This document shows, piece by piece, positions 1-64,000 of a stretch of 64,000 nt of DNA. How positions within the stretch are numbered: position 1 is the stretch's first letter; the number at the start of each line of letters is the position of its first letter. The stretch lies in contig SGBC01000004.1 in NCBI GenBank assembly GCA_004195045.1, positions 216,631 to 280,630 on the forward strand, given 5' to 3'. The notes below the pieces were generated by a model. The model saw only the letters and a program-made list of their open reading frames with translations. It did not search any database and was not told where the DNA came from. The position numbers and the translations under genes are program-made. This DNA comes from Candidatus Acididesulfobacter guangdongensis (lineage in GTDB: Bacteria > SZUA-79 > Acidulodesulfobacterales > Acidulodesulfobacteraceae).

Positions 1-336
1 AAAATATCAGATAATTCAAATCTTTTTTTAGAATTTGGTCCTGGACTGAGGCAGGAAAAAATAATAGAAGGGCAATACTATGGAAGTATTTCATCGATGT
101 TTGACGCTAAATATTGTTATAAAATAAATAAAAATTTAAAGTTTAAGGAAGATTTAACTGCGTATCTGGCGAATACAGGCGGAAATTCTTACACTTCTTT
201 CAGCGAATTATCAACTAAAATAGAAAGAAATCTATACCTCGTGTTAGAGTACGAAATCAATTATCAAACTATAGTCCCCTATGGATTTAAAGCATTTAAC
301 ACTATTTCAAGCGCAAATATTAAAGTAAAATTTTAG
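1..336 (+). CDS. DUF481-like outer-membrane protein, C-terminal part
   Basis: The frame is open from base 1, so the start lies upstream of the window; 111 residues are visible before the TAA. The sequence alternates polar and hydrophobic residues as in beta-strands and ends in VKVKF-like residues with a terminal Phe, typical of outer-membrane barrels. The pattern GPGLRQE, then YCYKINKNLKFKEDL, then IERNLYLVLEYEINY resembles the end of DUF481 (YdiY-like) proteins, a family of predicted outer-membrane barrels whose function is poorly known. An internal ATG at 97 is in frame but is unlikely to be the true start because the upstream codons already look family-like. The gene converges with the efflux adaptor gene on the other strand, with a pyrimidine-rich spacer between them. 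Confidence 0.6.
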   Translation, partial: KISDNSNLFLEFGPGLRQEKIIEGQYYGSISSMFDAKYCYKINKNLKFKEDLTAYLANTGGNSYTSFSELSTKIERNLYLVLEYEINYQTIVPYGFKAFNTISSANIKVKF

Positions 337-429
337 AAATAAACTGCGGAATCCTCTCTTTTTGAATCTTTTTTAATTTTTCAACTTCTTTAATTATTTT
401 TAATTATTTTTAATTTATTTTAATCTTTT

Positions 430-1569
430 TTAACTGTTAAAACGTGTAAGGAATTTTAACGAATTTATAAATTTTTCGCCTTTTTTTAATCCTTTAATGA
501 TAGGGTAAAAATTATGATACTTTTTACCTACGATAATTTTTTGCGGTATAAAATAGCCATTACCTCCGTTAATTAAAACATAAGCCGTTTTATCTATCTT
601 AAAAATGCTTTTAGCAGGCACTGAAAGCATTTTAACCTGCGGCGTCTTAATAGTTATTCTGCCGTACATATTCGGTTTTAAAAATCTTTTATTATTGTTA
701 AATGCAATTATTATTTTAGTCGTATCTTTTTTGGCGGATATAAATGGGTACATTGATAAAATAAATCCTTTATGTTCTGCATGAATATCGTCAAAATGGG
801 CACTGACCGACCTGTTCCTATGAATATATGCCGTGAATTTTTCCGGTATTTCTATAGTCATCCATAACGTGTTTAAATTTGCAATCGTTAAAAGTTTCTG
901 TCCAACACTGAAATGGCTTCCGGAATTAATAAATTTTTTAATAAGAACTCCTCCCGCAGGAGATTTTATTATTATGTCAGTTTTGGCAGCCAGATTATTT
1001 TTAAGCAGATTAATCTGCCTTGAAGATATCCCCATCAGAACAAGTCTCGTTCTGGCGGCGTTATAGAAACTCTTGGCAATCTTTTTGCTGTAATCAAAGT
1101 GACCTATTTTAAATTCCGTGTTATCTATTTTTAAATAATTTTCATAGGCTAAAATAAAATCATTTTCGGCATCTAAAACAGTAGGCGAATAAACCTCTAA
1201 AATAGGTTGAAACGCTCTTATTTCCTCTCCGGGTCTGTCGGCATATATTTTTTCGATATAACCGCTGTATTTAAGTGAAATATTTTTTACCAAGGAAGCG
1301 GCATAGGTGAGTTTTCCGGCTAATGATAATTTTCTGGAAATGTCAATTTCTTTTGGAGATATAGTTTTAATTTTATATAATTTTCTTTCATGCCTGTTTA
1401 TAATAACATACCCTTTTGCCATTTCTATATTATTAATAATTTTTTTTCTAACTATATGATGCCTATTAGAAAAAATAAATAAAATATTAATAACAACAAT
1501 GACGGCAATAATTCCTATTAAAAACAGAATTATATATTTTGGTTTATTTAATTTAGAAAGTATATTCAT
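430..1569 (-). CDS. RND-type efflux periplasmic adaptor (CusB/HlyD-like)
   Basis: This 379-residue protein has one N-terminal membrane helix (about residues 12-32) and then an adaptor fold. The stretch GYIEKIYADRPGEEIRAFQPILEVYSPTVLDAENDFILA matches the lipoyl and hairpin start of heavy-metal adaptors of the CusB type, where a turn with two Gly precedes the Tyr-Ser-Pro signature. A second lipoyl half follows (SPAGGVLIKKFINSGSHFSVGQ, then TLWMTIEIPE), then a beta-barrel domain and a membrane-proximal domain near VPAKSIFKIDKTAYVLI. The family links an inner-membrane RND pump to a TolC-like channel. It lies downstream of the TolC-like gene on the same strand with a 162-bp gap. No RND pump gene is present in the window, so the substrate cannot be inferred; metal ions are only a family-based guess. 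Confidence 0.8.
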   Translation of the reverse strand: MNILSKLNKPKYIILFLIGIIAVIVVINILFIFSNRHHIVRKKIINNIEMAKGYVIINRHERKLYKIKTISPKEIDISRKLSLAGKLTYAASLVKNISLKYSGYIEKIYADRPGEEIRAFQPILEVYSPTVLDAENDFILAYENYLKIDNTEFKIGHFDYSKKIAKSFYNAARTRLVLMGISSRQINLLKNNLAAKTDIIIKSPAGGVLIKKFINSGSHFSVGQKLLTIANLNTLWMTIEIPEKFTAYIHRNRSVSAHFDDIHAEHKGFILSMYPFISAKKDTTKIIIAFNNNKRFLKPNMYGRITIKTPQVKMLSVPAKSIFKIDKTAYVLINGGNGYFIPQKIIVGKKYHNFYPIIKGLKKGEKFINSLKFLTRFNS

Positions 1570-1731
1570 TTTAAAAATAGAGTTTATAAAATTTATAAAA
1601 TAGAATTATATATTTATTTTAAAAAAGAATTTATATTAAAGTGTTTATATTTTTGGATTATTGTTTATTTAATTTAAAATTGTATGTATAAATTAAATTC
1701 ATTTTTATAAATATTATAAATATTTAATATT

Positions 1732-3240
1732 TTATTTTTTATAGACAATTTTTTTATAAGTTAAAGAAAGTTTTCCTATTACAGTTTTTAGAAAAGCCAT
1801 TTTTTTTAAATAATCAGTTTTATATCTATACACGTTTAATTCAGATTTAACCACTTTTTTAAATGCGTCTACCATTGCAAAACTTGACGAATGGCGGACT
1901 TCAAAACTATTAGTGTATAAATCAAGCAAAAATATAGACTCTGGTAAATATAATTTTTTATTTGCTATATATAATTTATAATATTTATTTATAGAATTTA
2001 AAGAATTTTTTATATCGGATTTTATTTTTAAAAAAGTCCAATTTCTTTTATAAATGGAAGATAACAAATATTTTTTTGATTTTTTAATATCAGGTATCTG
2101 TTTTTGCGTAAAATATATAGGCAGAGATAAACCTATGCCGGCGGCTAGTGCAGGAGGATAAAAATATCTGTATCCGTAACTTAACGAAATAAAAATATTA
2201 GGATAAAAACCCTGTTCGGCGAGATTCAATGAAAGTTTTGACCGTTTATACAGATACCTTGCCGATTTTATATATGGATTATAATGATATGCTTTAATTA
2301 AAATTTTTTTGTAATTAAGTTTTGAATACAAAATATGAACCGGAAATAGCGGATGCAAATTATTTTTTATATAATTAAATTTTTTATCTGTTATGAGGGA
2401 AAGTAATAATAGGAACTTTTTTCTTCTCGCTTTAAGCGCTATTAAATCAGATTTCATATCTATCATCTCAAGCATCAGCCTTACCGGACCGGTAGCATTT
2501 GTTTTCTTAACGACATAGCTTTCTTCAACAATTTTTTTGATCATTCTTAAGAGCGAATAATCATATTTGATAATTGCTATGTCGCTATCGGTAAGAGCCA
2601 AATCGTAATACAGATATTTAGTATTTAATATAGTGAGTAAAGAAATTCCTATAAAATCATCATTTAAAGATTTGTAATGCATTTTAGCAATGCCGCTTTT
2701 TAAAAACAATTTTGTAGGAAAAGGAATTTCCTGATTTAAAGAATATGTATAATTGCTGCCTAAAATTGTGCCTATTTCAGGATTATTAAATCCGTTTGCA
2801 TTATTAAATGTAAAGCCCAGTACCGGGTCAGGTAAGCTTTCATCAATTTTGATGTTTTGCCTGTATCCTTTAATTTTATTTAACGCGGAATCAATTTTTG
2901 GATTTTTCAGCGAAAATTCTATTAGTTTTTTTAATGTTATCGTGTCGGCAGTTTTATTTTTACCGTTTTTTATAACTTTCTTTAATTTTTTAATGGCTGA
3001 ATCAACTTTTCTTTTTAATAAAGTATTATTAGCAATATTAATATTAGTATTGTTATTAACATTAGCATTATGATTAGAATTATGATTTAAGTTAAAAGCA
3101 GCATCAGCAGCAGCATTAGAATTTACAGAATAAAATGCAATGAATAGCAGATTGATTGCAAGAATAGAGAGAAAAAGTATGACAGGTTGTATAAAATTAT
3201 ATTTTTTAATAATCATATCCATAAAAACATCAGACAACAT
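1732..3240 (-). CDS. TolC-like outer-membrane efflux channel
   Basis: The 502-residue protein starts with a hydrophobic export signal (about residues 10-42), then an Asn-rich low-complexity stretch (about 47-72, many Asn with His, Ala and Val), then long helical repeats typical of the outer membrane efflux protein family. The motif SLPDPVLGFTFNN followed by YSLNQEIPFPTK is the classical start of the first repeat, and QGFYPNIFISLSYGY with a later GIGLSLPIYF marks the second. Family members form a trimeric tunnel across the outer membrane. The ATG at 3240 has in-frame ATG codons seven and nine codons further in (3219 and 3213), which give a tidier signal peptide. It heads the two-gene unit with the adaptor at 430-1569. 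Confidence 0.8.
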   Translation of the reverse strand: MLSDVFMDMIIKKYNFIQPVILFLSILAINLLFIAFYSVNSNAAADAAFNLNHNSNHNANVNNNTNINIANNTLLKRKVDSAIKKLKKVIKNGKNKTADTITLKKLIEFSLKNPKIDSALNKIKGYRQNIKIDESLPDPVLGFTFNNANGFNNPEIGTILGSNYTYSLNQEIPFPTKLFLKSGIAKMHYKSLNDDFIGISLLTILNTKYLYYDLALTDSDIAIIKYDYSLLRMIKKIVEESYVVKKTNATGPVRLMLEMIDMKSDLIALKARRKKFLLLLSLITDKKFNYIKNNLHPLFPVHILYSKLNYKKILIKAYHYNPYIKSARYLYKRSKLSLNLAEQGFYPNIFISLSYGYRYFYPPALAAGIGLSLPIYFTQKQIPDIKKSKKYLLSSIYKRNWTFLKIKSDIKNSLNSINKYYKLYIANKKLYLPESIFLLDLYTNSFEVRHSSSFAMVDAFKKVVKSELNVYRYKTDYLKKMAFLKTVIGKLSLTYKKIVYKK

Positions 3241-3281
3241 TCAACATTCATTACACAATATACTTTTTATATAATAACAGA

Positions 3282-3407
3282 GTATTAAACGTAAATCAAA
3301 TATTGCACGTAAAACAATCAGTGAGGAATAGTTAAAATCAGCATAACTTATAACTAAGAATATCAAAAATACCAGCTTTTGTATTAAACGTAAATCAAAT
3401 ATTGCAC
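3282..3407. repeat. Two 27-bp direct repeats upstream of the efflux genes
   Basis: The 27-bp sequence beginning GTATTAAACGTAAATC and ending TATTGCAC occurs exactly at 3282-3308 and 3381-3407, spaced 99 bp start to start. The repeats lie 42 and 141 bp upstream of the start of the TolC-like gene, where a regulator could bind. They may equally be leftovers of a mobile element. No third copy was seen in the window. Confidence 0.6.
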
Positions 3408-4187
3408 TTTAAATAATGAGCATATGGATGAATTTGAAAAATTTTTTCAAAGAATTTTACAACCGCTGTTAATATTTTTCCGCAAACTCAATAAAGAAAA
3501 AAAAAATTATAAAAAACATTAATGACTTAGTCATATTGCCTATTTTTTAGGCTACTGTCAGAAATTAGCTAAATAATTAATAAAATAAAGAGATAATTTA
3601 TAATTTATTATATATCGCGATAAGATAACTTAAATTAAGATAAAATAAATTAAGATAAGTTAAATAAAATAAGATAAATTAAGATAAATTTAAATAAGAT
3701 AATATAAATAGCTGCTAAGCAATTTTCGGTTAATCTAAAATATTAGCTAAGCAAGCTCGTAAACTTATAATTATTTAGATAAACGCTAATCGCTTGTTTT
3801 TCTATCGTTAACTGTTTTTCTTGTACTAATGTTTATTTTATTTTATAATAGCGAGATGAATTAAGATTAGTAAGGATTAAAGATGATTAAAATTAAATAA
3901 CTTTTTATCTCCTATCTTAAGAAAGGGGTCTTAAGTTATAAAAGAGATAAATAAATATAAATCAAAAACCCTGTCTAACATTATTATTGTGGCGGAAAAA
4001 TTGTCGTGCCAAAAATTTTCAGAATCATACTAAAGTTTTTATAAAAATTGCGGAAAAGTAAAAATATTAGAGATAAAACTTCAGATGTGTTTATGAAACT
4101 GGAAAAAGAAATTTTTCTGCGAGATACGATAAACGGTCCGCATCGTATATTATAGACTGCAATATCAATATGAGCTTTATTTAATTA
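3408..4187. other. Non-coding stretch with small palindromes
   Basis: No convincing gene is present. A 32-codon open frame starts at 3424 but has no visible ribosome-binding site. Perfect small palindromes sit at 3522-3534 (ATGACTTAGTCAT) and 3538-3552 (GCCTA, five T, TAGGC). The stretch 3600-3720 is a low-complexity run of AAGATAAATT-like units. A stem-loop ATACGAT/ATCGTAT at 4124-4148 lies 40 bp upstream of the TauE gene and could be an operator or leader hairpin. The rest looks like decayed sequence. Confidence 0.4.
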
Positions 4188-5195
4188 ATGCCAAATATTA
4201 TATTTATTATTATAGTATTATTTATTACGTCAATTTCTGTGGGTATTATCGGCAATATCATAGGAATTGGAGGAGGGATACTTCTTGTCCCGTTTTTTTT
4301 GTTTTATATGCATATGCCGCCTTTAGAAGCGAGCGGGTTAAGTCTTTTTACGATAGTAGCAAGCACATCCGGCGGGTCGCTTAAATTTATTAAGGAAAAA
4401 ATAATAGATTTTAAACTTTTTCTTATGATAGTTCTTTTTGCCGTGCCTGCAGCAATCGCGGGTTCAATCTTAAGCAAATATATAAATACGGACGAATTTA
4501 AAGGAATTTTTTCTTTTATAATTATTATTATAGGTATATTTTCATTAATTGCAACAAGGATGCAAACCAAAAGAAATATACACAGCTCACATAATCATAA
4601 TAATTATAATAATAGTAATGAAGAAACGGATACTTCAGATATTAACCCACGGATGCATAACGGAACGGTAAATAATGACGAAAACATCGAAACTTTAAGC
4701 GGTACGAGTAATAATATAGATTTAAGATTGCAGTCTATGATTATTTATTTTAAACACATAAGTTCTAATATAAAAAGAAAAAGAATAGACAGGACAGGCA
4801 ATAGATATGATTATTATATTAAAAAGCCGATTGCAATAAATTTATTTTCCATACTGGCAGGGTTTATTTCCGGTTTTATAGGTATAGGCATCGGAGGTAT
4901 TACCGGAACTTTCTTAACCGCAGTCGAACAGATTCCGCCCAGAATTGCCTTTTCTACTATAGTGTTGGCTATGATTTTTTCATCTATTGCAGGCGGATTT
5001 ATACATTTAGCATATATGAAGCTTTCTTTTAAGACGATAGTATATTTAATTCCTCTAATGGTTGGCGCAGTCATAGGTTCTCAGCTTGGAGCCGCCATAT
5101 CTAAATTGTTTAAATCAAGAACCCTGCGATTATATCAGGGTTGGATAATTATTGTGCTGGGATTTTTAATGTTTGTTATATCATATTTTAAATGA
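4188..5195 (+). CDS. TauE/SafE family sulfite/anion exporter
   Basis: This 335-residue integral membrane protein shows the two-half TauE/SafE design. The first half has GNIIGIGGGILLVPFF followed by EASGLSLFTIVASTSGG; the second repeats it as GFIGIGIGGITGTFL followed by RIAFSTIVLAM. About eight membrane helices can be drawn. The family moves sulfite, sulfoacetate or related anions across the inner membrane. The cytoplasmic loop between the halves (about residues 128-205) is unusually long, hydrophilic and rich in Asn, Ser and His, like insertions in other proteins of this window. The neighbour downstream is a secreted DsrE-like protein, which suggests a role in sulfur compound handling. The spacer after it holds degenerate repeats of the stop-codon region and a long hairpin. 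Confidence 0.85.
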   Translation: MPNIIFIIIVLFITSISVGIIGNIIGIGGGILLVPFFLFYMHMPPLEASGLSLFTIVASTSGGSLKFIKEKIIDFKLFLMIVLFAVPAAIAGSILSKYINTDEFKGIFSFIIIIIGIFSLIATRMQTKRNIHSSHNHNNYNNSNEETDTSDINPRMHNGTVNNDENIETLSGTSNNIDLRLQSMIIYFKHISSNIKRKRIDRTGNRYDYYIKKPIAINLFSILAGFISGFIGIGIGGITGTFLTAVEQIPPRIAFSTIVLAMIFSSIAGGFIHLAYMKLSFKTIVYLIPLMVGAVIGSQLGAAISKLFKSRTLRLYQGWIIIVLGFLMFVISYFK

Positions 5196-5289
5196 TAAAA
5201 TAACACTATAGTATTGAAATAATGAATAAAATGATAACATGGCAATAATACTAGAACATTGAAATAATAGTATAATAATAAAATGATAA

Positions 5290-5325
5290 AATATCAATAC
5301 TATAATAAATTATAGTATTGATATT
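5290..5325. other. Perfect 16-bp AT-only hairpin between tauE-like and dsrE-like genes
   Basis: AATATCAATACTATAA at 5290-5305 pairs perfectly with TTATAGTATTGATATT at 5310-5325 around a 4-nt loop. The sequence contains only one G or C per eight bases, so as RNA the stem would be long but weak. It could act as a terminator without a strong U tract, an operator or a relic of a small palindromic element. Confidence 0.55.
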
Positions 5326-5395
5326 AATCCATAATATTAATATTAATCAATGATGCATTAGAAGAAAAAATATCATAATAATATATGGAGATAAA

Positions 5396-5917
5396 ATGCA
5401 AAAAAAATTCAAGACGGCTTATGCGTTTACTTTTTTAATAATTTTTCTGTTCATAATTGCCCTTAGCTTTAATTTACATAATGCGGATGCAAAAGCGGCA
5501 ACTAAACAGATTGCGCCGGTAAAAAGCAGAACTGTGTATCCTTTAACTTTTTTTAAACACAGACCGATAAAATTTGTTGAACAGTTGACCCAAAACTCAA
5601 AAAGATGGCCGATTGCTTTAAAAAGTCTGGCACTGGCAGGGCATGTTTTTGCCGAAAATCATATAAAGTACAGTATTATTATTGTAGCCTACGGTCCGGG
5701 TCTCAAGGCTTTTGTTGTAAAAGATGATAAAAAATATGGCAAAATTGTAGAAAAACTTCATAATGAAGGCATTAAAATGGTTGTATGCCATGAATCTATG
5801 AAAGATTCTCATATTACTCCGAATATGCTATTTCCTTTTGTAAAAATTTCGTATCCGGGGATAATAGCATATATTGTCAAAAAAGAAGACCAGGGTTATG
5901 CTTTTATAAAACCGTGA
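5396..5917 (+). CDS. Exported DsrE/DsrF-like protein
   Basis: The 173-residue product has a signal peptide (positively charged start, hydrophobic core about residues 10-27, then Ala-rich cleavage region NADAKAA). The mature part has a DsrE-like fold: IIIVAYGPGLKAFV, then KIVEKLHNEGIKMVVCHESM with the single family-type Cys, then PGIIAYIVKKEDQGYAFIKP at the end. Cytoplasmic DsrE/TusD proteins carry sulfur on this Cys; exported versions form a less studied group. A Shine-Dalgarno GGAG precedes the ATG by 6 bp. Position after a TauE/SafE exporter supports a periplasmic sulfur role, but the substrate is unknown. Confidence 0.75.
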   Translation: MQKKFKTAYAFTFLIIFLFIIALSFNLHNADAKAATKQIAPVKSRTVYPLTFFKHRPIKFVEQLTQNSKRWPIALKSLALAGHVFAENHIKYSIIIVAYGPGLKAFVVKDDKKYGKIVEKLHNEGIKMVVCHESMKDSHITPNMLFPFVKISYPGIIAYIVKKEDQGYAFIKP

Positions 5918-5984
5918 TTATAAAATTATAAAAATAGTCGGACTGTAATAAACCGTATAATAGATTTTATAATAGACATGATAG

Positions 5985-6086
5985 GTTATATTATTAGCAT
6001 ATTTGCGTTGCCCCTCTATCATATATAGCGATGTTAAATGATTGATAAAAGTTATATTGTTAGCATATTTGCGCTGACCCTCTATC
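5985..6086. repeat. Two imperfect 36-bp direct repeats with a 30-bp gap
   Basis: Copies at 5985-6020 and 6051-6086 share the core TTAGCATATTTGCG and CCCTCTATC and differ at about three positions. The gap is 30 bp. The size resembles a one-spacer CRISPR unit, but there are only two diverged copies, no cas gene and no leader, so it is listed only as a repeat. It stands about 160-260 bp upstream of the MFS gene and may have arrived with it. Confidence 0.55.
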
Positions 6087-6244
6087 CAATAAATCGTAGA
6101 CGGTCAGTTTGCAAAAATTCTATTTATACCTCATATAATATAAATATAATATAATATAATAATATAACAAAGCCGATAATGTAAAACTCCGATAAGATGA
6201 GTTAATTTGTAAGAATTCTAGTTACGTTATATAATAGTATAATT

Positions 6245-7663
6245 ATGGAATCGAAGCCATATCTAAAAACACGCTTAACTGAACAATCTCTTAAGCGTTT
6301 TATAAGTATTTTAAGCGCACCGCGGCGTTGGATTTCTATATGGTTTTTTGCCTATGCTCTGCAAGGTGCCGTAAGTTCCGGGCTTATTCCTATCTTGACC
6401 CCTCTTATGATTGTTGCCTTAAGTCATCATCTAAGCTGGGTGGCTTATGTTATGGGCGCCTTTAATCTCGGACTTCTTACTTCGCCGCTCTGGGGCGGTT
6501 TGGCAGATAAGAAGCATTTGCACCGGCTGCTTTTTTTTGGCGGATTTATTGTTCTTATCGGAACTTTGGCAGCGCTGCCGTTTTTGCGCGGTTTACTAAT
6601 CTGGTGTCTGTTGATTTTTCTTGCCGGCGCTGGTACTTCTGCAGTAGCAACGGTGGCAACGCTTTTTGTGGTAGAATTTACTCCTAAGACGGAGTGGGAA
6701 CAGCGGCTCGGCTGGCTTCAGACTTTCAATGGCGCAGGTCAAGTGGCAGGTCTATTTCTTGCCGGTATTTTTGTTGTAAATTTTAAGCTTGGCATGCTCT
6801 GCTCAGCGTTCATTTTACTTCCTGCATTGTGGATTGGTGCTAAAGGGCTGCCGGTAAAAGCTCAGCATCATGATTTGCGTAATGAGATCGGTCAGAAAAT
6901 GCGGCGAGATTTGGATTGGCATTTTATGGCGCAGTTTAGTCATGCGGAACTTCTCGGCGGCGATTTAATAAGATTTTCACATCATCTTTCATTTGGCGGA
7001 TTCCGACAGATGAAAAAGTCTTTAAGAACTGCTTTTGGTCGCTTTCTCTTATCATGGTTTGCCGCCGCGTTTGCAGTAGCCGCTTTTTTTGCCTATTTTC
7101 CGGTAGCTATGCAGAAAGCTTATGATGTTGCTCCAGTTTTGACCTCCAGTGTGTACGGATTGACAGCCGCCGCCGCTCTTGCTCTTTACGCTTTAGGCGG
7201 GCAGCTTTCCAGCCGTGTCGGCGCAGAACATGTTTATCGGTGGTCGTTATTGACCCGTTTGCTGGGATTTGCGCTTTTGGCTTTTGGATTGTTTATGCCT
7301 GTACCGCCTATTATACCCGGTTTAATGGGCTTTGTTATGATTATATTGGCATGGCCTCTGCTTAGTATTTCCAGCACTATATTGACGGCTGATTTAGCGC
7401 CTTTCAGCGAAGGAGCGGCAATGGGTCTGTATAATGCGGCTGGAGCGATAGCCACAGTGATAGGTACTTTTCTTTCAGGACCCCTAATACAGCGGATTGG
7501 ATACCCTACTTTGCCTATAATGGGTGCCGCCGGTATAGTGATTGCATTGCTTAGCGGACGCGGGTTGTTGTCTGCGCATTCCTCTCTTTCTATTTCAAAG
7601 ACGGCATCTTCCGCTGATAAAATGGGACACGGCAGTCAAAAAATCAGTATGAACACGCAATAA
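6245..7663 (+). CDS. MFS transporter, probably horizontally acquired
   Basis: The 472-residue protein has twelve predicted membrane helices and the MFS loop between helices 2 and 3 (GLLTSPLWGGLADKKHLHR, the usual G-x-x-x-D-x-x-x-x-R/K region). Both halves contain Ala/Gly-rich helices, with a long cytoplasmic middle loop (about residues 205-260). Substrate cannot be told from sequence. The codon use stands out: many GCG, CGG, CTG, GGC and GCC codons against neighbours dominated by A/T-ending codons, so the gene is clearly richer in G+C than the rest of the window. Together with the repeats upstream this points to recent transfer. A Ser/Lys-rich tail of about 30 residues follows the last helix. 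No good ribosome-binding site is seen before the ATG. Confidence 0.85.
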   Translation: MESKPYLKTRLTEQSLKRFISILSAPRRWISIWFFAYALQGAVSSGLIPILTPLMIVALSHHLSWVAYVMGAFNLGLLTSPLWGGLADKKHLHRLLFFGGFIVLIGTLAALPFLRGLLIWCLLIFLAGAGTSAVATVATLFVVEFTPKTEWEQRLGWLQTFNGAGQVAGLFLAGIFVVNFKLGMLCSAFILLPALWIGAKGLPVKAQHHDLRNEIGQKMRRDLDWHFMAQFSHAELLGGDLIRFSHHLSFGGFRQMKKSLRTAFGRFLLSWFAAAFAVAAFFAYFPVAMQKAYDVAPVLTSSVYGLTAAAALALYALGGQLSSRVGAEHVYRWSLLTRLLGFALLAFGLFMPVPPIIPGLMGFVMIILAWPLLSISSTILTADLAPFSEGAAMGLYNAAGAIATVIGTFLSGPLIQRIGYPTLPIMGAAGIVIALLSGRGLLSAHSSLSISKTASSADKMGHGSQKISMNTQ

Positions 7664-7676
7664 TATTCTAAATATT

Positions 7677-7913
7677 CTAATTTTTTGTTGCTTTATGCTC
7701 ACTTGTATTGCAATTTTTACAAGTTGAGATACCCAAAATAGAATATAACCCGCAAAAGCCGGTAATTCCGGTAATAAGAGCTATTACACCTATTATAATT
7801 AGTACAATCCCGAAAACCATTGATGAACCTATTTCATACATACCTAAGGCTAACAATATCAAGCCTATAATTATTCTTATTATCCTGTCTGTAGAACTTT
7901 CATTTGTTTTCAT
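7677..7913 (-). CDS. DUF2892 (YgaP-type) small membrane protein
   Basis: The 78-residue protein begins with the family signature of a polar start, then DRIIRIIIGLILLALG, and has two membrane helices around a short loop. The motif GFCGLYSILGISTCKNC near the end is typical of DUF2892, where CPLY/CGLY precedes a conserved small-residue and Cys region. Function of stand-alone members is unknown; in E. coli YgaP the domain anchors a rhodanese. It converges with the MFS gene with only 13 bp between the stops. A Shine-Dalgarno GAGG precedes the ATG. Confidence 0.8.
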   Translation of the reverse strand: MKTNESSTDRIIRIIIGLILLALGMYEIGSSMVFGIVLIIIGVIALITGITGFCGLYSILGISTCKNCNTSEHKATKN

Positions 7914-8078
7914 TAAAACATCCTCTTAAAGTTAAAGTTTTTGCTTAATTTAAAATATTGCATAATCATAATAAAGCATAATATATATATTTATATATGC
8001 ATATTATATAATATTCTATTCTATCATATATTTTTTAAAAATCAATATCTTTAATTTTAGCTTTAATTTTATAAAAAA

Positions 8079-8106
8079 TTTACTTCGACAATTCACAGTG
8101 TATAAT
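8079..8106 (+). promoter_or_regulatory. Predicted sigma-70 promoter of the GAF-GGDEF-EAL-CZB gene
   Basis: TTTACT at 8079-8084 and TATAAT at 8101-8106 are separated by 16 bp, 88 bp before the start codon. The -10 box is consensus and the -35 box matches at four of six positions. Confidence 0.4.
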
Positions 8107-8193
8107 ATATAATGTTATGTAAGAATATATATTATATATTTGGCAATAAAATAATATGATACAGTCTATACAACCCTTACAGCCGATAAAGCC

Positions 8194-10560
8194 ATGCAGA
8201 GCGAAAATGCAAAAGATGTATTAAAGTCTTTTTATAAAATTCTTGCCGATTCTGCGGAAGCTATATATTTCTGCAAAGATGAGAAAGAACTGTTTTCCGA
8301 TGCCGCAAAGGCGATAGTCGGCTGCGGATTATTTACTTCCGTCTGGATAGGCGCTCCAGGAAAAGATAAAGTGTTCAAATATTTCGCGGCATACGGACCA
8401 GGCAGCGAAGCGCTCAAATTTATTAAAATAGATATTTCAAATACCTCTGAAAAACAGACTCTTGCGGCAAGCACGTGGAAAGACGGCAAAGTTCATTTTA
8501 GCAATGAGCGCTTAAATGACCCTTTTTTTAAACCGCATTTAGAATTTTTGAAGAAATTTAACTGGAAATCTGCGGCAACGTTTCCTATATATAAAGATGA
8601 AAAGCTCAATGCCGTGCTTGCAGTTGTTTCAGACAGAACAGGTCTGTTTACTCCTGAAACCATTGGGCTTATTCAAAGAGTGGTAAAACTTATAGAAACT
8701 GCTCTTAATAAATTTGAGCTTCATAAAGAAAGAATTAAATTCGACTTGTACAAAAAACGCGCATTGAAAGAAATAAAATATGCGGCTTTGCACGACACTT
8801 TAACAAAACTTCCAAATTTTGAACTTTTTGAGCATAACATTAAACAGCTGCAAACTAAAGCCGCTAAATCTAAAAAGTCCCTGTGCATAGCCGTTTTAGA
8901 TGTCGACAATCTTCAGATTATTAACGAAAAGTACGGCAGGCAGACAGGCGACGATATATTATTTGCAATATCAAAAAAACTTTTATTATTTGTAAAGTCC
9001 AATAATGAACGCTTTAAGGAGCATGCCGGCGAACAATCGTCTAAAGAAATTATAATTCCCGCGCCTTTTATCCCTTGTTGTCCGTCCAGATTAGGCGCCG
9101 ATGAATTCGGCGTTGTTTTTCTTATTGAAAAAGAATCCGATATTGATATATTAAGATTTAGCATTGCGGAACTTCAAAAAGAGCTTTCAGCGCCGCTATA
9201 CGCTCAAGACAACCTTGTACGGTTTACGATAAGCGCCGGCGTGTCCGTATGCTCCGGCTGCGCGGATAATTTGCGTTTAGAACCGGATACCCTGATAAGA
9301 ATGGCTAATCAGGCTTTATATAAATCTAAATCTATGGGTAAAAATACAATTAATTTTTTTGATACGAGCGAAGAAACAGGCATTATCGCTTATTATAAAG
9401 AAACCAAAATTATAAAAGACGCTCTTGCGTCAAAAGAATTTATTCTGTATTATCAGCCCAAGGTTAATATTGCGGCAGAAATTATCACGGGTTACGAAGC
9501 TCTTATAAGACGCATAGATAAAGACGGCAATATTATATCGCCTGCCGAATTCATACCTGTCGCAGAAAAAAGCGACCTCATAGTAGATATCGGGGATTAC
9601 GTTATGCAAGCCGCCATTAAGCAGCTTGAAATGTGGGTTGGAAATGGCAAAGAATGGATGATATCGGTAAATGTTTCAGCCCGTCAGCTTCAAAAACCGG
9701 ATTTTCTTAAAAAACTTAAAAATGCGCTGAACAGATGCCCGAGCGTTCCCGCAGGTCTTCTTCAATTAGAAATAACGGAAACGGCTCTTCTTACGGATTT
9801 GATTTATACAAAAGAAATTATGAAGGAATGTAAAGATATAGGCGTCACATTTGCAATGGATGATTTCGGAAGCGGTTATTCATCGCTTATTTATTTTAAA
9901 GAACTTCCTTTTGAACTTGTAAAAATAGATATGGCTTTTGTCAGAAATATGCTTGAGAGTAAAGACGATATGCTTATGGTGCAGAGCATAATAAGCCTTT
10001 CCGAAATATTCAACAAAAAAGTTATAGCCGAAGGAGCAGAAACAAAGGAACAGTGTATAGTATTAAATATGCTCGGCTGCGGATATATTCAAGGCTATTA
10101 TACGGGACGTCCTATTCCGGCTGAAAAAGTTATAGAATGGGCGAATAATTTCAGGCTTGAAGAAGATTTTAAAAAATGGCTGTCTATAAGGCTTGACATC
10201 GCCGATTTTTCATTAGCGCTGGCATATGCCGAGCACAGCGAATGGGTTAAAAAAATCAGAAAACTCTGCAGAGGCGAAGAGGTATCGATAGAAGGAGAAA
10301 AAATCAAAAATTATAAATTGTGCGGTCTCGGCTTATGGTATTACGGCTATGGACTTAAATATAAATATTTAGAATCTTATAAGAAAATAGAACATGAGCA
10401 TATAAAACTTCACGACATCGCCTACAAAACGATGCGGCTCTGCATTGACGGCGAATATGAAAAAGCGCAGGATTTATTGAACGAGATAGAGAAAATACAG
10501 GAAAAAATTAAGATTTATATTATGGAAATAGCGTTTAAAATCGGTAAACATTCGCAATAA
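8194..10560 (+). CDS. GAF-GGDEF-EAL-CZB c-di-GMP phosphodiesterase-type sensor
   Basis: Domains of this 788-residue cytoplasmic protein in order: GAF-like (about 15-170), GGDEF (about 195-390), EAL (about 405-650) and a C-terminal CZB domain (about 665-775). The cyclase signature is GADEF instead of GGDEF, so synthesis may be lost. The EAL part keeps the catalytic set: YEALIRR, the Asn of SVNVSARQL, the Glu of LEITETALL, DDFGSGYSSL, the Lys of VKIDMAF, the Glu of AEGAET and the Gln of QGYYTGRP. It should therefore hydrolyse c-di-GMP. The CZB domain shows the 3His/Cys zinc pattern (HSEW, KLCGLGLWYYG, EHEHIKLHDIA) known from the zinc-sensing cyclase DgcZ and from chemoreceptors; coupling it to EAL is less usual. 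No membrane segment is present. The last 10 bases and following spacer are duplicated at 10631. Confidence 0.9.
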   Translation: MQSENAKDVLKSFYKILADSAEAIYFCKDEKELFSDAAKAIVGCGLFTSVWIGAPGKDKVFKYFAAYGPGSEALKFIKIDISNTSEKQTLAASTWKDGKVHFSNERLNDPFFKPHLEFLKKFNWKSAATFPIYKDEKLNAVLAVVSDRTGLFTPETIGLIQRVVKLIETALNKFELHKERIKFDLYKKRALKEIKYAALHDTLTKLPNFELFEHNIKQLQTKAAKSKKSLCIAVLDVDNLQIINEKYGRQTGDDILFAISKKLLLFVKSNNERFKEHAGEQSSKEIIIPAPFIPCCPSRLGADEFGVVFLIEKESDIDILRFSIAELQKELSAPLYAQDNLVRFTISAGVSVCSGCADNLRLEPDTLIRMANQALYKSKSMGKNTINFFDTSEETGIIAYYKETKIIKDALASKEFILYYQPKVNIAAEIITGYEALIRRIDKDGNIISPAEFIPVAEKSDLIVDIGDYVMQAAIKQLEMWVGNGKEWMISVNVSARQLQKPDFLKKLKNALNRCPSVPAGLLQLEITETALLTDLIYTKEIMKECKDIGVTFAMDDFGSGYSSLIYFKELPFELVKIDMAFVRNMLESKDDMLMVQSIISLSEIFNKKVIAEGAETKEQCIVLNMLGCGYIQGYYTGRPIPAEKVIEWANNFRLEEDFKKWLSIRLDIADFSLALAYAEHSEWVKKIRKLCRGEEVSIEGEKIKNYKLCGLGLWYYGYGLKYKYLESYKKIEHEHIKLHDIAYKTMRLCIDGEYEKAQDLLNEIEKIQEKIKIYIMEIAFKIGKHSQ

Positions 10561-10661
10561 GTTATATAGTTTATATTTTGCCGTTGTTTTTAGTATCTCA
10601 ATTTCCAAAAATTTAATTTCATTTATTTCATTTGCAATAAGTAATACAATTTATATTTTGC
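10551..10661 (+). repeat. Duplicated 3' end of the EAL gene
   Basis: The 31 bp at 10551-10581, which include the last codons, the TAA stop and 21 bp after it, reappear at 10631-10661 with about four mismatches. The copy again contains GCAATAAG and TTTATATTTTGC. It is one of several such stop-codon duplications in the window. Confidence 0.6.
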
Positions 10662-10729
10662 AGTCTTGTATGTATGCAATAAAAAAGTTAAAATTAAAAT
10701 AGTTTCTAATAATATTAAGGTAAATTATT

Positions 10730-10996
10730 ATGTTTAATTCCGGTATGTTCAGTATGTTTTTCGGTTTCGGCATTTTATGGCTTACGGGAGCTGTAGTTAT
10801 TATTGTAGCTGTTATCGATATTATCAAGCAGCCCGAAATGAACGGAACTAATAAAATTATATGGCTGTTAATAGTCGTCTTATTTAATTTAATAGGAAGT
10901 CTAATATATTTTGTCGTTATAAAAAATTCAAAAGATAAAAACTTATTTAAATTCGGAAATAATAATATTCAAAATCAAAACGGGGAAAATAAGTAA
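10730..10996 (+). CDS. PLDc_N domain small membrane protein
   Basis: The 88-residue product has two membrane helices (about 8-30 and 42-65) joined by a short polar link. The order VIDIIKQPEMNGTNKIIWLLIVVLFNLIGSLIYFVV matches the PLDc_N domain, found at the N-terminus of cardiolipin synthases and alone in small proteins, with its conserved K-x-x-W and P/N-x-x-G-x-x-x-Y pattern. Stand-alone members have no known activity. The end is a hydrophilic Asn-rich tail. AAGG stands 8 bp before the ATG, a weak ribosome-binding site. Confidence 0.7.
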   Translation: MFNSGMFSMFFGFGILWLTGAVVIIVAVIDIIKQPEMNGTNKIIWLLIVVLFNLIGSLIYFVVIKNSKDKNLFKFGNNNIQNQNGENK

Positions 10997-11057
10997 TAAT
11001 ATTTGTAAAACATATTAAAAATAAGTAATATATTTATTTTAAAAAATAAGGATATAA

Positions 11058-11520
11058 ATGCTAACAACATTAGAAATTAAAGAAATTACAAAAAATTTGA
11101 ATCAGGCGGGACAGCTATTGGTGTATTAGCCCCCAATTGACTGGAATAAAATGACACTATCTATAAAGGAGTCAATCGGAGGGTAAAAAATGGGATTAAA
11201 TTTAAGAAGAAAATTTTCGGACGACGATAAGATTAAAATATTGCAGAAATGTAGATTATAACTAAAAATTGTCTTAATTTACTTCAACAATATGGGGAGG
11301 ATTAGACCATTTTCATTGACTTAAAATTAACTATATTATATAAAAATAAAAAGAGGATTAGCCTGTAACAGTTACGACCTAAATCGGTGTCCAATGCGAC
11401 CGAAATACACGATATAACTTAAGATAGATTTTTTAAAATTGAACTTCCGCTAAAAGCATTGTAAATAATATCACAGGCAAATGCAGGCGGGAGCGAGAAA
11501 TAAATAAATCTAACACCTTT
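11058..11520 (+). other. Decayed accessory sequence with a transposase-like fragment
   Basis: Two short frames are visible: 11058-11129 (23 residues, starting MLTTLEIKEITKNL) and 11190-11261 (23 residues, MGLNLRRKFSDDDKIKILQK then CRL and stop). The second has a ribosome-binding site (GGAGGG) and resembles the first residues of IS3-type OrfA helix-turn-helix proteins, which often begin with a basic patch followed by F-S/T-x-E/D-x-K-x-K-I. It breaks off at once. The rest to 11520 has no coding signal. Confidence 0.35.
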
Positions 11521-11544
11521 TTCTTTAATCATTAGCCAATGTAT

Positions 11545-11964
11545 TTACTTTAAAAAGTGCAGTGTCACCAAAACGGCAAGAACTGCCATTATTAAAGTAA
11601 ATCCCAGCGAAAGTCTTTTATCTAGATCATCAATTCTAGACGAAAGCCCTTTATCTAGGTCGTCAATTTTAGACGAAAGCCTTTTATCTACATCGTCAAT
11701 TTTAGACGAAAGCCTTTTATCTACATCGTCAATTTTAGACGAAAGCCTTTTATCTACATCATCAATTGTTGCTGCAAGGCTATCAAAAAGCGTGTCGAAC
11801 TTTGCTTCGATGCTGTTGAACCGTTCATCGAATTGCGCTCTTTGTCCGTTAAATTTTTCGGTAAAGAGTTTTTCCTGACCGTCGAACCTGCTATCAAAAT
11901 ATTTCTCTGGGGAAACCGAGAAACTCATATTCATATAATCTTCGCTTTTTTTAATTTCTTCCAT
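11545..11964 (-). CDS. Tail-anchored coiled-coil repeat protein
   Basis: The 139-residue protein has a charged N-terminus, a helical region with F-D-x-R/K-F spacing (about residues 23-60), five tandem 11-residue units of the form IDDVDKRLSSK (67-121) and one C-terminal membrane helix (about 122-138). Such 11-residue units fit a right-handed or hendecad coiled coil. The layout is shared by small membrane-anchored coiled-coil proteins of unknown role, some of which are annotated as DUF1640-like or as haemolysin XhlA-like, but I cannot assign a family. GGAGCG lies 6 bp before the ATG. The nearly identical 33-bp DNA units show recent expansion by slippage, so length probably differs between strains. 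Confidence 0.65.
   Translation of the reverse strand: MEEIKKSEDYMNMSFSVSPEKYFDSRFDGQEKLFTEKFNGQRAQFDERFNSIEAKFDTLFDSLAATIDDVDKRLSSKIDDVDKRLSSKIDDVDKRLSSKIDDLDKGLSSRIDDLDKRLSLGFTLIMAVLAVLVTLHFLK
11602..11766 (-). repeat. Five 33-bp tandem repeats inside the coiled-coil gene
   Basis: Codons 67-121 are five consecutive 33-bp units. The three upstream units are almost identical in DNA; the last two carry Val to Leu and Lys to Arg/Gly changes. Each unit encodes 11 residues, so copy-number change keeps the frame. Confidence 0.85.
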
Positions 11965-12377
11965 TATAATCGCTCCTTTTTATTATAACATTCAAATTGA
12001 TATTTTCAATATGGAAAATATAACTGTAAAAAATATAATATCATAACGATTGTTGAGATATTATGACGCAAATGTTGCAAACAAATTAAATTTCCGTTGC
12101 GTTGAGATTAAAAATATGTGCAAATGCAGATGGTATCAGAGAAAAAGGTATCAGACACCTTTTCCGGTTCACATTTATTAAAAAACTAAGTTTAATTTAA
12201 TTTTAAATTTGCGTTGAAAAATTGTCATTATAAAATAGTTAAATTTATTCATAATGTTCATCTCTATTTTAAAATAGCCGTAAAATAAAAATCGCTACCC
12301 AGCAGATTCAGGAAGAAGTGAGAGATAAAATAAATCGGATGGCTTTTATTGATGGCTTTTATTTATAATCTTTATGC
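11965..12377. other. Non-coding spacer between coiled-coil and LexA-like genes
   Basis: No gene is supported. It holds the solo palindrome at 12141, AT-rich stretches, and a short direct repeat GATGGCTTTTATT near 12337-12362. Confidence 0.4.
12141..12165. repeat. Solo GGTGTCAGACACC-type palindrome
   Basis: GAAAAAGGTATCAGACACCTTTTCC is a near-perfect palindrome made of the two ends of the 91-bp element found at 23710 and 25505, with its middle missing. Palindromes of this AAAAGGTGTCAGACACCTTTT form are common near REP-associated transposases in other bacteria (recalled pattern, not searched). No transposase is nearby. Confidence 0.6.
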
Positions 12378-12407
12378 TTGACAGTAAACGAACGTTCACT
12401 GTATAAT
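12378..12407 (+). promoter_or_regulatory. Consensus promoter with overlapping palindromic operator (probable SOS box)
   Basis: TTGACA at 12378-12383 and TATAAT at 12402-12407 are both perfect consensus, 18 bp apart. The spacer holds AGTAAACGAACGTTCACT (12383-12400), an 18-bp palindrome with four mismatched positions centred on GAACGTTC. An operator exactly between -35 and -10 is the classical place for LexA to block polymerase, and a LexA/UmuD-type gene follows. The box differs from the E. coli form CTGTN8ACAG and contains CGAAC, as in Gram-positive boxes. Confidence 0.6.
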
Positions 12408-12762
12408 ATTTTATTATTATTGCAAAAGTAAATACAGCTGAAACTATAAACACAGCTACAGATATAAATACAGGTGAAATTATAAATACAACTATAGGCA
12501 TAAATATAGCTGAAACTATAAATACAACTACAAGTATAAACACGGCTGCGGATATAAACACAAACGCTATTGCAAAAAATATCAAAATGGCAATAATGAT
12601 GCTAATGGCAATAACGGCAAGAATCTCAATCTTAATTTTGATGTCAACATCAATTATATTTTATATCAACTCAACGATGCCATTAACGACAATAACAACG
12701 CTAATTGCAATAACGGCAATGATATTAATGATGTCGATAATCACAATAATCAGAATAATAAT
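12408..12762 (+). other. Long repetitive leader of the LexA-like gene
   Basis: About 350 nt lie between the predicted promoter and the ATG at 12763. The first half is a degenerate repeat of about 30 bp (ATAAATACARCTGAAACTATAAACACAGCT-like); the second half is rich in AAT, AAC and GGC triplets. The frame of the downstream gene is open back to a TGA near 12510 and would encode an Asn-rich stretch, but it contains no start codon before 12763. It may be an eroded or emerging N-terminal extension. Confidence 0.4.
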
Positions 12763-13602
12763 ATGAAAAATATAAATAAACACATTAATAATAATAAAAT
12801 TAGTAATAAAACAGATGAAAAACTTAAACGCAGAGCGGGGCTTTTATTAACCTTTTTCAATGAACGCAAAAGAATGCCTTCTTATTCTGAAATGATGCCG
12901 CTTTTCTCTCTTAAATCCAAAAACGCAGTGTTTAAAATCATAAATAATCTTCAGAAAGAAGGATTTGTCGTAAAAGACGATAAAGGCCGCATTGTTTTTA
13001 ATTCTGATTTTTATTCTCCGTCTTTTTTTTCTGCTAATCCGCGCGGTTCTGTTTGTATGTCTGTCAATGTATCTGCCAATGTTCCTGCTCCTGCCGATGC
13101 TATTTCTGCCGATGTCTCTGTATATTCTTCTGCTACGGCTTCTGCTTTTGCTGATGCTCTTATTTCAGAGCCTGCCTCTGCTCCTGTCTGTTTTCTTTCT
13201 TCTCCCTATTTTTCTTCTCCCGCCTTTTCCATAAAACTTTTAGGAAGAATAGAGGCAGGTTTTCCGAGTCCCGCCGAAGAAGAGCTTTTAGATATGATTT
13301 CTATAGATAAATTATTAATTAAAAATCCGGTTTCTTCTTTTCTTTTAAAAGTAACAGGGGATTCTATGACGGAAGCCGGCATCATGCAGGGCGATTACGT
13401 AGTAGTGGATAAATCCGGAACCGCGGCGGAAGGGGACATTGTTATAGCTCAGGTGGACAACGCATGGACTATGAAATATCTTTCTAAAGAAAACGGCTCT
13501 TATATTCTTCTGCCGGCAAATCCCAGATATAAACCGATAAAACCTAAAAACGAACTTGTTATAGCAGGAGTGGTAACGGGGGTCGTAAGGCAATATAAAT
13601 AA
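12763..13602 (+). CDS. LexA/UmuD-like S24 self-cleaving repressor
   Basis: The 279-residue protein has an Asn/Lys-rich start, a winged-helix DNA-binding domain (about residues 20-80; FFNERKRMPSYSEMMPLFSL then KNAVFKIINNLQKEGFV, the LexA order), a Ser/Ala/Pro-rich linker (about 85-150) and an S24 peptidase domain (about 155-279). The linker end carries the scissile Ala165-Gly166 (RIEAGFPSP). The catalytic pair is Ser201 in GDSMTEAG and Lys238 in WTMKYL. Such proteins cleave themselves when RecA filaments form. Length exceeds E. coli LexA (202 residues) mainly through the low-complexity linker. The HTH makes a repressor more likely than a pure UmuD. The truncated umuC-like gene follows at 346 bp, fitting an SOS unit. 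Regulation is probably by the operator at 12383-12400. Confidence 0.85.
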   Translation: MKNINKHINNNKISNKTDEKLKRRAGLLLTFFNERKRMPSYSEMMPLFSLKSKNAVFKIINNLQKEGFVVKDDKGRIVFNSDFYSPSFFSANPRGSVCMSVNVSANVPAPADAISADVSVYSSATASAFADALISEPASAPVCFLSSPYFSSPAFSIKLLGRIEAGFPSPAEEELLDMISIDKLLIKNPVSSFLLKVTGDSMTEAGIMQGDYVVVDKSGTAAEGDIVIAQVDNAWTMKYLSKENGSYILLPANPRYKPIKPKNELVIAGVVTGVVRQYK

Positions 13603-13948
13603 AAAACTTGCAGCCGATTTTTAATATTAAATATATTAATTTTGCCTCAAAAAACAATAACAATATAATTATAATGTATAGTTATAATGCTATACAGCTA
13701 TATAAATAAAAACTTAGTTTTTGGTCGGCAAAAACATTAGTTTTCGTTTTAGTTTAGCGTTTAAATTAGTTTTAAATCGGCGTTGGCATTAGTTTTAGTT
13801 TAGCATTTAAATTTGGCAGTGTATTTTAAATTAGCTTTAAGCCGGTGTCGGCGCTATTGTCGTCTATATAATATTATATGCGTTATATCTTATTTTTGCG
13901 GTAATTTAACCATAGTTTAATCAAGATAAATAAATCCAATAAAAACAT
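13603..13948 (+). repeat. Spacer of degenerate repeats before the umuC-like gene
   Basis: No gene is seen. The stop-codon region TATAAATAAAAAACTT at 13594 recurs as TATAAATAAAAACTTA near 13700. Two diverged copies of a 50-bp unit (CATTAGTTTTAGTTTAGCATTTAAATT and similar, ending CGGCGTTGG or CGGTGTCGG) lie near 13734-13845. Confidence 0.5.
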
Positions 13949-14866
13949 ATGCAAGTTTTATCCGTTCATTCATGGCCTCAGGCAATAGCCCATTTAGACG
14001 CCGACGCTTTCTTCGTATCGTGCGAACAGGCTTCCATGCCCGCGCTTAAAGGCAAATGCGTAGCCGTTGGTAAAGAACGCGGCATAATAATAGCTTTAAG
14101 CTATGAAGCCAAAGCTAAAGGCGTTAAAAGAGGCATGTTCGTATCGGATGCTAAACGAATATGCCCGGGCATAATAATACTCGATTCCAATCACGAAACT
14201 TACGGTCTTTTCTCCGTCCGTATGTTTGAGATACTGAAAAGATTTTCTCCTAAAATAGAAGAATATTCCGTAGATGAAGCCTTTATTGATTTAACCGGAC
14301 TCAGAAGGCTATATTCATGCTCCTACGAAGAAATAGCCGTAAAAATTCAAAATACTATAGAACAAGAGCTTTCAATAAGCGTATCTATAGGCATAAGCAT
14401 AACCAAAGTTCTTGCAAAGATAGCCTCTAAATATAAAAAGCCGCACGGAATAACGGCGATACCGGGGAATAAGATACATTTATATTTAAGCAATATATTA
14501 ATAGAAGACGTATGGGGCATAGGACCCAACACGGCATCTCTTCTTAAAAAATTTGATATTAAAACAGCCCTTGATTTTGCTCTTAAAAATGAAAACTTCG
14601 TTAAAAAATATCTTTCTAAACCCTATATCCAGATATATAAAGAACTGAAAGGAGAGCCATCCATAGAGTTTATTGAAAAAATATCCCCCAAATCGATATC
14701 TAAAGCAAAAAGCTTTTATCCTCCGTCGCAAAAGCCAGAAGATTTAATCTTGCCGCATCAAACTATGCCTTTTGCCCTTTCTATATATTCCTTAACGCTG
14801 TTTCTTATTATGGCGCTTAAAGACAGATGTTTCTTGTTTTTTAAGGCTATTTCCCTTGCTTCCTGA
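13949..14866 (+). pseudogene. umuC: umuC-like Y-family DNA polymerase, C-terminally truncated
   Basis: The 305-codon frame begins with a normal Y-family catalytic core: HLDADAFFVSCEQASMP (metal-binding Asp residues), VGKERGIIIALSYEAKAKGVKRGM, EEYSVDEAFIDLTGL (SVDEA signature), the KVLAKIASKYKKPHG and WGIGPNTASLLKKF thumb motifs. Homology stops around residue 258 (SKAKSFYPPS), at the start of the little-finger domain. The last 35-40 residues are simply the antisense of the small gene at 14758-14988. Full polymerases of this family have about 400 residues, so roughly 100-150 residues that bind DNA and the beta clamp are gone and activity is doubtful. The missing end is not found further downstream. 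The loss is best explained by insertion or deletion bringing the minus-strand RHH cluster next to it. Confidence 0.8.
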
Positions 14867-14988
14867 TATTCTTCGAATAGTTCTAAGGATATACGCACAG
14901 AAACGTTCTTATCTTTTTTTACCGGTTTCTTTTTTGGTTTTATCTCGTTTTTTTCTTTCTTCCTCAAGTTCCTTCTCCGCTTCTTCAA
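14758..14988 (-). CDS. Small RHH-like protein, third of cluster
   Basis: The frame encodes 76 residues: a very Lys/Arg-rich start (about 1-27), then VSVRISLELFEEYQEAREIA and HLSLSAIIRNSVKEYIERA. A short strand followed by two helices is the ribbon-helix-helix layout, used for DNA binding by antitoxins, CopG and relaxosome proteins. It overlaps the previous gene by 80 bp in another frame; both proteins are Lys/Glu-rich there, so a later start is possible, although no other obvious start codon is seen before the folded part. It ends inside the region where the umuC-like frame runs into antisense. Family is not recognised beyond the fold guess. Confidence 0.5.
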   Translation of the reverse strand: MKKRRRNLRKKEKNEIKPKKKPVKKDKNVSVRISLELFEEYQEAREIALKNKKHLSLSAIIRNSVKEYIERAKGIV

Positions 14989-15151
14989 GCCCTATTTCAA
15001 AGGCTCTGTCTAATATTTCTTTTATGGTAAGCCTCAGTCCGTTTTCAGCTGCTTCTTCCTGCATCTTTTTTATCTCGCCAAATTCGTCTCTCGTAAGTTT
15101 GACTCCGATATAAACCTGTTTTTTGTCTTTTTTGTCTTTTTTTTCCGTCAT
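14909..15151 (-). CDS. Small RHH-like protein, second of cluster
   Basis: The 80-residue product has a Lys/Asp-rich start, then VYIGVKLTRDEFGEIKKMQE, GLRLTIKEILDRAFEIGLEEA and a charged helical tail (EKELEEERKKR). The strand-helix-helix order aligns with the proteins encoded at 14758-14988 and 15152-15472. Its ATG directly abuts the TAA of the upstream gene (15152), so the two are translationally coupled. Possible roles are antitoxin, copy-number or transfer regulator; no toxin gene is recognisable beside it. Confidence 0.6.
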   Translation of the reverse strand: MTEKKDKKDKKQVYIGVKLTRDEFGEIKKMQEEAAENGLRLTIKEILDRAFEIGLEEAEKELEEERKKRDKTKKETGKKR

Positions 15152-15472
15152 TTATTCGTTGATTATTTTTTTAAATTCGTTTAACGATTGTCTTAATCCT
15201 GCGCATATTATATCGCCTACTTCCAGATTTTTGTTTTTTTCTTTTATTTTTATATATCTTTCAAAAAGTTCAGGCTCGGTATAAGATACTACTTTAACCC
15301 TGCTTAATTCGTCTTCTTTAAGCGAAAGCCCTTTTTTAATTATATCCCTCACTGAAAGCCTGATGTTGTATTCTTTTAAGGCTTTTTCTTTAAACGCAAG
15401 CGCTTTATCGTAAACGTTTTTATCTATAAATGCTCTTATCGTTATCTCGTTTTCTTTTTTTAATATCGGCAT
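15152..15472 (-). CDS. Double RHH-like protein, first of cluster
   Basis: The 106-residue protein appears to contain two copies of the same small fold: residues about 9-55 (ITIRAFIDKNVYDKALAFKE then IRLSVRDIIKKGLSL) and about 58-100 (VKVVSYTEPELFERYIKIKE then LEVGDIICAGLRQSL). Each has a strand and two helices. A single chain with two RHH units would resemble a pre-formed dimer. The gene starts the three-gene minus-strand cluster; AT-rich sequence upstream (15473-15530) could hold the promoter. No known family is recognised. Confidence 0.6.
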   Translation of the reverse strand: MPILKKENEITIRAFIDKNVYDKALAFKEKALKEYNIRLSVRDIIKKGLSLKEDELSRVKVVSYTEPELFERYIKIKEKNKNLEVGDIICAGLRQSLNEFKKIINE

Positions 15473-15630
15473 ACCATATATATAAACATAATATGGTTAA
15501 TTTTGTCAATACAAAAATAGATAGATGCAATATGCAGTATTGATACACTAATATATAAATGTTATTATTAATTGAATAATTTATATTATAAAAAAAGAAA
15601 AGAATTCAGTATTCTAAGGATAATTAATAT

Positions 15631-15921
15631 GTCATAGACAACTATGAAACGGTTGCCGATTTTTTAGAAGAAAAAGCTATAGACTTAGATACTCAAGAAT
15701 AGTTAGAGGATTACTATATCAGACAGATTCAATATTTAGTGAATGATTACGCCGATTATTATCTATCTGAATTAGAAGAGGATAAAAACAGCGATAATTA
15801 TAAAAAATTAAAAAAGGAATTATCCGAGGCGTTAAAATTAGATTATGGTTACATGCCCGAAGCATTAATCGGCGAAATTGAGAATTTGTCTTTCAAAGAA
15901 ACCGTAAATAAATACAGATAA
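15631..15921 (+). pseudogene. Short acidic protein gene with an in-frame amber stop
   Basis: The frame from 15631 reads continuously (DNYETVADFLEEKAIDLDTQE) to a TAG at 15700-15702, then goes on in the same frame (LEDYYIRQIQYLVNDYADYY and so on) to a TAA at 15919-15921. The two parts have the same acidic, Tyr-rich character, so they look like one protein of about 95 residues split by a nonsense mutation. No start codon is visible before 15631. A GTG at 15739 gives a 60-residue shorter frame without a ribosome-binding site. Function is unknown. Confidence 0.5.
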
Positions 15922-16042
15922 CAGAATGAATGCGATGTTATTGAAAAAATTCTTTATATTTAAAATATTTTAATAAAGATATGGCGGGAGCGATTGATAT
16001 GGCTAATTTAAAAATATATAATTAAAATAATTAGGAGAGATT

Positions 16043-16579
16043 ATGGAAAATTTTATACTAAAATTTAAAAAATACACTTTGTTACTATGCTGCTTGCCTT
16101 TGCGTTAGGTGTTCTTGCTGTTGAATTTTTTAATAAAACTTTTCAAAATGCAAATTCAAAAGAACTGGTCCATGAGCTAACTATATATGCCTTATTATCA
16201 ACCGCTTTTGGAATGATTTCAATGAAAAAGATAACGAGGAATATTACATAACAGGAATAGTAGTTAGGATTAAACTTAATTATATGCCTATATATGATAA
16301 TAACTCTGGGAAAATCGGTTTATTTGATGAATCATCAACAGAAAAAGTTGTTAATGCCTATATGTTTGTAAAAAAATGATAGAAACACTCATGCTTTACT
16401 CTGAAACTTTAGAAAATAACAATGAACATTCCAACTTTATGATAAATCGGACAGTTCTTCTAATTAACAATATAAATGAAATTAAGAAATTAGAGACTGA
16501 TTTTAAAGAGTCAATAAAAGATGCTATAAAAGCATTAAGGGAAGAACTGTCGACAAATAGGTATATCCGAGATGAATAG
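16043..16579 (+). pseudogene. Membrane-anchored protein gene broken by three frameshifts
   Basis: A good ribosome-binding site (TTAGGAGAG) and ATG at 16043 open a frame (MENFILKFKKYT) that soon stops. Protein-like sequence continues in the -1 frame (TMLLAFALGVLAVEFFNKTF to about TIYALLSTAF, one membrane helix), then shifts -1 again near GCTTTTGGA (16211) to WNDFNEKDNEEYYITGIVV and NYMPIYDNNSGKIGLFDESSTEK, and again at the A7 run 16370-16376 to MIETLMLYSETLENNNEH, ending at 16579. Joined, this gives about 175 residues: a membrane helix followed by a soluble helical domain. Each step equals a one-base loss, mostly at homopolymers. The family is unknown. The final frame also exists as a 67-residue ORF from 16376 whose ATG overlaps the TGA before it. 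Confidence 0.55.
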
Positions 16580-17117
16580 TTCAAACCAAACCGCATTAGA
16601 CCTTGACGGCGTGATATTCGATTACGAAAAGACCTTTTTGAAGCAAGCCGCTAGGCTTAATCTAAATATCTCAATTAAGCATCCCGAAATATACAATATG
16701 ACTGAAAGATACGAAATCACGCAGGAACAGTTATCTTTAATTAACTTAAATATAGACTATTCCGATATGGATATTTTCGACGAAGTCTTAAACTTAAAGC
16801 GTTACATCATTAATATCAAATGCTTTATAACATCGTTTCCCGAAGAAATACTACATTTAAGGAAATCAAATCTATCTAAAATATTTAACAAAGATATTCC
16901 CGTATATTATGCGGGAGTTCAAGAAAAACATAGAATTATTTCGGAACTTGGAATAAAATATTTCATAGACGATTACGACGCTGTAATTCATCATATAGAG
17001 TTAAATTGTCCGGACTGCAAGGCGTATTGGCTTAACAGAGGATATAAGGATAAAACGTTACCGGAGCCGGTTAATAAGATAAATAATTTAACGGAGTTTT
17101 TTAAAATTAATTATTAA
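16572..17117 (+). CDS. HAD-superfamily phosphatase (5'-nucleotidase-like)
   Basis: The 181-residue protein shows the HAD motifs: ALDLDGVIFDY near the start (nucleophile Asp10 and acid/base Asp12), FITSFPEEI with the Thr/Ser of motif II, the Lys of QEKHRIISEL for motif III and KYFIDDYDAVI with paired acids for motif IV. The small cap and size suit 5'(3')-deoxyribonucleotidase-type or other small-molecule phosphatases. The C-terminal CPDCKAYWLNRGY could bind a metal but that is speculative. Its ATG overlaps the end of the broken gene at 16043-16579 by 8 bp. The gene itself appears intact within an otherwise decayed zone. Confidence 0.7.
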   Translation: MNSSNQTALDLDGVIFDYEKTFLKQAARLNLNISIKHPEIYNMTERYEITQEQLSLINLNIDYSDMDIFDEVLNLKRYIINIKCFITSFPEEILHLRKSNLSKIFNKDIPVYYAGVQEKHRIISELGIKYFIDDYDAVIHHIELNCPDCKAYWLNRGYKDKTLPEPVNKINNLTEFFKINY

Positions 17118-17162
17118 CCGCAAAAAATATTACACTATTATAAATCTACTATTATAAATATT

Positions 17163-17297
17163 ATGGACATTCAAAAAGCAATAGAAAAATATGTTAAAAA
17201 AGATTTAATGCTTATTCCGCATTTTAATATTTCAAAAAAACGAAAGTTTAACGGAGCTCAAAAATTAAATAAATCTGTTGGAATAATTAAAAAATAA
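17163..17297 (+). CDS. Possible 44-residue basic peptide
   Basis: The frame runs from ATG at 17163 to TAA at 17297 and encodes a Lys-rich peptide (MDIQKAIEKYVKKDLMLIPH and so on) with no known motif. No clear ribosome-binding site precedes it. It may be a fragment of a larger gene. Confidence 0.25.
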   Translation: MDIQKAIEKYVKKDLMLIPHFNISKKRKFNGAQKLNKSVGIIKK

Positions 17298-17315
17298 ATT
17301 TAAGAGGATATAAAA

Positions 17316-17435
17316 ATGAAAATATATTATGATAAAGATGCAGATGCTGCATGCCGCATATTTAAGGCTGTCTGATAATATACCTATCGGCGTCATTAAA
17401 GTAAAAGAAGGGTTAAATATATTAAGGAGGAACAA
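17316..17435 (+). pseudogene. DUF2283 gene remnant with frameshift
   Basis: The ATG at 17316, preceded by AAGAGG, encodes MKIYYDKDADAA, the typical DUF2283 opening. The next bases read YLRLSDNIPIGVIKVKEGLNI in another frame, which is the rest of the same family pattern (usual order: KIYYDKEADALYIRLSD, then IEVKEG). The change of frame falls around GATGCTGCATGCCGCATATTT. DUF2283 proteins are small and often found near toxin-antitoxin genes. The broken frame runs into the nitroreductase ribosome-binding site. Confidence 0.65.
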
Positions 17436-17438
17436 AAA

Positions 17439-18005
17439 ATGGATGTATCAGTAGCTATCGAGTCAAGACGCGCCTACAGATCTTTGGAAGAAACAGAAAT
17501 AAATAAAGACCTTATAAAAACGCTATCTTCATTCGCGTCTTTGTCGCCGTCTTGTTTTAATCATCAGCCATGGAAATTTGTATTTGTTTATGAAAATGCT
17601 ATTCTTGAAGAGCTAAAAACCGCCCTTTCCAAAGGCAATGATTGGGCACGCAGCGCATCTATGATAATAGTCGTTTTATCAAAGCAGAATGATGATTGTG
17701 TTTTGGATTATAGAAAATATTATCTTTTCGATACGGGAATTGCGTCAGCTTTCCTTATTCTTAAAGCAACTGAGCTTGGATACGTCGCCCATCCAATAGC
17801 CGGCTATAATCCTGAAATAGTTAAAAGTGTTATAAAATCGCCTGACGATATGGAAATAGTAACTCTTATAATATTTAGCAAACACAAAATGGAAATAAAC
17901 CCTGTTTTGAGCGAAAAACAAAGACATGACGAAATTGAGCGGCCCGAACGTAAATCATTTGACGAATACGCTTGCTTTAACAAATACTGTTTTTTAGACA
18001 AATAA
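17439..18005 (+). CDS. Nitroreductase-family flavoprotein
   Basis: The 188-residue protein has the nitroreductase opening AIESRRAYRSLEETEI, followed by FASLSPSCFNHQPWKFVFV, the FMN-contact region (S-P-S-x-x-N-x-Q-P-W), and GIASAFLILKATELGYVAHPIAGY for the second FMN-binding stretch. Members are homodimeric FMN enzymes that use NAD(P)H to reduce quinones, nitro groups or other electrophiles. A strong AAGGAGG sits 7 bp before the ATG. It is shorter than classical NfsB (217 residues) but within the family range. The substrate is unknown. Confidence 0.85.
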   Translation: MDVSVAIESRRAYRSLEETEINKDLIKTLSSFASLSPSCFNHQPWKFVFVYENAILEELKTALSKGNDWARSASMIIVVLSKQNDDCVLDYRKYYLFDTGIASAFLILKATELGYVAHPIAGYNPEIVKSVIKSPDDMEIVTLIIFSKHKMEINPVLSEKQRHDEIERPERKSFDEYACFNKYCFLDK

Positions 18006-18171
18006 AAAAGCGTCCCTGAGGCAGCTAATTTTATATATGATATATGCTCTTTTTTTTCATAGCTATTGTGAAGCTTTATTTATTGTGAAACCATAAAGCA
18101 ACATAATATAAATAATACGTGCGAATAAATATGTATTATATAGTAAATTTTTGGTGTATAATATAAACATT

Positions 18172-18645
18172 ATGATGATAACAGTTGCCTATATATTAGT
18201 ATTCGTTGCGTTTGCTTTGATTGTAAGCGATTTTTTTGTATTTTCATACGGAGTTTTAACTTCTGTCAGTGCGGTTTTGTTTGTAGTCGGAACGATCATT
18301 ATTTTTATGTATTCTGCAAAAACACCGACGCTTTTTATGCATATAGTAATGCCTACATACATAGCAATTGTAATATTTATAGTTATATTTTTTATTCTTG
18401 GATATAAAGCTCAAAAAACAAGCAGAAAATCGCCTGTCGATAACATAATAAATTCTGCCGCCGATGTGGTAGAGGATATACCTGCAAACGGATTTGGACA
18501 GATAGATTTAAACGGCGAAAGGTGGGAAGCTTATGCCGATGAGCCGATTGCAAAAGGCAGAAAAGTTGTTATAATAGAAGCTCCAAATTCCTCGTCCCTC
18601 ATAGATAAAGATTCTCTAAAATTAAAAGTAAAAGTTTTAAAATAA
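18172..18645 (+). CDS. NfeD-like membrane protein with OB-fold domain
   Basis: I use the ATG at 18172 rather than the in-frame TTG at 18151; the product then has 157 residues. Four membrane helices (residues about 2-90) precede a soluble domain with GFGQIDLNGERWEAYADEPIAKGRKVVIIEA, the NfeD OB-fold pattern (G-x-W-x-A then I-x-x-G-x-x-V-x-V). NfeD partners with SPFH/stomatin-type proteins, but no SPFH or ClpP-class NfeD protease gene is next to it. TATAAT at 18157-18162 lies just before the start, so the mRNA may have a very short leader. It is followed after 16 bp by a second membrane protein gene. Confidence 0.75.
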   Translation: MMITVAYILVFVAFALIVSDFFVFSYGVLTSVSAVLFVVGTIIIFMYSAKTPTLFMHIVMPTYIAIVIFIVIFFILGYKAQKTSRKSPVDNIINSAADVVEDIPANGFGQIDLNGERWEAYADEPIAKGRKVVIIEAPNSSSLIDKDSLKLKVKVLK

Positions 18646-18661
18646 TCCAAATGTATATACT

Positions 18662-19093
18662 ATGTTAGATTACCTGATTTTAATTCTTATAAATATTAAT
18701 CCTTTTTTTGGCGGTAAGTTTTTAGCTGTAGCATATATAACTGTTGCAAAACTGAATCCTTTTATTTCTATCCTGCTCGTAATAATTTCTGAAATTCTTA
18801 TATGTACGCTTATATTTTACTTTGCGCAGTATCTGAGAAAATTTAATTTTTTTAAGAAAAAATTAAATAAAGTTAATAGCAAATGGGTCAAAAACGGCGC
18901 TTATATAGGTTTTTTTGCAGGACAATTTTTTGTGGGTACTTTATTTGTTTCTTTAGTTCTTGGATTAGTGGAAAACAGACGAAACGATATTTTGTTCTTT
19001 TATGTGCCTCTGATAGCGAGCACTATTTGCTATACATTGATTTATTATTATTTAAGTTCTCACGGAATAAATTTAATGAAAAATTGGTTATAA
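18662..19093 (+). CDS. Small polytopic membrane protein
   Basis: The 143-residue protein has four hydrophobic segments (about 3-20, 30-57, 75-98 and 108-130) with a Lys/Phe-rich loop between the second and third. GAYIGFFAGQFFVGTLFVSLVLG is a Gly/Phe-rich helix. It vaguely recalls small multidrug-export-like (SMP) proteins, but the key motifs are not convincing. It lies 16 bp after the NfeD-like gene and is probably co-transcribed. It converges with mscS. An overlapping frame at 18883-19137 is considered a shadow. Confidence 0.55.
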   Translation: MLDYLILILININPFFGGKFLAVAYITVAKLNPFISILLVIISEILICTLIFYFAQYLRKFNFFKKKLNKVNSKWVKNGAYIGFFAGQFFVGTLFVSLVLGLVENRRNDILFFYVPLIASTICYTLIYYYLSSHGINLMKNWL

Positions 19094-19138
19094 TCCTATA
19101 TTCATATGAAGCGCAGAATCTTAATCAATCTGCCTGAT

Positions 19139-20083
19139 TTATTTTAACAAAGGTTTGCTTAATATCTCCGATTGTCTTATAAGGACGTATGACAGTACTG
19201 CATCTCTCACAGGGTCCTCGAAAATAGAAGGAGTAAAAACTTCAACAGCAACAAAATAGCTTGTCAGCGATAAATCTATAATCCTTATTATCGGAAGAGG
19301 ATTCTGTTCTATGATATCTTTCTTAGTCAGCAAATAAACATTCAGGTCTTTCTTAAAATTTTCGAAATCTATTACCTTATCAAGTTCAAATCTGACCCTT
19401 ACTAATCGTTTATTAGTATTTGCATAATTTGTTACCAGCGCCTGCATTAAAATATTATTCGGCGCTTTCATAATAAAACCGTTGTCTTCCTTAATGGTTG
19501 TGAATAAAATATTTATATCTTTAATGACGCCGGTATAACCTGGTTTAACCGCCTCATGCTGATATGTGGACATCAGAAGACCGTATTGCCAAGTTACTAT
19601 TGTAATTCTGTCACCTATTTTGAACGGTTTTGCAAATAATATAGTAAATCCTGATAATAAATTTGAAAGAACGGTCTGAGATGCTATACCGAATATAACG
19701 CCTAAAAACGTAGCTCCAAGAAGAATATTTGAAATATCTATGCCTAATGAAGAAAAAATTAACAGAAACAGTGTGAAATATGCCGTAAAATTTAATATAA
19801 ATTTTAAAAAACCTAATCTGTCTTCCGATATATAATTGTGAATAATTTTGACAAACAGTTCCTGAACGAGTTTTATTATTAAAATGCCGAAAATGAGCAG
19901 CAAAACAGCTTCTATTATTGAGTAAGAATGTTTTGGAAGATTTTTTGAATATATAGGTATTGCGTACAGAAGCCCCGACAAAAATAGTAACGTCGCTATA
20001 ATGCCTGCAAGATAGTATGATATTTTTTTATATTTATTGTGCTTATTTTTATTATTATCGTCCGAGTTTTTATTTGCGTTCAT
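19139..20083 (-). CDS. mscS: MscS-family mechanosensitive channel
   Basis: The 314-residue protein has four predicted membrane helices followed by the MscS pore and beta domain. The pore-lining helix region reads LLGATFLGVIFGIASQTVLSNLLSGFTILFAKPFKIGDRI, matching the conserved Gly/Ala-packed TM3 and the F-x-x-P-F-x-I/V-G-D motif. The N-terminus is Asn/Lys-rich. These channels open on hypo-osmotic shock and release small solutes. Its ATG overlaps the otsA stop codon (ATGA), so the two genes are translationally coupled, placing trehalose synthesis and solute release in one operon. Confidence 0.9.
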   Translation of the reverse strand: MNANKNSDDNNKNKHNKYKKISYYLAGIIATLLFLSGLLYAIPIYSKNLPKHSYSIIEAVLLLIFGILIIKLVQELFVKIIHNYISEDRLGFLKFILNFTAYFTLFLLIFSSLGIDISNILLGATFLGVIFGIASQTVLSNLLSGFTILFAKPFKIGDRITIVTWQYGLLMSTYQHEAVKPGYTGVIKDINILFTTIKEDNGFIMKAPNNILMQALVTNYANTNKRLVRVRFELDKVIDFENFKKDLNVYLLTKKDIIEQNPLPIIRIIDLSLTSYFVAVEVFTPSIFEDPVRDAVLSYVLIRQSEILSKPLLK

Positions 20084-21588
20084 ATAGTTTTAAGTTTGGA
20101 AAGGAAGTTATACGCCCAGTCGAATATATCGTTATCAAGTATAATATTCTGCATTTTGGTAATTCTTTGTTTTTTTTCTTCCGGATTTAATTCTATCGCA
20201 TATTTGATTGAATCTGCAAAGCATTCAATATTGTACGGATTGATTAAAACCGCATCATAAAGCTCTTTGGCAGAACCCGTGAATTTTGATAATACCAGCA
20301 TTCCGTTGCAATCAGTATTCGACATTATAAACTCCTTTGCAACAAGATTCATTCCGTCATGCAGCGGACTTACAATCACAATAGCAGCAATTTTATAAAA
20401 ATAAATATATGATTTTAAATCCAATTGCTTCAAAAATAAAACAATTGGATGCCAGTCGTCATTTTTATACTTCCAGTTTATCTGTTCAGTCAGGCTGTTT
20501 ATTTCATCGTAGTATTCTTTGTATGCAGTTATATGCATTCTGGACGGAACGCCAAGCTGTAAAAAAACAAATTTCCCTATAAACTCAGGATATTTTTCTA
20601 AAAACAGGTCGATAGCCATTAATTTTTCTTTTATGCCTTTGGTATAATCAATCCTGTCAACAGAAAGAGCCAAAAATTGATAAGGCGGTTCTATAACCTC
20701 TTTTAATTCATTAAATTCTTCCGAGTTTATGTCGATATTTGTTGAAAAATCATATATAGACCTTGCATCTATACTTATCGGAAAAGGATTAATAATAGTT
20801 TTATGCCCTTTGTACGTAACGGAGTAATCAGCCCAGTTAACCTGAGCCTCAAGTTCCCATTCGCAGGCTTTAAGAAAATTCTGACAGTGGTATAAAATAT
20901 GAAAACCTATTAAATCATTCGATAGTAGTCCTTCTAAAATTTCTTTTTTTTCCGGACATATTGAAAAAACTTCAGGGTTTGGCCACGGAATATGCCAGAA
21001 TATAGCAATTTTTAACGACTCATCGTATTCTTTTATATATTTTGCGGCTAAGGACAGATGATAGTCTTGCAGCCAGATAACATTGTCAGCTTCATCCTGC
21101 AGATTGTTATGCAGACTGTCGTTGTTCGCTGCAATAGTCTTTATTTCTTCTATAACCGAATCGGCAAATTTTTTGTTTACGTTTTTATAAATTTCAAAAT
21201 TTTTTGAATTAAATTCGGGCTGTTTGTAAACTATGTGGCTAAGCGGCCATAAAACAGAGTTTGCGTATCCGTAATAATATCCGTTTATTTCTTCCTTGCT
21301 TAAAAATAATCTTTTAAGCGAATACGATTCTTCACCCGGAGGCAGTTTAATTTTATTGTTGTTATCTATAACCGCTTTATCGGCGCTTCCGCCTCCGTAA
21401 GCAATCCATGTTCCGTTAAGGTTTCGCATTATAGGCTCTAAAGCGATAGTAAGACCGCCTACGGAACGGTTAGAAACTATTTTTTTACCTGAATATTCGT
21501 GTACGACAGGCTCCCTGTTGGAAACCGCAATCAGGTTTATATTTTTAAATTTTTCTTTAATCAGAATATTAAATTGTTTTTTTTCCAT
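20080..21588 (-). CDS. otsA: Trehalose-6-phosphate synthase
   Basis: The product (502 residues from the ATG at 21588; an in-frame TTG lies three codons upstream) is a GT20 glycosyltransferase. It makes trehalose 6-phosphate from UDP- or other NDP-glucose and glucose 6-phosphate. Visible family landmarks are VSNREPV, SVGGLTIAL, GTWIAYGGG, VWLQDYHL with the preceding Asp, IAIFWHIPWPNPEVF, DRIDYTKGI, and VIVSPLHDGMNLVAKEF near the end. No phosphatase domain is fused and no otsB gene is in the window, so dephosphorylation must be encoded elsewhere. The downstream mscS overlaps its stop codon. Confidence 0.92.
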   Translation of the reverse strand: MEKKQFNILIKEKFKNINLIAVSNREPVVHEYSGKKIVSNRSVGGLTIALEPIMRNLNGTWIAYGGGSADKAVIDNNNKIKLPPGEESYSLKRLFLSKEEINGYYYGYANSVLWPLSHIVYKQPEFNSKNFEIYKNVNKKFADSVIEEIKTIAANNDSLHNNLQDEADNVIWLQDYHLSLAAKYIKEYDESLKIAIFWHIPWPNPEVFSICPEKKEILEGLLSNDLIGFHILYHCQNFLKACEWELEAQVNWADYSVTYKGHKTIINPFPISIDARSIYDFSTNIDINSEEFNELKEVIEPPYQFLALSVDRIDYTKGIKEKLMAIDLFLEKYPEFIGKFVFLQLGVPSRMHITAYKEYYDEINSLTEQINWKYKNDDWHPIVLFLKQLDLKSYIYFYKIAAIVIVSPLHDGMNLVAKEFIMSNTDCNGMLVLSKFTGSAKELYDAVLINPYNIECFADSIKYAIELNPEEKKQRITKMQNIILDNDIFDWAYNFLSKLKTI

Positions 21589-22126
21589 ATGTAGCAATAA
21601 TTATACCATTTTTTTATTATTTTTTCAATTTTAAATTATCTTAAATTAGGACAGGCTCTGCCTATTTTTCAGAAAAACTGAACAGTTGGCGAGTAAATTC
21701 AGTATCAGAAGCTCATTTATCCGTTATCCTGATTTATAATTTAATAATTTGAATATAATTTATTATTAACTATACATTATCATAAAAATTTGATATATTA
21801 TAAAAAAATATAAAAATGAGTGTGATATCTAAATTAGATTATTTGAGCTAGCGATAGACACCTATTTCAAAAATTCATGTTGTATTACATAATTATAATT
21901 ACATAATATAATAACGCACAATACATAATTACATTATGAAACCTGTTAATTATATTATATAAATATACATATAAAAGTATCCATTTGATTTTTGTACTTA
22001 TTTTTATATTTTTTGTACTTAAATATTTTTTAAAACTTGTATAAATTGCATAAGTTATATACAATTTATATTAAAAATTATTAAAAATGTTGTAATATTA
22101 TATTAAAAATTCGGAGGAGCAATTTT
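21589..22126. other. Divergent promoter region between otsA and chemoreceptor genes
   Basis: The 538-bp AT-rich spacer must hold promoters for both genes. A lone AGACACCTATTT motif occurs at 21856-21867 and recurs at 62143-62154. A GGAGGAG ribosome-binding site lies 9 bp before the chemoreceptor ATG. No gene is seen. Confidence 0.4.
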
Positions 22127-23476
22127 ATGTTCGGCGGACACAACGAAGTTGAAAAAAAATGCAGGCTTATTAATGCCGCTTTTATAGGAACCAATGCGGA
22201 ACTTAAAGAATTAATAAAGAAAGAGGCTAAACACGTCAAAGATAATGACTTCCTAAAAGCAATGGAAACAAGGCGCAAAATAGTTGAAATTGCAGATATA
22301 GTGGTCGGCGGTTTCAGCACGGCGGCTCAATCTAAAGTGCTGTATTCAGAATTTAATCAATCTTTAGGCGAGATATTAACAATGTCAAATACTACGTCTT
22401 CTTCTATTGAAGAGATGTCTCAGACAATAAAAGAAATCGCTTCAAATGCACAGTTTTCCGCAGGAGCGGCAAAACAGACCGTTGACCAGACGACTGAAGG
22501 TTCTAATGCTTTAAACCAGCTCTCCGAGAAGATGGGTATGGTAATGCAGGCTGTTCAAATGATGAGCGAATCAATTACAAAGTTTGTAGAAAATACCCAG
22601 AAAATAACGGGTCTTACCTCGGAAGTAAAAGATATAGCCGACCAGACTAACCTTTTGGCATTGAACGCTGCAATTGAAGCGGCTCGAGCGGGAGAGCAGG
22701 GCAGAGGTTTTGCCGTGGTAGCCGACGAGGTAAGAAAATTAGCAGAAAAATCGGCAAAAGCGGCAAAAGAAATTGAGCAGGTAACAATGGTTATAAACGA
22801 CCAGTCTAACGCCGTTAAGGAAAAAGTAACAGACGGAATTAATTTTATGAACAACAGCAAAGAATCATTAGATATAGTGGAAGATGTTCTAAAAAAAGCT
22901 AACGACGAAGCTATAAAGACCTCAGACAGCATAAGCAGAATTGCAACAGCCGCTGAAGAACAATCATTCGTTTCAAAAGAAATGGCTTCCAACATTACAG
23001 CTATAACGGGAGATCTAGAAAGCGGAAGCGCAACATTTAAAAAATTATACGGTCTTATAGATGAATTATTAAACGGTTTCAAGAAGGACTTAAACGAATT
23101 TATGTTTTTTCCTTACGATACAATGCTTTTAACCCTGACTAAGGGCGACCATGTTACATGGGTTTCAAATGTTTTAGATATTTTTGTGGCTAATAATACG
23201 AAGGTAAGCCCTTCGGAATTAACCTCTCATCACGAATGCAGGCTCGGGAAATGGTATGATGGTCCGGGCAAAGAACAATACGGAGATAATCCGGCTTTTA
23301 TTGCGTTAGGTCAAGTCCATCCGAAGGTTCACGAAACAGGAAAAGCAATCGTCGCTGCAATACAGAGCGGCAATAAAAGCGAAGCTAAAAAATTAGCGGA
23401 GCAGTTAGAAAAATATTCCGAAGAAGTACAGTTAAAATTAGACGATTTAATAAGAAGCGTTCAGGTAAAAGCTTAA
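22127..23476 (+). CDS. Soluble chemoreceptor with C-terminal CZB zinc domain
   Basis: The 449-residue protein has no membrane segment or HAMP domain. A short N-terminal helical region is followed by a methyl-accepting signalling hairpin whose tip reads [20 protein letters not shown] and continues [17 protein letters not shown], the conserved CheA/CheW contact. The last 110 residues form a CZB domain: [10 protein letters not shown], then [19 protein letters not shown], then [11 protein letters not shown], giving the three His and one Cys that bind zinc. Soluble CZB receptors sense cytoplasmic zinc or zinc-linked oxidants such as hypochlorous acid in other bacteria. Here the ligand is unknown. 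A second CZB domain sits in the EAL protein at 8194-10560. Confidence 0.9.
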
Positions 23477-23673
23477 ACGCCGATAAACGTAATATCTATG
23501 CATAACATATATTTATGTATAGATTATATACATATATACATATATATACAGAAGCATATTTGAAAATATATAACAAGCGCTAGATGTATAATATGAATAT
23601 TACTATAAAATATAAATATAATATAATAATGCTGTCGCAGATTTATCAATGCAATTTAGTTAATTAAAATAAC
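23477..23673. other. AT-rich spacer after the CZB chemoreceptor
   Basis: Contains runs of ATATATAC-type repeats (about 23500-23550) and no gene or clear terminator. Confidence 0.4.
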
Positions 23674-23889
23674 AAACAGGCTGCATAGGTACGCCTATAT
23701 ATATGAAAAGGAAAAGGTGTCAGATTTTATTTTTTTGCATATGGAGTAGTTCAATTAACAAAGAAAATATTTGCAAAAAAATTAATCTGACACCTTTTCC
23801 GTATTAGACATATATAATGGATAAATATATGCATAGTATATACAGTATAGATAGAACTATATTATTTTTTTATTCACAGCAGCCTGTTT
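23674..23889 (-). terminator. Split inverted repeat at the end of the DUF302 gene
   Basis: AAACAGGCTGC at 23674-23684 pairs with GCAGCCTGTTT at 23879-23889, the latter only 9 bp past the DUF302 stop codon. On the minus strand the distal arm is followed by the T-rich GTTATTTT. The arms therefore look like a terminator stem, but 194 bp now separate them, including the 91-bp element at 23710-23800. Confidence 0.5.
23710..23800. mobile_element. 91-bp hairpin element, copy A
   Basis: The element begins GGAAAAGGTGTCAGATT and ends AATCTGACACCTTTTCC; inner parts of the arms also pair (TTTTTTTGCA with TGCAAAAAAA), giving an imperfect stem of about 29 bp. It is the reverse complement of copy B (25505-25595) with about three mismatches in 91 bp. 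It has no coding capacity, so it is a MITE- or REP-like unit that would need an outside transposase. Confidence 0.7.
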
Positions 23890-23897
23890 AGAAAATT

Positions 23898-24296
23898 TTA
23901 AATATCGGCAACTGCTTTTTCAATAATTTTTTTTATTTCTAAAGATTTTCTTTTCAAACTGCCATCTGTATCGGCGGCTAAACTTAGCAATGCGGCAGGG
24001 TTAACGGCATTGACTATAACATTGCCTTCTTTATCTTCATATATGCAGACATTGCAAGGAAGCAAAAGCCCTGTTTCATCGCTCATATCAAGTACATCCA
24101 TAGCTATTTTAGGATTGCACATTCCTAAAATAGTGTATTTCTTGAAGTCTGCATTTATTTTTTCTTTTAAAGTTTTCTTAATGTCTATCTCTGTTATAGC
24201 GCCGAAACTGTTTGCCTTAAATGCTTCTTTGACCTTTAAAATTGCGTTGTCGAAATCTAAATTAACCGTTTTTTTAATGCCGATACTTTCAGTCAT
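23898..24296 (-). CDS. DUF302 family protein
   Basis: The 132-residue protein matches DUF302: KVKEAFKANSFGAITEIDIKKTLKEK, then TILGMCNPKIAMDVL, then ETGLLLPCNVCIYED and VNAVNPAALLSLA. The family pattern G-x-C-N/H-P and L-P-C-N-V with two conserved Cys is present. The function is unknown, though members often occur with sulfur or heavy-metal genes. A GGAG ribosome-binding site lies 8 bp before the ATG. The gene is divergent from the diguanylate cyclase gene at 24653. Confidence 0.85.
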   Translation of the reverse strand: MTESIGIKKTVNLDFDNAILKVKEAFKANSFGAITEIDIKKTLKEKINADFKKYTILGMCNPKIAMDVLDMSDETGLLLPCNVCIYEDKEGNVIVNAVNPAALLSLAADTDGSLKRKSLEIKKIIEKAVADI

Positions 24297-24652
24297 GTCA
24301 AATTCTCCTTAAATTTAATAAATTATTTTTTGTTTGATTGTAGTATATTAATATATACAGATATATATATATTAACATCAATATTTTATTTTTTCAAGCA
24401 AATTAAAAGATAGTGTCTATTTCTGTCAAATTAACGATTATTTCGTTTAAATTAATTAAATAACAGGGTGTCTGTTCATAATTAAACCTCTAAAATTAAA
24501 ATTAAAATATTGCTATTTAATTGACAATATTAGTATTTAATGCTAAATTAATTTTAAAAATAACAGCATTAAATCAGTAAGACAATATTTATTATTTTTT
24601 TTGTTTATTATGGCTTTATCATTTTTTTTATTATTTATGGTTAAATATTATT
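24297..24652. other. Divergent spacer between DUF302 and diguanylate cyclase genes
   Basis: The AT-rich 356 bp contain ATATAT runs (24352-24374) and two diverged halves of a GTGTCT motif (TAGTGTCTATTTCTGTC near 24411 and GGGTGTCTGTTC near 24468). No gene is seen; promoters for both sides should lie here. Confidence 0.4.
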
Positions 24653-25462
24653 ATGGATAAAGAAAAAAAAATATTTTATATATTGACTTTATCAATTATA
24701 ATAGAGATTTGCTTAGTATTGGTTGTATTATTTATAAGTTCTAATTTTTTGATTTATAACGATTTTAGCGTATTAAGAGAAATTAATAAATCTATTTTTA
24801 TCGGTGCTAAGAATTTTATTTATATAAGTTTTATTTTAGAGTTCATCTTATTTATATCGGCAATAACCGTCGTCTGGATTATTACCAGGTATAAAAAAAT
24901 ATTTTTCGAAAAAAATTCCGAAGATATAGCTATGACCGACAGTTTGACCGGTTTATACAACAGGCGGTATTTCGACAGCTTTTACGAAAATATATTTGAT
25001 CAGGCTTCAAGATACAGTACGATATTTTCGTTAATAATGTGCGATATTGACCATTTTAAAAAAATTAATGATACTTATGGCCATGATAAGGGCGACGTAG
25101 TGTTAAAAGAAGTAGCAAAAATTTTAAAAAATAATATTCGCAAATCCGATATAGCCGCCAGGTACGGCGGCGAAGAGTTTATGATTGTTTTGCCTCAGAC
25201 CGAGTTATCTAACTGTTTAGACGTCGCAAGAAAAATCAAAACTTTAATTTCTAAAATTAATATAAAAGATACAGGAAAAATCACTATAAGTATGGGAGTA
25301 ATATCTTATTCAAAAGAATTTGAAGATAAAGCAAAAGATTTTTTAAAAAAAGTTGACGAACTTTTATATGATGCTAAAAACAGAGGCAGAAATAGAATAA
25401 TTTCCGTAGATGCAAACAATGAAAATATTGAAGTTTCTGAAAATCCATGGATTGACGATTAG
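24653..25462 (+). CDS. Membrane-anchored diguanylate cyclase
   Basis: The 269-residue protein has two membrane helices (about 7-32 and 57-80) enclosing a short periplasmic segment, then a GGDEF domain (about 95-255). The catalytic signature is RYGGEEF, preceded by the RKSD inhibitory site five residues upstream, and DIDHFKKINDTYGHDKGD carries metal and substrate residues. It should make c-di-GMP and be feedback-inhibited. The periplasmic part is too short for a known sensor domain. The gene ends 13 bp before an 18-bp inverted repeat that encloses element copy B. Confidence 0.9.
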   Translation: MDKEKKIFYILTLSIIIEICLVLVVLFISSNFLIYNDFSVLREINKSIFIGAKNFIYISFILEFILFISAITVVWIITRYKKIFFEKNSEDIAMTDSLTGLYNRRYFDSFYENIFDQASRYSTIFSLIMCDIDHFKKINDTYGHDKGDVVLKEVAKILKNNIRKSDIAARYGGEEFMIVLPQTELSNCLDVARKIKTLISKINIKDTGKITISMGVISYSKEFEDKAKDFLKKVDELLYDAKNRGRNRIISVDANNENIEVSENPWIDD

Positions 25463-25475
25463 TTTTTTAAATACC

Positions 25476-25652
25476 TTAATCCTGCAATAGAAAGTTATCT
25501 ACTCGGAAAAGGTGTCAGATTAATTTTTTTGCAAATATTTTCTTTGTTAATTAAACTATTTCATATGCAAAAAAATAAAATCTGACACCTTTTCCTTATA
25601 TTTTGCTTAACCGAGCAAAGAAATGCATAAATATTTTCTATTGCAGGATTAA
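25476..25652. other. Outer 18-bp inverted repeat enclosing element copy B
   Basis: TTAATCCTGCAATAGAAA at 25476-25493 and TTTCTATTGCAGGATTAA at 25635-25652 are perfect inverted repeats 141 bp apart. The 91-bp hairpin element lies between them. The position just after the cyclase stop codon suggests a former terminator or 3' hairpin, although no T tract follows. Confidence 0.6.
25505..25595. mobile_element. 91-bp hairpin element, copy B
   Basis: Same element as copy A in inverted orientation, with the ends GGAAAAGGTGTCAGATTAA and AAAATCTGACACCTTTTCC. Relative to the transcription of the gene whose 3' end it follows, it has the same orientation as copy A. No protein is encoded. Confidence 0.7.
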
Positions 25653-25762
25653 AGAAATATTCTTATATTGAAAAAAACAGTTGAATAAAGTAATATATAA
25701 TCTGAAATAACTATAAATAAACTAAATATAAAATAAACTATAAAATAAACGAGGATATAAAT

Positions 25763-26884
25763 ATGGGTATTAATATTCCCAAAGAAACGCCAGTGAATGC
25801 GGGGCAGAATATATTAGAAGTCGGACAGAACAAAATGGAGCTTGTTGATTTCAGACTTTTTAGTATTAATGAGCAGCCCAATGCGGTATTTGACAAAATT
25901 ATAAGCAATAAATCAAAAGCAGGTTTGTCCGATTTATCCGATTCTTCACGCAACGACGGTTCGTCAGAACAGCAAGGTTTAGCATCCGATAAAAGCGGCT
26001 ATTCCAGAGAAAGCAGCTTAAAGCTTTCGTTGGAGGAATACGGAGACGAAATAAATGAAGGAATATACGGAATAAATGTAGCCAAAGTCATTGAAATCAT
26101 TAAAATGCCGGAAGATATTTCTGAAGTTCCCAATAGTAATGAATTTATAGAAGGAATGTTTAATCTGAGAGGTTTTGTTGTTCCTTTAGTTAATCTGCCA
26201 AAATGGATGGGGTTAGCGGAACCGGAAAATTTAAAAAAGAAAAATTTTAAAGTTATTATTACAGAATTTAATAAAGTCAAAGTCGGCTTTATTGTCCATG
26301 AAACTACAAGAATAAGGCGTGTGTCGTGGGTTGATATCAATAAAACTGAATTGTCGTCAGTTTCTCAAGAAGATTCAAAAGTTACCGGTATAATAAAAAT
26401 AGAAAATGATGATTTGCTTCTTTTGTTAGATTTTGAATCTATCGTTGATGAACTTGGATTTTATAAAAAAGAGATAGGTGAAATAGATGCGGAAAAGAAG
26501 GAGATTGCAAGCGATATAAATGTTCTTATAATTGACGATTCTTCAACCGCAAGAAAAATGGTAAATAACGCCCTCTTGAAAGAAGGGTTTAAAACAATTA
26601 TGGCGGAAAACGGAAAAGAAGCGCTTGATGTCGTCTATTCAGGAAAATATAATATTAATGCTATAATCTGCGATGTTGAGATGCCGGTCATGGATGGTTA
26701 TACTTTCACCAAAACTATGAAGGCTGATGACAAGTACAGAGATATACCAATCATAATGCATACTTCCCTCAGCGGAACGGAAAACGAATCTAAAGGTAAA
26801 TCCTCCGGTGCCGATTTGTATATTGTTAAATTTGACCCTGTTGAATTCAACAAAGCAATTAAGACAGTGCTAAAATTAGATTGA
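25763..26884 (+). CDS. cheV: CheV-type CheW-receiver adaptor
   Basis: The 373-residue protein has an N-terminal CheW domain (about 20-235) and a response-regulator receiver domain (about 247-373). CheW features include MELVDFRLF, YGINVAKVIEIIKMPEDISEVPN, FIEGMFNLRGFVVPLVNLPKW and GFIVHETTRIRRVSW. A Ser/Asp-rich insertion of about 45 residues (38-82) interrupts the first CheW strands. The receiver starts NVLIIDDSSTARKMV, has the phospho-acceptor Asp in CDVEMPVMDG, the Thr of MHTSLSG and the Lys of YIVKFDP. CheV proteins couple receptors to CheA and adapt by phosphorylation. Other che genes are not nearby; two chemoreceptors in the window are plausible partners. A GAGG site precedes the ATG. 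Confidence 0.9.
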   Translation: MGINIPKETPVNAGQNILEVGQNKMELVDFRLFSINEQPNAVFDKIISNKSKAGLSDLSDSSRNDGSSEQQGLASDKSGYSRESSLKLSLEEYGDEINEGIYGINVAKVIEIIKMPEDISEVPNSNEFIEGMFNLRGFVVPLVNLPKWMGLAEPENLKKKNFKVIITEFNKVKVGFIVHETTRIRRVSWVDINKTELSSVSQEDSKVTGIIKIENDDLLLLLDFESIVDELGFYKKEIGEIDAEKKEIASDINVLIIDDSSTARKMVNNALLKEGFKTIMAENGKEALDVVYSGKYNINAIICDVEMPVMDGYTFTKTMKADDKYRDIPIIMHTSLSGTENESKGKSSGADLYIVKFDPVEFNKAIKTVLKLD

Positions 26885-26928
26885 TATTATAGAGAATAGA
26901 TATAATAGCGAATAGAGGGCTATTTATT

Positions 26929-27642
26929 TTGGAAATAAAAAAGCGTGTTTTTTTTATAACAGGAACAGATACGGATGTCGGCAAAACATTTGTGAGCTCC
27001 TTAATAATTAATGGCTTAAAATATTACGGCAAAAAAACTGGATATTTGAAGCCTATAGAAACAGGGGTTAAATTAAATTGCGACGGCTCAAAGAAATATA
27101 TTGACAGTTTTTTTGTTAAAAAACAATCAGATATAAAGGAAAGTTTAGAGGAGATATGTCCGTTTACTTTTGAACATCCTTTATCTCCGCACGCTGCAGC
27201 TAAATTTGAAAATAAATCGATTTGCATTAAAGATATTTTGTATAGTTTTTACGATTTGCAGAGCAATTACGATATTTTAATAGTTGAGGGAGCCGGAGGT
27301 ATGCTTGTGCCGCTTAAAAAAGGGCATTTTATGATAGATATTGCCAGATATATAGATGCTGAAGTTATAATAGTCAGCAGAGCAGGTCTTGGAATGCTGA
27401 ACCATACGTTACTGAGCATTGATTATGCTAAAAATAACAATATTAAACTTGCAGGCATTGTTATAAATAATGCAAGAAATGAAACAGATGAAAGCGTATT
27501 CTCAAATAAAGAGGTGTTGAGGGAATTTACCGATGTGCCGATAATCGGAGATATTCCGTATTTTTCGGTTGATGAACGGAAAAATTTTATCTATTTAAAA
27601 GCATTGCTTTTAAATTATATAGATTTTGACAGTATATTATGA
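26929..27642 (+). CDS. bioD: Dethiobiotin synthetase
   Basis: The product (237 residues) carries the ATP-binding loop TGTDTDVGKTFVSS near its start, GYLKPIETGV for substrate binding, CPFTFEHPLSPHAAA, and IVEGAGGMLVPL, all standard BioD features. It closes the ureido ring by adding CO2 to 7,8-diaminopelargonate with ATP. The start is TTG at 26929 with GAGGG 9 bp upstream; no ATG fits before the P-loop. Other biotin genes are not in the window. Confidence 0.9.
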   Translation: MEIKKRVFFITGTDTDVGKTFVSSLIINGLKYYGKKTGYLKPIETGVKLNCDGSKKYIDSFFVKKQSDIKESLEEICPFTFEHPLSPHAAAKFENKSICIKDILYSFYDLQSNYDILIVEGAGGMLVPLKKGHFMIDIARYIDAEVIIVSRAGLGMLNHTLLSIDYAKNNNIKLAGIVINNARNETDESVFSNKEVLREFTDVPIIGDIPYFSVDERKNFIYLKALLLNYIDFDSIL

Positions 27643-27807
27643 TAAAATAAACTATAAGGTCGGAGTGTCATCATGCTGCTGCTCGAGTTGAGAGCTGTGG
27701 CTTTTTCATTTAACTTTTTAGTTGTTTTTTCACTTTACTTTTATACTATATTTTGCAGATAAATGTATGTTCATATTTTTCTATTGCTATTACAATAAGG
27801 ATTTATT

Positions 27808-28578
27808 ATGAAATTTGGAAGATTTAGGCATAAAAAAGGGGAGATGAAAACATATTACGGAACGTTATCCCCTGAAGGAACATTCGTCAACGTCATAGAA
27901 GACTTTGATTTTTGCGATATTGATTATACAGGCAGACAGTATGAATTAACCGAGCTTGAATATTTGCCTCCTGTTCAGCCTACTAAAATTGTCGCTGTCG
28001 GTTTAAATTATAAGAATCATGCGCAGGAAATGCAAAAAAAATTACCGGAGGAACCTCTTCTTTTTATTAAACCGTCATCCAGTATTATACCTCATCTCGG
28101 CAGTATAGTAATGCCGGCTGCTTCAAAAAGGGTTGATTATGAATCTGAGCTGGCGGTAGTTATAGGTAAAACTGCAAAAAATGTTAAAAAATCAGACGCT
28201 AAAGATTTTATATTCGGTTATACCTGCTTAAATGACGTCACGGCACGGGATTTACAGGCTAAGGATATTCAATATACCAGAGCTAAAGGATTTGATACTT
28301 TTGCTCCTGTAGGTCCTTATATAGAAACAGAAATAGACAATCCCTCTAATCTTGCAATTAAAGGCTATTTAAATGCGGAATTAAAGCAATCTTCTAATAC
28401 GTCAGACCTCATATTCAGCCCTTTTGAATTAGTTGAATTTGTCTCAGGCATTATGACGCTTTATCCGGGGGACATTATTTCTACCGGAACTCCCGCAGGG
28501 ATTGGGACGTTAAATCACAAAGACATATTTGAAATTGAAATAGAAAATATCGGCACATTAAAAAACTTCGTAGAATGA
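27808..28578 (+). CDS. Fumarylacetoacetate hydrolase family enzyme
   Basis: The 256-residue protein has the FAH catalytic fold: KIVAVGLNYKNHAQEM, then LFIKPSSSIIPH, then RVDYESELAVVIGKTAKNV with metal-binding acids, then GYTCLNDVTARDLQ, and the end GDIISTGTPAGIG. Related enzymes act as acylpyruvase, oxaloacetate decarboxylase or 2-hydroxyhepta-diene-dioate isomerase; the exact reaction cannot be read from sequence. An ATG at 27844 could also serve as start, but the one at 27808 has a suitable AAGGA 7 bp upstream. It lies in the same direction as bioD and dapL. Confidence 0.85.
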   Translation: MKFGRFRHKKGEMKTYYGTLSPEGTFVNVIEDFDFCDIDYTGRQYELTELEYLPPVQPTKIVAVGLNYKNHAQEMQKKLPEEPLLFIKPSSSIIPHLGSIVMPAASKRVDYESELAVVIGKTAKNVKKSDAKDFIFGYTCLNDVTARDLQAKDIQYTRAKGFDTFAPVGPYIETEIDNPSNLAIKGYLNAELKQSSNTSDLIFSPFELVEFVSGIMTLYPGDIISTGTPAGIGTLNHKDIFEIEIENIGTLKNFVE

Positions 28579-28675
28579 AATTAAACGAATCAAAACGAAA
28601 CGCATAAATAATCTAAAAATGCCTCAGAAAACAATATTTTTAAAATTGTTAACTAATTAGGAGAAGATAATACTG

Positions 28676-29860
28676 ATGAAACATACAGACGCTGCTGACC
28701 AAAGTTCATTTAAATTTTCTGAAAGACTAAATAAGCTTCCCATTTATCTTTTTGCCGAGATTGACAGGCTAAAGCAGGAAGTTAAAGCCAAAGGGGTAGA
28801 TATTATCAGTTTCGGTATCGGCGACCCCGATTTGCCCACGCCAAAAGCTATCGTGAATGTATTGAAAGAAGAAAGCGAGATAGATATAAATCAAAAGTAT
28901 CCTTCCTATGAAGGTCTTTTAAAATTCAGAGAATCTGCCGCAAATTGGTATAGTAAAAGATTTAACGTTTCGTTGGACCCGCAAACGGAGGTTCTTTCTT
29001 TGATAGGTTCAAAAGAAGGGATAGGGCATCTTCCTCTGGCTTTCGTTAATCCCGGAGATATTGTTCTTGTTCCTGATCCGGGTTATCCTGTTTATAATGC
29101 CGGAACTATTTTTGCAGGCGGTATTCCTTATGTTATGCCTCTTAAACAGGAAAATGATTTTCTGCCGGATTTTTCTATAATTCCTGAAGACGTGCTTAAG
29201 AAGGCTAAGATTATGTTTTTAAATTATCCCAATAATCCTACTTCTGCTAAAGCCGATAAGTTTTTCTTCAATGAAGTGGTCAAACTTGCAAAAAAATATA
29301 GTTTTATAGTAGCGCATGATTTTGCATATTCTGAAGTGTTTACGGGAGATACCGAGCCTGAATCGTTTTTATCCGTCAAAGGAGCAAAAGACGTAGGTAT
29401 TGAGTTTCATTCCCTTTCTAAGACATTTAATATGACAGGATTCAGAATAGGTTTTGTTTGCGGAAATAAGCAAGTTTTAAGCGGACTGGGAGCGGTAAAG
29501 ACGAATATGGATTCCGGCGTGTTTCAGGCAATTCAGCTGGCAGGCGCATACGGTTTAGATAATGAACTTGAAGTTATTAAAGAGAATAATAAAATATACA
29601 GAAAGAGAAGAGAACTTCTTATTGAAGGACTTGAACATCTCGGTTATGATGTTTATAAATCAGATGCAACTTTTTATGTATGGACAAAAGTTCCTGCAGC
29701 AGGCGTATCATCGAAGGATTTTGCCATGTCGCTGCTTAACGATAAAGGAATTGTCGTAACCCCCGGCTCAGGTTTCGGCGAGTACGGCGAAGGATATATA
29801 AGATTCTCGCTAACCATAAGCGAAGACCGTATAAAAGAAGCTCTTGAAAGAATGGCATAA
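28676..29860 (+). CDS. dapL: LL-diaminopimelate aminotransferase
   Basis: This 394-residue class I PLP aminotransferase contains LNKLPIYLFAEIDRLK-like opening residues, SFGIGDPDLPTP, QKYPSYEGLLKFRES, LIGSKEGIGHLPLAF, FLNYPNNPTSA, AHDFAYSEV and the PLP lysine in HSLSKTFNMTGFRIGF. The combination GIGDPDLPTP and SKEGIGHLPLAF is typical of DapL, which converts tetrahydrodipicolinate to LL-diaminopimelate in one step and replaces the DapC/D/E route. It serves lysine and peptidoglycan synthesis. The ribosome-binding site is TTAGGAGA. It is 117 bp upstream of folK. Confidence 0.88.
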   Translation: MKHTDAADQSSFKFSERLNKLPIYLFAEIDRLKQEVKAKGVDIISFGIGDPDLPTPKAIVNVLKEESEIDINQKYPSYEGLLKFRESAANWYSKRFNVSLDPQTEVLSLIGSKEGIGHLPLAFVNPGDIVLVPDPGYPVYNAGTIFAGGIPYVMPLKQENDFLPDFSIIPEDVLKKAKIMFLNYPNNPTSAKADKFFFNEVVKLAKKYSFIVAHDFAYSEVFTGDTEPESFLSVKGAKDVGIEFHSLSKTFNMTGFRIGFVCGNKQVLSGLGAVKTNMDSGVFQAIQLAGAYGLDNELEVIKENNKIYRKRRELLIEGLEHLGYDVYKSDATFYVWTKVPAAGVSSKDFAMSLLNDKGIVVTPGSGFGEYGEGYIRFSLTISEDRIKEALERMA

Positions 29861-29871
29861 CTGACATTACA

Positions 29872-29975
29872 GCGTAAATACAGAACATAAATACAAAGTA
29901 TGCAAATAAAAGCATAAATAAAATACAAAGTATAAATATAAAAAACATAAATACAAAGTATAAATATAAAACATC
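29872..29975 (+). repeat. Degenerate tandem repeat between dapL and folK
   Basis: Units like ACATAAATACAAAGTATAAATATAAAA recur about three to four times with variation, filling nearly the whole spacer. The folK start follows directly without a visible ribosome-binding site. Confidence 0.65.
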
Positions 29976-29977
29976 AC

Positions 29978-30802
29978 ATGGATGTTTATCTGGGTTTAGG
30001 AAGCAATTTAGGCAACAAAGAAGTCAATTTAATTAATGCTATTTCATTAATAAATTTAATAAAATTAAATAACGGAGGAGTTTTAAAATTAATTAAAGCT
30101 TCGAGGGTATATAAAACTTCTCCGGTGGGTTTTAGCGAAGATGAATGCAAAAAAGGTGTTATTCCTGTATTTTTAAATTGCGTTGTTCTTTATAAATATG
30201 AAAATAAAATTGATAATAACTGCATCTGCAGCGACTACCTTACTACCGGCAGCAGCTATTCTGATGCCAAACCTAATCAATCGGCACTTAATTTAAGCAA
30301 TGACTATCTTACCGACAGCGACTGTTCTGACGATAACAGCTGGATTATTAAAAGCGCTGAAATTTCTGAACTTGATGATAATGATAAAATAATGACAGAT
30401 TATGCTCATCGTGATTACGAGAATATCGGTAGTGATTTGTTATTTAAAATTAAAAATATTGAGAAACTGATAGGCAGGAAGTTTGATTATAAAAATGAAG
30501 GCAAGGATTTATTTATTAAATATCGTCCAAGAGAAATAGATATCGACATACTTCTGCTTGACGAAAGGATTTTTTCGCATCCGCATCCTCCTGTATTAAA
30601 TATACCTCATAAAGAGTTAAAAAATCGTAAATTTGTTTTGCAACCATTATTAGATATAGATGAAAACATCACCGACCCATTAACTAAAAAATTATATAAA
30701 AATATACTCTCCGATTTTATCGAAACAGAAGAAGGCAAATCTCAATTCATTGAACCATACGGTGTTTTCAGCGATAACTATTTAATGATTAATAAGATAT
30801 AA
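29978..30802 (+). CDS. folK: HPPK pyrophosphokinase with acidic insertion
   Basis: The protein starts DVYLGLGSNLGNKEVNL and later reads KYRPREIDIDILLLDE, LNIPHKELKNRKFVLQPLLDI, the standard HPPK signatures. It phosphorylates 6-hydroxymethyl-dihydropterin with ATP in folate synthesis. At 274 residues it is about 110 longer than E. coli FolK. The extra part (about residues 75-155) is an Asp/Ser/Asn-rich insertion between the TSPVGF loop and the IEKLIGRK helix, in the region of the flexible catalytic loops. It resembles insertions in PurQ, PurL and PurB-PurS in this window. Confidence 0.88.
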   Translation: MDVYLGLGSNLGNKEVNLINAISLINLIKLNNGGVLKLIKASRVYKTSPVGFSEDECKKGVIPVFLNCVVLYKYENKIDNNCICSDYLTTGSSYSDAKPNQSALNLSNDYLTDSDCSDDNSWIIKSAEISELDDNDKIMTDYAHRDYENIGSDLLFKIKNIEKLIGRKFDYKNEGKDLFIKYRPREIDIDILLLDERIFSHPHPPVLNIPHKELKNRKFVLQPLLDIDENITDPLTKKLYKNILSDFIETEEGKSQFIEPYGVFSDNYLMINKI

Positions 30803-31111
30803 GTTATAACAACAAATAATTTAGACAAATAAATAATTAAGTAAGCAATTAGTAACTAACTAAATAAAAAAAGAACTTAATAATCAAAGAAATCTAATTG
30901 AGATCTCGCGTAAACAGCTGCTCATATTAATATTAAGACAATATATTATTGTTTCCTGTAAACGCCTATAGCCTTGACAGCCGTTCTATTTGTTATACTT
31001 AAACTATATATAAACATAACTATAAATGCGATAGTCCCAATTAGATTAAGATAATTTTTTATAATCAAAATAATTAAAATAATCAAATAATAATTATAAA
31101 ATTTTAGAACG
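30803..31111. other. Spacer between convergent folK and speD
   Basis: The AT-rich 309 bp show no gene. A TTGACA at 30974 is followed by TATACT at only 14 bp, too close for a good promoter. No clear terminator is seen. Confidence 0.35.
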
Positions 31112-31519
31112 CTAACGAGCGACTAGCTTCTCTTCGCAAACTACTTTATGCGGCAGCTTTTGGTCATACATTGAAATGAGACCTCTTTTGACCTCCATCA
31201 TTTGCGGTTCTAAAGACCCGAATCTTTCAATTAAAAATTGAGCAGCTACCTGCGGTTTAATTATATCCCCGCATGTAAAAATATCAACCGCAGCGTAATC
31301 ATACTCAGGCCATGTATGAATAGACAGATGCGACTCGGCAATTATGACCATTCCGCTGATACCGAACGGATTAAATTCGTGAAACTTATGTTCTACTATT
31401 GTAGCTTTTGCATTTACCGCAGCATCAAGCATAGCTGTCTCTACAAATTGTAAATCAGCAAGAATATACGGCTTGCATTTTTTTAACTCCAAAAGCAGGT
31501 GTATCCCAAGAGAATTCAT
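31112..31519 (-). CDS. speD: S-adenosylmethionine decarboxylase proenzyme
   Basis: The 135-residue protein is the short bacterial/archaeal SpeD type. The self-cleavage site is Glu62-Ser63 in AESHLSIHTWPEYDYAA; Ser63 becomes the pyruvoyl group. His68 and Cys83 (DIFTCG) are the usual processing and catalytic residues. It provides decarboxylated AdoMet for spermidine or related polyamines. No speE is in the window. The ribosome-binding site GGAGG lies 9 bp before the ATG. Confidence 0.92.
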   Translation of the reverse strand: MNSLGIHLLLELKKCKPYILADLQFVETAMLDAAVNAKATIVEHKFHEFNPFGISGMVIIAESHLSIHTWPEYDYAAVDIFTCGDIIKPQVAAQFLIERFGSLEPQMMEVKRGLISMYDQKLPHKVVCEEKLVAR

Positions 31520-31636
31520 TTTTTTTCAACCTCCATATACATTATATTAAAAAATAAAAGCACGATTTTTTATTATATTGCATACAGATAAAAATGCAAG
31601 AAGAATTTGTTAAAAAAATATATTTTTTTAAGTTTT

Positions 31637-33985
31637 TTAATTTAAAACAATAATGCTTCCGGCAACGCCGTTAAGTTTTCCGTTAAATCTTAATAGTCTG
31701 ACGGGATTATATGAGCCGGAGTTTGGATTAATTTCATATAGTGTTTTATAAAAAATGCCATGTTTTAAAACGTTGTTGATAAAAAATAAATCTCCGCTGC
31801 TGTTTTCAGATAAATTGCCGATATAGCCTCTGATGCTTGCGATATTTTTTACAGACGGCTTAACCGTATTTTCATATTTGTTTGCATATTTGTGTTTTAG
31901 ATAGCGCTGTTTAATTCTTAGCCTCAGTATATTATTATAAACATATCCGTTGTGAAAGGAATGTTTTAGCGCCCATAAGGTATTTTTATATCCGGAGACT
32001 ATCGGCATTGTTGAAGAGAATTTACCAGAAATTGCATATAAACGCTTAATATATTGATTGTTTAATCTTTTATTTAAATATTTGTTTTTAATTTCTTCAA
32101 TATAATTTACAGCGCTCCCGTTTTTAAATTTTAGTCCGCTCAGCAGCAAATTACCGTTTTTATCGAAAGTCAGATAAGAAACATAGTTTTTAAGCAGCAT
32201 TTTTTTCTGCAGAGACATAGTATGATTATTATTTATTTTAATTTTGCACAAGTAATTATTGAATGTATTTTTAGCGTATGAATATAAATACGAAATGACC
32301 CATAAGGTATTATTTCTATTGTTTACAGCAAGATTGCTCAGTATTCCTGAATTTCTCTGTTTTATAGTCAAACATTTTTTTATATCGGTTTTATTAAAAT
32401 TTTTTGACAATTTTGATAATGAGTAAACGCTTCTGATATATGTTCCTTTTAGATTTCTAACATCGGAGAAGAATAATTTATTTTTTTTACCGGATGCTTT
32501 AGACAGTATATCTATTTTTCCGCCGTAGTTAATTCCGCTGGTGAGTATAACTTTTTTAAAAAAATTATAGCCGGTGTTATTTCGGTTTGTTTTAAATTTA
32601 AAATAAACTAATGAGGTAACCGGCACGTCTTGAAATGTCATACTGTTGTCGACATATATAAACTTTAATTTTAAGGGCATATCAGGCATATCTGAGCTAT
32701 TCTTTCTATAGCTATCAATAGCAGGATAAGCAAAATCGGTATTTTTATGAAGGTGTCTGCTCTTATTCTTATTCTTATTATTCTTATTCAGTAAAGAGAT
32801 CACCTTTATAGAGTTTCTTTTATTAAGTAAATAATATTTTAAGAAATTTTTATCAGGTATAAAATTTTTAATTTTTGGATGCAGGTAATTTTTTTGTTTA
32901 AAAGCCGGTTTAATATGCGTATTTTTAATCACATCTACCATTGTGCCGTAGTTTATCTGTTTCCAGATTATCCACGCATTTCTTAAAGGAAGTTCTAAGC
33001 AGCCTAGGCTTTTATTGATGCCGTACATGCCTCTCGGAAATCCGTGTATTGCTTCTCCAAAATCAAAATAGTTTATAAAAGGAATATTTTTATCGTCATA
33101 CGGCTGATGCCAAGGCGTTTTGCCCGACATAGTGGCTTCAAAATAGCGTTCGTAGACCGGAAATATCCCGTTGTATGTCGGCGCATCGAAAACACCGGTA
33201 TTAACAAATGAAACTAAAATATTTTTTCCGTTTTTCCATAAATGCAGTGTTTTTGGAAAGGTTTTGTCAGCCCATACGACGGTCAAACCGTATTTATTTG
33301 TTTTATGATTTCTTAAATCTTTAAAAGCAGTTTTCCATACATTTTCATTAATTCTTCCGGTTATCCTGAGTTTGTTCTGATGCTGAAAATTCATTGCAGC
33401 GCCTTCCAATATAGCTGAAAAGTAATCCGGTTTCCAATCTTTTATAAAACTATCCGGCAGATTTTTCCAGCGCCATTTCCATCTGCAATATCTGTTATGT
33501 TCATATTTAATATAGATATAATTTTTACCGATGTCGGCGGCGCTAAAGGGAATACATTCTATCGGCAGATAATTTAACTTAGACATTATTACGCTGAATA
33601 AATTATTTCCTTTTCTATATATGCCGTGATAAAGATAGGGATATATAAAATTAGCCGGCATAGTGATTTTTAAACTATTTCTATGTCTGTATATATTATT
33701 AATACCATTGGTTTGCGGTTTGATTATACTCTTATTGTCGGTAGAAGCAGTATGAACGGCAGCGTCAGTCTGCTTAATTGTTGTTTCAGTTAAAGATTTT
33801 GCAGATTTTATTTTAAATATCGAAAGCGTAAAATTTTTTAAAGGAACGAATATGTTTTTCTTAAAGGTATATCTGAGTGGTTTATTGAGCATGAATGCAA
33901 TAGAAGAGCCTGTTAAAAAAAATATTATAAAAATAAAAATAATTATAAATAATTTTTTTTTAATATTTTTCCGATTGTTGTTCAT
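31637..33985 (-). CDS. Large L,D-transpeptidase (YkuD) with C-terminal extension
   Basis: The 782-residue protein has an N-terminal membrane anchor (about 11-33), a peptidoglycan-binding-like helical stretch (about 187-225; FQHQNKLRITGRINENVW), and a YkuD catalytic domain (about 232-355). The latter carries His314 in EAIHGFP and Cys329 in SLGCLELP, the catalytic pair that makes 3-3 or lipoprotein crosslinks in peptidoglycan. The remaining 400 residues are rich in Lys, Asn, Tyr and beta-type segments with NLAVNNRNNTLWVISYLY and SGYKNTLWALKHSF repeats. They suggest a beta-propeller of the quinoprotein or NHL type, but this is a guess. The product should face the periplasm. Confidence 0.8.
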   Translation of the reverse strand: MNNNRKNIKKKLFIIIFIFIIFFLTGSSIAFMLNKPLRYTFKKNIFVPLKNFTLSIFKIKSAKSLTETTIKQTDAAVHTASTDNKSIIKPQTNGINNIYRHRNSLKITMPANFIYPYLYHGIYRKGNNLFSVIMSKLNYLPIECIPFSAADIGKNYIYIKYEHNRYCRWKWRWKNLPDSFIKDWKPDYFSAILEGAAMNFQHQNKLRITGRINENVWKTAFKDLRNHKTNKYGLTVVWADKTFPKTLHLWKNGKNILVSFVNTGVFDAPTYNGIFPVYERYFEATMSGKTPWHQPYDDKNIPFINYFDFGEAIHGFPRGMYGINKSLGCLELPLRNAWIIWKQINYGTMVDVIKNTHIKPAFKQKNYLHPKIKNFIPDKNFLKYYLLNKRNSIKVISLLNKNNKNKNKSRHLHKNTDFAYPAIDSYRKNSSDMPDMPLKLKFIYVDNSMTFQDVPVTSLVYFKFKTNRNNTGYNFFKKVILTSGINYGGKIDILSKASGKKNKLFFSDVRNLKGTYIRSVYSLSKLSKNFNKTDIKKCLTIKQRNSGILSNLAVNNRNNTLWVISYLYSYAKNTFNNYLCKIKINNNHTMSLQKKMLLKNYVSYLTFDKNGNLLLSGLKFKNGSAVNYIEEIKNKYLNKRLNNQYIKRLYAISGKFSSTMPIVSGYKNTLWALKHSFHNGYVYNNILRLRIKQRYLKHKYANKYENTVKPSVKNIASIRGYIGNLSENSSGDLFFINNVLKHGIFYKTLYEINPNSGSYNPVRLLRFNGKLNGVAGSIIVLN

Positions 33986-34051
33986 TGTCGATATCGCTCA
34001 GCGCCATTATAATTTTTATTTGTTTTTATTTATTATTATTTACTGCTATTA

Positions 34052-35740
34052 TCATTTAATTTTAAATATATTTACTACCTTAGACAATTCCGAAGCCAAT
34101 TTCGAAAGTTCGTTTGCTCCTATTTTTACCTGTGCTGCGCTGGATGTTGCAGATTCTTGAGACTGCAAAATACTGTCTGACGATGCGGATATTTCTTCTG
34201 TTGCGGTTGACTGTTCTTCGGCAGCCGTTGCAATTAGCGTTATCATATCTTTCAGCTTAACGGAAAGCTCTTTAATTTTATTAATTTGGATGCCTGCATT
34301 TTTAGCAACGTTTACACCGTTTTTAACTTCTTCTTTTCCATAACTCATTGATTCAACAGCCTTTGAAGTATCTTCCTGAATAGAAGATATCATATTAGTT
34401 ATCTCTTTTGTAGCTTTTGTTGTTCTTTCGGCAAGTTTTCGCACTTCATCGGCAACTACTGCAAATCCCCTTCCCTGTTCTCCAGCGCGTGCCGCTTCTA
34501 TAGCTGCGTTTAAAGCAAGCAGATTGGTCTGGTCCGCAATTTCATTAATAACGGCGATAATCTCTCCTATTTTTTGAGAAGATTCGCCAAGTTTATTTAT
34601 AACATTTGCAGCATTATCTACCGATTTTTCAATAGATGTAATTTCCTTAATAACATTTTGAACGGCACTATAACCTTCTTCGGTGGCTTTTTGTGTATAA
34701 TCGGCTTCCTGAGCGCCATTGCTGGAATTTTTCGCAATTTCGACAATTGCAAGGGTTAATTGTTTAATGGATTCAACTATCGATGAACTGTTTTTTTTCA
34801 TATGGTCTATCGCGTTTTCAAGTTCTGAAGACGATGCGTTCAATTCTGTGCTGGAGCTTGACACCGATTCTACGGCTTGAGTAATAGAACTTACATTGTT
34901 GGTTAGCGAGTCTATCAATATATTAACGTGACTTACGAGCAGACCTATTTCATTTTTAGGATTTACGTTTATTTTTATTTTAGTTCTTAAATCTCCTTTC
35001 GCAACTTCGCCTATTTTATTTGTTGTGCTTATTAATTCTTCAATTAAGAATTTTTTAAAATAATAGCTTATTGCAAGTAATAGAAGCAATGCAAAGATTG
35101 GGAGAATTACAAAGAAATCAATAAGCATTTTAATTTTAGCGGCAGATTTTGCAGCTATTTTTTCTTTTACGAAGTTCAGGTTGGCAATTATGGCGTCTAT
35201 TTTTGTTTTAAAATAATCAGGATTAATCGTCGGTCCTATTTTAATCGGATTTTTTAATAGCTTAACCATATTAGGTCTGTATGATGCCATAAATTTTTTG
35301 AGCTGGAGCATTTTAAGATTAATCTGTTTGCTTGAAGATTTTTTTAGATATTTCTTTTTGACGCCAAAAACTGTTTTAAAATTTTCATGGCTGAATCCTG
35401 TTGTAAATCCATTTATGGATAATGTGTTGTCAACGCGGGCTTTTTTTATCGCATTTCTTAAATCAAATATTTTTTTATTTATTACAGATGAATTAAATGT
35501 CTTCTTTTCTAATTTTGCTATTTTTAAATCTTTTTGTCTGAGTTTAGAAAGATATATTATACCGATAGTATTTCTCTGAACTTTTAGCAGAGAAGATATC
35601 GTCGAACCTATAACAGATTGTGTATAGGAGTAATTTTTAAAAGAATCGATGTATCCCATAATTACAAAATTGCCTATTAGAATTACTACAAACATCATTA
35701 TTGCTGCAAAATATAATCTTGATTTAAATGTAGCAAGCAT
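34052..35740 (-). CDS. Membrane chemoreceptor (4HB-type sensor, HAMP, MA)
   Basis: This 562-residue protein has a membrane helix at about 8-31, a periplasmic helical region (about 32-195) likely to be a four-helix-bundle sensor, a second membrane helix (about 207-229), a HAMP domain (about 230-282), and a cytoplasmic signalling hairpin with the tip [20 protein letters not shown] followed by [16 protein letters not shown]. No C-terminal CheR-binding pentapeptide is visible. The periplasmic domain has no signature for a known ligand. It is followed 66 bp later by the L,D-transpeptidase gene on the same strand. Confidence 0.9.
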
Positions 35741-35817
35741 TTTGTGAGCACCCCTCTAAATATAGATATAGTTAATTGATTGATATATAATGCCGATAAG
35801 ATAATTAGATTTTCTAA

Positions 35818-36018
35818 TCATATTGCGCCTATTTTTATTCCGGATATCATTATTATTATAATAAGAATGACAAAAATTAATAAATATGTGAGATAAATCT
35901 GTTTTTTAACTTTTACCTTTTTAATTTTTAAAAATATGAATGAACCTGTAAATGTAATTAAAAAACTAAAAAAAAATACTACGCCGGCTATATACAAATA
36001 TAAAAATACTTTATCCAT
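35818..36018 (-). CDS. Two-helix membrane protein of unknown function
   Basis: The 66-residue frame encodes two hydrophobic helices (about 5-30 and 42-62) joined by a Lys-rich loop (KIKKVKVKKQ), a credible small membrane protein with inside-positive topology. No family is recognised. It lies upstream of the membrane chemoreceptor on the same strand with a 77-bp gap. No clear ribosome-binding site is seen. Confidence 0.45.
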   Translation of the reverse strand: MDKVFLYLYIAGVVFFFSFLITFTGSFIFLKIKKVKVKKQIYLTYLLIFVILIIIIMISGIKIGAI

Positions 36019-36548
36019 AATTAATTGTTAGAATTTATTAGAATATATTATTAAAATATTGCTTAGATGCAGTTTTATTTTATTTTTTTGTAATTGAAAC
36101 AGTATTATAATACATTGAATACGGAAATACAAAGATATTTATTATTTATATTTTATATTAACATTAAAAGAGATAAATTAAAATTATTATGCTAATTTTG
36201 TATTAGTATAATTTTATTTTATCATTATATTAATTAAATATTTAATTTGTGTTAATGAAATAAAAGCTATATTAATTAAACATCTAACTTGAATAAAAAA
36301 AGTATTGACTTTATTTAAATAACTTATTAATATTTAAAATTGTGCCGATATAATATATAATGGAAAGTATGATTATTTTTTATATAAATGTTAAATGTTT
36401 TTATTGTTTAGAAAATTTAAAAATATATATAAAGAAGCAGAAGCAATGGAAACAAATAAAAAGGAATTAAATAAATAAACTGAGGGTTATATAGTTTTCA
36501 CGATATAAATATAAAAATATAATATAAAAAGGAGGTGAATGAATAATT
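36019..36548 (+). promoter_or_regulatory. Upstream region of the cytochrome pair with candidate promoter
   Basis: The 530-bp spacer is very AT-rich with repeated TTAATTAAAT-type sequence. TTGACT at 36305-36310 and TAATAT at 36328-36333 are 17 bp apart and could be the promoter of the cytochrome genes, leaving a leader of about 210 nt. A very strong ribosome-binding site AAAGGAGGTG is at 36528-36537. Confidence 0.35.
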
Positions 36549-36896
36549 ATGAAAAAAATTACAGGTATTCTTATTATTATTTTAGGGTTTGTTGCGCTTA
36601 ATGCGTCAATAGCTTTTGCATCTTCAGGCGCTTCGCTTTTTAGTTCGGAAGGATGCGTAGCCTGCCATACTATTAACGGCAATGGCGGCTCGGTTGGACC
36701 TAATCTTTCTCATGTAGGCAGCACAAGAAGCCTTTCATGGATTAAAACCCAGATTACAGATCCATCGGCTCATTTTGCATCGGGAAGCACTGCTACAATT
36801 AACGGAAAATCATTTATGGCAATTATGCCGGGCCATAAAAGCATGTCAGCTGCAAAATTAAATGCATTAGCCGGCTATCTTGAATCATTAAAGTAA
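36549..36896 (+). CDS. Small exported class I cytochrome c, first copy
   Basis: The 115-residue precursor has a signal peptide (residues 1-24, ending IAFASS) and one haem site, CVACHTI, at about 36-40. The likely distal ligand is the Met of SFMAIMPG near the end. SVGPNLSHVGSTRSLSWI precedes it, typical of small cytochrome c or c-oxidase-subunit-like domains (a Leu-Ser-x-Val-Gly motif before the Trp-Ile helix). The mature protein of about 90 residues should be a periplasmic electron carrier. It is paired with a close paralog 62 bp downstream. The strong AAAGGAGGTGA site suggests high expression. Confidence 0.9.
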   Translation: MKKITGILIIILGFVALNASIAFASSGASLFSSEGCVACHTINGNGGSVGPNLSHVGSTRSLSWIKTQITDPSAHFASGSTATINGKSFMAIMPGHKSMSAAKLNALAGYLESLK

Positions 36897-36929
36897 AAAG
36901 TTAAATCATTAAAGTAAATCATTAAAGTA
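36883..36929 (+). repeat. Tandem copies of the cytochrome 3' end
   Basis: AATCATTAAAGTAAA, which contains the last codons and TAA stop of the first cytochrome gene, recurs at 36904-36918 and, lacking its last two bases, at 36917-36929. Confidence 0.7.
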
Positions 36930-36958
36930 TTAAACCAAAAAATGGGGGGAAATTCAAA

Positions 36959-37333
36959 ATGAAAAAATTCTTTTCAAAATTAATCAAATCAAAAATTTTA
37001 ACCGCTTCGGTTTTAAGTTTAGGTATTCTTACATTCACATCGACAATGGCTTTCGCAGCCACCGGTCCGCAGCTTTTCAGTTCTGACGGATGTATTGCCT
37101 GCCATACTATTAACGGCAAAGGCGGTTCAGTCGGACCTAATCTTTCTCACGTAGGCAGCCAGAGAAGCCTTTCATGGATTAAAACCCAGATAGTAACGCC
37201 TGGTGCTCATTTTGCATCTGGAAGCACCGTTACAATTAACGGCAAATCATTTATGGCAATTATGCCTAATCATAAAAGTATGCCGAAATCACAGGTAAAT
37301 ACTTTAGCTGCTTATCTGGAATCTTTAAAATAA
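36959..37333 (+). CDS. Small exported class I cytochrome c, second copy
   Basis: The 124-residue precursor has a longer signal peptide (about 1-33, ending TMAFAA), the haem motif CIACHTI and the same downstream segments as its neighbour, including SVGPNLSHVGS, SLSWIKTQI, HFASGS and SFMAIMPNHKSM. The two mature domains are about 80 percent identical by eye, so the pair arose by tandem duplication; their signal peptides differ more. It has GGGG 8 bp before the ATG. Differences cluster at the N-terminus and the last helix, which may tune partner choice or redox potential. Confidence 0.9.
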   Translation: MKKFFSKLIKSKILTASVLSLGILTFTSTMAFAATGPQLFSSDGCIACHTINGKGGSVGPNLSHVGSQRSLSWIKTQIVTPGAHFASGSTVTINGKSFMAIMPNHKSMPKSQVNTLAAYLESLK

Positions 37334-37523
37334 AGAACTGTGTGAAAATCGACGGCTGTAAATCTTTGTTGTATGGATATATCAATTATTTAAAATAAAC
37401 AATTATTTTAATTTAGCAATTATTTTAAATTAGAAAGCTTGTTAAAATTTTTGTATTTTATTAATTTTTGAGAATTCAGTTTTTTTATATTTTTTGCACG
37501 CAGCAATGCAGGCAAATTTTTTA

Positions 37524-37580
37524 AATGCTTAGAAGATTGACATTGTTATGCTTTGTTTAATCTTCTAAGCATTTTTTTTT
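37524..37580 (+). terminator. Strong Rho-independent terminator after the cytochrome genes
   Basis: AATGCTTAGAAGATT pairs with AATCTTCTAAGCATT across a 20-nt loop and is followed by nine or more T. It lies about 190 bp past the second cytochrome gene and should end that transcript. Confidence 0.8.
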
Positions 37581-37928
37581 ATTTTTTTACTTACCTGCTT
37601 ACTTCTTTTTATTTGTTTTGCCGCCTTGCGTTAATTTAATTAAGTTAAATTAATTTTATTTTATATAGAAGCTCAATGTATTTTTTATCTATCTATCTAT
37701 CTATCTATCTACTTACCTACTTTTGCCGTCTTGCGTTAATTTAATTCAGTTAAATTAAATAAATTTGATTTTAATTAATTTAATTTTATAGATAAATTCA
37801 ATTATTCTTTGCTTAAATTCTATAATAAACTTTTTTATTGATTTTTTTATTGATTAGATTGGTTCGATAATCTATAATAAAAAGTAAGTGGATTAAGTTA
37901 ATAAAAATCATAAAAGGAATAAAATATT
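37581..37928. repeat. Repeat-rich spacer before the AhbA-AhbB gene
   Basis: A TATC microsatellite (about seven units, 37686-37712) is flanked by two copies of TTTTGCCGYCTTGCGTTAATTTAATT (37616 and 37720). Low-complexity TTTAATTTAA sequence follows. AAAAGGA lies 14 bp before the ATG at 37929. Confidence 0.6.
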
Positions 37929-38999
37929 ATGGAATCAGCTCTATCTGAATCAGCTTCGCAAACTTTGTCTTCAAAGCCTGACTTATCTTTAATAGACAAA
38001 AAGATTCTAAATATTCTGCAAACCGATTTTCCTATTTCAATCAGACCGTTCCAGAAAATAGGTTCAGAGCTTGAAATAACCGAAGAAGAAGTAATAAATA
38101 AAATTATCAACTTAAAACAGGCAAAGGTAATCAGACAGATAAGCGCAATATTTGACTCGCATAATATAGGATACAAAAGCACGCTTGTTGCCTTCAATGT
38201 TCCGCAAGATAAAGTTGAAAACGCTGCATCCGTTATCAATGCCCATAACGGCGTCAGCCATAATTATCTCAGAAATAACCTATATAATATATGGTTTACT
38301 ATTACGTTGCCACCGGATAAAGATTTTGATGAAGAAATAGGGCTTATCGCAAAGAACGCTAAAGCGGAAGATTATCTTATTCTTCCTACATTAAAGCTAT
38401 TTAAAATAGGCGTCAATTTTGATATGACCGGAGAAAGCGAAACGTCATCTCCTGTAAATGCCGATGCTAATAAGAATTCCAAATTTAAATATTTTTCTCA
38501 GGATGATGCCATAGAAGATTCTAAAATAAATATCAGCGAATTTGAAAAAAATTGCATAAGAGAAGTGCAAAAAGATCTGGAAATTGTGCCTGAACCTTTT
38601 AAAAATGCGGCTTCAAATTTAAATATTTCTCAGGAAGAGCTTCTGTCTCAAATTGATAAATTTATTGCTGAAAAAAAAATGCGCAGGTTCGCTTGCGTTC
38701 TGCATCACCAAAAAGCAGGATTCAGTTATAATATAATGGGGATATGGAAATCAAAAGAAAATGAAGCCGATAGAAACGGAAAAATAATGTCTTCAATAAA
38801 TGAGGTTTCTCATTGCTATCTGAGACCTGTATATCCGGGTAAATGGGAATATAATATTTTTACTATGATTCATACAAAAAATAAAGAAGAAGCCATTAAT
38901 GCAATGAATAAAATTGCTGAACTCACCGGCATAAAGGATTATGACAGTTTAATAAGCACAAAAGAATTTAAAAAGGTAAGGGTTAAATATTATGTATAA
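37929..38999 (+). CDS. ahbAB: Fused AhbA-AhbB siroheme decarboxylase
   Basis: The 356-residue protein consists of two Lrp/AsnC-like halves. The first (about 15-165) has LIDKKILNILQTDFPISIRPF, AKVIRQISAIFDS, VSHNYLRNNLYNIWFTI; the second (about 195-356) has CIREVQKDLEIVPEPF, MRRFACVLHHQKAGF, VSHCYLRPVYPGKWEYNIFTMIH. These are the signatures of siroheme decarboxylases (AhbA/B and NirD/L/G/H), which turn siroheme into 12,18-didecarboxysiroheme. The pathway leads to haem by the siroheme route or to haem d1. AhbA and AhbB are usually separate chains; NirDL-type fusions are known. A Ser/Asn-rich link separates the halves. The neighbouring cytochromes need haem c, but no ahbC or ahbD gene is in the window. 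Confidence 0.85.
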   Translation: MESALSESASQTLSSKPDLSLIDKKILNILQTDFPISIRPFQKIGSELEITEEEVINKIINLKQAKVIRQISAIFDSHNIGYKSTLVAFNVPQDKVENAASVINAHNGVSHNYLRNNLYNIWFTITLPPDKDFDEEIGLIAKNAKAEDYLILPTLKLFKIGVNFDMTGESETSSPVNADANKNSKFKYFSQDDAIEDSKINISEFEKNCIREVQKDLEIVPEPFKNAASNLNISQEELLSQIDKFIAEKKMRRFACVLHHQKAGFSYNIMGIWKSKENEADRNGKIMSSINEVSHCYLRPVYPGKWEYNIFTMIHTKNKEEAINAMNKIAELTGIKDYDSLISTKEFKKVRVKYYV

Positions 39000-39073
39000 C
39001 ATATTAATTAAATTAACAAAATATGTTCGCTATGCTTATTTTTCGAACATTATATCGGGTGAAAATTAAATAA

Positions 39074-39682
39074 ATGTTTAATTCTACCATTTTAATATCG
39101 GAATACTTTTTATATCCTCTTATCTTATGTTCCATTATCGGTCTTGCAATAATAATTGAAAGACTATACGGTCTGCGAAAGACTAAAATATTTCCTCAGG
39201 ATTTAATAGTTAATATTGAAGATGCTTTAAAAAAAGGCGATATAGAAAGAGCGAGGGGGTTTTGTTCAAATTCTGCGACACCTTTGACGAGGGTTTACCT
39301 CTCAATAATAGAAAATTATAAAAATTCTATAGATACGGTCAAATTAGAAGTAGAAGAGGCAGGGAAAAGGGCTTATTCAGAACTTGAAAAAAATTTGGAA
39401 GGTTTAAGCGCAATTACGACTATAGCGCCGCTTCTCGGACTTCTCGGTACCGTTGTTGGAATGATTAAAGCTTTAAGTGCAGTTTCTTACAGCAGCGGGA
39501 TAGCGAATCCTCATTTGCTTGCGTTAGGCATATCTGAGGCATTATATTCCACGGCAATGGGTTTAATAATTGCAATTGTATGTTTTTTGTTTTATAAATA
39601 TTTTGTTTCGAGAGCCTTTAATTACGCCGTAATAATGGAAGATATGGCATCTTCGCTAATATCAAAAATAAAAAAAGATTGA
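39074..39682 (+). CDS. exbB: ExbB/TolQ-type proton channel
   Basis: The 202-residue protein has three membrane helices, with ILCSIIGLAIIIERLYGL near the start and the family core LEGLSAITTIAPLLGLLGTVVGMIKAL, then ALGISEALYSTAMGLIIAI. These are the MotA/TolQ/ExbB signatures, including the Thr and Gly-rich helices that line the proton path. Together with ExbD it powers TonB- or Tol-type outer-membrane processes with the proton gradient. The last codons AAAAAAGATTGA are repeated once directly after the stop. Confidence 0.88.
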   Translation: MFNSTILISEYFLYPLILCSIIGLAIIIERLYGLRKTKIFPQDLIVNIEDALKKGDIERARGFCSNSATPLTRVYLSIIENYKNSIDTVKLEVEEAGKRAYSELEKNLEGLSAITTIAPLLGLLGTVVGMIKALSAVSYSSGIANPHLLALGISEALYSTAMGLIIAIVCFLFYKYFVSRAFNYAVIMEDMASSLISKIKKD

Positions 39683-39782
39683 AAAAAGATTGAAAAACTA
39701 AAAATTAAAAAACATAAACAACAAAAATAAATATAATAAATCAGTTATAATTTAGTCTTAATATATTTAGTATATTATATAT

Positions 39783-40181
39783 ATGAAATTTGCAGAAAGA
39801 AAAAAACGCGACCCTATTATAAATGTTATTAATATGGTTGACGTCTTTTTGACTTTATTAATATTTTTTATGATGACTACAACATTTGCGAGCAATTCAG
39901 GAATTAAGATACGTCTTCCGAAATCGGGACTTCAGTCTTCCGCCGCTTCAAAAAAACCGATTACTATATATATTACAAAACTTGGCAATGTGTATTACAA
40001 AAAGAAAAAAATAACTTTAAAAAAACTTTCGGAAATTTTATCTTTTTTTAAAAAATCAGGAGCAAACCCGACTATTGTAATTAAAGCGGACAAAGCATCA
40101 AAAGTTTCAAGTGTCGTAGCCGTCATGAGTTCTGCTATTAAAAACGGACTTTATAAAATTGCTATAGCTACTAAAAAATAA
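39783..40181 (+). CDS. exbD: ExbD/TolR-type energy-transducing protein
   Basis: The 132-residue protein has one membrane helix (about 15-37) with the functional Asp in INMVDVFLTLLIFFMMTTTF, preceded by basic residues, and a periplasmic beta-alpha domain (KPITIYITKLGNVYYKKKK, then PTIVIKADKASKVSSVVAVM). It belongs to ExbD/TolR and should partner the channel upstream. No TonB or TolA gene is in the window. The 3' end is tandemly repeated downstream. Confidence 0.88.
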   Translation: MKFAERKKRDPIINVINMVDVFLTLLIFFMMTTTFASNSGIKIRLPKSGLQSSAASKKPITIYITKLGNVYYKKKKITLKKLSEILSFFKKSGANPTIVIKADKASKVSSVVAVMSSAIKNGLYKIAIATKK

Positions 40182-40350
40182 AATACATTAATATATCTTG
40201 AGACACTATGATTTTATTAATCAGCTACGATACTGACAAGCTACTGAAAAATAAAATACATTAATATATTTCGATATACTATGATTTTATCAATTTGCTA
40301 CGATATTGACGAGCTACTAAAAAATAAAATATATTAATACATTTCGAGGG
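40166..40350 (+). repeat. 73-bp tandem repeat starting in the exbD 3' end
   Basis: AGCTACTAAAAAATAAAATACATTAATATAT starts at 40166, 40239 and 40312, a 73-bp period with about 2.5 copies. The first copy covers the last codons and stop of exbD, so the array is a tandem copy of the gene end plus 60 bp of spacer. Copies differ at several sites. The array runs up to the purB start. Confidence 0.85.
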
Positions 40351-40358
40351 TAAATAAA

Positions 40359-42050
40359 TTGATAGATAGATATTCTTTGCCGGAAATTTCTAATATCTGG
40401 TCGCTAGAAAACAAATACAATGCATGGCTTCAAGTTGAACTTGCGGTATGTTCGGCTTATAATAAAATCGGCAGGATACCCGATAAATCATTAGAAAATA
40501 TTTTAAAAAACGCAAAATTCGATGTTGCAGAAATTGAAGAAACTGAAAAAATAACAAAGCATGACGTCATTGCTTTTTTGACTAATGTTGCAAAATATGT
40601 CGGCGAAGATTCAAGATTTATTCATCTAGGACTTACATCTTCGGATATAGGCGATACTTCGTTTTCTCTATTATTTAGGCAGGCGCTTAATTTGAACCTG
40701 TCAAAAGCTAAGATTCTTGCAGAAAGTTTATTGCAGAAAGCCGTCAAATATAAATATACCTCTATGATGGGCAGAACTCACGGAATACATGCAGAGCCAA
40801 TAACATTCGGTTTTAAACTTCTCATATTTTACGAAGAAATTAACAGAGGAATTGTCAGACTAAATAAAGCTATAGAGACAGTTTCATGCGGAAAACTGTC
40901 TGGAGCGGTGGGAACATTTGCAAATTTTCCGCCTGAGGTTGAAAAAATAGCGCTTGATATTTTAGATTTGAAACCTATTTTGTCAAATCAGGTAATTCAA
41001 AGAGATATATATGCGGAATGTTTCTACGCTATTGCCTCGCTTGGCGCTTCCTGTGAAAAAATAGCCCTTGAAATGCGGCACTTAATGAGAACCGAAGTCT
41101 CGGAAGCTGAAGAAGCTTTTTCTGCCGGACAAAAAGGATCGTCAGCTATGCCGCATAAGAAAAATCCTATTGTCTCCGAAAATATCTGCGGGCTTTCCAG
41201 AATATTAAGGTCAAATTTAATGTCGGCTCTTGAAGATATTCCCTTATGGCATGAAAGGGATATTTCGCATTCTTCGGTGGAAAGAATTATAACGCCTGAT
41301 TCTACAATCTTAATGTATTACATACTGAATCAGCTTATTAATTTAGTTGACAATATGGTTGTACATGAAGACAGAATGCTTAAAAATATGCAGTTGACGA
41401 AAGGTGTTATTTTTTCGCAAAAAATTTTGCTTGCCATGATAGATAAAGGAATGCTCAGGGAAGACGCATATAAAATTGTTCAGAAACTTGCTCATCAGGC
41501 TATACAGACGGAAACAGAATTTGCAGTTCTGCTAAAAAATAATGACGATGTTCTGAAATATTTAAACGAAGCTGAAATAAACAATTTATTTGATATTAAC
41601 TATTATTATAAAAATATTGATTTTATTTTTGAAAGGTCCATGTCATTATTTCCTTCTCCCGCGCCGGAAGGCAATGATATAATAAAAGCTACGGTTAAAG
41701 TTACACTTAAAGACGAGGTTCTGGACCCTCAGGGGAAGGCTGTTTTATCTGTTTTAAAATCGTCGGGATATGATAATATTGAAGATGTCAGAGTCGGAAA
41801 GCATATAGAATTAACTATTAAACAAAACAATAATATTAGTAATATTGATAAGGACAATAATAATATTATTGACGCCTATCACGGCAGTAATGATAATAGC
41901 GCTGCTAATGATAATATCGGCATCAACGGGTCAAGCAGAAATAATATGTCAGGACTGGACAAAAAAATGTTAAGCAAAGAATTAAAAGATATTTCTGAAA
42001 AGATATTGTCTAATCCTATAATAGAAAACTTTAATATTGAGATCAAATAG
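40359..42050 (+). CDS. purB: PurB-PurS fusion (adenylosuccinate lyase + FGAM synthase small subunit)
   Basis: Residues 1-435 are adenylosuccinate lyase: LGLTSSDIGDTSFSLL, MMGRTHGIHAEPITFG, and the catalytic Ser loop AGQKGSSAMPHKKNPI. The chain continues without a stop into KATVKVTLKDEVLDPQGKAV and IEDVRVGKHIELTI, the PurS signature, and ends SNPIIENFNIEIK, also PurS. PurS bridges PurL and PurQ in FGAM synthase. Inside PurS, an Asn/Asp/Ser-rich insertion of about 45 residues (485-530) separates the second and third strands. The start is TTG at 40359 with CGAGGG upstream. Gene order purB-purS-purQ-purL is common in bacteria, so the fusion probably arose by losing the purB stop. The last 24 bp are copied at 42095. 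Confidence 0.9.
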   Translation: MIDRYSLPEISNIWSLENKYNAWLQVELAVCSAYNKIGRIPDKSLENILKNAKFDVAEIEETEKITKHDVIAFLTNVAKYVGEDSRFIHLGLTSSDIGDTSFSLLFRQALNLNLSKAKILAESLLQKAVKYKYTSMMGRTHGIHAEPITFGFKLLIFYEEINRGIVRLNKAIETVSCGKLSGAVGTFANFPPEVEKIALDILDLKPILSNQVIQRDIYAECFYAIASLGASCEKIALEMRHLMRTEVSEAEEAFSAGQKGSSAMPHKKNPIVSENICGLSRILRSNLMSALEDIPLWHERDISHSSVERIITPDSTILMYYILNQLINLVDNMVVHEDRMLKNMQLTKGVIFSQKILLAMIDKGMLREDAYKIVQKLAHQAIQTETEFAVLLKNNDDVLKYLNEAEINNLFDINYYYKNIDFIFERSMSLFPSPAPEGNDIIKATVKVTLKDEVLDPQGKAVLSVLKSSGYDNIEDVRVGKHIELTIKQNNNISNIDKDNNNIIDAYHGSNDNSAANDNIGINGSSRNNMSGLDKKMLSKELKDISEKILSNPIIENFNIEIK

Positions 42051-42118
42051 CTATGTTGCATTGATATAATGCAGCTGATGCAAAAGCTCCTATATATAAT
42101 AGAAAACTTTAATATTGA
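42017..42118 (+). repeat. Duplicated 3' end of purB-purS
   Basis: TATAATAGAAAACTTTAATATTGA at 42017-42040, coding for the last PurS residues, is repeated exactly at 42095-42118 in the spacer, 78 bp apart. Confidence 0.8.
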
Positions 42119-42176
42119 AATTAATAATTATTTAGATAGACATTGAGACGATTAATTGAGTATTGGGCTAAATTTA

Positions 42177-43016
42177 ATGGAAAATAAAAAAATAAACGCA
42201 GGCATTACTGTTTTCCCAGGTTCTAACTGCGATATGGATGTTTATTATGCTTTAAAGGATGTGTTTAACCTCAACGTTTCTTTTTTGTGGCATAAAGACG
42301 AATTTCATAATTTTAAAAATTACGATTTTATAGTAATACCGGGCGGATTTTCTTACGGCGATTATTTAAGAGCTGGCGCTTTGGCTGCAAGAAGCAGAGT
42401 AATGAAATCTATAAAAGAATATGCTGACGGCGGAGGCATTGTTTTGGGCATCTGCAACGGATTTCAAATACTTTTGGAATCAGGGCTGCTTAAAGGAGCA
42501 ATGCTGACAAATAAATCTTTAAAATTTGAATGCAGGGACGTATATATTAAAAATATTTCCGGTAATAATTCCAATAAAAATAATAGCAGCAATAATAGTG
42601 GCAACAATTATAGCAACGGCAATAAAAACAATAGCGGCAACAATAATAATATCAATAAAAACAATAGCGGCAATAACAATAACCGCGAAAATCCGTTTAC
42701 TTGTCTTATAGAAAAAGATGCTGTTTTGAAGCTTCCTATAGCGCATCATGACGGGAATTATTTTGCCGAAAATAATGAACTGGAAGATTTATTTTCTTCA
42801 GGTCATGTAGCTTTCCAATATTGTAATGAAGACGGAGTTGTAGCGGACGATTCAAATCCCAACGGTTCCTTAAAAAATATCGGAGGACTGTTTGGAGAAA
42901 ATTTTAATGTGATGGGTCTCATGCCTCACCCTGAAAGAGCATCAGAAAAAATATTGGGAAGTAATGATGGAGCAAAAATATTTAATTCTATTATTTATTA
43001 CATTAAAAATAAATAA
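42177..43016 (+). CDS. purQ: Phosphoribosylformylglycinamidine synthase glutaminase subunit
   Basis: From the ATG at 42177 the protein (279 residues; an in-frame TTG at 42156 adds seven) starts ENKKINAGITVFPGSNCDMD, as PurQ does. The class I glutamine amidotransferase triad is visible: Cys in VLGICNGFQIL, His and Glu in MPHPERASEK. It releases ammonia for PurL. About residues 125-172 form an insertion of Asn, Ser, Gly and Lys (runs of AAT/AAC/GGC/AGC codons), absent in normal PurQ of about 225 residues. It falls after CRDVYIKN and before TCLIEKDAVLKLPIAHHDG, so the fold can be kept as a surface loop. Confidence 0.9.
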   Translation: MENKKINAGITVFPGSNCDMDVYYALKDVFNLNVSFLWHKDEFHNFKNYDFIVIPGGFSYGDYLRAGALAARSRVMKSIKEYADGGGIVLGICNGFQILLESGLLKGAMLTNKSLKFECRDVYIKNISGNNSNKNNSSNNSGNNYSNGNKNNSGNNNNINKNNSGNNNNRENPFTCLIEKDAVLKLPIAHHDGNYFAENNELEDLFSSGHVAFQYCNEDGVVADDSNPNGSLKNIGGLFGENFNVMGLMPHPERASEKILGSNDGAKIFNSIIYYIKNK

Positions 43017-43143
43017 ATTCAGTTAAATTATCTTTATTAACATAAATTATATTAAATAAGCATTAAATAGGTATTAAATATGATAATTATATTTAATCAG
43101 TTTAACTATATTTAATTCTGGATTATTAAAGACAAACAAAAAT

Positions 43144-45570
43144 ATGATAATAACTGATGACAGCAGCACTGACAACAGCTATAAAAGCGATAATGACAGG
43201 TCAGGTAATTACATTGATAATGCAAACGCAAGCGCTTCTGTTCATTTGCCGGTGAGCAAAGATTATGCTCAATTCGGATTATCTTTTGAAGAATATAAAA
43301 AGATAAACGATACCATAAAGAGAGAGCCGGACGATTTTGAGCTGGGTATTTTTTCCGCTATGTGGTCGGAGCATTGCAGCTATAAAAGCACAAAAATACA
43401 TCTTAAAAATTTACCGTCAAAAGGTGACGCCGTTATTATAGGTCCTGGAGAAAACGCCGGAGTTGTAAAATTTGACGGCGATTATGTTCTTGTGTTTAAA
43501 ATGGAAAGCCATAATCACCCCTCTTTCATTGAGCCCTTTGAAGGCGCGGCGACCGGAGTAGGCGGAATTATGCGCGATATCTTTACAATGGGCGCAAGAC
43601 CTATTGCAAATCTTAATTCCCTCAGATTTGGAAATTTTAATCATCCAAGAACGCCCTATTATTTATCTGAAGTTGTAAAAGGCATAGGGTTTTACGGAAA
43701 CTGTATGGGAGTTCCTACCGTCGGCGGCGAGGTCGTGTTTGATTCATGCTATGATAATAATATACTTGTCAATGCTTTTACGATAGGAATAGCTAAAAAG
43801 GACGCTATATTTCTTTCATCAGCCTGTGAAGAAGGCAATTTTGTGGTGTATGTCGGTTCGGCAACGGGGATGGATGGAATCAACGGAGCTACCATGGCTT
43901 CAGGTGAATTTGATTCATCGAAAGCTAAAAAAAGAAGCACTGTTCAGGTTGGAGACCCTTTTACGGAAAAATTGCTGCTTGAGGCGTGCCTTGAGGCAAT
44001 GGATAAAAAACTTATAGTTTCCATTCAGGATATGGGCGCAGCCGGATTAACGAGCTCTTCTTTTGAGATGTCGGAAAATAGCGGTAAAGGCATGATTTTA
44101 AATATGGATAAAATTCCGTTAAGGGCGGCAGGTATGACGCCGCTTGACATTATGCTTTCGGAATCGCAGGAAAGAATGCTTATTGCATGCGAAAAGGGAA
44201 AATATGATGAGCTTGAAGGGATATTTAAAAAATGGGATTTAAATTGCGTTATTATAGGCGAAGTCACTAAAGAAAAAACAATTCAGTTTATTTATAAATC
44301 TAAACCGTATCATACGCTGTCTGTAGAGGCGGTGGTAAACGGTCCGTCTTACGATAGACCGTCGGCTGTTCCGTTATATATGAAAGATATAAAACAATTT
44401 TTGCCGGATGAATACAGAATGCCTAAGAATTTTAATTCCGTTGCCGAAAGAATTATATCTCATCCAAATATTGCATCAAAACATTTTATTTACAGGCAGT
44501 ACGATTATCAGATTGGAACAAATACGCTTGCAGGTCCGGGTTCATCTTGCGCAGTGCTGAGATATAAAGAATTTAACGCTTCGACCGATTCAATAAATTC
44601 GGCAAATCCCGCAGATTTAAGTTTAGATGATTTAACAAATCAGGCAGATTTAAGTTCCGGTTATCTAACAAATCAGGCAGATTTAAAGGCAGATTTAAGT
44701 TCCGGTATAATATTAAATTCAAACTGCAATTCAAAATATTGCTACCTTAATCCTTATAAAGGGGCAATGTTAGCTGTTATAGAATGCGCAAGGAATATTT
44801 CCGCATGCGGAGGAACGCCCGTTGCTATTACCGACTGCCTTAATTTCGCCAGTCCGGAAGACCCTGAAATTATGTGGCAGTTTAAAGAAGCCATAAGGGG
44901 CATAACGGATGCCGCCTTAAAATTTAATACCCCCGCGGTCAGCGGTAATGTCAGTTTATACAACGAAACAGCAGGAGCAGGGAAGATTTATCCTACTCCG
45001 GTAATTGCGATGGTAGGCTATATAGACGATGCCGGCAAAGCTATCAATTCAAATTATAAAGACGAAGGCGATAATGTTTACCTGCTTGGCAGGCTGTCCG
45101 GAAATCTCGGCGGGAGCTTATTTATGGAGCTTGTTCATAACGATTTTATGCAGGAACCGCTTTCTATTGATATGGACTATGAGTTAAAACTTCAGAGCTG
45201 CTTACGCGGTCTTATAGACGGGAAATTGTTAAAAAGCGCCGCTGATATCAGCGAGGGCGGTCTTTTTACGGCAGTAGCAGAACCGGCAATTTCATCAGAT
45301 AAAAATTTGGGCGTAATTGCGGAAGTACATAGAGACGGACTAAGAAACGACATGATTTTATTTTCTGAATTTGAACAGGCTTTTATTATAAGCGCAAATC
45401 CTTCGAACGAACATAAGATTTACGAATTTGCAAAAAATGCAGGTATTGAAATTGAAAAAATAGGAATAATTGTAAAAGATATTATAAAATTTAATAACAT
45501 AATAGAACTAAAAAGTGGTAAAATAAAAGAAAGGTATTATAACGCGGTAGAAAAATTATTTGGCAAGTAG
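43144..45570 (+). CDS. purL: Phosphoribosylformylglycinamidine synthase, large subunit
   Basis: The 808-residue PurL of the PurS-dependent type contains FGLSFEEYKKINDTIKREP, MWSEHCSYKSTKIHL, KMESHNHPSFIEPFEGAATG, GGIMRDIFTMGARPIA and the second-half GNVSLYNETAGAG and ISEGGLFTAVAE. It makes FGAM from FGAR, ATP and ammonia from PurQ. Two low-complexity additions occur: an N-terminal Ser/Asp/Asn tail (about 1-35) and an insertion at about 480-535 with a short internal repeat (LTNQADLSSGY, LTNQADLKAD). Both lie outside conserved motifs. The gene continues the purB/purS-purQ-purL-purF order. Confidence 0.93.
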   Translation: MIITDDSSTDNSYKSDNDRSGNYIDNANASASVHLPVSKDYAQFGLSFEEYKKINDTIKREPDDFELGIFSAMWSEHCSYKSTKIHLKNLPSKGDAVIIGPGENAGVVKFDGDYVLVFKMESHNHPSFIEPFEGAATGVGGIMRDIFTMGARPIANLNSLRFGNFNHPRTPYYLSEVVKGIGFYGNCMGVPTVGGEVVFDSCYDNNILVNAFTIGIAKKDAIFLSSACEEGNFVVYVGSATGMDGINGATMASGEFDSSKAKKRSTVQVGDPFTEKLLLEACLEAMDKKLIVSIQDMGAAGLTSSSFEMSENSGKGMILNMDKIPLRAAGMTPLDIMLSESQERMLIACEKGKYDELEGIFKKWDLNCVIIGEVTKEKTIQFIYKSKPYHTLSVEAVVNGPSYDRPSAVPLYMKDIKQFLPDEYRMPKNFNSVAERIISHPNIASKHFIYRQYDYQIGTNTLAGPGSSCAVLRYKEFNASTDSINSANPADLSLDDLTNQADLSSGYLTNQADLKADLSSGIILNSNCNSKYCYLNPYKGAMLAVIECARNISACGGTPVAITDCLNFASPEDPEIMWQFKEAIRGITDAALKFNTPAVSGNVSLYNETAGAGKIYPTPVIAMVGYIDDAGKAINSNYKDEGDNVYLLGRLSGNLGGSLFMELVHNDFMQEPLSIDMDYELKLQSCLRGLIDGKLLKSAADISEGGLFTAVAEPAISSDKNLGVIAEVHRDGLRNDMILFSEFEQAFIISANPSNEHKIYEFAKNAGIEIEKIGIIVKDIIKFNNIIELKSGKIKERYYNAVEKLFGK

Positions 45571-45700
45571 AGATTTATGTATTAATTAATAAATAAATTT
45601 AATAAATACACTAAATAAACAATAAATTAACAATTGCTTAAGCGATTAACAAAGCAATTATGCCAATCGATAACATATTTTAGTTAAAAAAACAGAGAAA

Positions 45701-47107
45701 ATGGAAGAAATCGACGAAGAGTGCGGAGTATTCGGTATTTATAATAATGAAGAATCCGCGAATATAACATATTTAGGATTATATGCGCTGCAGCACAGAG
45801 GACAGGAGTCATGCGGAATCGCTTCTTCTGATAACAGCAATATATATTTTCATAAAAATTTAGGTTTGGTCAATGATGTATTTAACGAAACCACCCTCAG
45901 TAAAATTAAAGGTAAACATGCTATAGGTCACGTAAGATATTCGACATCGGGGGAGACGCTGCTAAAAAATGCGCAGCCGCTTATTGCAGATTATTATTAC
46001 GGTTCTATTTCCGTAGCTCATAACGGAAATTTAACCAATGCGAATGTTCTTAAAAAAGAATTAGAAGAAAAAGGTTCAATATTTTATTCAAGTTCTGACA
46101 CCGAAGTAATTATACATCTGATAGCATCGTCAAAAGAGAGATTTTTAGTTGACAGGATTATAAGCTCGCTTGAAAAAGTCAAAGGTGCTTATTCATTTTT
46201 ATTTTTGTCTGAAAATGAATTGATAGCCGCAAGAGACCCTTTCGGTTTTCGTCCGCTCGTCATAGGGGAACTTGAAGGCTCTGTTGTTTTTGCATCCGAA
46301 ACATGCAGTTTAGATTTAATAAATGCAAAATATATACGCGATGTTAAACCCGGCGAAATCATTCTTGTCAATAGCGAAGGTATGAAAAGTTTTTTTCCGT
46401 TTGAAAAGAAAAAAAATTCATACTGTGTTTTTGAATTGATTTATTTTTCACGCCCCGACAGTATATACAACGGCAAATCAATTTATAAAATCCGCAGCGC
46501 AATGGGCAGACAGCTTGCCAGAGATGCATATATAGATGCCGATATTGTGATACCTGTTCCTGATTCGGGAGTTCCGGCAGCTCTTGGCTATTCTAAAGAA
46601 TCCGGCATACCGTTTGAAATGGGTTTTACTAGAAATCATTATGTAGGCAGGACTTTTATAGAACCTAAAAGAGCAATAAGAAACTTTGGCGTAAAAATTA
46701 AACTCAATCCTGTTTTGGATGTCATAGAAGGAAAAAAAGTCGTAGTGGTTGACGATTCTGTCGTAAGAGGGACTACCTCTAAAAAAATAGTGGATATGCT
46801 TAAGGCGGCGGGGGCTAAAGAAATACATCTTCGTCTAAGCTCGCCTATGGTTTCTTCTCCATGCTATTACGGTATAGATACTCCGATCAAAGAAGAACTT
46901 ATGGCGTCAAAATATTCTGAAGACGAAATAAATAGCCAGTTAGGCGCTACCTCCACAAAATTTTTAACTTTAGGCGGTTTAAGAAAAGTAGTGGGAAATG
47001 AAATTAATTTTTGCGAAGCGTGTTTTTCAGGGGCTTATCCGGAAGATATTGAATGTGAAAATGATTATTACGGTCAATTGAAATTATTCAGTAAAGAGAT
47101 TATATAA
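45701..47107 (+). CDS. purF: Amidophosphoribosyltransferase
   Basis: The 468-residue enzyme has a short propeptide MEEIDEE before the catalytic Cys8 of ECGVFGIYN, which must be exposed by processing. GLYALQHRGQESCGIA, GHVRYSTSGE and AHNGNLTNA complete the glutaminase part. The phosphoribosyltransferase part has VVVVDDSVVRGTTSKKIV, the PRPP loop. CYYGIDTP and FCEACFSG keep Cys residues like those binding the 4Fe-4S cluster in Bacillus-type PurF; the four-Cys set (also CVFELIYF) is compatible with a cluster. It catalyses the first committed step of purine synthesis. Confidence 0.93.
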   Translation: MEEIDEECGVFGIYNNEESANITYLGLYALQHRGQESCGIASSDNSNIYFHKNLGLVNDVFNETTLSKIKGKHAIGHVRYSTSGETLLKNAQPLIADYYYGSISVAHNGNLTNANVLKKELEEKGSIFYSSSDTEVIIHLIASSKERFLVDRIISSLEKVKGAYSFLFLSENELIAARDPFGFRPLVIGELEGSVVFASETCSLDLINAKYIRDVKPGEIILVNSEGMKSFFPFEKKKNSYCVFELIYFSRPDSIYNGKSIYKIRSAMGRQLARDAYIDADIVIPVPDSGVPAALGYSKESGIPFEMGFTRNHYVGRTFIEPKRAIRNFGVKIKLNPVLDVIEGKKVVVVDDSVVRGTTSKKIVDMLKAAGAKEIHLRLSSPMVSSPCYYGIDTPIKEELMASKYSEDEINSQLGATSTKFLTLGGLRKVVGNEINFCEACFSGAYPEDIECENDYYGQLKLFSKEII

Positions 47108-47259
47108 TTTTAAGACGCGAAAAAAAATAATAAAATAATAAAAATAATAAAAGACAAATTAATAATAAATAATAAGAATAATAATAAATAATAATAAATT
47201 AATAATAAATAATAAGAATAATAATAACTAATAATAAATAATCAAAATAATAAAAGGTA
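47108..47259 (+). repeat. AATAATAAA-type tandem repeat between purF and pyrE
   Basis: Units of AATTAATAATAAATAATAAGAATAATAATAAAT occur twice in a row (about 47158 and 47197), within a longer run of AATAAT triplets that fills the spacer. Confidence 0.75.
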
Positions 47260-47871
47260 ATGGATAAAAATAATAGTTTTGATTCAAATATATTGAATGT
47301 CAATAGCGGCGAAATAAGATTAAAAGTTTTAAATGCAATAAAAACATTATGCTACGAAAAAAAAGAATTTACCTTAGTATCCGGAAGAAAAAGCGATTTT
47401 TATATTGATTTGAGAAGAATTTCTTTTGACGGCGATTATCTCTATTATATAGGAAAATTACTGTATGGCGAGTTAACGGCTCTCAACGGCAGAATGCCGT
47501 ATGACGTTATTGCGGGTGTTCCCGTAGGGGGACTGCCGCTGGTTGCGTCTATATTAATTGCAAGCTTTTTAGATAATAATCCTTTAAAATCTGTTGTTAT
47601 CAGAAAAGAAAGAAAAGGATACGGAAAAGGCAATATGATTGAGCCTGTCCAGTTTCTTGGAAAAGATGCTAAAATAGTAATTATTGAAGATGTTGTTACC
47701 ACAGGAGGCTCAATTTTAAACGCCGTAAATAACGCAAGAAATGAAGGTTACATAATTAATAGCGCGGTGTGTATTGTGGACAGGGAAGAAGGCGGCAAAG
47801 AAAATTTATTGGAAAACGGTATCAGCTTAGTTTCTCTTTTTACAAGGGCTGATATATTGCTGCCGCAATAA
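47260..47871 (+). CDS. pyrE: Orotate phosphoribosyltransferase
   Basis: The 203-residue protein shows FTLVSGRKSDFYIDLRRISF, VIAGVPVGGLPLV, VVIRKERKGYGKG and the PRPP loop VIIEDVVTTGGSIL, the full PyrE set. It couples orotate to PRPP to give OMP in pyrimidine synthesis. AAAGG lies 6 bp before the ATG. It continues the purine block, which may be one transcript. The last 24 coding bases with stop and 11 bp after it are duplicated downstream. Confidence 0.93.
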   Translation: MDKNNSFDSNILNVNSGEIRLKVLNAIKTLCYEKKEFTLVSGRKSDFYIDLRRISFDGDYLYYIGKLLYGELTALNGRMPYDVIAGVPVGGLPLVASILIASFLDNNPLKSVVIRKERKGYGKGNMIEPVQFLGKDAKIVIIEDVVTTGGSILNAVNNARNEGYIINSAVCIVDREEGGKENLLENGISLVSLFTRADILLPQ

Positions 47872-47954
47872 ATAAAATTGCAAAAAACTCAAATATAAAT
47901 CAAGATATCACAGAAAAATGCTGATATATTGCTGCCGCAATAAATAAAATTGCA
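47848..47954 (+). repeat. Exact 35-bp duplication of the pyrE 3' end
   Basis: The 35 bp starting GCTGATATATTGCTGCCGCA at 47848-47882 (last eight codons with stop and following bases) are repeated without mismatch at 47920-47954. Confidence 0.9.
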
Positions 47955-48002
47955 GCGCCTGTCTAAGTTTATTTTTTTATATTATTATCAATAATAACTG
48001 CT

Positions 48003-48740
48003 ATGAATAAAAAACCATATTTTATATTATTTGCAATTTATGTAACTATTTTTTTTGTTCTTTCCGTAACTTTATCCGGCTGCGCGCTTGTAACCAACAA
48101 TAATTCAGAATACGGCAAAAACAGAATAAACAGTGAGATTAATAATAGCAATAATAAAATCAAAGGCGCGGCAAATCGTCAAAAAGTTACATATTATAAT
48201 AATAGCTACGCCGGTGTGCTGAATTATTTTACTAAAAAAACTGATGCTTATAATTTTGAAAATTTAAGCACTATAATGTATTTACGCGCAACATATTTTA
48301 ATAGACAGTTTGTATTTGCTTATGCAAAGAAATACGCAAAATATTATATGCTGAACAGAAAGGCTTTTAAGAAAATGCTGCACAAATTATACAGCAAATC
48401 AGACAAACATATAAAATTTTTTATATCAGTGTTTACTCCGCAAAGCAAGTATAACAATTTTAATTCGAGCCGTTCTATATGGATGATATATCTTGCTAAT
48501 AATAAGAATGAGAATGTTTTGCCTTTAACGATTAAACCTGCGGAACAAAAAAGAGCCTTTTTAAAAGCTTTTTTTCCTTATATTACAAAATGGTCAAAAC
48601 AATATATTGTTGAGTTTCCAAAATATTACAACAAGAAGAAAAAAGAACTGCTTATAACGAAACACACAAAATGGATTAAACTTATTATTCTCGGCGTCAA
48701 AGGAAAGGCGGTTTTAAAATGGGATTTGCGCTCTAATTAG
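48003..48740 (+). CDS. Lipoprotein of unknown function
   Basis: The 245-residue protein has a signal peptide with lipobox LSGC (Cys at about residue 27). An Asn-rich stretch (about 30-60) follows, then a Lys/Tyr/Phe-rich domain with TIMYLRATYFNRQFVFAYAKKYAKYY and VFTPQSKYNNFNSSRSIWMIYLANN, and an ending resembling a beta-rich domain (KLIILGVKGKAVLKWDLRSN). No family is recognised. The product should be anchored to the inner or outer membrane. It sits between pyrE and nadB in the same direction. Confidence 0.7.
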   Translation: MNKKPYFILFAIYVTIFFVLSVTLSGCALVTNNNSEYGKNRINSEINNSNNKIKGAANRQKVTYYNNSYAGVLNYFTKKTDAYNFENLSTIMYLRATYFNRQFVFAYAKKYAKYYMLNRKAFKKMLHKLYSKSDKHIKFFISVFTPQSKYNNFNSSRSIWMIYLANNKNENVLPLTIKPAEQKRAFLKAFFPYITKWSKQYIVEFPKYYNKKKKELLITKHTKWIKLIILGVKGKAVLKWDLRSN

Positions 48741-48841
48741 ATGATTAAATTATAAAAATTGTAAATTATTGAAGATGAAATTATAAAATATTTAATTAAA
48801 ATAGAATAAAATAAATTTAAAAAAGGTTAAAAGCAAAAACA

Positions 48842-50515
48842 ATGCATTTCAATGTTTTAATAATAGGTTCGGGCATTGCAGGCTTAAGTCTGGCAAACAG
48901 ATACCCTGAAAATATTTCAGTAGGTATTTTTACAAAAAAAGAAGAGGCTGAATCAAACACAAATTACGCGCAGGGCGGTCTTGCGGCGGTTATGAATATT
49001 AAAGATTCCGTTGAACTTCATGTAAAAGACACATTGGCTGCAGGAGACGGTTTGTGCGACGAAGAAGTAGTAAAAATGGTTGTCGAAGAAGGACCGTCGG
49101 TTGTGGACGACCTGCTTAGCTGGGGCGTTAATTTTGCAAGATACAAAGAAAACGAAGAAACTTTTGATCTTGGAAGGGAAGGCGGACACTCGCAGAGGAG
49201 GGTTCTGCACGCCGGAGATATTACAGGCAGAGAAATAGAAAGAGCGTTAGTTGAAAAATCAAGAAGTAAAAGCAATATTTCAATTTTCGAAAATCATATT
49301 GCAATAGATTTTATTACCTCGCACAAATTAAAAAAAGAAAGAAATATGCCAGATAAAGTTTTAGGAGCTTATTTTTTAGATAAAAACAGCGACAGAGTAG
49401 TTCCGGTAAGCGCAGATTTTGTCGTTATAGCAACCGGAGGAGCGGGCAAGGTTTTTCTTTATACTTCAAATCCTGATATTTCCACCGGAGACGGGATTGC
49501 AGCGGCGTACAGAATAGGAGCTAAGGTTGCAAATATGGAATTTTATCAATTCCATCCTACAATTTTATATCATCCTGAAGCTAAATCTTTTTTAATATCC
49601 GAAGCGCTCAGAGGAGAAGGCGGCACTTTGAGGCTTAAAGACGGAACGCCTTTTATGGATTTGGTGCATCCCTTAAAAAGCCTTGCTCCGAGGGATATAG
49701 TAGCAAGAACAATTGATTTTGAAATGAAAAGGACCGGAGACGAATGTGTATATCTTGATATGACTCACAAATCAAAGGAATTCTTAGAAAAACGTTTTCC
49801 TGATATATTTAAAACAACACTCAGTTTCGGCATTGATATGTCAAAACAGTGGATACCCGTTGTTCCGGCTGCCCATTATCTCTGTGGAGGAATATTGACA
49901 GATAAAGACGGCTTAACGTCGATAGACAATCTGTACGCTATCGGAGAGGTCGCATGTACAGGACTTCACGGCGCAAATAGACTTGCGAGCAATTCATTGC
50001 TTGAAGGCTGTGTTTTCGCCAAAAAAGCCTACGAATCTACAATGAAAAAAATGGATAGTCTTATAAAAATAAAATCAGTTCAATTTCACTATGATGATAA
50101 ATCGTATAAATCGAACGATAAATCATCGCAGGATTTAAAATATAACGACGAAAATAATAATGACATCGTTCCCGAATGGAAAGATTTCGGTCTTGAAGGC
50201 GGAGACGAGCTTATAGTTATAACACATAACTGGGACGAACTGCGGCGAATGATGTGGAATTACGTCGGTATAGTGAGGTCAAATAAGAGGCTTGAAAGGG
50301 CTAAGAGACGCATTGATAACCTTATTGACGAAATTAAAGAATATTACTGGAATTTTAAAATATCTTCAGATTTAATAGAATTAAGAAATATTGCCGAGGT
50401 TGCAAATTTGATTATTACATCGGCTATGCTCAGAAAAGAATCTAGAGGAACGCACTATACTATAGATTATCCCGCAAAAGACGATAAAAATTTTAAACAT
50501 CCAACAGTACTGTAA
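48842..50515 (+). CDS. nadB: L-aspartate oxidase
   Basis: The 557-residue flavoprotein begins NVLIIGSGIAGLSLANRYPE (FAD-binding Rossmann motif) and has TNYAQGGLAAVM, GREGGHSQRRVLHAGDITGREI, FVVIATGGAGKVF, FYQFHPTILYHPE, PAAHYLCGGI and GLHGANRLASNSLLEG. These distinguish NadB from fumarate reductase by the HS(Q)R and the Glu/Arg set. It oxidises aspartate to iminoaspartate for NAD synthesis, using oxygen or fumarate. A Lys/Ser/Asp-rich insertion of about 25 residues (about 415-440) precedes the C-terminal helices. No nadA or nadC gene is in the window. Confidence 0.93.
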   Translation: MHFNVLIIGSGIAGLSLANRYPENISVGIFTKKEEAESNTNYAQGGLAAVMNIKDSVELHVKDTLAAGDGLCDEEVVKMVVEEGPSVVDDLLSWGVNFARYKENEETFDLGREGGHSQRRVLHAGDITGREIERALVEKSRSKSNISIFENHIAIDFITSHKLKKERNMPDKVLGAYFLDKNSDRVVPVSADFVVIATGGAGKVFLYTSNPDISTGDGIAAAYRIGAKVANMEFYQFHPTILYHPEAKSFLISEALRGEGGTLRLKDGTPFMDLVHPLKSLAPRDIVARTIDFEMKRTGDECVYLDMTHKSKEFLEKRFPDIFKTTLSFGIDMSKQWIPVVPAAHYLCGGILTDKDGLTSIDNLYAIGEVACTGLHGANRLASNSLLEGCVFAKKAYESTMKKMDSLIKIKSVQFHYDDKSYKSNDKSSQDLKYNDENNNDIVPEWKDFGLEGGDELIVITHNWDELRRMMWNYVGIVRSNKRLERAKRRIDNLIDEIKEYYWNFKISSDLIELRNIAEVANLIITSAMLRKESRGTHYTIDYPAKDDKNFKHPTVL

Positions 50516-50605
50516 GTTTGTCTTTAACTGTAAAAAAAGCCTACAATTTCTATAATCTGACACAGATAAAAAGATAAAAAATTGTCGATGAAAAATAAAT
50601 AAATC

Positions 50606-50754
50606 GATAAAATAAATCAGATATGGTTTATAAAAAATAAATAAAATAAATAAATCAGATATATATAATTAGATATGGTTTGTATATATTAAAATACTCC
50701 CGACCGCGGCAAACGCAGTCGGGAGTATGAGATAAAATAAATCAGATATGGTTT
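50606..50754. repeat. 24-bp direct repeats flanking the pilin terminator
   Basis: GATAAAATAAATCAGATATGGTTT occurs at 50606-50629 and 50731-50754, exactly. A partial copy (CAGATAT, then AGATATGGTTT) lies between at about 50657-50681. The hairpin terminator at 50694 sits between the two. Confidence 0.8.
50694..50728 (-). terminator. Rho-independent terminator of the prepilin-like gene
   Basis: ATACTCCCGAC pairs with GTCGGGAGTAT (11 bp) around a 13-nt loop. On the minus strand the stem is followed by TTTTAATATA. It is 36 bp after the prepilin stop codon and is much richer in G+C than its surroundings. Confidence 0.85.
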
Positions 50755-50764
50755 CTGTGATTTC

Positions 50765-51505
50765 TTATGACTGGCAAGGCGTCATATAAAATCCTTCTAT
50801 GTTGTCATTTGCGGATATAACCATGTAATAAGCGTAGCTGTCTTCTACCGAGCCGTTTGTATAGACATAATCTATATTGCCTATTTGTTCGGTATATTCA
50901 TTAACAGGTACGGTCGTGGTAGGCAGAACATAATTTGGATTGGTCGTCGCTGAATTGTTGCATATTAGACCTGCGGAAAGACCTGTTGCCGTGCCGGGAC
51001 CTGTAACTGCGCCGTTTGAATAAACAAGCCACCATGAATTGCCCGGGGTTGATGTTGAAGGAACGCTCGGAGCAGTTGTCACAATATTGTAAGATGTGCC
51101 TGAACCTGCCGGAGAGCCAGTTATAGGCGTTGTATAGTTAGGCAGTAATAAAAACGGATTTGCGTAAGGATTAGTTCCCGCTGTATTAGCGGCAGGCAGT
51201 GTAGGTTCAAATGTCACTTTTCCTTTTGTTGTAGCGCTAAACCCTGTAATAGCTACATAAGTTGATAAATCATTATTTACCAAATTTTTAGACATCTGGC
51301 TTGTTACACCCTCGCCAAGCGAGCCTATTACGCCCTGCGAAGCCGCCTTATTTGCCGAACCGGTTAAATTAACGAATTTCGGCAGTACCACAGCCGCCAA
51401 AATACCTATCAGCAAAATAACCATAACAAGTTCGATAAGCGTAAAAGCTTCGCTGTTTTTAAGTCTTTTAAAATCTTTCGTTAAAGAATCAAACATTTTC
51501 ATCAT
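50765..51505 (-). CDS. Type IV prepilin-like protein
   Basis: I use the ATG at 51505, which has GGGAG 5 bp upstream. The leader is short and basic (FDSLTKDFKRLKNSEA), followed by FTLIELVMVILLIGILAAVVLPKF, the prepilin N-terminal helix with Glu at position 5. The residue before the cleavage point is Ala instead of the usual Gly (SEA-FTLIEL), which some prepilin peptidases accept. The mature protein (about 225 residues) has a Pro/Thr/Ser/Asn-rich globular part and two or more Cys (CNNSA, and CQS at the very end). It may be a pilin or type II secretion pseudopilin. No assembly genes are in the window. Confidence 0.85.
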   Translation of the reverse strand: MMKMFDSLTKDFKRLKNSEAFTLIELVMVILLIGILAAVVLPKFVNLTGSANKAASQGVIGSLGEGVTSQMSKNLVNNDLSTYVAITGFSATTKGKVTFEPTLPAANTAGTNPYANPFLLLPNYTTPITGSPAGSGTSYNIVTTAPSVPSTSTPGNSWWLVYSNGAVTGPGTATGLSAGLICNNSATTNPNYVLPTTTVPVNEYTEQIGNIDYVYTNGSVEDSYAYYMVISANDNIEGFYMTPCQS

Positions 51506-51756
51506 TAACACTCCCTTTTTTAAATAAAATTAAATAAAAAAATTTCCAATAAATAAAATTAATAAAAAATATGTTAAATTTACAAAACATAGTCTAATAT
51601 TTAGATAAAATGTTATTTTATACTGACTTATTATATTATTAGTTTAATATATAATCAAATATTTTTTTTATGTTTATGTTTAACAATTTTATTATTTATT
51701 GCAGTATTATCAATTTGTCAGCGCAAATCGGGCGAAAAAATTTTTAATAAAATTTA
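51506..51756. other. AT-rich spacer between prepilin and PAS-GGDEF genes
   Basis: No gene and no clear signal; it should hold the prepilin promoter. AAATAAAATTAAATAAAA-type repeats occupy 51520-51570. Confidence 0.35.
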
Positions 51757-53403
51757 TTATTCCCAGCTCACTTTATTTCTTCCGGTATTTTTAGCGTTAT
51801 ATAAGGCGCCGTCCACTCTGAATATAATACTTGCGTTGGTATCGCCTTTCACTGCTTCCGTAATTCCGAAACTGCAGGTTAAGGAAGTTTCTATATTAAA
51901 ATCATGTTCTTCTATTTTTAGCCTTAATCTTTCTGCAAGCTCTTTTGCCGTAGAAAGAGGCGTTTCCGGCGAGATTATCATAAATTCTTCCCCGCCGTAT
52001 CTGAAGAAATAGTCCGTATTTCTTAAACTGCGTTTAATAAGTTTTGTTATTTCTTTTAAAATATAATCGCCTATTTCATGACCGAAGCCGTCGTTGACGT
52101 CTTTAAATCTGTCTATGTCGAACATAATAAGAGAAAGCGCTCTTCCGTACCTGTCAGCCGCGTTAAGAAGTTCTTCAAGTTTTTTATCAAAAGCCCGTCT
52201 GTTGCCTATTTTTGTAAGTTCGTCTATTTCCGACAATTCTTTATAGGCTTCTTTTTCTTCGGATATCAGTCTTTTCTCCAAGACTTCGTCCGTTATATCG
52301 TGTATAACTCCAAATCCCGCAATTTCGCCGTTATACACGATAGACATTTCAAAAAAATTAGCATATATAATGCTTCCGTCTTTTTTCTTGCATCTTACGA
52401 TATATTTTGAAATAAATCTTTCTTTGTTTTTTATTTTACCGAAACTTTTTTTGATTTTATTAAATTTTTTATCGTTTTCGTCAAAGAATTCCCAGACGTA
52501 TTTATTATAAAACTCTTCTTTGTCATAGCCGAATAATTTTTCGGCGGCGGGATTTGCGAATAATAGTTTTTCATTATAAATGCCGACAGGAATGGGCATA
52601 TTTTCAATAAGCGTTTTAAACAGTTCTTTATCGCTTTCAATCTGATTTCTCATATTAACCATTTCGGTTATATCGACGAAGCTTGCTATTCTTACTATTT
52701 CGTTTTTATATATAACGGACGAACCGTAAATATAAAGCCATATTTCTTCTCCTGATTTTTTTATAGCTTTAAATGTCACGTAATGATTATAGTTAATATC
52801 GCTAAGACCTCTGCGAATACCGTTTTTTGCTTCTTCTTTAAACTCGTCTGTATAAAGGTCCCATACATACATGCTCTTCAGTTCGTTTTCGCCGTACCCC
52901 AGTATTTTTTCTCCCGCAGGATTTATATAAATAACCTTTTCTTTATATAAAACAAGACCCATAGTCATATTTTCCGTAAGAGTTCTGAATAACTCTTCAG
53001 ATTCTTTTATTTTCTTTGCCAATTCTATCTTTTCGGTTATATCATGGATAATTGAAAAAAGAAAAGTTTTGCCGTTTACGCTAATCGGAGATATATGCAC
53101 TTCAACGGTTCTTAATTCGCCGTTTTTTAATTTATGTATGAATGTGAAATAGCTTCTTTCTTTATTATATGCCTGTCCGGTATATTTTATCAGTTCGTCC
53201 TTCGGAACGGTGTTGAAATCATAATTATGCATCGTTTTAAATTCTTCTTTGGAATATCCGTAAAATTCTACCGCAGCGTCGTTAACGTCGATTATTTGAC
53301 CGCTTTTATCGACTAAAATCATAATAGCGGAATGATTTTCAAACAGAGATTTATAGAAAATAAAAGAATTATCATTATCAGTTTTGGTTTCGGCAGCGTT
53401 CAT
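51757..53403 (-). CDS. Triple-PAS diguanylate cyclase, copy 1
   Basis: The 548-residue cytoplasmic protein has three PAS domains (about 12-130, 135-255, 260-380) and a GGDEF domain (about 385-548). PAS cores read IIDVNDAAVEFYGYSKEEF, VIYINPAGEKILGYGENEL and LLFANPAAEKLFGYDKEEF. The cyclase has FDIDRFKDVNDGFGHEIGD, the RNTD inhibitory site and RYGGEEF. It should make c-di-GMP in response to small ligands or redox state bound by PAS. No membrane segment is seen. The last 800 bp are nearly identical to the gene at 57639-59267, with only two or three mismatches; the middle PAS region differs completely. The antisense frame at 52078-52410 is a shadow. Confidence 0.92.
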   Translation of the reverse strand: MNAAETKTDNDNSFIFYKSLFENHSAIMILVDKSGQIIDVNDAAVEFYGYSKEEFKTMHNYDFNTVPKDELIKYTGQAYNKERSYFTFIHKLKNGELRTVEVHISPISVNGKTFLFSIIHDITEKIELAKKIKESEELFRTLTENMTMGLVLYKEKVIYINPAGEKILGYGENELKSMYVWDLYTDEFKEEAKNGIRRGLSDINYNHYVTFKAIKKSGEEIWLYIYGSSVIYKNEIVRIASFVDITEMVNMRNQIESDKELFKTLIENMPIPVGIYNEKLLFANPAAEKLFGYDKEEFYNKYVWEFFDENDKKFNKIKKSFGKIKNKERFISKYIVRCKKKDGSIIYANFFEMSIVYNGEIAGFGVIHDITDEVLEKRLISEEKEAYKELSEIDELTKIGNRRAFDKKLEELLNAADRYGRALSLIMFDIDRFKDVNDGFGHEIGDYILKEITKLIKRSLRNTDYFFRYGGEEFMIISPETPLSTAKELAERLRLKIEEHDFNIETSLTCSFGITEAVKGDTNASIIFRVDGALYNAKNTGRNKVSWE

Positions 53404-53654
53404 ATTTTTACCGTCTTCAATAAATAAATAAATAACATAATAAAAGCATTGAATAATTAATAAAGTAAATAATTAATTAAAGAGAATTGAATACTCTAAA
53501 AAACATAGTAAAATAATTAAATAATTAATCAAAGAAAACCAAATGCTTAAAAATCTTGTTGAACTTTTAATGTTAATATAATTTAAATAATTTTCTAAAA
53601 TAATTTACGGTTAATTTGATTATTTTATAGGCATAAATAAGCCGCATTTGCGGT

Positions 53655-54728
53655 TTATACGGCGCTTACTTTGTTTCTTCCTAATAATTTTGATTTATAC
53701 AATGCTTCGTCGGCTCTTTTTACCGTGTCTTCGGGGGTTTCTCTTTCTAACGCCTGAGTAAGTCCTATGCTTACGGTTAAATTTATATTGTGGATAAATT
53801 TATGGGATTCAATAGCTCTCCTTATTTTTTCCGACATTCTTTCGGCATTTATTTTTGAAGTATGCGGAGCTATTACCAAGAATTCGTCTCCTCCCCATCT
53901 TATTAGATAATCTGAAGCCCTTATATTATTTTTTATAAGAGCGGACGATTCTTTTAATACTATGTCTCCAGCGCTGTGCCCGTAAGTATCGTTTATATTT
54001 TTTAAATAATCTATGTCTATTATAGTTAAAGAAACGGGATAGTCGTATCTGAATGCGGCGGTGTATTCACGATTTATTATTTCGTCGTATTTATTTCTGT
54101 TAAACGCTTTTGTCAGATTATCAGTGGTGGCTAATTTTTCCAAAATTATTCTTTCGTTCATAGCTTTTTCGTTGTATGCCGCTACAGCCAGCGTGACGTC
54201 TATTGTCATAATCTTTTGAATGGAATCTATCACGTCTAGCAGGGTATCGTCGTCTATTTGCAGTTCCGGCATTTCCTTTTTTATAATCTCCATAAATAAC
54301 GATAAAAGATAGGCGTAGGATTTTATATAAATATCTAAAGATATTCCGTTATTAAAATGCGCAAAGCCAATCTGAAGCCTGCTAAAAAAATAGTCCTCGT
54401 CGTAATTGAGAGAAAAAAATTCTTTGATGTATTGCGAAAGCGATTGCTTCAGTTTAGATAATAAAGGCGGTTCTTTAAGTATAATTTTTTTAATAACTTC
54501 AAATTTAAGGAGGTGATTATAAAATTTATCGGCTATCGGATAAGAATTTTTAATCATTAAATCTTTGACTGTTGAAATATTTTCAATGTCTTTTCCGTCA
54601 ATATCGGAAAATTCCAAACTGAATTCTATATTATTTTTAGAAATAAGAAAATAAATTTCGTCAAACGAGTTTTTATTTAAATTTTCTTTTTCCAGTACGT
54701 TTTTTAAATTACGCATTATTCCGTTCAT
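53655..54728 (-). CDS. Globin-coupled diguanylate cyclase
   Basis: The 357-residue protein has an N-terminal globin-coupled sensor domain (about 40-190) and a GGDEF domain (about 200-357). The sensor reads ADKFYNHLLKFEVIKKI, then RLQIGFAHFNNGISLDIYIKSYAYL; the His of GFAH is at the place of the proximal haem ligand in such sensors. The cyclase has DIDYLKNINDTYGHSAGD, the RASD inhibitory site and RWGGDEF. Homologues such as DosC or BpeGReg change c-di-GMP synthesis when haem binds O2, NO or CO. The gene has a strong AGGAGGTAAT site. Its leader holds long nested hairpins and, further up, a run of 20 G. The neighbour upstream is a globin-coupled HD-GYP gene. Confidence 0.9.
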   Translation of the reverse strand: MNGIMRNLKNVLEKENLNKNSFDEIYFLISKNNIEFSLEFSDIDGKDIENISTVKDLMIKNSYPIADKFYNHLLKFEVIKKIILKEPPLLSKLKQSLSQYIKEFFSLNYDEDYFFSRLQIGFAHFNNGISLDIYIKSYAYLLSLFMEIIKKEMPELQIDDDTLLDVIDSIQKIMTIDVTLAVAAYNEKAMNERIILEKLATTDNLTKAFNRNKYDEIINREYTAAFRYDYPVSLTIIDIDYLKNINDTYGHSAGDIVLKESSALIKNNIRASDYLIRWGGDEFLVIAPHTSKINAERMSEKIRRAIESHKFIHNINLTVSIGLTQALERETPEDTVKRADEALYKSKLLGRNKVSAV

Positions 54729-54779
54729 AATTATTATTACCTCCTAAGCATAGCGGGAAACATAAAATCAGCGCGTTTT

Positions 54780-54809
54780 TTTGTCTGCCGATGTTTTAAG
54801 GCAGACAAA
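54780..54809 (-). promoter_or_regulatory. Leader hairpin of the globin-coupled cyclase gene
   Basis: TTTGTCTGCC and GGCAGACAAA pair perfectly over 10 bp with a 10-nt loop. The stem lies 52-81 bases upstream of the start codon. On the mRNA strand it is followed by a run of A rather than U, so it is not a typical terminator. Confidence 0.55.
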
Positions 54810-54818
54810 TTAGATTTG

Positions 54819-54931
54819 CGCAATAATTTATACGTTTGATCTTTAATTTATACGGCGCTTCATACTTATATAATATCTCAAGTATTGATAGTGAAAATAA
54901 ATTTACATGGAAAGATTTATAAATTATTGCG
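54819..54931 (-). ncRNA. Long fully nested hairpin in the cyclase leader
   Basis: Four stems nest in correct order around one terminal loop: CGCAATAATTTATA (54819-54832) with TATAAATTATTGCG (54918-54931), ATCTTT (54839) with AAAGAT (54911), AATTTAT (54845) with ATAAATT (54897), and ATACTT (54862) with AAGTAT (54880). As RNA this is a rod of about 113 nt, upstream of the hairpin at 54780-54809 and of the cyclase start. It could be a structured regulatory leader or a small palindromic element. It does not match the c-di-GMP-I or -II riboswitch patterns as I remember them. Confidence 0.45.
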
Positions 54932-55121
54932 TCTGCGCCGGTATTTGAATAAGACTGTTTTATTAAACTGCTGCAGGGAATTAATTTATTAAAATTAAAA
55001 AATTTTGAGAAAACAGCGTCTATTGAAAATATTAACGGCATAAATAATGCGAACGCTTCCGTCAGCCGATTCCTATAAATATCCGCAGCCGCTATCCTGA
55101 GTACTTTTATCCCCCGTATGC

Positions 55122-55141
55122 GGGGGGGGGGGGGGGGGGGG
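55122..55141. repeat. Run of 20 G
   Basis: A pure G20 tract, preceded by CCCCCGTATGC, stands in the 626-bp spacer between the globin-coupled HD-GYP gene (stop at 55355) and the globin-coupled cyclase gene (start at 54728). It is 394 bp upstream of the latter. In so AT-rich a sequence it is striking and prone to slippage. Its true length may differ because homopolymers are hard to assemble. Confidence 0.85.
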
Positions 55142-55354
55142 TGATATTAATATTATATTTTACCATGGCAGTTTTTGTATTCTTTTTATTATTTAATTTT
55201 ATTAAATTTAATAATATCGTACATATTCTTATTTAATATTATACATTATTATTTTTTTAAAAAAATTATGCAAGCAAAATTTTATTTTAATGTTTTAATG
55301 CAATATATTGTTAATACTTCAGTATATAGTATATAATAGCTTAAAAGAATAAAA

Positions 55355-56527
55355 TTAACGTATTGAACCCTTGTAATGATTTTTAATAGTCATGATATCG
55401 TCAAATCCTTTTGTGAACGCGTCAAACACAGCAGGGTCAAAATATTTTCCCACGCCCATTTCGTTTTTCATGATATTTATACTTTCTTCCACGGAATACG
55501 CCGGTTTATAAATTCTTTTATTTGTCAGGGCGTCGAATACATCGCTTATAATGCAAATCCTGCCGGAAATCGGAATATCTTCTCCCTTAAGTCTGTTCGG
55601 ATATCCGTATCCGTCATATCTTTCGTGGTGGGACAAAGCTATCTCCGCTCCGAATTTCATAATTTTAGAATCCGAACCGCTAAGTATCTCATATCCTTTT
55701 ATTGTATGCGTTTTCATTATTTCAAATTCGTCGTCGGTTAATTTTGCAGGCTTTAGCAATACATAATCCGGGATAGATATTTTACCTATATCGTGCATAG
55801 GCGAAGCTTCTAAAATATCCATCTGAAAATCGTAGTCAAATCCTAAATGTCTCGCAATTGTCATACAGTAATAAGACATTCTTTCGATATGAGATCCCGT
55901 ATCTTCGTCGCGGAATTCCGCTATGCGCGACAGCCTTTTAATAAAATCGTCGCTCAGTTTTTCTTTTTCGCTCATTTCTTTACTGTAGTAAGCTCTTATA
56001 ACTAAAGTAATATCCAGATTTATAATTTTTTGTATGGAGTTGACGATATTCAGAATTTCTTTATGCGAAAAGCCGCGTTTCGGGAGTTCGTCTTTTATAA
56101 AATAAATAACTAAAGATAAGAAATAAGAATAGCTTCCCATAAAAACATTGAACGGTATATTAACGTTTAAATGGGTAAGCCCCGTGTTAAATCTGAGAGC
56201 AAGATAATTATCATCGTAATTTAAGGAAAAAAGCTCTTTAAAATACGACGTATGCACTTTTCTTAAGTGTTCCGCGAGTCCTGGCTTTTCAAGCATAATA
56301 TCTTTCGTTTCTTTAAATTCAAGCAGATGGTCGTAAAATTTATCCATAAGGAAATCCATATTTTCAATAATCAATGAATTTATTTTTGAAAGATTTTCTA
56401 AATCGTCTTCGGTAAGTTCTAAAAATCTGTGTTCAAAATCTATGGATTTTGTGGAGAATATATCTATAATTTTTTTCTCAATATTCGGTTTTAAGTTTGC
56501 GTTTTCAATTGTTTTTAGAAGCTGCAT
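55355..56527 (-). CDS. Globin-coupled HD-GYP phosphodiesterase
   Basis: The 390-residue protein has a globin-coupled sensor domain (about 20-185) close to that of the neighbouring cyclase: MDKFYDHLLEFKETKDIM and RFNTGLTHLNVNIPFNVFMGSYSYF, with His at the proximal position of GLTH. It is followed by an HD-GYP domain (about 195-375): DEDTGSHIERMSYYC, SPMHDIGKISIPDYVL (HD pair), KTHTIKGYEILSG, ALSHHERYDGYGYPNRLKGEDIP (the GYP region is GYGYP) and RICIISDVFDALTNKR. HD-GYP enzymes hydrolyse c-di-GMP. Fusion of this sensor to HD-GYP is rarer than fusion to GGDEF. It lies just upstream of the globin-coupled cyclase gene on the same strand. Confidence 0.9.
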   Translation of the reverse strand: MQLLKTIENANLKPNIEKKIIDIFSTKSIDFEHRFLELTEDDLENLSKINSLIIENMDFLMDKFYDHLLEFKETKDIMLEKPGLAEHLRKVHTSYFKELFSLNYDDNYLALRFNTGLTHLNVNIPFNVFMGSYSYFLSLVIYFIKDELPKRGFSHKEILNIVNSIQKIINLDITLVIRAYYSKEMSEKEKLSDDFIKRLSRIAEFRDEDTGSHIERMSYYCMTIARHLGFDYDFQMDILEASPMHDIGKISIPDYVLLKPAKLTDDEFEIMKTHTIKGYEILSGSDSKIMKFGAEIALSHHERYDGYGYPNRLKGEDIPISGRICIISDVFDALTNKRIYKPAYSVEESINIMKNEMGVGKYFDPAVFDAFTKGFDDIMTIKNHYKGSIR

Positions 56528-56952
56528 ATCTATCTCCTATATTTTAAGTAAATTATTTTGGTTAAATTTTTATCAGCAATACGATTTTCATGCTTATATT
56601 TATTACGTATTTTATCTATTTTTTTAATAATTTAATGCTATTTATCTTATTAATCTATATTATTATAAATATTTTATTATAATAAATAAAATAAATAAAT
56701 AGTTATAGCCGATATGTCAGCAATGCAGCCGGATTAAATTCTCCTATAGCTGTTATAAGTCCTGTATTGACTAAACTATTCCGGTTCATTTTTAATGTAA
56801 TACTATTTTGCATTATATATTATATATTATACTACATATATTGCTAAATAAACTAATTATACAGTCTTCATTAATCATAAAATATGATATAATTGCAATT
56901 ACTATACTAATTACAATTTAAATTAAATTTTTATAATAATAGGTATTTAATT
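56528..56952. other. Divergent AT-rich spacer
   Basis: The 425 bp separate the HD-GYP gene and the phosphoribosyltransferase gene and should contain promoters for both. Runs of TTATAAT/ATATAT are frequent (56653-56710 and 56815-56850). No gene is seen. Confidence 0.4.
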
Positions 56953-57588
56953 ATGTTTAAAGATAGGGCGGAAGCCGGAAAATTGCTGGCAAAGCAATTA
57001 TTGCAATATAAAAATGATAAACCCGTTGTTATCGGACTTGCCAGAGGAGGCATTCCCGTAGCTTTTGAAATTGCACATGCGCTGTGCGCTTATTTAGACG
57101 TTGCTTTAGTTAAAAAAATAGGAGCTCCGGCGCAAGAAGAACTTGCAATAGGCGCTATAGTTGACGGAAAAAATCCTCAAATATTTCTTAATAATGAAAT
57201 TATCGGACATCTTAATATCACAAAAGATTATATCGACGAAATTATTAAAATTAAGCTTTCGGAAATTAGAAAACGTGAAAAGATTTATAGAAGCGGGAGA
57301 GACAGAATAGATATTGCCGGTAAAATTGCAATTGTTGTTGATGACGGTATTGCGACGGGCGCATCTATTAAAGCGGTAATAAAATCTTTAAAATCAGAAA
57401 ATCCAAAGAAAATTATTGTTGCCGTTCCGGTTGCTCCTATTGAAACAATAGCTGAACTAAAAAGAGAAGTTGATGAAGTTATTGTTTTATCGGTTCCTGA
57501 AAATTTTTATGCAGTCGGAGCATTTTATAATGATTTTAGCCAAACATCGGATGAAGAAGTGATTAGCTTTTTAGATAAAGTAAATTAA
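56953..57588 (+). CDS. Phosphoribosyltransferase-domain protein (COG1926 type)
   Basis: The 211-residue protein starts FKDRAEAGKLLAKQL and has VVIGLARGGIPVAFEIA, LVKKIGAPAQEELAIGAI and the PRPP-binding loop IAIVVDDGIATGASIKAVI. These are the marks of the putative phosphoribosyltransferases grouped with COG1926, which often lie near stress or hydrolase genes; their base substrate is unknown. It is convergent with the second PAS-GGDEF gene, 50 bp apart, and interrupts the otherwise minus-strand c-di-GMP block. Confidence 0.85.
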   Translation: MFKDRAEAGKLLAKQLLQYKNDKPVVIGLARGGIPVAFEIAHALCAYLDVALVKKIGAPAQEELAIGAIVDGKNPQIFLNNEIIGHLNITKDYIDEIIKIKLSEIRKREKIYRSGRDRIDIAGKIAIVVDDGIATGASIKAVIKSLKSENPKKIIVAVPVAPIETIAELKREVDEVIVLSVPENFYAVGAFYNDFSQTSDEEVISFLDKVN

Positions 57589-57638
57589 ATTTATTTTTTC
57601 TTTATACAGTTAGATATTTAATTCCGGCATCTGTTATT

Positions 57639-59267
57639 TTATTCCCAGCTCACTTTATTTCTTCCGGTATTTTTAGCGTTATATAAGGCGCCGTCAACTC
57701 TGAATATAATACTTGCGTTGGTATCGCCTTTCACTGCTTCCGTAATTCCGAAACTGCAGGTTAAGGAAGTTTCTATATTAAAATCATGTTCTTCTATTTT
57801 TAGCCTTAATCTTTCTGCAAGCTCTTTTGCCGTAGAAAGAGGCGTTTCCGGCGAGATTATCATAAATTCTTCCCCGCCGTATCTGAAGAAATAGTCCGTA
57901 TTTCTTAAACTGCGTTTAATAAGTTTTGTTATTTCTTTTAAAATATAATCGCCTATTTCATGACCGAAGCCGTCGTTGACGTCTTTAAATCTGTCTATGT
58001 CGAACATAATAAGAGAAAGCGCTCTTCCGTACCTGTCAGCCGCGTTAAGAAGTTCTTCAAGTTTTTTATCAAAAGCCCGTCTGTTGCCTATTTTTGTAAG
58101 TTCGTCTATTTCCGACAATTCTTTATAGGCTTCTTTTTCTTCGGATATCAGTCTTTTCTCCAAGACTTCGTCCGTTATATCGTGTATAACTCCAAATCCC
58201 GCAATTTCGCCGTTATACACGATAGACATTTCAAAAAAATTAGCATATATAATGCTCCCGTCTTTTTTCTTGCATCTTACGATATATTTTGAAATAAATC
58301 TTTCTTTGTTTTTTATTTTACCGAAACTTTTTTTGATTTTATTAAATTTTTTATCGTTTTCGTCAAAGAATTCCCAGACGTATTTATTATAAAACTCTTC
58401 TTTGTCATAGCCGAATAATTTTTCGGCGGCGGGATTCACGAACAGCAGTTTGTCTTTATATATACCGACAGGCAGGGGCATATTTTCAATAAGCGTTTTA
58501 AACAGTTCTTTATCGCTTTCAATCTGATTTCTCATATTAACCATTTCGGTTATATCGCAAAATGTTGCAAGTCTGGTATTCTGTTCTTTTAATTTTATAG
58601 TGGCAGTCTGCCACAGCAGCCATATGGAACTTCCGTCTTTTTTCAATCCTTCCAATATATATCTGCTTGTAGCACCGGCTGTTCTAATGTCTTCGTCAAA
58701 TCCGGCGTGTATTTCGTTCTGGTCTTTTTTGTTTATCAGATTAAACGGATTTAGTCCGAGGAGTTCCCCTTTGCTGTAGCCGAATGTTTCATGCGCCCTC
58801 GGATTTGCAAATATGATTTCTTTTCTATTGTATAATATTAACCCGGATGTGAGATTTATGGAAAGCGATTTAAAAAGTGTTTCAGATTCTCTGAGTTTTT
58901 CTTCAGCCCGCTTTTTTTCTGTTATATCATGGATTATTGAAATAATATAATTTTTGCCGCCGACATTTATCGTAGAAGCGTTCACTTCTACATTTTTAAG
59001 TTCGCCGTTTTTTAATTTATGAATAAATTCAAAATAGTTTCTTTCTCTATTATGCGCCTGTCTGGTATATTTTATCAGCTCATCCTTTGGAGCGGTGTTA
59101 AAATCATAATTATACATCGTTTTAAATTCTTCTTTGGAATATCCGTAAAATTTTACCGCGGCATCGTTTACATCGATAATTTTTCCATCTTCTTTGATTA
59201 AAATCATCACTGCGGAGCTATCCTGAAAAATAGATTCAAAAATGTTTTTGTTATTTTCTATATTCAT
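57639..59267 (-). CDS. Triple-PAS diguanylate cyclase, copy 2
   Basis: The 542-residue protein has the same domain order as the gene at 51757: three PAS domains and GGDEF with FDIDRFKDVNDGFGHEIGD, RNTD and RYGGEEF. From the stop codon through the third PAS domain the DNA is almost identical to copy 1 (about 800 bp with very few mismatches), then a 40-bp diverged patch, then about 90 identical bp. The middle PAS is unrelated at sequence detail (IIFANPRAHETFGYSKGEL here), and the first PAS is moderately similar. The two proteins thus share output but differ in sensing. A 12-G tract lies 275 bp upstream of the start. Confidence 0.92.
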   Translation of the reverse strand: MNIENNKNIFESIFQDSSAVMILIKEDGKIIDVNDAAVKFYGYSKEEFKTMYNYDFNTAPKDELIKYTRQAHNRERNYFEFIHKLKNGELKNVEVNASTINVGGKNYIISIIHDITEKKRAEEKLRESETLFKSLSINLTSGLILYNRKEIIFANPRAHETFGYSKGELLGLNPFNLINKKDQNEIHAGFDEDIRTAGATSRYILEGLKKDGSSIWLLWQTATIKLKEQNTRLATFCDITEMVNMRNQIESDKELFKTLIENMPLPVGIYKDKLLFVNPAAEKLFGYDKEEFYNKYVWEFFDENDKKFNKIKKSFGKIKNKERFISKYIVRCKKKDGSIIYANFFEMSIVYNGEIAGFGVIHDITDEVLEKRLISEEKEAYKELSEIDELTKIGNRRAFDKKLEELLNAADRYGRALSLIMFDIDRFKDVNDGFGHEIGDYILKEITKLIKRSLRNTDYFFRYGGEEFMIISPETPLSTAKELAERLRLKIEEHDFNIETSLTCSFGITEAVKGDTNASIIFRVDGALYNAKNTGRNKVSWE

Positions 59268-59853
59268 AAATATTTAGTTTTAAAATTAGTCAATAATATT
59301 GATTAAAGAGTTATAAATCATAATAAATATAATAAATAATAATTATGAAATGAAAAATTTCTGTTAATAAAGCAAATCACCGCGGCCGGCTTACAATAAG
59401 TATAATACGACTATAAGCAAAAATCCTGTTAGCAGGCGCATAGTAACCTATCGATATTTATAATTATACATGGCTATTAATATAATTATATATTATAGGG
59501 GATGAAATTATTAAAGATAAAATTATTAAATATAAAGCTTCGGGGGGGGGGGGTATTCATCATTTTATTTTTATTCATTATTTCCCTGATATCTAACGTA
59601 TTGCAAACTATATTGTAAAAATATTTTATAAAAGCACGCCGCATAATCTGTAAAACAAATTACTTATAATGTATTAATTATATATAATTATACATAAAAT
59701 AATATTACATATTCTATTTATGATATTTATTCGTGATGTTGCAATTTTAATAATATCAATAAATTAACAGTTTAAATTAACCTTTTTCATTTCAGGTGTC
59801 AAGATATTACATTATTTTTTAAAAAAAATCAACTATTTTTTTAATTATTTTTT
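59268..59853. other. Spacer upstream of PAS-GGDEF copy 2
   Basis: Apart from the G12 tract and a GC-rich patch CCGCGGCCGGC near 59381, the stretch is AT-rich and non-coding. No transposase remnant is recognisable. Confidence 0.4.
59542..59553. repeat. Run of 12 G
   Basis: A G12 tract preceded by AAGCTTC lies 275 bp upstream of the second triple-PAS cyclase gene (minus strand). It is the second long G run in the window, and again upstream of a diguanylate cyclase. Confidence 0.85.
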
Positions 59854-59883
59854 ATTGACATATAGAATACAATTTTATAAAAT
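59854..59883 (+). promoter_or_regulatory. Candidate promoter of the PAS-GGDEF gene at 60044
   Basis: TTGACA at 59854-59859 is consensus and is followed 15-17 bp later by TATAAA/TAAAAT-like sequence. The leader would be about 155 nt and contain the hairpin at 59993-60015. Confidence 0.4.
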
Positions 59884-59992
59884 CAAAAATTGTAAATAAT
59901 ATAAATAAATAAGTTTAATTCTAAATAGAAATTATATATATAACATCATAATTTAAAATACCTTGTTTATTTATCAAAAACCAAGCAAGAAA

Positions 59993-60022
59993 ACTCCGGC
60001 TTCTTAAGCGGGAGTAGTTCAC
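59993..60022 (+). mobile_element. IS200/IS605-like right-end hairpin remnant
   Basis: The sequence GAAAACTCCGGCTTCTTAAG CGGGAGTAGTTCAC forms a hairpin (ACTCC with GGAGT, GCTT with AAGC, one G-G mismatch) followed by TAGTTCAC. Hairpins of this form and the TAGTTCA tail are typical of the right ends of IS605-type elements carrying tnpB, where they also form the end of the guide RNA (recalled family pattern). No tnpA or tnpB sequence is found upstream, so it would be a relic or a small non-autonomous element. Here it lies in the leader of a cyclase gene, 21 bp before the ATG. Confidence 0.45.
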
Positions 60023-60043
60023 TTAATTTAAGGAGAGCTGATT

Positions 60044-61186
60044 ATGCAGGCAGCGGACGGCGGAGAGTTTATAAATTTAATAGATTCGGCGGATTGCAGT
60101 TTAGAACCAAATAATTTAGAAGCAAATTCCGTGCGTAATAATATTTTAACCGTCGATGCGTATGACGGCAGTTCAGATATCCATAGTGACGATAATAATA
60201 AGATAGGCTATAAAAATAATGGCGCAAACAACAAAAATGACAGTGCAATTAGCGGTTCTAACCGTATCCAGTCGCTAAACAGTCCTGCATTTATCAAAGA
60301 TAATATAATTAACGGCGTTGATGATATCGCAATTTCCGATATATTAAATTCCATGGAAGAAGCAGTGGTGATTACCAATAAAGAAAATAAAGTAATATTC
60401 TGCAACAGTTATTTTATGATTAATTTTAATATCAATTTAAATAGCTGTCTTAATAAAAATATCAAAGAAATTCAATATTTTAAATATTTGTTTTCCGATA
60501 ACTTAACAGTTCCGACCGAAATTAAAGACCTTGCTTCAGGATATAAGGTAACCAATATATATGAAATAGACAATCAGGATCATTATTTTGAAAACGACCG
60601 GATTCCTATATATGACAGCAGCGGAGAAACAAAAGGCATTGTCTATCTTTTCAGAGATATAACAAAAGAAATAAGATTTGAACAAAAATTGAACATACTT
60701 GCAAAAACAGACAGTTTATCAGGTTTATATAATTCAAGATATTTTTACGACGAACTTGAAAAAGAAATGACAAGGTGCGCAAGATATGGTTACGACCTGG
60801 CTTTAATGTTTATTGATATAGATAATTTCAAAATTTTTAACGATACATACGGTCATAAAGTTGGAGATGAGATAATAAGATTTACGGCTTATGCTTTAAA
60901 TAATTCTGTCAGAAAAAAGATTGATACAGTATGCAGGTACGGGGGCGATGAGTTTGTCGCAATTTTGCCTAATACTAATGCGATGCGTTCTACAATAGTT
61001 GCAAACAGGATAATGAACTTTTTTAATAGCGGATTAAATGAAAAATTGCAGACTTACAGCGTTAATCCCGATATTTGCGCAGATAACAATATCGTTGCGG
61101 AAAATGTTGGCGCAGATAAAAAAATTAATTTATCTGTAGGTATAAGCGAATATAAAAAAACGGGAAAAAGAGCGAGGAGCTCATAA
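60044..61186 (+). CDS. PAS-GGDEF diguanylate cyclase with a late frameshift
   Basis: The frame encodes 380 residues: an Asn/Asp/Ser-rich start (about 1-95), a PAS domain (about 100-220; EEAVVITNKENKVIFCNSYF and IVYLFRDITKEI) and a GGDEF domain with FIDIDNFKIFNDTYGHKVGD and RYGGDEF. The inhibitory RxxD site is absent (KKID instead). The frame ends oddly in GKRARSS. In the -1 frame the sequence goes on as EELINEADSAMYRAKKQSS and CKVCIFNNK to a stop at 61260, exactly the last helices of a normal GGDEF domain. So about 25 C-terminal residues are cut off by a one-base loss near the A-rich 61154-61170, or the assembly has an error there. A GGAGAG site supports the start. Confidence 0.85.
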   Translation: MQAADGGEFINLIDSADCSLEPNNLEANSVRNNILTVDAYDGSSDIHSDDNNKIGYKNNGANNKNDSAISGSNRIQSLNSPAFIKDNIINGVDDIAISDILNSMEEAVVITNKENKVIFCNSYFMINFNINLNSCLNKNIKEIQYFKYLFSDNLTVPTEIKDLASGYKVTNIYEIDNQDHYFENDRIPIYDSSGETKGIVYLFRDITKEIRFEQKLNILAKTDSLSGLYNSRYFYDELEKEMTRCARYGYDLALMFIDIDNFKIFNDTYGHKVGDEIIRFTAYALNNSVRKKIDTVCRYGGDEFVAILPNTNAMRSTIVANRIMNFFNSGLNEKLQTYSVNPDICADNNIVAENVGADKKINLSVGISEYKKTGKRARSS

Positions 61187-61268
61187 ATGAAGCGGACAGC
61201 GCAATGTATAGAGCTAAAAAACAGAGCAGCTGCAAGGTCTGTATCTTTAATAATAAATAATAAATAAA

Positions 61269-62051
61269 TTAAAATAATTTAGCATATATAGTAGGGTCTT
61301 CAATGCCGGCTTCTATAAATCCGTTCTTGCGCAATATGCACGAATCGCAAACACCGCAGGCAAGACCGCCAATCGGGTCATAGCAGCTGTGGGTCATTTC
61401 CAAAGGTACGTTTATGTCGTGAGCCTTTTTTATTATATCTTTTTTGCCCATATTTATAAGCGGTGTATGAATTTTAAATTTTAATTGCCCGGTAACTGAA
61501 GCCTTTGTTGCAATATTTGCCATTTTTTCAAAACTTTGTATGTATTCGGGTCTGCAATCAGGATAACCGCTATAGTCGATCCAGTTTACACCGATGAAAA
61601 TATCTCCGGCATTGTTGACTTCGCCGACAGCTATAGCATATGAAAGAAATATTGTATTTCTTGCAGGAACATAAGTTATCGGTATATTGTTTTTTTGTGC
61701 TTTTGGTGTATTGTCTTTCTGCGCAGCAAGTTCAGAGCTTTCTGAATTATCGGTTGTATAAAGAGGGTCTGACGCCGCAGCAATTTTAATTTGATTTTTT
61801 GGAACGCTGATATCAAAATCCACTAAGGCTGAGCCTTTAATACTGCTGAAATCCAAGTTTATTATAATGTGGTTTTTAATATTAAAATATTCTGCTATTT
61901 TCTTGGCATGGTCTATTTCAGTTTTGTGCCGCTGATTATAAAAAAAAGAAACAGGGATAACTTCATAGCCTTCGTCCAATGCAATTTTTAAAACTGTTGA
62001 TGAATCCAGACCGCCGCTAAATAAGATAACGGCTTTTTTTGAATTATTCAT
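61269..62051 (-). CDS. queC: 7-cyano-7-deazaguanine synthase
   Basis: The 260-residue enzyme has the ATP pyrophosphatase loop AVILFSGGLDSSTVL, VSFFYNQRHKTEI, ITYVPARNTIFLSYA, FIGVNWIDYSGYPDCRPEYI and the zinc-binding end HSCYDPIGGLACGVCDSCILRKNGF with four Cys. It converts 7-carboxy-7-deazaguanine to preQ0 for queuosine synthesis. An insertion of about 25 residues (about 88-115, Ser/Ala/Gln/Lys-rich) is again low-complexity. Other que genes are not in the window. Confidence 0.93.
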   Translation of the reverse strand: MNNSKKAVILFSGGLDSSTVLKIALDEGYEVIPVSFFYNQRHKTEIDHAKKIAEYFNIKNHIIINLDFSSIKGSALVDFDISVPKNQIKIAAASDPLYTTDNSESSELAAQKDNTPKAQKNNIPITYVPARNTIFLSYAIAVGEVNNAGDIFIGVNWIDYSGYPDCRPEYIQSFEKMANIATKASVTGQLKFKIHTPLINMGKKDIIKKAHDINVPLEMTHSCYDPIGGLACGVCDSCILRKNGFIEAGIEDPTIYAKLF

Positions 62052-62122
62052 AGATTATATAGTCGGCGCATTAAAATTGAATTTTTTTATTTATTTTTGT
62101 TTATTGACTTAGCACAATTATA

Positions 62123-62390
62123 TCATATTTTTAATGAGAAACAGACACCTATTTTTTTATTTATATTTATAATCAAATATAAACTTTGCGTGCTGCATAC
62201 TCGTTCAGCAGTGTCTGCCGGTAATTTTGTCACAAACTCCCAATCATCCTCATCGCTATCCCAGTTAACATATTCTAATTTATCAATCTTACCGGTTTTA
62301 TCTGTAATAAATTCTAATCCTCTATTGCTATATTTATGGGCAATAAAAATGTCTATGGAGATTACAAAATAAAAAAATAAAGTGTAATAA
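62123..62390 (-). other. Possible gene remnant upstream of queC
   Basis: The minus strand has an open frame with protein-like composition (HKYSNRGLEFITDKTGKIDK, YVNWDSDEDDWEFVTKLPAD) ending at a TGA at 62123-62125. No start codon or ribosome-binding site is found, so it looks like the end of a lost gene of unknown family. The plus-strand frame at 62097-62372 in the same place is less protein-like. Confidence 0.3.
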
Positions 62391-62514
62391 TATTAATGGG
62401 CTATAATTATAAATAATAAAGTGATGAAGTTAGGTTAAAAATATTTTTCTATTTCCAATGTATTAAAACAATAATTTTTATTAATTAATAAAAAAAACTC
62501 TTTACTAATTATCT

Positions 62515-62638
62515 TTATATGCTATAATCATTTATAGTAATATTTTATAAAATATCCCCTTGTTAGAAAACGCTGCGCAAATTTAAATTTTATCATTATC
62601 CCCCTTTTGATTAAATTTAATTGCAGCGTTTTTTTTAT
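62515..62638 (+). ncRNA. Candidate small RNA or leader with strong terminator
   Basis: TATAAT lies at about 62523-62528 with a weak TTTACT-type box upstream. About 100 nt later, AAAACGCTGCGCAAATTTAA (62567-62586) pairs with TTAAATTTAATTGCAGCGTTTT (62611-62632), followed by eight T. This terminator is not at the end of any gene: queC points away and the aldehyde dehydrogenase starts 97 bp downstream. It could end a short RNA or act as an attenuator of the downstream gene. On the minus strand it is also followed by a few T. Confidence 0.45.
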
Positions 62639-62734
62639 TTGATTAATTTTCCGCAAAATTATATAATGAAAACATCAAGCATTATAATAATATAAAATCT
62701 AGCGTAGGCCAATTAAAAATAATTAAAAACCATT

Positions 62735-64000
62735 ATGATAAAAAAATACCCATTATTTATTAACGGCAAGTGGATTGACAAAGACGACTTCTATGAAGAC
62801 GTTAACCCTTTTAGCGGCGAAATAGAAGCATACTTGAGCAAACCTGACAAGAATGATATAAAATTTGCTATTGATTCCGTAGAAAAGGGTTTTGAGCAGA
62901 TAAAAAATCTTCACGCATTTGAAAGAGCGGATATCCTTGAAAGAACCGCACTTAATTTAGAAAAAAATTCAAAAGAAATTGCGCATTTTATAACGGTAGA
63001 AGTTGGAAAAGCGCATAAATATTCATTAGTAGAAGTCAACAGGGTTGCAAATGTTTTTAAGTTTGCGGCAGAAGAGGCAAAGCGGCTTCACGGCGAAACC
63101 GTTCCTATGGATGCCATCAAAGGATATGAAAACAAAATAGCTTTTTATATGCGTGTTCCAGTCGGAGTTATAGCGGCTATCACGCCTTTTAATTTTCCGA
63201 TAAATCTTCCGGCACACAAGATAGCTCCTGCTATTGCAGCCGGCAACGCTATAGTGTTTAAACCTTCCGTGAATGGTTCTGTTGTTGCGTATTATTTAGT
63301 TCAGGCACTGCTGGAATCAGGTTTGCCGGAAAAAGCGATATGCCTTCTATACGGCGATAGAGATACAGGCGAGGCAATTACTTCAAACGACAAAATAAGA
63401 ATGATAAGCTTTACCGGAAGTCCTAAAGCAGGCAGAGAAATTATGGCAAAAGGCGGATTGAAAAAATATACTATGGAACTCGGAAGCAATTCTGCTTTAA
63501 TTATAGACAAAGATGCAGATATAGCCGAAGCTGCTAAAAAATCCGTTATCGGTTCTTTTTATAATTCCGGTCAGGTATGCATATCGCTGCAAAGAATATA
63601 TGTTCATAAAGATGTAGAGCAATCTTTTATAAAACATTTTGTCGAAGAAACAAAAAAACTTAAAGTAGGCGATCCGTCAGATAAAGATACCGATATAGGA
63701 CCGATAATCAGCGATGAATCAAAAGAGCGGGTTGATTCTTGGATAAAAGAAGCGGTTGCCGACGGAGCAAAAATAGAAACAGGCGGCAGTTTTACAGGCA
63801 GCGTTTTAGAACCCACTATCTTTTCTAATGTTCACCAAAAGATGAAAATATCGTGCCTTGAAGTTTTTGCGCCTATTGTAAGCATCGTCTCTTTTGAGGA
63901 CATAAAAGAAGCCGTTGATTATGTCAATGACTCAATATATGGTCTTCAGGCAGGCGTTTATACAAATAATATGCAAAATGCGATGTACTGCATAAAACAT
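62735..64000 (+). CDS. NAD(P)-dependent aldehyde dehydrogenase, partial
   Basis: The frame runs from ATG at 62735 to the window end (422 codons, stop not reached). It opens YPLFINGKWIDKDDFYEDVNPFSGE, the family N-terminus, and has VPVGVIAAITPFNFPINLPAHK, AAGNAIVFKPS, ISFTGSPKAGREIM, the catalytic Glu in TMELGSNSALI and the catalytic Cys in NSGQVCISLQRIYVH. GSNSAL and CISLQR resemble lactaldehyde or non-phosphorylating glyceraldehyde-3-phosphate dehydrogenase-type members (many enzymes here have CxxxQR). Family length is about 475, so about 50 residues are missing. No good ribosome-binding site is seen. Confidence 0.92.
   Translation, partial: MIKKYPLFINGKWIDKDDFYEDVNPFSGEIEAYLSKPDKNDIKFAIDSVEKGFEQIKNLHAFERADILERTALNLEKNSKEIAHFITVEVGKAHKYSLVEVNRVANVFKFAAEEAKRLHGETVPMDAIKGYENKIAFYMRVPVGVIAAITPFNFPINLPAHKIAPAIAAGNAIVFKPSVNGSVVAYYLVQALLESGLPEKAICLLYGDRDTGEAITSNDKIRMISFTGSPKAGREIMAKGGLKKYTMELGSNSALIIDKDADIAEAAKKSVIGSFYNSGQVCISLQRIYVHKDVEQSFIKHFVEETKKLKVGDPSDKDTDIGPIISDESKERVDSWIKEAVADGAKIETGGSFTGSVLEPTIFSNVHQKMKISCLEVFAPIVSIVSFEDIKEAVDYVNDSIYGLQAGVYTNNMQNAMYCIKH

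Follow-up and report, generated by a model that had tools for sequence, protein, structure and literature searches.

The window analysed here is a 64,000-nucleotide stretch of contig SGBC01000004.1 of Candidatus Acididesulfobacter guangdongensis, whose genome spans 2.22 Mb on five contigs and is 99.19% complete. It holds two copies, each of 91 bp, of a hairpin element: copy A at 23710–23800 on the minus strand (orientation being the direction in which AGATTAATTTT...AAATAAAATCT reads 5' to 3') and copy B at 25505–25595 on the plus strand. The neighbouring genes encode a DUF302 protein and a GGDEF protein, in agreement with the first-pass annotation (DUF302 and diguanylate cyclase), and an MCP-type chemoreceptor gene lies upstream of copy A. 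With copy A read on the forward strand and copy B as its reverse complement, the two differ at exactly three positions. Each lies inside a bigger inverted repeat, namely AAACAGGCTGC (23674–23684) and GCAGCCTGTTT (23879–23889) around copy A, and an 18-bp repeat, TTAATCCTGCAATAGAAA (25476–25493) and TTTCTATTGCAGGATTAA (25635–25652), around copy B; all four arms are exact at these positions. The copies had been described as mutually inverted, differing by about three bases and nested in this manner, and direct comparison confirmed each part of that description. They had also been placed in 3' hairpins or terminators; terminator prediction called none at either copy.

Allowing three mismatches at most, the end motif GGAAAAGGTGTCAGA is present at 10 sites in the window, against 0.68 expected. 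One further feature, GAAAAAGGTATCAGACACCTTTTCC at 12141–12165, had been annotated as a solo palindrome made of two joined hairpin ends; it is indeed present, but it is an imperfect palindrome with two mismatches. There are 43 close relatives in the genome that match AAAGGTGTC[A/T]GACACCTTT with at most one mismatch. We found no paper describing the palindrome GGTGTCTGACACC.

The Inverted Repeat around Copy A

In three congeners (G003, G001 and G005) the intergenic region orthologous to that of copy A lacks the hairpin and retains the surrounding inverted repeat. The repeat of G003 reads GAACAGGCTGC...GCAGCCTGTTC, a compensatory change relative to AAACAGGCTGC...GCAGCCTGTTT here. The left arm of G001 is also GAACAGGCTGC, with a change on one side only (GAAC/GTTT), and the left arm of G005 is mutated. 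In G001 a different gene stands on the chemoreceptor side, so that orthology is clear for the DUF302 side alone, and the exact insertion point of copy A is blurred by the AT-rich loop. Since the three congeners keep the repeat without the hairpin, copy A lies in the loop of a pre-existing inverted repeat, and the orthologous sequences indicate that this outer repeat is host sequence older than the hairpin insertion. The segment 23674–23889 is in itself a long-range inverted repeat; it lies between the chemoreceptor and DUF302 genes, which converge, and three congeners have kept it, with a single compensatory change.

Copy B and the Miniature Transposon O

Copy B is part of a 181-bp composite (25474–25654, plus strand) in which the hairpin occupies the loop of a second, unrelated element, a miniature transposon (MITE) that we call O. 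The left arm of O, with the terminal inverted repeat CCTTAATCCTGCAATAGAAA, lies at 25474–25498 and the right arm, with the terminal inverted repeat TTTCTATTGCAGGATTAA followed by AG, at 25596–25654, both on the plus strand. AAATA stands on either side of the composite, at 25469–25473 and 25655–25659, and the orthologous site in G003 (TTTTTTAATATTCTTATATTG) is empty and reads straight through. By this comparison the composite inserted whole, with AAATA as its target-site duplication. The two outer repeats of the window are two different things, that of copy B belonging to O and that of copy A to the host. The first-pass suggestion that the element inserts into the loops of hairpins therefore stands for copy A, in its older host repeat, but not for copy B, whose outer repeat belongs to the mobile unit itself (a finding that the first-pass annotation had named as refuting), and not as a general rule. 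General insertion into existing hairpin loops was considered separately and rejected as a rule: at 46 independent O-free copies from relatives, mean flank complementarity was 18.4, near the background of 17.5.

Right arms of O occur in at least 40 places in the genome, and full-length relatives of the composite share 93–99% identity with it. Some O, about 80 bp long, carry no hairpin at all, CCTTAATCCTGCAATAGAAAGTTATC directly adjoining TTTTGCTTAACCGAGCAAAGAAATGCATAAATATTTTCTATTGCAGGATTAAGG (L117, L123, L113 and L121), so that empty, palindrome-carrying and hairpin-carrying forms exist side by side. Identical 5-bp flanks were found at 29 of 47 distinct pairs of O ends, compared with 2.2% of mismatched pairings. 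Short, non-coding, with terminal inverted repeats of 18–20 bp, a fixed 5-bp target duplication and an empty site, O has the properties of a MITE. The hairpin of copy A, which has no O arms, is 100% identical to those of the composites at C3:485439 and C1:620744; the hairpin without O has therefore either moved in recent times or arisen as a copy of one in a composite. No transposase was found between paired O ends in the fetched loci, and a 2.5-kb pair of O ends in G002 encloses host genes only.

Solo palindromes also occupy O loops in this genome, and in relatives the loops hold other hairpins, GGATTCCCGC...GCGGGAATCC. In L077, L079, L261, L383 and others these hairpins lie at the very position that our element occupies here, and the O loop thus seems to collect hairpin elements. 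In the loop of another O of this genome (L382, 170–397; C1:187669–187896) a further miniature element is nested, bounded by CCCAACTTCACCA/TGGTGAAGTTGGG and apparently by TTAA duplications; a related piece occurs at L025. Beyond the 5-bp duplication, direct repeats of about 23–45 bp flank some of the composites (L015 and L016), and at L019 a similar flanking repeat is already there in empty congeners.

Copy Number and Genomic Context

At least 40 copies of the hairpin were found in the genome, mostly at 95–100% identity and at lowest 93–94% over longer matches; the figure is a lower bound, as no more than 40 candidates were scored, and the analysis covered targeted stretches of the genome. The first-pass view of a dispersed mobile element is supported. 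The sequence AAAGGTGTCAGA occurs at 126 genome sites, compared with none for a reversed control, and the pattern greatly exceeds chance. An exact-arm pattern found 27 copies; a looser one, run over the fetched loci, gave 50 hairpin-like sites, of which 44 have a clear orientation. Both O arms accompany 16 of these 44, the right arm alone 13, the left arm alone nine and neither arm six, such that 38 have at least one arm. We read the one-armed copies, several of which break at the base of the hairpin, as decayed or rearranged composites; further rearrangements are possible, because local sequence has been replaced at L004 and L010.

By mechanically called ORFs, the 50 loci comprise 32 between tandem genes, 10 between divergent and seven between convergent genes, and one within a gene. 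The nearest gene end was 3' in 25 cases and 5' in 24. At the tandem sites the hairpin had the same orientation as the genes in nine cases and the opposite one in 18, with five undetermined. Neither the location at gene ends nor the fixed orientation relative to the gene, both proposed from the two window copies, is borne out by these counts. No match was found in IMG/VR that would indicate carriage by phages.

Structure and Insertion of the Hairpin Family

When 84,980 species genomes were scanned for the pattern, 74 stretches with the hairpin were found, all of them in MAGs and one in a gammaproteobacterial MAG (PRO16). The element forms a diverse family across about 11 related MAGs, in which copies without O are widespread, and it measures about 88–93 bp. 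Conserved are the terminal arms and, as an asymmetric bulge, GATT-AA-TTTT opposite AAAA-TAA-AATC, and the loop is variable; such an inverted pair of conserved ends around a variable loop is a feature of the REPIN/REP type as well. Pairs of the inner stem alternate among CC/GG, AC/GT and TT/AA. In an alignment of 36 sequences, 97.6% of cells were paired, and 43 cells were changed on both sides, compared with 12.9 in shuffles, of which not one in 500 reached the observed value. Pairing fell to 38–62% when the partner was slid, and the terminal arms also change together (e.g., GGTATC/GATACC). Only sub-threshold matches to Rfam were obtained.

At 62 independent copies in relatives, the base before the hairpin was C in 32 and A in 20, and the base after it was T in 45. 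The foot of the hairpin thus reads (C/A) followed by GGAAAAGG, with no conserved tag and no tetranucleotide of the GTAG or GGAG type. No general target-site duplication was seen, with 12 of 142 cases at or above the 95% point of the null. Four copies (L257, L159, L009 and L270) have long adjacent duplications of 16–48 bp. In L159 (1340–1620) the hairpin lies between direct duplications of about 40 bp (TTTAGCAATCAATTTCATAA...) that are single-copy in G001, and an empty O is close by. In another species pair, a hairpin without O (L251) corresponds to a clean empty site (L250), and about 10 and 7 extra bases came with the hairpin; such carry-over of a few bases is seen at some empty sites.

Relation to TIRYT Transposase Genes

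The first-pass annotation had noted that the ends resemble palindromes near REP-type transposases, and a link to the Y1 family does exist, in relatives. The GGTGTCAGATT ends of the hairpin match inverted repeats that surround IS200-like TIRYT genes, both among relatives and in a single gammaproteobacterial MAG. The relatives have Y1 transposases about 245 amino acids long; in genus g6 several TIRYT genes of this length are flanked by AATAAAGGTGTCAGATTTATT / AATAAAGGTGTCAGATTTATTTATT, inverted between the two sides wherever both were seen. In L152 three copies of the repeat lie upstream of the Y1 gene and three, inverted, downstream, and in PRO16 (L225) a 230-amino-acid Y1 transposase is bracketed by inverted AAAAGGTGTCAGATTTATTT, one per side, with a hairpin resembling ours 2.5 kb away. 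Four more distant genomes (L313, L316, L319 and L320) have GGGGTCAG repeats at a Y1 gene, inverted around it in at least three. GGGGTCAG fits the published TIRYT consensus GGGGWSAS (PMC3733652) exactly, whereas the hairpin motif GGTGTCAG has T at position 3. Beside the TIRYT genes the repeat reads GATTTATT and in the hairpin GATTAATT. TIRYT genes are also present in G002, G005 and G006, but their flanks lack GGTGTCAGA.

Intact copies of the longer transposase-flanking repeat, GGGAGTAAGNAAATAAATAAATCTGACACC, are dispersed in 26 of 30 family genomes, with a maximum of 63 in a single genome, and a reversed control gave none. This genome has one match and a degenerate copy at 11486–11523 of the window, on the minus strand in the reading of GGTGTCAGA. 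A search for a RAYT/IS200-type enzyme, which the first-pass annotation had proposed as a check, detected no TIRYT here: NF047646 had no match, and PF01797 matched an IS200/IS605 TnpA and a fragment only. Neither the TIRtron nor the REPIN/RAYT arrangement, in which the cognate transposase shares the genome with its repeats, is therefore seen in this genome. Its sole intact Y1 gene (L061) is the IS200/IS605 TnpA, which adjoins TnpB and has a small toxin-antitoxin-like gene pair upstream; the motif GGTGTC is absent from the fetched 3.4-kb locus.

Discussion

We suggest, with a probability of roughly 70%, that the locus records two nested non-autonomous mobile elements: a hairpin that is an inverted dimer of TIRYT end-repeats, and the MITE O that captured it. 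The hairpin, in our best reading analogous to a REPIN, forms one long DNA hairpin, to which the conserved internal bulge gives an orientation. A Y1 transposase probably recognises it as a single strand, moves it in trans and inserts it mostly between C or A and T, without a fixed target duplication. Because no TIRYT is detectable in this genome, we infer the mover from the relatives, and a TIRYT may once have been present in this lineage. O, with its terminal repeats of about 20 bp and its 5-bp target duplications, is probably mobilised by a putative cut-and-paste (DDE-type) transposase. A hairpin would have landed in the loop of an O, and the composite would then have spread as a single unit through the ends of O, as at copy B; the hairpin also occurs on its own, as at copy A inside its old host inverted repeat.

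Several other explanations deserve consideration. The hairpin could be an ordinary MITE of a DDE insertion sequence that shares GGTGTCAGA with TIRYT genes by coincidence or through landing near them. Its perfect inverted ends would suit such an origin, as would its amplification, alongside a true MITE, in a genome without TIRYT. However, it lacks the general target duplication that O displays at 5 bp, its junctions at (C/A) and T are non-random, its asymmetric bulge is conserved, and the motif brackets TIRYT genes, inverted, in the host family as well as in a gammaproteobacterial MAG unrelated to it. We therefore consider this origin unlikely. The 16–48 bp duplications at four copies count against simple Y1 insertion, which does not predict them, and it is conceivable, if rather doubtful, that the hairpin moved here by a non-TIRYT route that produces these duplications and carries a few flanking bases, which would make it a distinct class of mobile hairpin amplifying without a cognate transposase gene.

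The two remaining explanations concern function and the boundaries of the element. Selection at gene ends for a functional RNA or terminator, with mobility incidental, could account for a strongly covarying hairpin whose copies are almost all intergenic, yet the concerted changes of the arms are also expected from the copying of a mobile palindrome. Moreover, there is preference neither for gene ends nor for orientation, the two window copies and the Rfam search gave no called terminator and no match above threshold, and the empty orthologous sites for copies A and B and for L251/L250 argue against it, leaving this account improbable. It is more improbable still that the hairpin and its outer repeats are one element, of which arm-less pieces are merely degraded and the hairpin never moves alone. 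The O arms beside 38 of the 44 classified copies and the half copies that break at the hairpin base would fit; the empty 80-bp O with target duplications do not, and the idea is contradicted by the widespread hairpins without O in relatives and by copy A, which matches the hairpin of composites and lies in a repeat that three congeners keep without it.

Under the preferred reading of two nested elements, the arrangement would demonstrate that an element of the single-strand type can hitchhike on a cut-and-paste MITE. It would also provide a natural example of amplification in the absence, real or apparent, of the cognate enzyme.

Like the bacterial MITEs NEMIS, RUP and ERIC (PMC3733652), O is a short element without coding capacity that has terminal inverted repeats and a target duplication fixed at 5 bp; it differs from them in that its loop carries a second mobile hairpin and the two spread together as a composite. 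TIRYT enzymes share the HUH/Y1 catalytic family with IS200/IS605 elements, as well as subterminal hairpins and the lack of target duplication, although the IS200/IS605 element of this genome, with TnpA next to TnpB, has no GGTGTC in the 3.4 kb fetched. REPINs consist of two inverted end repeats and a variable loop that form one hairpin, are intergenic and are tied to a trans-acting Y1 transposase. The hairpin resembles this known class (PMC3116915) in its inverted ends, variable loop, single hairpin, intergenic location and Y1 link, and differs in lacking a GTAG-type tag, in having ends other than REPs and in that the genome yielded no cognate transposase. It departs from the TIRtrons in its motif GGTGTCAG, in a dimer that is a covarying bulged hairpin of 88–93 bp, and in having no detectable transposase in the genome, but it shares with the TIRYT repeats of Di Nocera et al. 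(2013; PMC3733652) the inverted repeats with a GGGGWSAS-type motif flanking Y1 genes, and the dispersal as single, dimeric and grouped repeats. A 2018 survey (PMC6006769) reported that it saw no REP-like sequences near two TnpA-Y1 subclasses, 2.1 and 2.3, and proposed the former as the TIRYT group. Should the transposases here belong to subclass 2.1, a putative assignment, the hairpin family would provide a concrete candidate substrate with a conserved structure.

Follow-up and report, generated by a model that had tools for sequence, protein, structure and literature searches.

In the 64,000-nucleotide stretch of Candidatus Acididesulfobacter guangdongensis DNA analysed here (the window), two adjacent minus-strand genes encode a globin-coupled diguanylate cyclase and a globin-coupled HD-GYP phosphodiesterase, called the writer and the eraser below. 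Their globin sensors are homologous and differ at position E11 of the distal haem pocket, which is leucine in the writer and histidine in the eraser. From sequence and by analogy with DosC-DosP, we hold with moderate confidence that they may form an opposing c-di-GMP pair gated by oxygen or redox state, with a different threshold for each enzyme. The features discussed, in window positions, are these:

51757 to 53403, minus strand: PAS-PAS-PAS-GGDEF gene immediately downstream of the writer (Pfam); the order is the same in the related contig L037
53655 to 54728, minus strand: writer, globin-coupled diguanylate cyclase, 357 amino acids (open reading frame listing and Pfam)
53664 to 54143, minus strand: GGDEF domain of the writer (residues 196-355), in which the RASD I-site and RWGGDEF are both preserved
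54162 to 54629, minus strand: writer Protoglobin domain, residues 34-189, with Tyr70 (B10), Leu93 (E7), Leu97 (E11) and His124 (F8)
55122 to 55141, minus strand: poly-C run of 20 nt between the two genes, 393 bp upstream of the writer ATG
55355 to 56527, minus strand: eraser, globin-coupled HD-GYP phosphodiesterase, 390 amino acids (open reading frame listing and Pfam)
55370 to 55963, minus strand: eraser HD-GYP domain, residues 189-386, with the presumed metal ligands of 4mcw except for a Glu replaced by Asp209
55976 to 56446, minus strand: eraser Protoglobin domain, residues 28-184, with Tyr65 (B10), Leu88 (E7), His92 (E11) and His119 (F8)
56252 to 56254, minus strand: codon of eraser His92 (E11), which aligns with His66 of GsGCS (2w31)
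57639 to 59267, minus strand: second PAS-PAS-PAS-GGDEF copy, past the eraser (Pfam); its C-terminal half is near-identical to that of the first

Domain organisation and catalytic motifs

Open reading frames and Pfam agree on the two neighbouring genes described in the earlier note. The writer matches Protoglobin (PF11563; E = 1.3e-25) and GGDEF (2.8e-40) and the eraser Protoglobin (4.6e-26) and HD_5 (7.1e-35), all above the gathering scores, and the GGDEF region of the writer also matches TIGR00254 (E = 3e-46). Both proteins have the arrangement of a globin-coupled sensor (GCS), an N-terminal Protoglobin domain followed by a signalling output, and both retain the proximal HisF8 that had been reported for them (His124 in the writer, His119 in the eraser) together with TyrB10 (Tyr70 and Tyr65). 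In the writer the globin ends at residue 189 and GGDEF starts at 196-200, leaving no room for a middle domain of the DosC/BpeGReg type, and the writer is therefore a short form. An AGGAGG resembling a Shine-Dalgarno sequence lies 5' of its ATG.

All the output motifs named earlier as intact could be located. The writer retains GGDEF, the substrate motifs and the RxxD I-site (RASD at 270, RWGGDEF at 277, DIDYLK at 238, INDTYGH at 245), and the eraser the His/Asp set of metal ligands and GYP (HDIGK at 245, GYGYP at 306); on these motifs both enzymes are catalytically intact. The best solved relative of the eraser output domain is 4mcw (E = 6.6e-57), which we take to be PmGH, and a structure comparison with it gave a Z score of 22.2 and an rmsd of 2.9 over 194 aligned residues at 47% identity. 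His213, His245-Asp246, His274, His300-His301, Asp329 and GYGYP are kept in the alignment, and Asp209 stands in place of a glutamate, presumably Glu185; which residues of 4mcw serve as metal ligands is likewise our assumption. The fold comparisons used an AlphaFold model of the eraser (mean pLDDT 67.8, pTM 0.46, modelled as protein without haem), in which the globin part matched 2w31 with a Z score of 16.0 and an rmsd of 3.1 over 146 aligned residues, and DosC, HemAT and AfGcHK with Z scores of 15.7-15.8.

Kinship and distal pockets of the two sensors

The sensors of writer and eraser are 38% identical over 207 amino acids (E = 4e-40), far beyond chance, and in the tree both fall inside one lineage-specific clade with support 99/93. 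As judged from sequence, they share a common origin. The larger tree held 66 rows after the removal of 15, mostly duplicates and fragments, and was built without both copies of one row of globin-PsiE size from genome G018. The earlier note had expected the two sensors to be sisters, and here the phylogeny supports the common clade and not the strict sister relation. The join of the writer with the pair-type erasers has support 80/21 and unites two long branches, and alternatives to it were not rejected (p-AU 0.24 and 0.44) in a smaller tree of 35 of the 66 rows, whose clades were named after the larger tree had been seen.

The best solved sequence match for both sensors is GsGCS (2w31; E = 3.1e-09 and 3.2e-10), in which His66 at E11 is described as the distal haem ligand (PMC4476040). 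In our alignment, on which the assignment of E11 rests, the set of histidines seen in the bis-histidyl GsGCS (E11 and F8) is present in the eraser as His92 and His119, whereas the writer has Leu97 at E11. HisE11 is no hallmark of erasers, because 3 of the 52 distinct GGDEF-type globin rows carry it too. The difference at E11 argues against alike behaviour of the two haems. That one gas controls both enzymes, as had been suggested, is unproven, and a common gas with a common threshold would be an assumption.

Intergenic region and gene order

The genes lie on the same strand, 626 bp apart, with an AT-rich leader in the gap. The poly-C run within it is matched by a run of 15 nt in L037. As assembled, a candidate small frame that may span the run, from the ATG at 55166, meets a stop after 19 codons, and its counterpart in L037 after 16. 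With one C added these frames extend to 123 codons in the window and 54 in L037 with similar letters, as DNAs that are 90% identical would do in any frame. A survey of poly-C runs, confined to one genus and with G006 incomplete, retrieved 17 places. A scan for promoter-like sites in the gap found 19 against a shuffle mean of 21.2 and therefore neither joins nor splits the transcripts of writer and eraser; a terminator scan was likewise at shuffle level. A known riboswitch was considered for the gap and rejected, the four Rfam matches within 50000-61000 all being well under their gathering scores.

In L037 the order eraser, writer, PAS-PAS-PAS-GGDEF is conserved at 90-94% DNA identity, and the arrangement therefore persists through some divergence. 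In G005, a congener, the eraser is kept and the adjoining writer is a deletion remnant. Because of this remnant, and of the 626-bp gap with its poly-C run, an operon is not evident. The proposal of a paired writer and eraser is supported in part, by the homologous lineage-specific sensors, by TyrB10 and HisF8 and by the catalytic motifs.

L037 and L035 are contigs binned in another genus (G023 and G011), and their eraser DNA is about 90-92% like that of the window. The L037 eraser protein is 96% identical to that of the window, and those of G017 and G028, from the same genus as G023 and G011, are 72% identical. In the L037 flank a single gene was found in relatives; it is multi-copy, and its nearest copy lies in the genus of the window (84%). 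The placement of L037 and L035 may reflect either misbinning or transfer.

Occurrence in the family and beyond

Globin-HD-GYP erasers were found in 16 of the 30 family genomes and simple globin-GGDEF writers in two. Of the 21 family erasers, some of which lie on cut contigs, two were seen with a globin-GGDEF writer, a count that speaks against a functional pair. These counts are made without the outputs of the globin fragments L046, L050 and L053 at contig ends, of frame G028:C39 and of long weak matches in G001, G002, G003 and G005.

Outside the family, two surveys (356 and 369 genomes, partly overlapping) gave no second globin writer/eraser pair among the matches listed. One survey comprised 47 places retrieved among the matches listed, with frames of about 340-405 amino acids and without at least three weaker ones of that size (G645, G528 and G780); the short form, without the middle domain, accounts for 44 of these 47 frames chosen by length, which are gammaproteobacterial. 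In another extra-family set 20 places were retrieved, 17 with a globin by profile, and their outputs were sought by single-sequence queries.

Comparison with known systems

GsGCS shares HisE11 and HisF8 with the eraser, but its output is neither GGDEF nor HD-GYP and is transmembrane. RpfG has a receiver domain and is not known to carry a globin. In Bordetella this HD-GYP phosphodiesterase is proposed to cooperate with the globin-coupled cyclase BpeGReg (PMC5549716), a team that differs from the present one in its HD-GYP partner. The DosC-DosP pair of E. coli (DgcO-PdeO) also consists of adjoining haem-based enzymes with opposing c-di-GMP outputs and a globin in the writer. As the earlier note had it, the pair here is of another kind, the DosC-DosP eraser being described as PAS-haem/EAL (PMC8846402) and ours being Protoglobin with HD-GYP. 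DosC further has a middle domain (PMC5549716) that our writer lacks, and DosC-DosP is reported as a single operon (PMC8846402), whereas an operon is not evident for the two genes here. In Kosakonia, KoBdcA, KoBdcB and KoBpdA likewise include a haem-based writer and eraser that respond to O2 and counteract each other, but they are described with PAS-haem sensors and an EAL eraser (PMC13141831).

A new architecture was considered for the eraser and rejected, since a globin-coupled HD-GYP phosphodiesterase is already characterised from Vibrio fluvialis (Kitanishi 2024; PMC10882959). The V. fluvialis and V. furnissii proteins likewise carry a globin at the N terminus, with its distal Tyr and its proximal His, ahead of a C-terminal HD-GYP domain, and hydrolyse c-di-GMP. 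The V. fluvialis enzyme is reported to be promoted by O2, with no enhancement by CO or NO, and to be apparently active as both Fe(III) and Fe(II)-O2 (PMC10882959). It is presented as a lone protein, and the main text of that paper contains neither 'operon' nor 'adjacent'. Each enzyme kind is known, though the side-by-side pair with unlike gas-pocket residues looks unusual.

Possible signals and response

In the reading we favour, a change in haem ligand or redox state would pass through a helical linker to the GGDEF dimer of the writer or the HD-GYP dimer of the eraser. The writer haem would be five-coordinate and bind O2 readily, like DosC-like sensors, and in the eraser HisF8 and HisE11 would both ligate the haem in the manner of GsGCS. 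An outside gas would therefore have to displace His92, and the eraser would answer at an O2 level other than that of the writer, probably a higher one, or to NO or redox state. The net effect would be a c-di-GMP level that is high in only part of the oxygen range, by a logic like that of DosC-DosP.

It is possible, although we doubt it, that these are two independent gas sensors, one derived from the other by local duplication and domain exchange, with separate transcripts and adjacency that reflects history. The shared clade, the broken writer in G005 and the wide gap with its AT-rich leader are consistent with this. Each enzyme would then work alongside some 20 GGDEF and about 6 HD-GYP proteins in a wider network, and the whole genome has 22 GGDEF and 7 HD_5 matches, 6 of the latter above the cut-off. 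The gene order kept in L037 argues against independence, and functionally unrelated opposing enzymes on kindred sensors would be unexpected. An unlikely alternative has NO or haem redox state sensed instead of O2, the bis-His eraser being a redox switch and the writer following NO or O2. HisE11, the apparent activity of the V. fluvialis enzyme in both iron states and an acid habitat correlated with ferrous iron (PMC6776010) point this way, but TyrB10, which is tied to O2 recognition in GCSs (PMC10882959), is kept in both sensors, and Table 3 of PMC8846402 gives O2 as a signal for every protoglobin cyclase that it lists.

We think it very improbable that one partner is an inactive c-di-GMP enzyme, either a degenerate cyclase or an HD-GYP protein with another cyclic dinucleotide as substrate. 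Asp209 would fit such a role, and the eraser HD-GYP part also matches V-cGAP3, a 3'3'-cGAMP phosphodiesterase, but at 2.3e-31 this match is far weaker than that to 4mcw, and the remaining checked motif residues are intact in both enzymes. A bolder version of the oxygen-gated pair, which we consider rather improbable, is a gas comparator made from one ancestral globin. A five-coordinate O2 writer and a bis-His eraser of shifted threshold would confine high c-di-GMP to a band of oxygen or redox state, and a hypervariable poly-C leader on the writer alone would let some of the cells in a population lose the writer while retaining the eraser.

The host is a member of an uncultivated group from acid mines, for which sulfate reduction and perhaps sulfide oxidation have been proposed; it is described as having the high-affinity oxidase cydAB and as a likely facultative anaerobe (PMC6776010). 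The word c-di-GMP is absent from that paper. In the O2-responsive writer/eraser pairs compared here, the eraser at least senses through a PAS domain, as described in PMC8846402 and PMC13141831, whereas kindred globins serve both enzymes in this organism. Two such globins, 626 bp apart in one genome and with one key distal difference, offer a natural experiment on how E11 sets the response of a sensor, and the same pair asks whether two copies of one sensor can yield a band-pass c-di-GMP response.

A neighbouring globin-coupled writer and eraser

Two neighbouring genes in the window, separated by a 626-bp gap, each carry a Protoglobin sensor, fused in the writer to GGDEF and in the eraser to HD-GYP. 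The reading frames, with domains placed by domain search, are:

53655-54728, minus strand: writer ORF, 357 aa
Writer residues 34-189 and 200-353, minus strand: Protoglobin and GGDEF domains
55355-56527, minus strand: eraser ORF, 390 aa
Eraser residues 28-184 and 199-367, minus strand: Protoglobin and HD-GYP (HD_5) domains

A plausible ribosome-binding site can be read before each gene. The writer retains both the I-site RASD and RWGGDEF intact, as the eraser does HDIGK, HHE and GYGYP. With ORFs, domains and motifs all present, the writer and eraser pair observed in the earlier note is sound. The closest solved structure to the HD-GYP part of the eraser in a sequence search was 4mcw (E=6.6e-57), which we take to be PmGH of Persephonella. 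Their alignment includes the His/Asp metal ligand positions, with one exchange, Glu to Asp at residue 209. We modelled the structure of the eraser (mean pLDDT 67.8, pTM 0.46), and in fold comparison the result matched 4mcw with Z 22.2 (rmsd 2.9, 194 aligned) and the globin-coupled sensors (GCSs) 8h17, 2w31, DosC, HemAT and AfGcHK with Z 15.7-16.4 (rmsd 2.5-3.6, 144-149 aligned).

The component parts of the pair are already known; their combination is new. We surveyed 386 genomes from the family outward, 356 of them outside it, and 369 genomes from the class of an Alteromonas, taking the matches listed only, together with smaller sets. Among the matches listed outside the family, neither the two surveys nor the smaller sets contained two globins in separate fused genes at most 10 kb apart; the close globin pairs listed there were frames of single-domain size (genomes G332 and G118), or both globins lay within a single frame (G415). 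By profile, 17 of 20 fetched non-family places contained a globin, three of these with GGDEF and none with HD-GYP. Of the 47 Alteromonas-class places fetched, selected for a frame length near 340-405 aa, 44 carried globin-GGDEF with no space left for a middle domain, and none carried globin-HD-GYP. That class does contain GCS-HD-GYP, as the Vibrio cases in PMC10882959 demonstrate. No neighbouring globin-GGDEF and globin-HD-GYP pair was found in the accessible portions of the literature on GCS and protoglobin HD-GYP proteins, with few subscription papers covered. BpeGReg possibly cooperates with the HD-GYP protein RpfG (PMC5549716), and in acidithiobacilli Protoglobin is reported with GGDEF, GGDEF-EAL and EAL, and HD-GYP only alone or with receiver domains (PMC6416229).

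A loosely analogous writer/eraser neighbourhood was seen in Bipolaricaulota (locus L126, 4464-7326), where the neighbour of a globin-GGDEF gene codes for an HD-GYP protein lacking a globin. The neighbour of two other family erasers (loci L038 and L045) is a globin-free GGDEF gene.

Origin of the sensors

The window's genome (2,217,123 bases, 5 contigs) has four Protoglobin matches: the writer, the eraser, a globin joined to a membrane domain of the PsiE type, and a PAS-GGDEF-globin-GAF-EAL protein. A handful of fragments and of long, weak matches aside, Protoglobin-HD-GYP was found as 21 genes in 16 of 30 family genomes, and simple Protoglobin-GGDEF in only two, G000 and the contig L037 binned in G023. 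The two writer sensors group with the 21 HD-GYP sensors as one 23-row clade (support 99/93) when 35 globin domains are placed in a tree, a clade seen also in a quick 66-row tree (support 92); next outside is L012, a single-domain-size globin of the family (98/93). A sensor of the local clade therefore came to sit on GGDEF, and to this extent the duplication and domain swap proposed in the earlier note stands. The two sensors may be sisters, as the earlier note expected. The best tree joins the writer with the pair-type erasers at support 80/21 with a long-branch warning, and the topologies placing all erasers together (p-AU 0.24) or joining the writer to the remaining erasers (p-AU 0.44) were both kept by the test. 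For the writer's GGDEF, the nearest other hit at the GGDEF loci of the genome belongs to an 831-aa protein, with 46% identity.

Conservation and surroundings of the pair

The order eraser, writer, PAS-PAS-PAS-GGDEF is kept on L037, with DNA identities of 90, 94 and 93%, respectively. In the congener G005 the eraser is intact and the writer survives as pieces matching 54259-53983 and 53731-53648; this remnant (locus L036, 1402-1761) lies behind the globin-HD-GYP gene and has lost most of the sensor and the GGDEF-motif stretch. Contig L035, binned in G011 from another genus, ends inside the eraser with the writer side off the contig, and a related eraser in G017 (locus L054) has no GGDEF gene within 5 kb downstream. 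The contigs assigned to G023 and G011 may be in the wrong bins.

PAS-PAS-PAS-GGDEF genes at 51757-53403 and 57639-59267 flank the pair. They have a 560-base identical run in common and are 98.6% identical over 919 bases, as against 81% over a 302-base N-terminal stretch; we would read them as products of recent gene conversion or duplication.

A small protein, HAD-like by eye (DLDGVIFDYEKTF), is encoded at 16572-17117 of the window and at 2715-3299 of L037, 6172-6702 of L041 and 4544-5074 of L043. It adjoins a globin-HD-GYP gene three times, and at the DNA level it has matches at several sites in each of many genomes of the family.

Poly-C runs

The window has a GC content of 32%, and in it two poly-C runs, one of 20 nt and one of 12 nt, each precede a GGDEF gene. 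Three GGDEF-linked runs were found in the genome:

55122-55141, minus strand: poly-C run of 20 nt between eraser and writer
59542-59553: poly-C run of 12 nt, 274 bp before the second PAS-PAS-PAS-GGDEF gene
95 bp ahead of the gene for the 831-aa GGDEF protein: run that is poly-G on the coding strand

Runs of at least 11 are unexpected by chance (none in 100 shuffles). The genome holds five of at least 12, three of them upstream of GGDEF genes, an association noticed post hoc. Fourteen places fetched from five congeners gave 15 runs, two upstream of a PAS-PAS-PAS-GGDEF gene (L268, 12 nt; L273, 14 nt) and the others close to different genes or where a contig ends. At the place matching the 20-nt run, L037 carries 15 C. 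Such unequal lengths are what phase variation would leave, homopolymer assembly error being an alternative, and several contigs of MAGs break off close to runs of this kind; c-di-GMP synthesis may thus be phase-variable.

A putative 81-aa frame lies in the gap (54796-55041, minus strand); were the run one C longer, this frame would connect with an ATG at 55166 (minus strand), giving 123 codons. An analogous putative joined frame of 54 codons appears in L037 with one C more.

The distal haem pocket and a model for the pair

Pocket positions were assigned from alignment with GsGCS (2w31). Writer and eraser agree at B10 (Tyr), F8 (His) and E7 (Leu), and differ at E11, which is His92 in the eraser as against Leu97 in the writer. 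In GsGCS this position is His66, which coordinates the haem, according to PMC4476040. With duplicates removed, E11 in 23 HD-GYP-type rows is Gln in 12, His in five (the window's eraser, L035, L036, L037 and L049) and Asn in five, the remaining row, a piece of the eraser in the window, being too short; in 52 GGDEF-type rows it is Gln in 37, Met in five, Leu in four, His in three and another residue in three. Thus writer and eraser have different residues at E11, and neither has the commonest one. The earlier note had both proteins sensing the same gas; given the E11 difference this is an assumption, and different thresholds are the more likely reading. We consider this difference the most useful new fact of the analysis.

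Among 48 globin rows without GGDEF or HD-GYP, 26 have His at E7, and these are probably the globin-PsiE-size frames. At locus L001 (1495-2391) a sensor globin is joined to a membrane domain of the PsiE type (PF06146); 21 of the 30 genomes in the family contain globin frames of its size (281-301 aa), the Pfam check covering L001 alone.

By analogy with DosC-DosP (PMC8846402) and the V. fluvialis GCS-HD-GYP, we infer a mechanism in which ligation may activate both enzymes. With an internal sixth ligand, the eraser would have a lower apparent affinity or would track redox state. Unequal affinities of writer and eraser, as in DosC and DosP, would set the sign of the net response. Net c-di-GMP would then peak at intermediate O2, and for this host life near oxic-anoxic borders fits.
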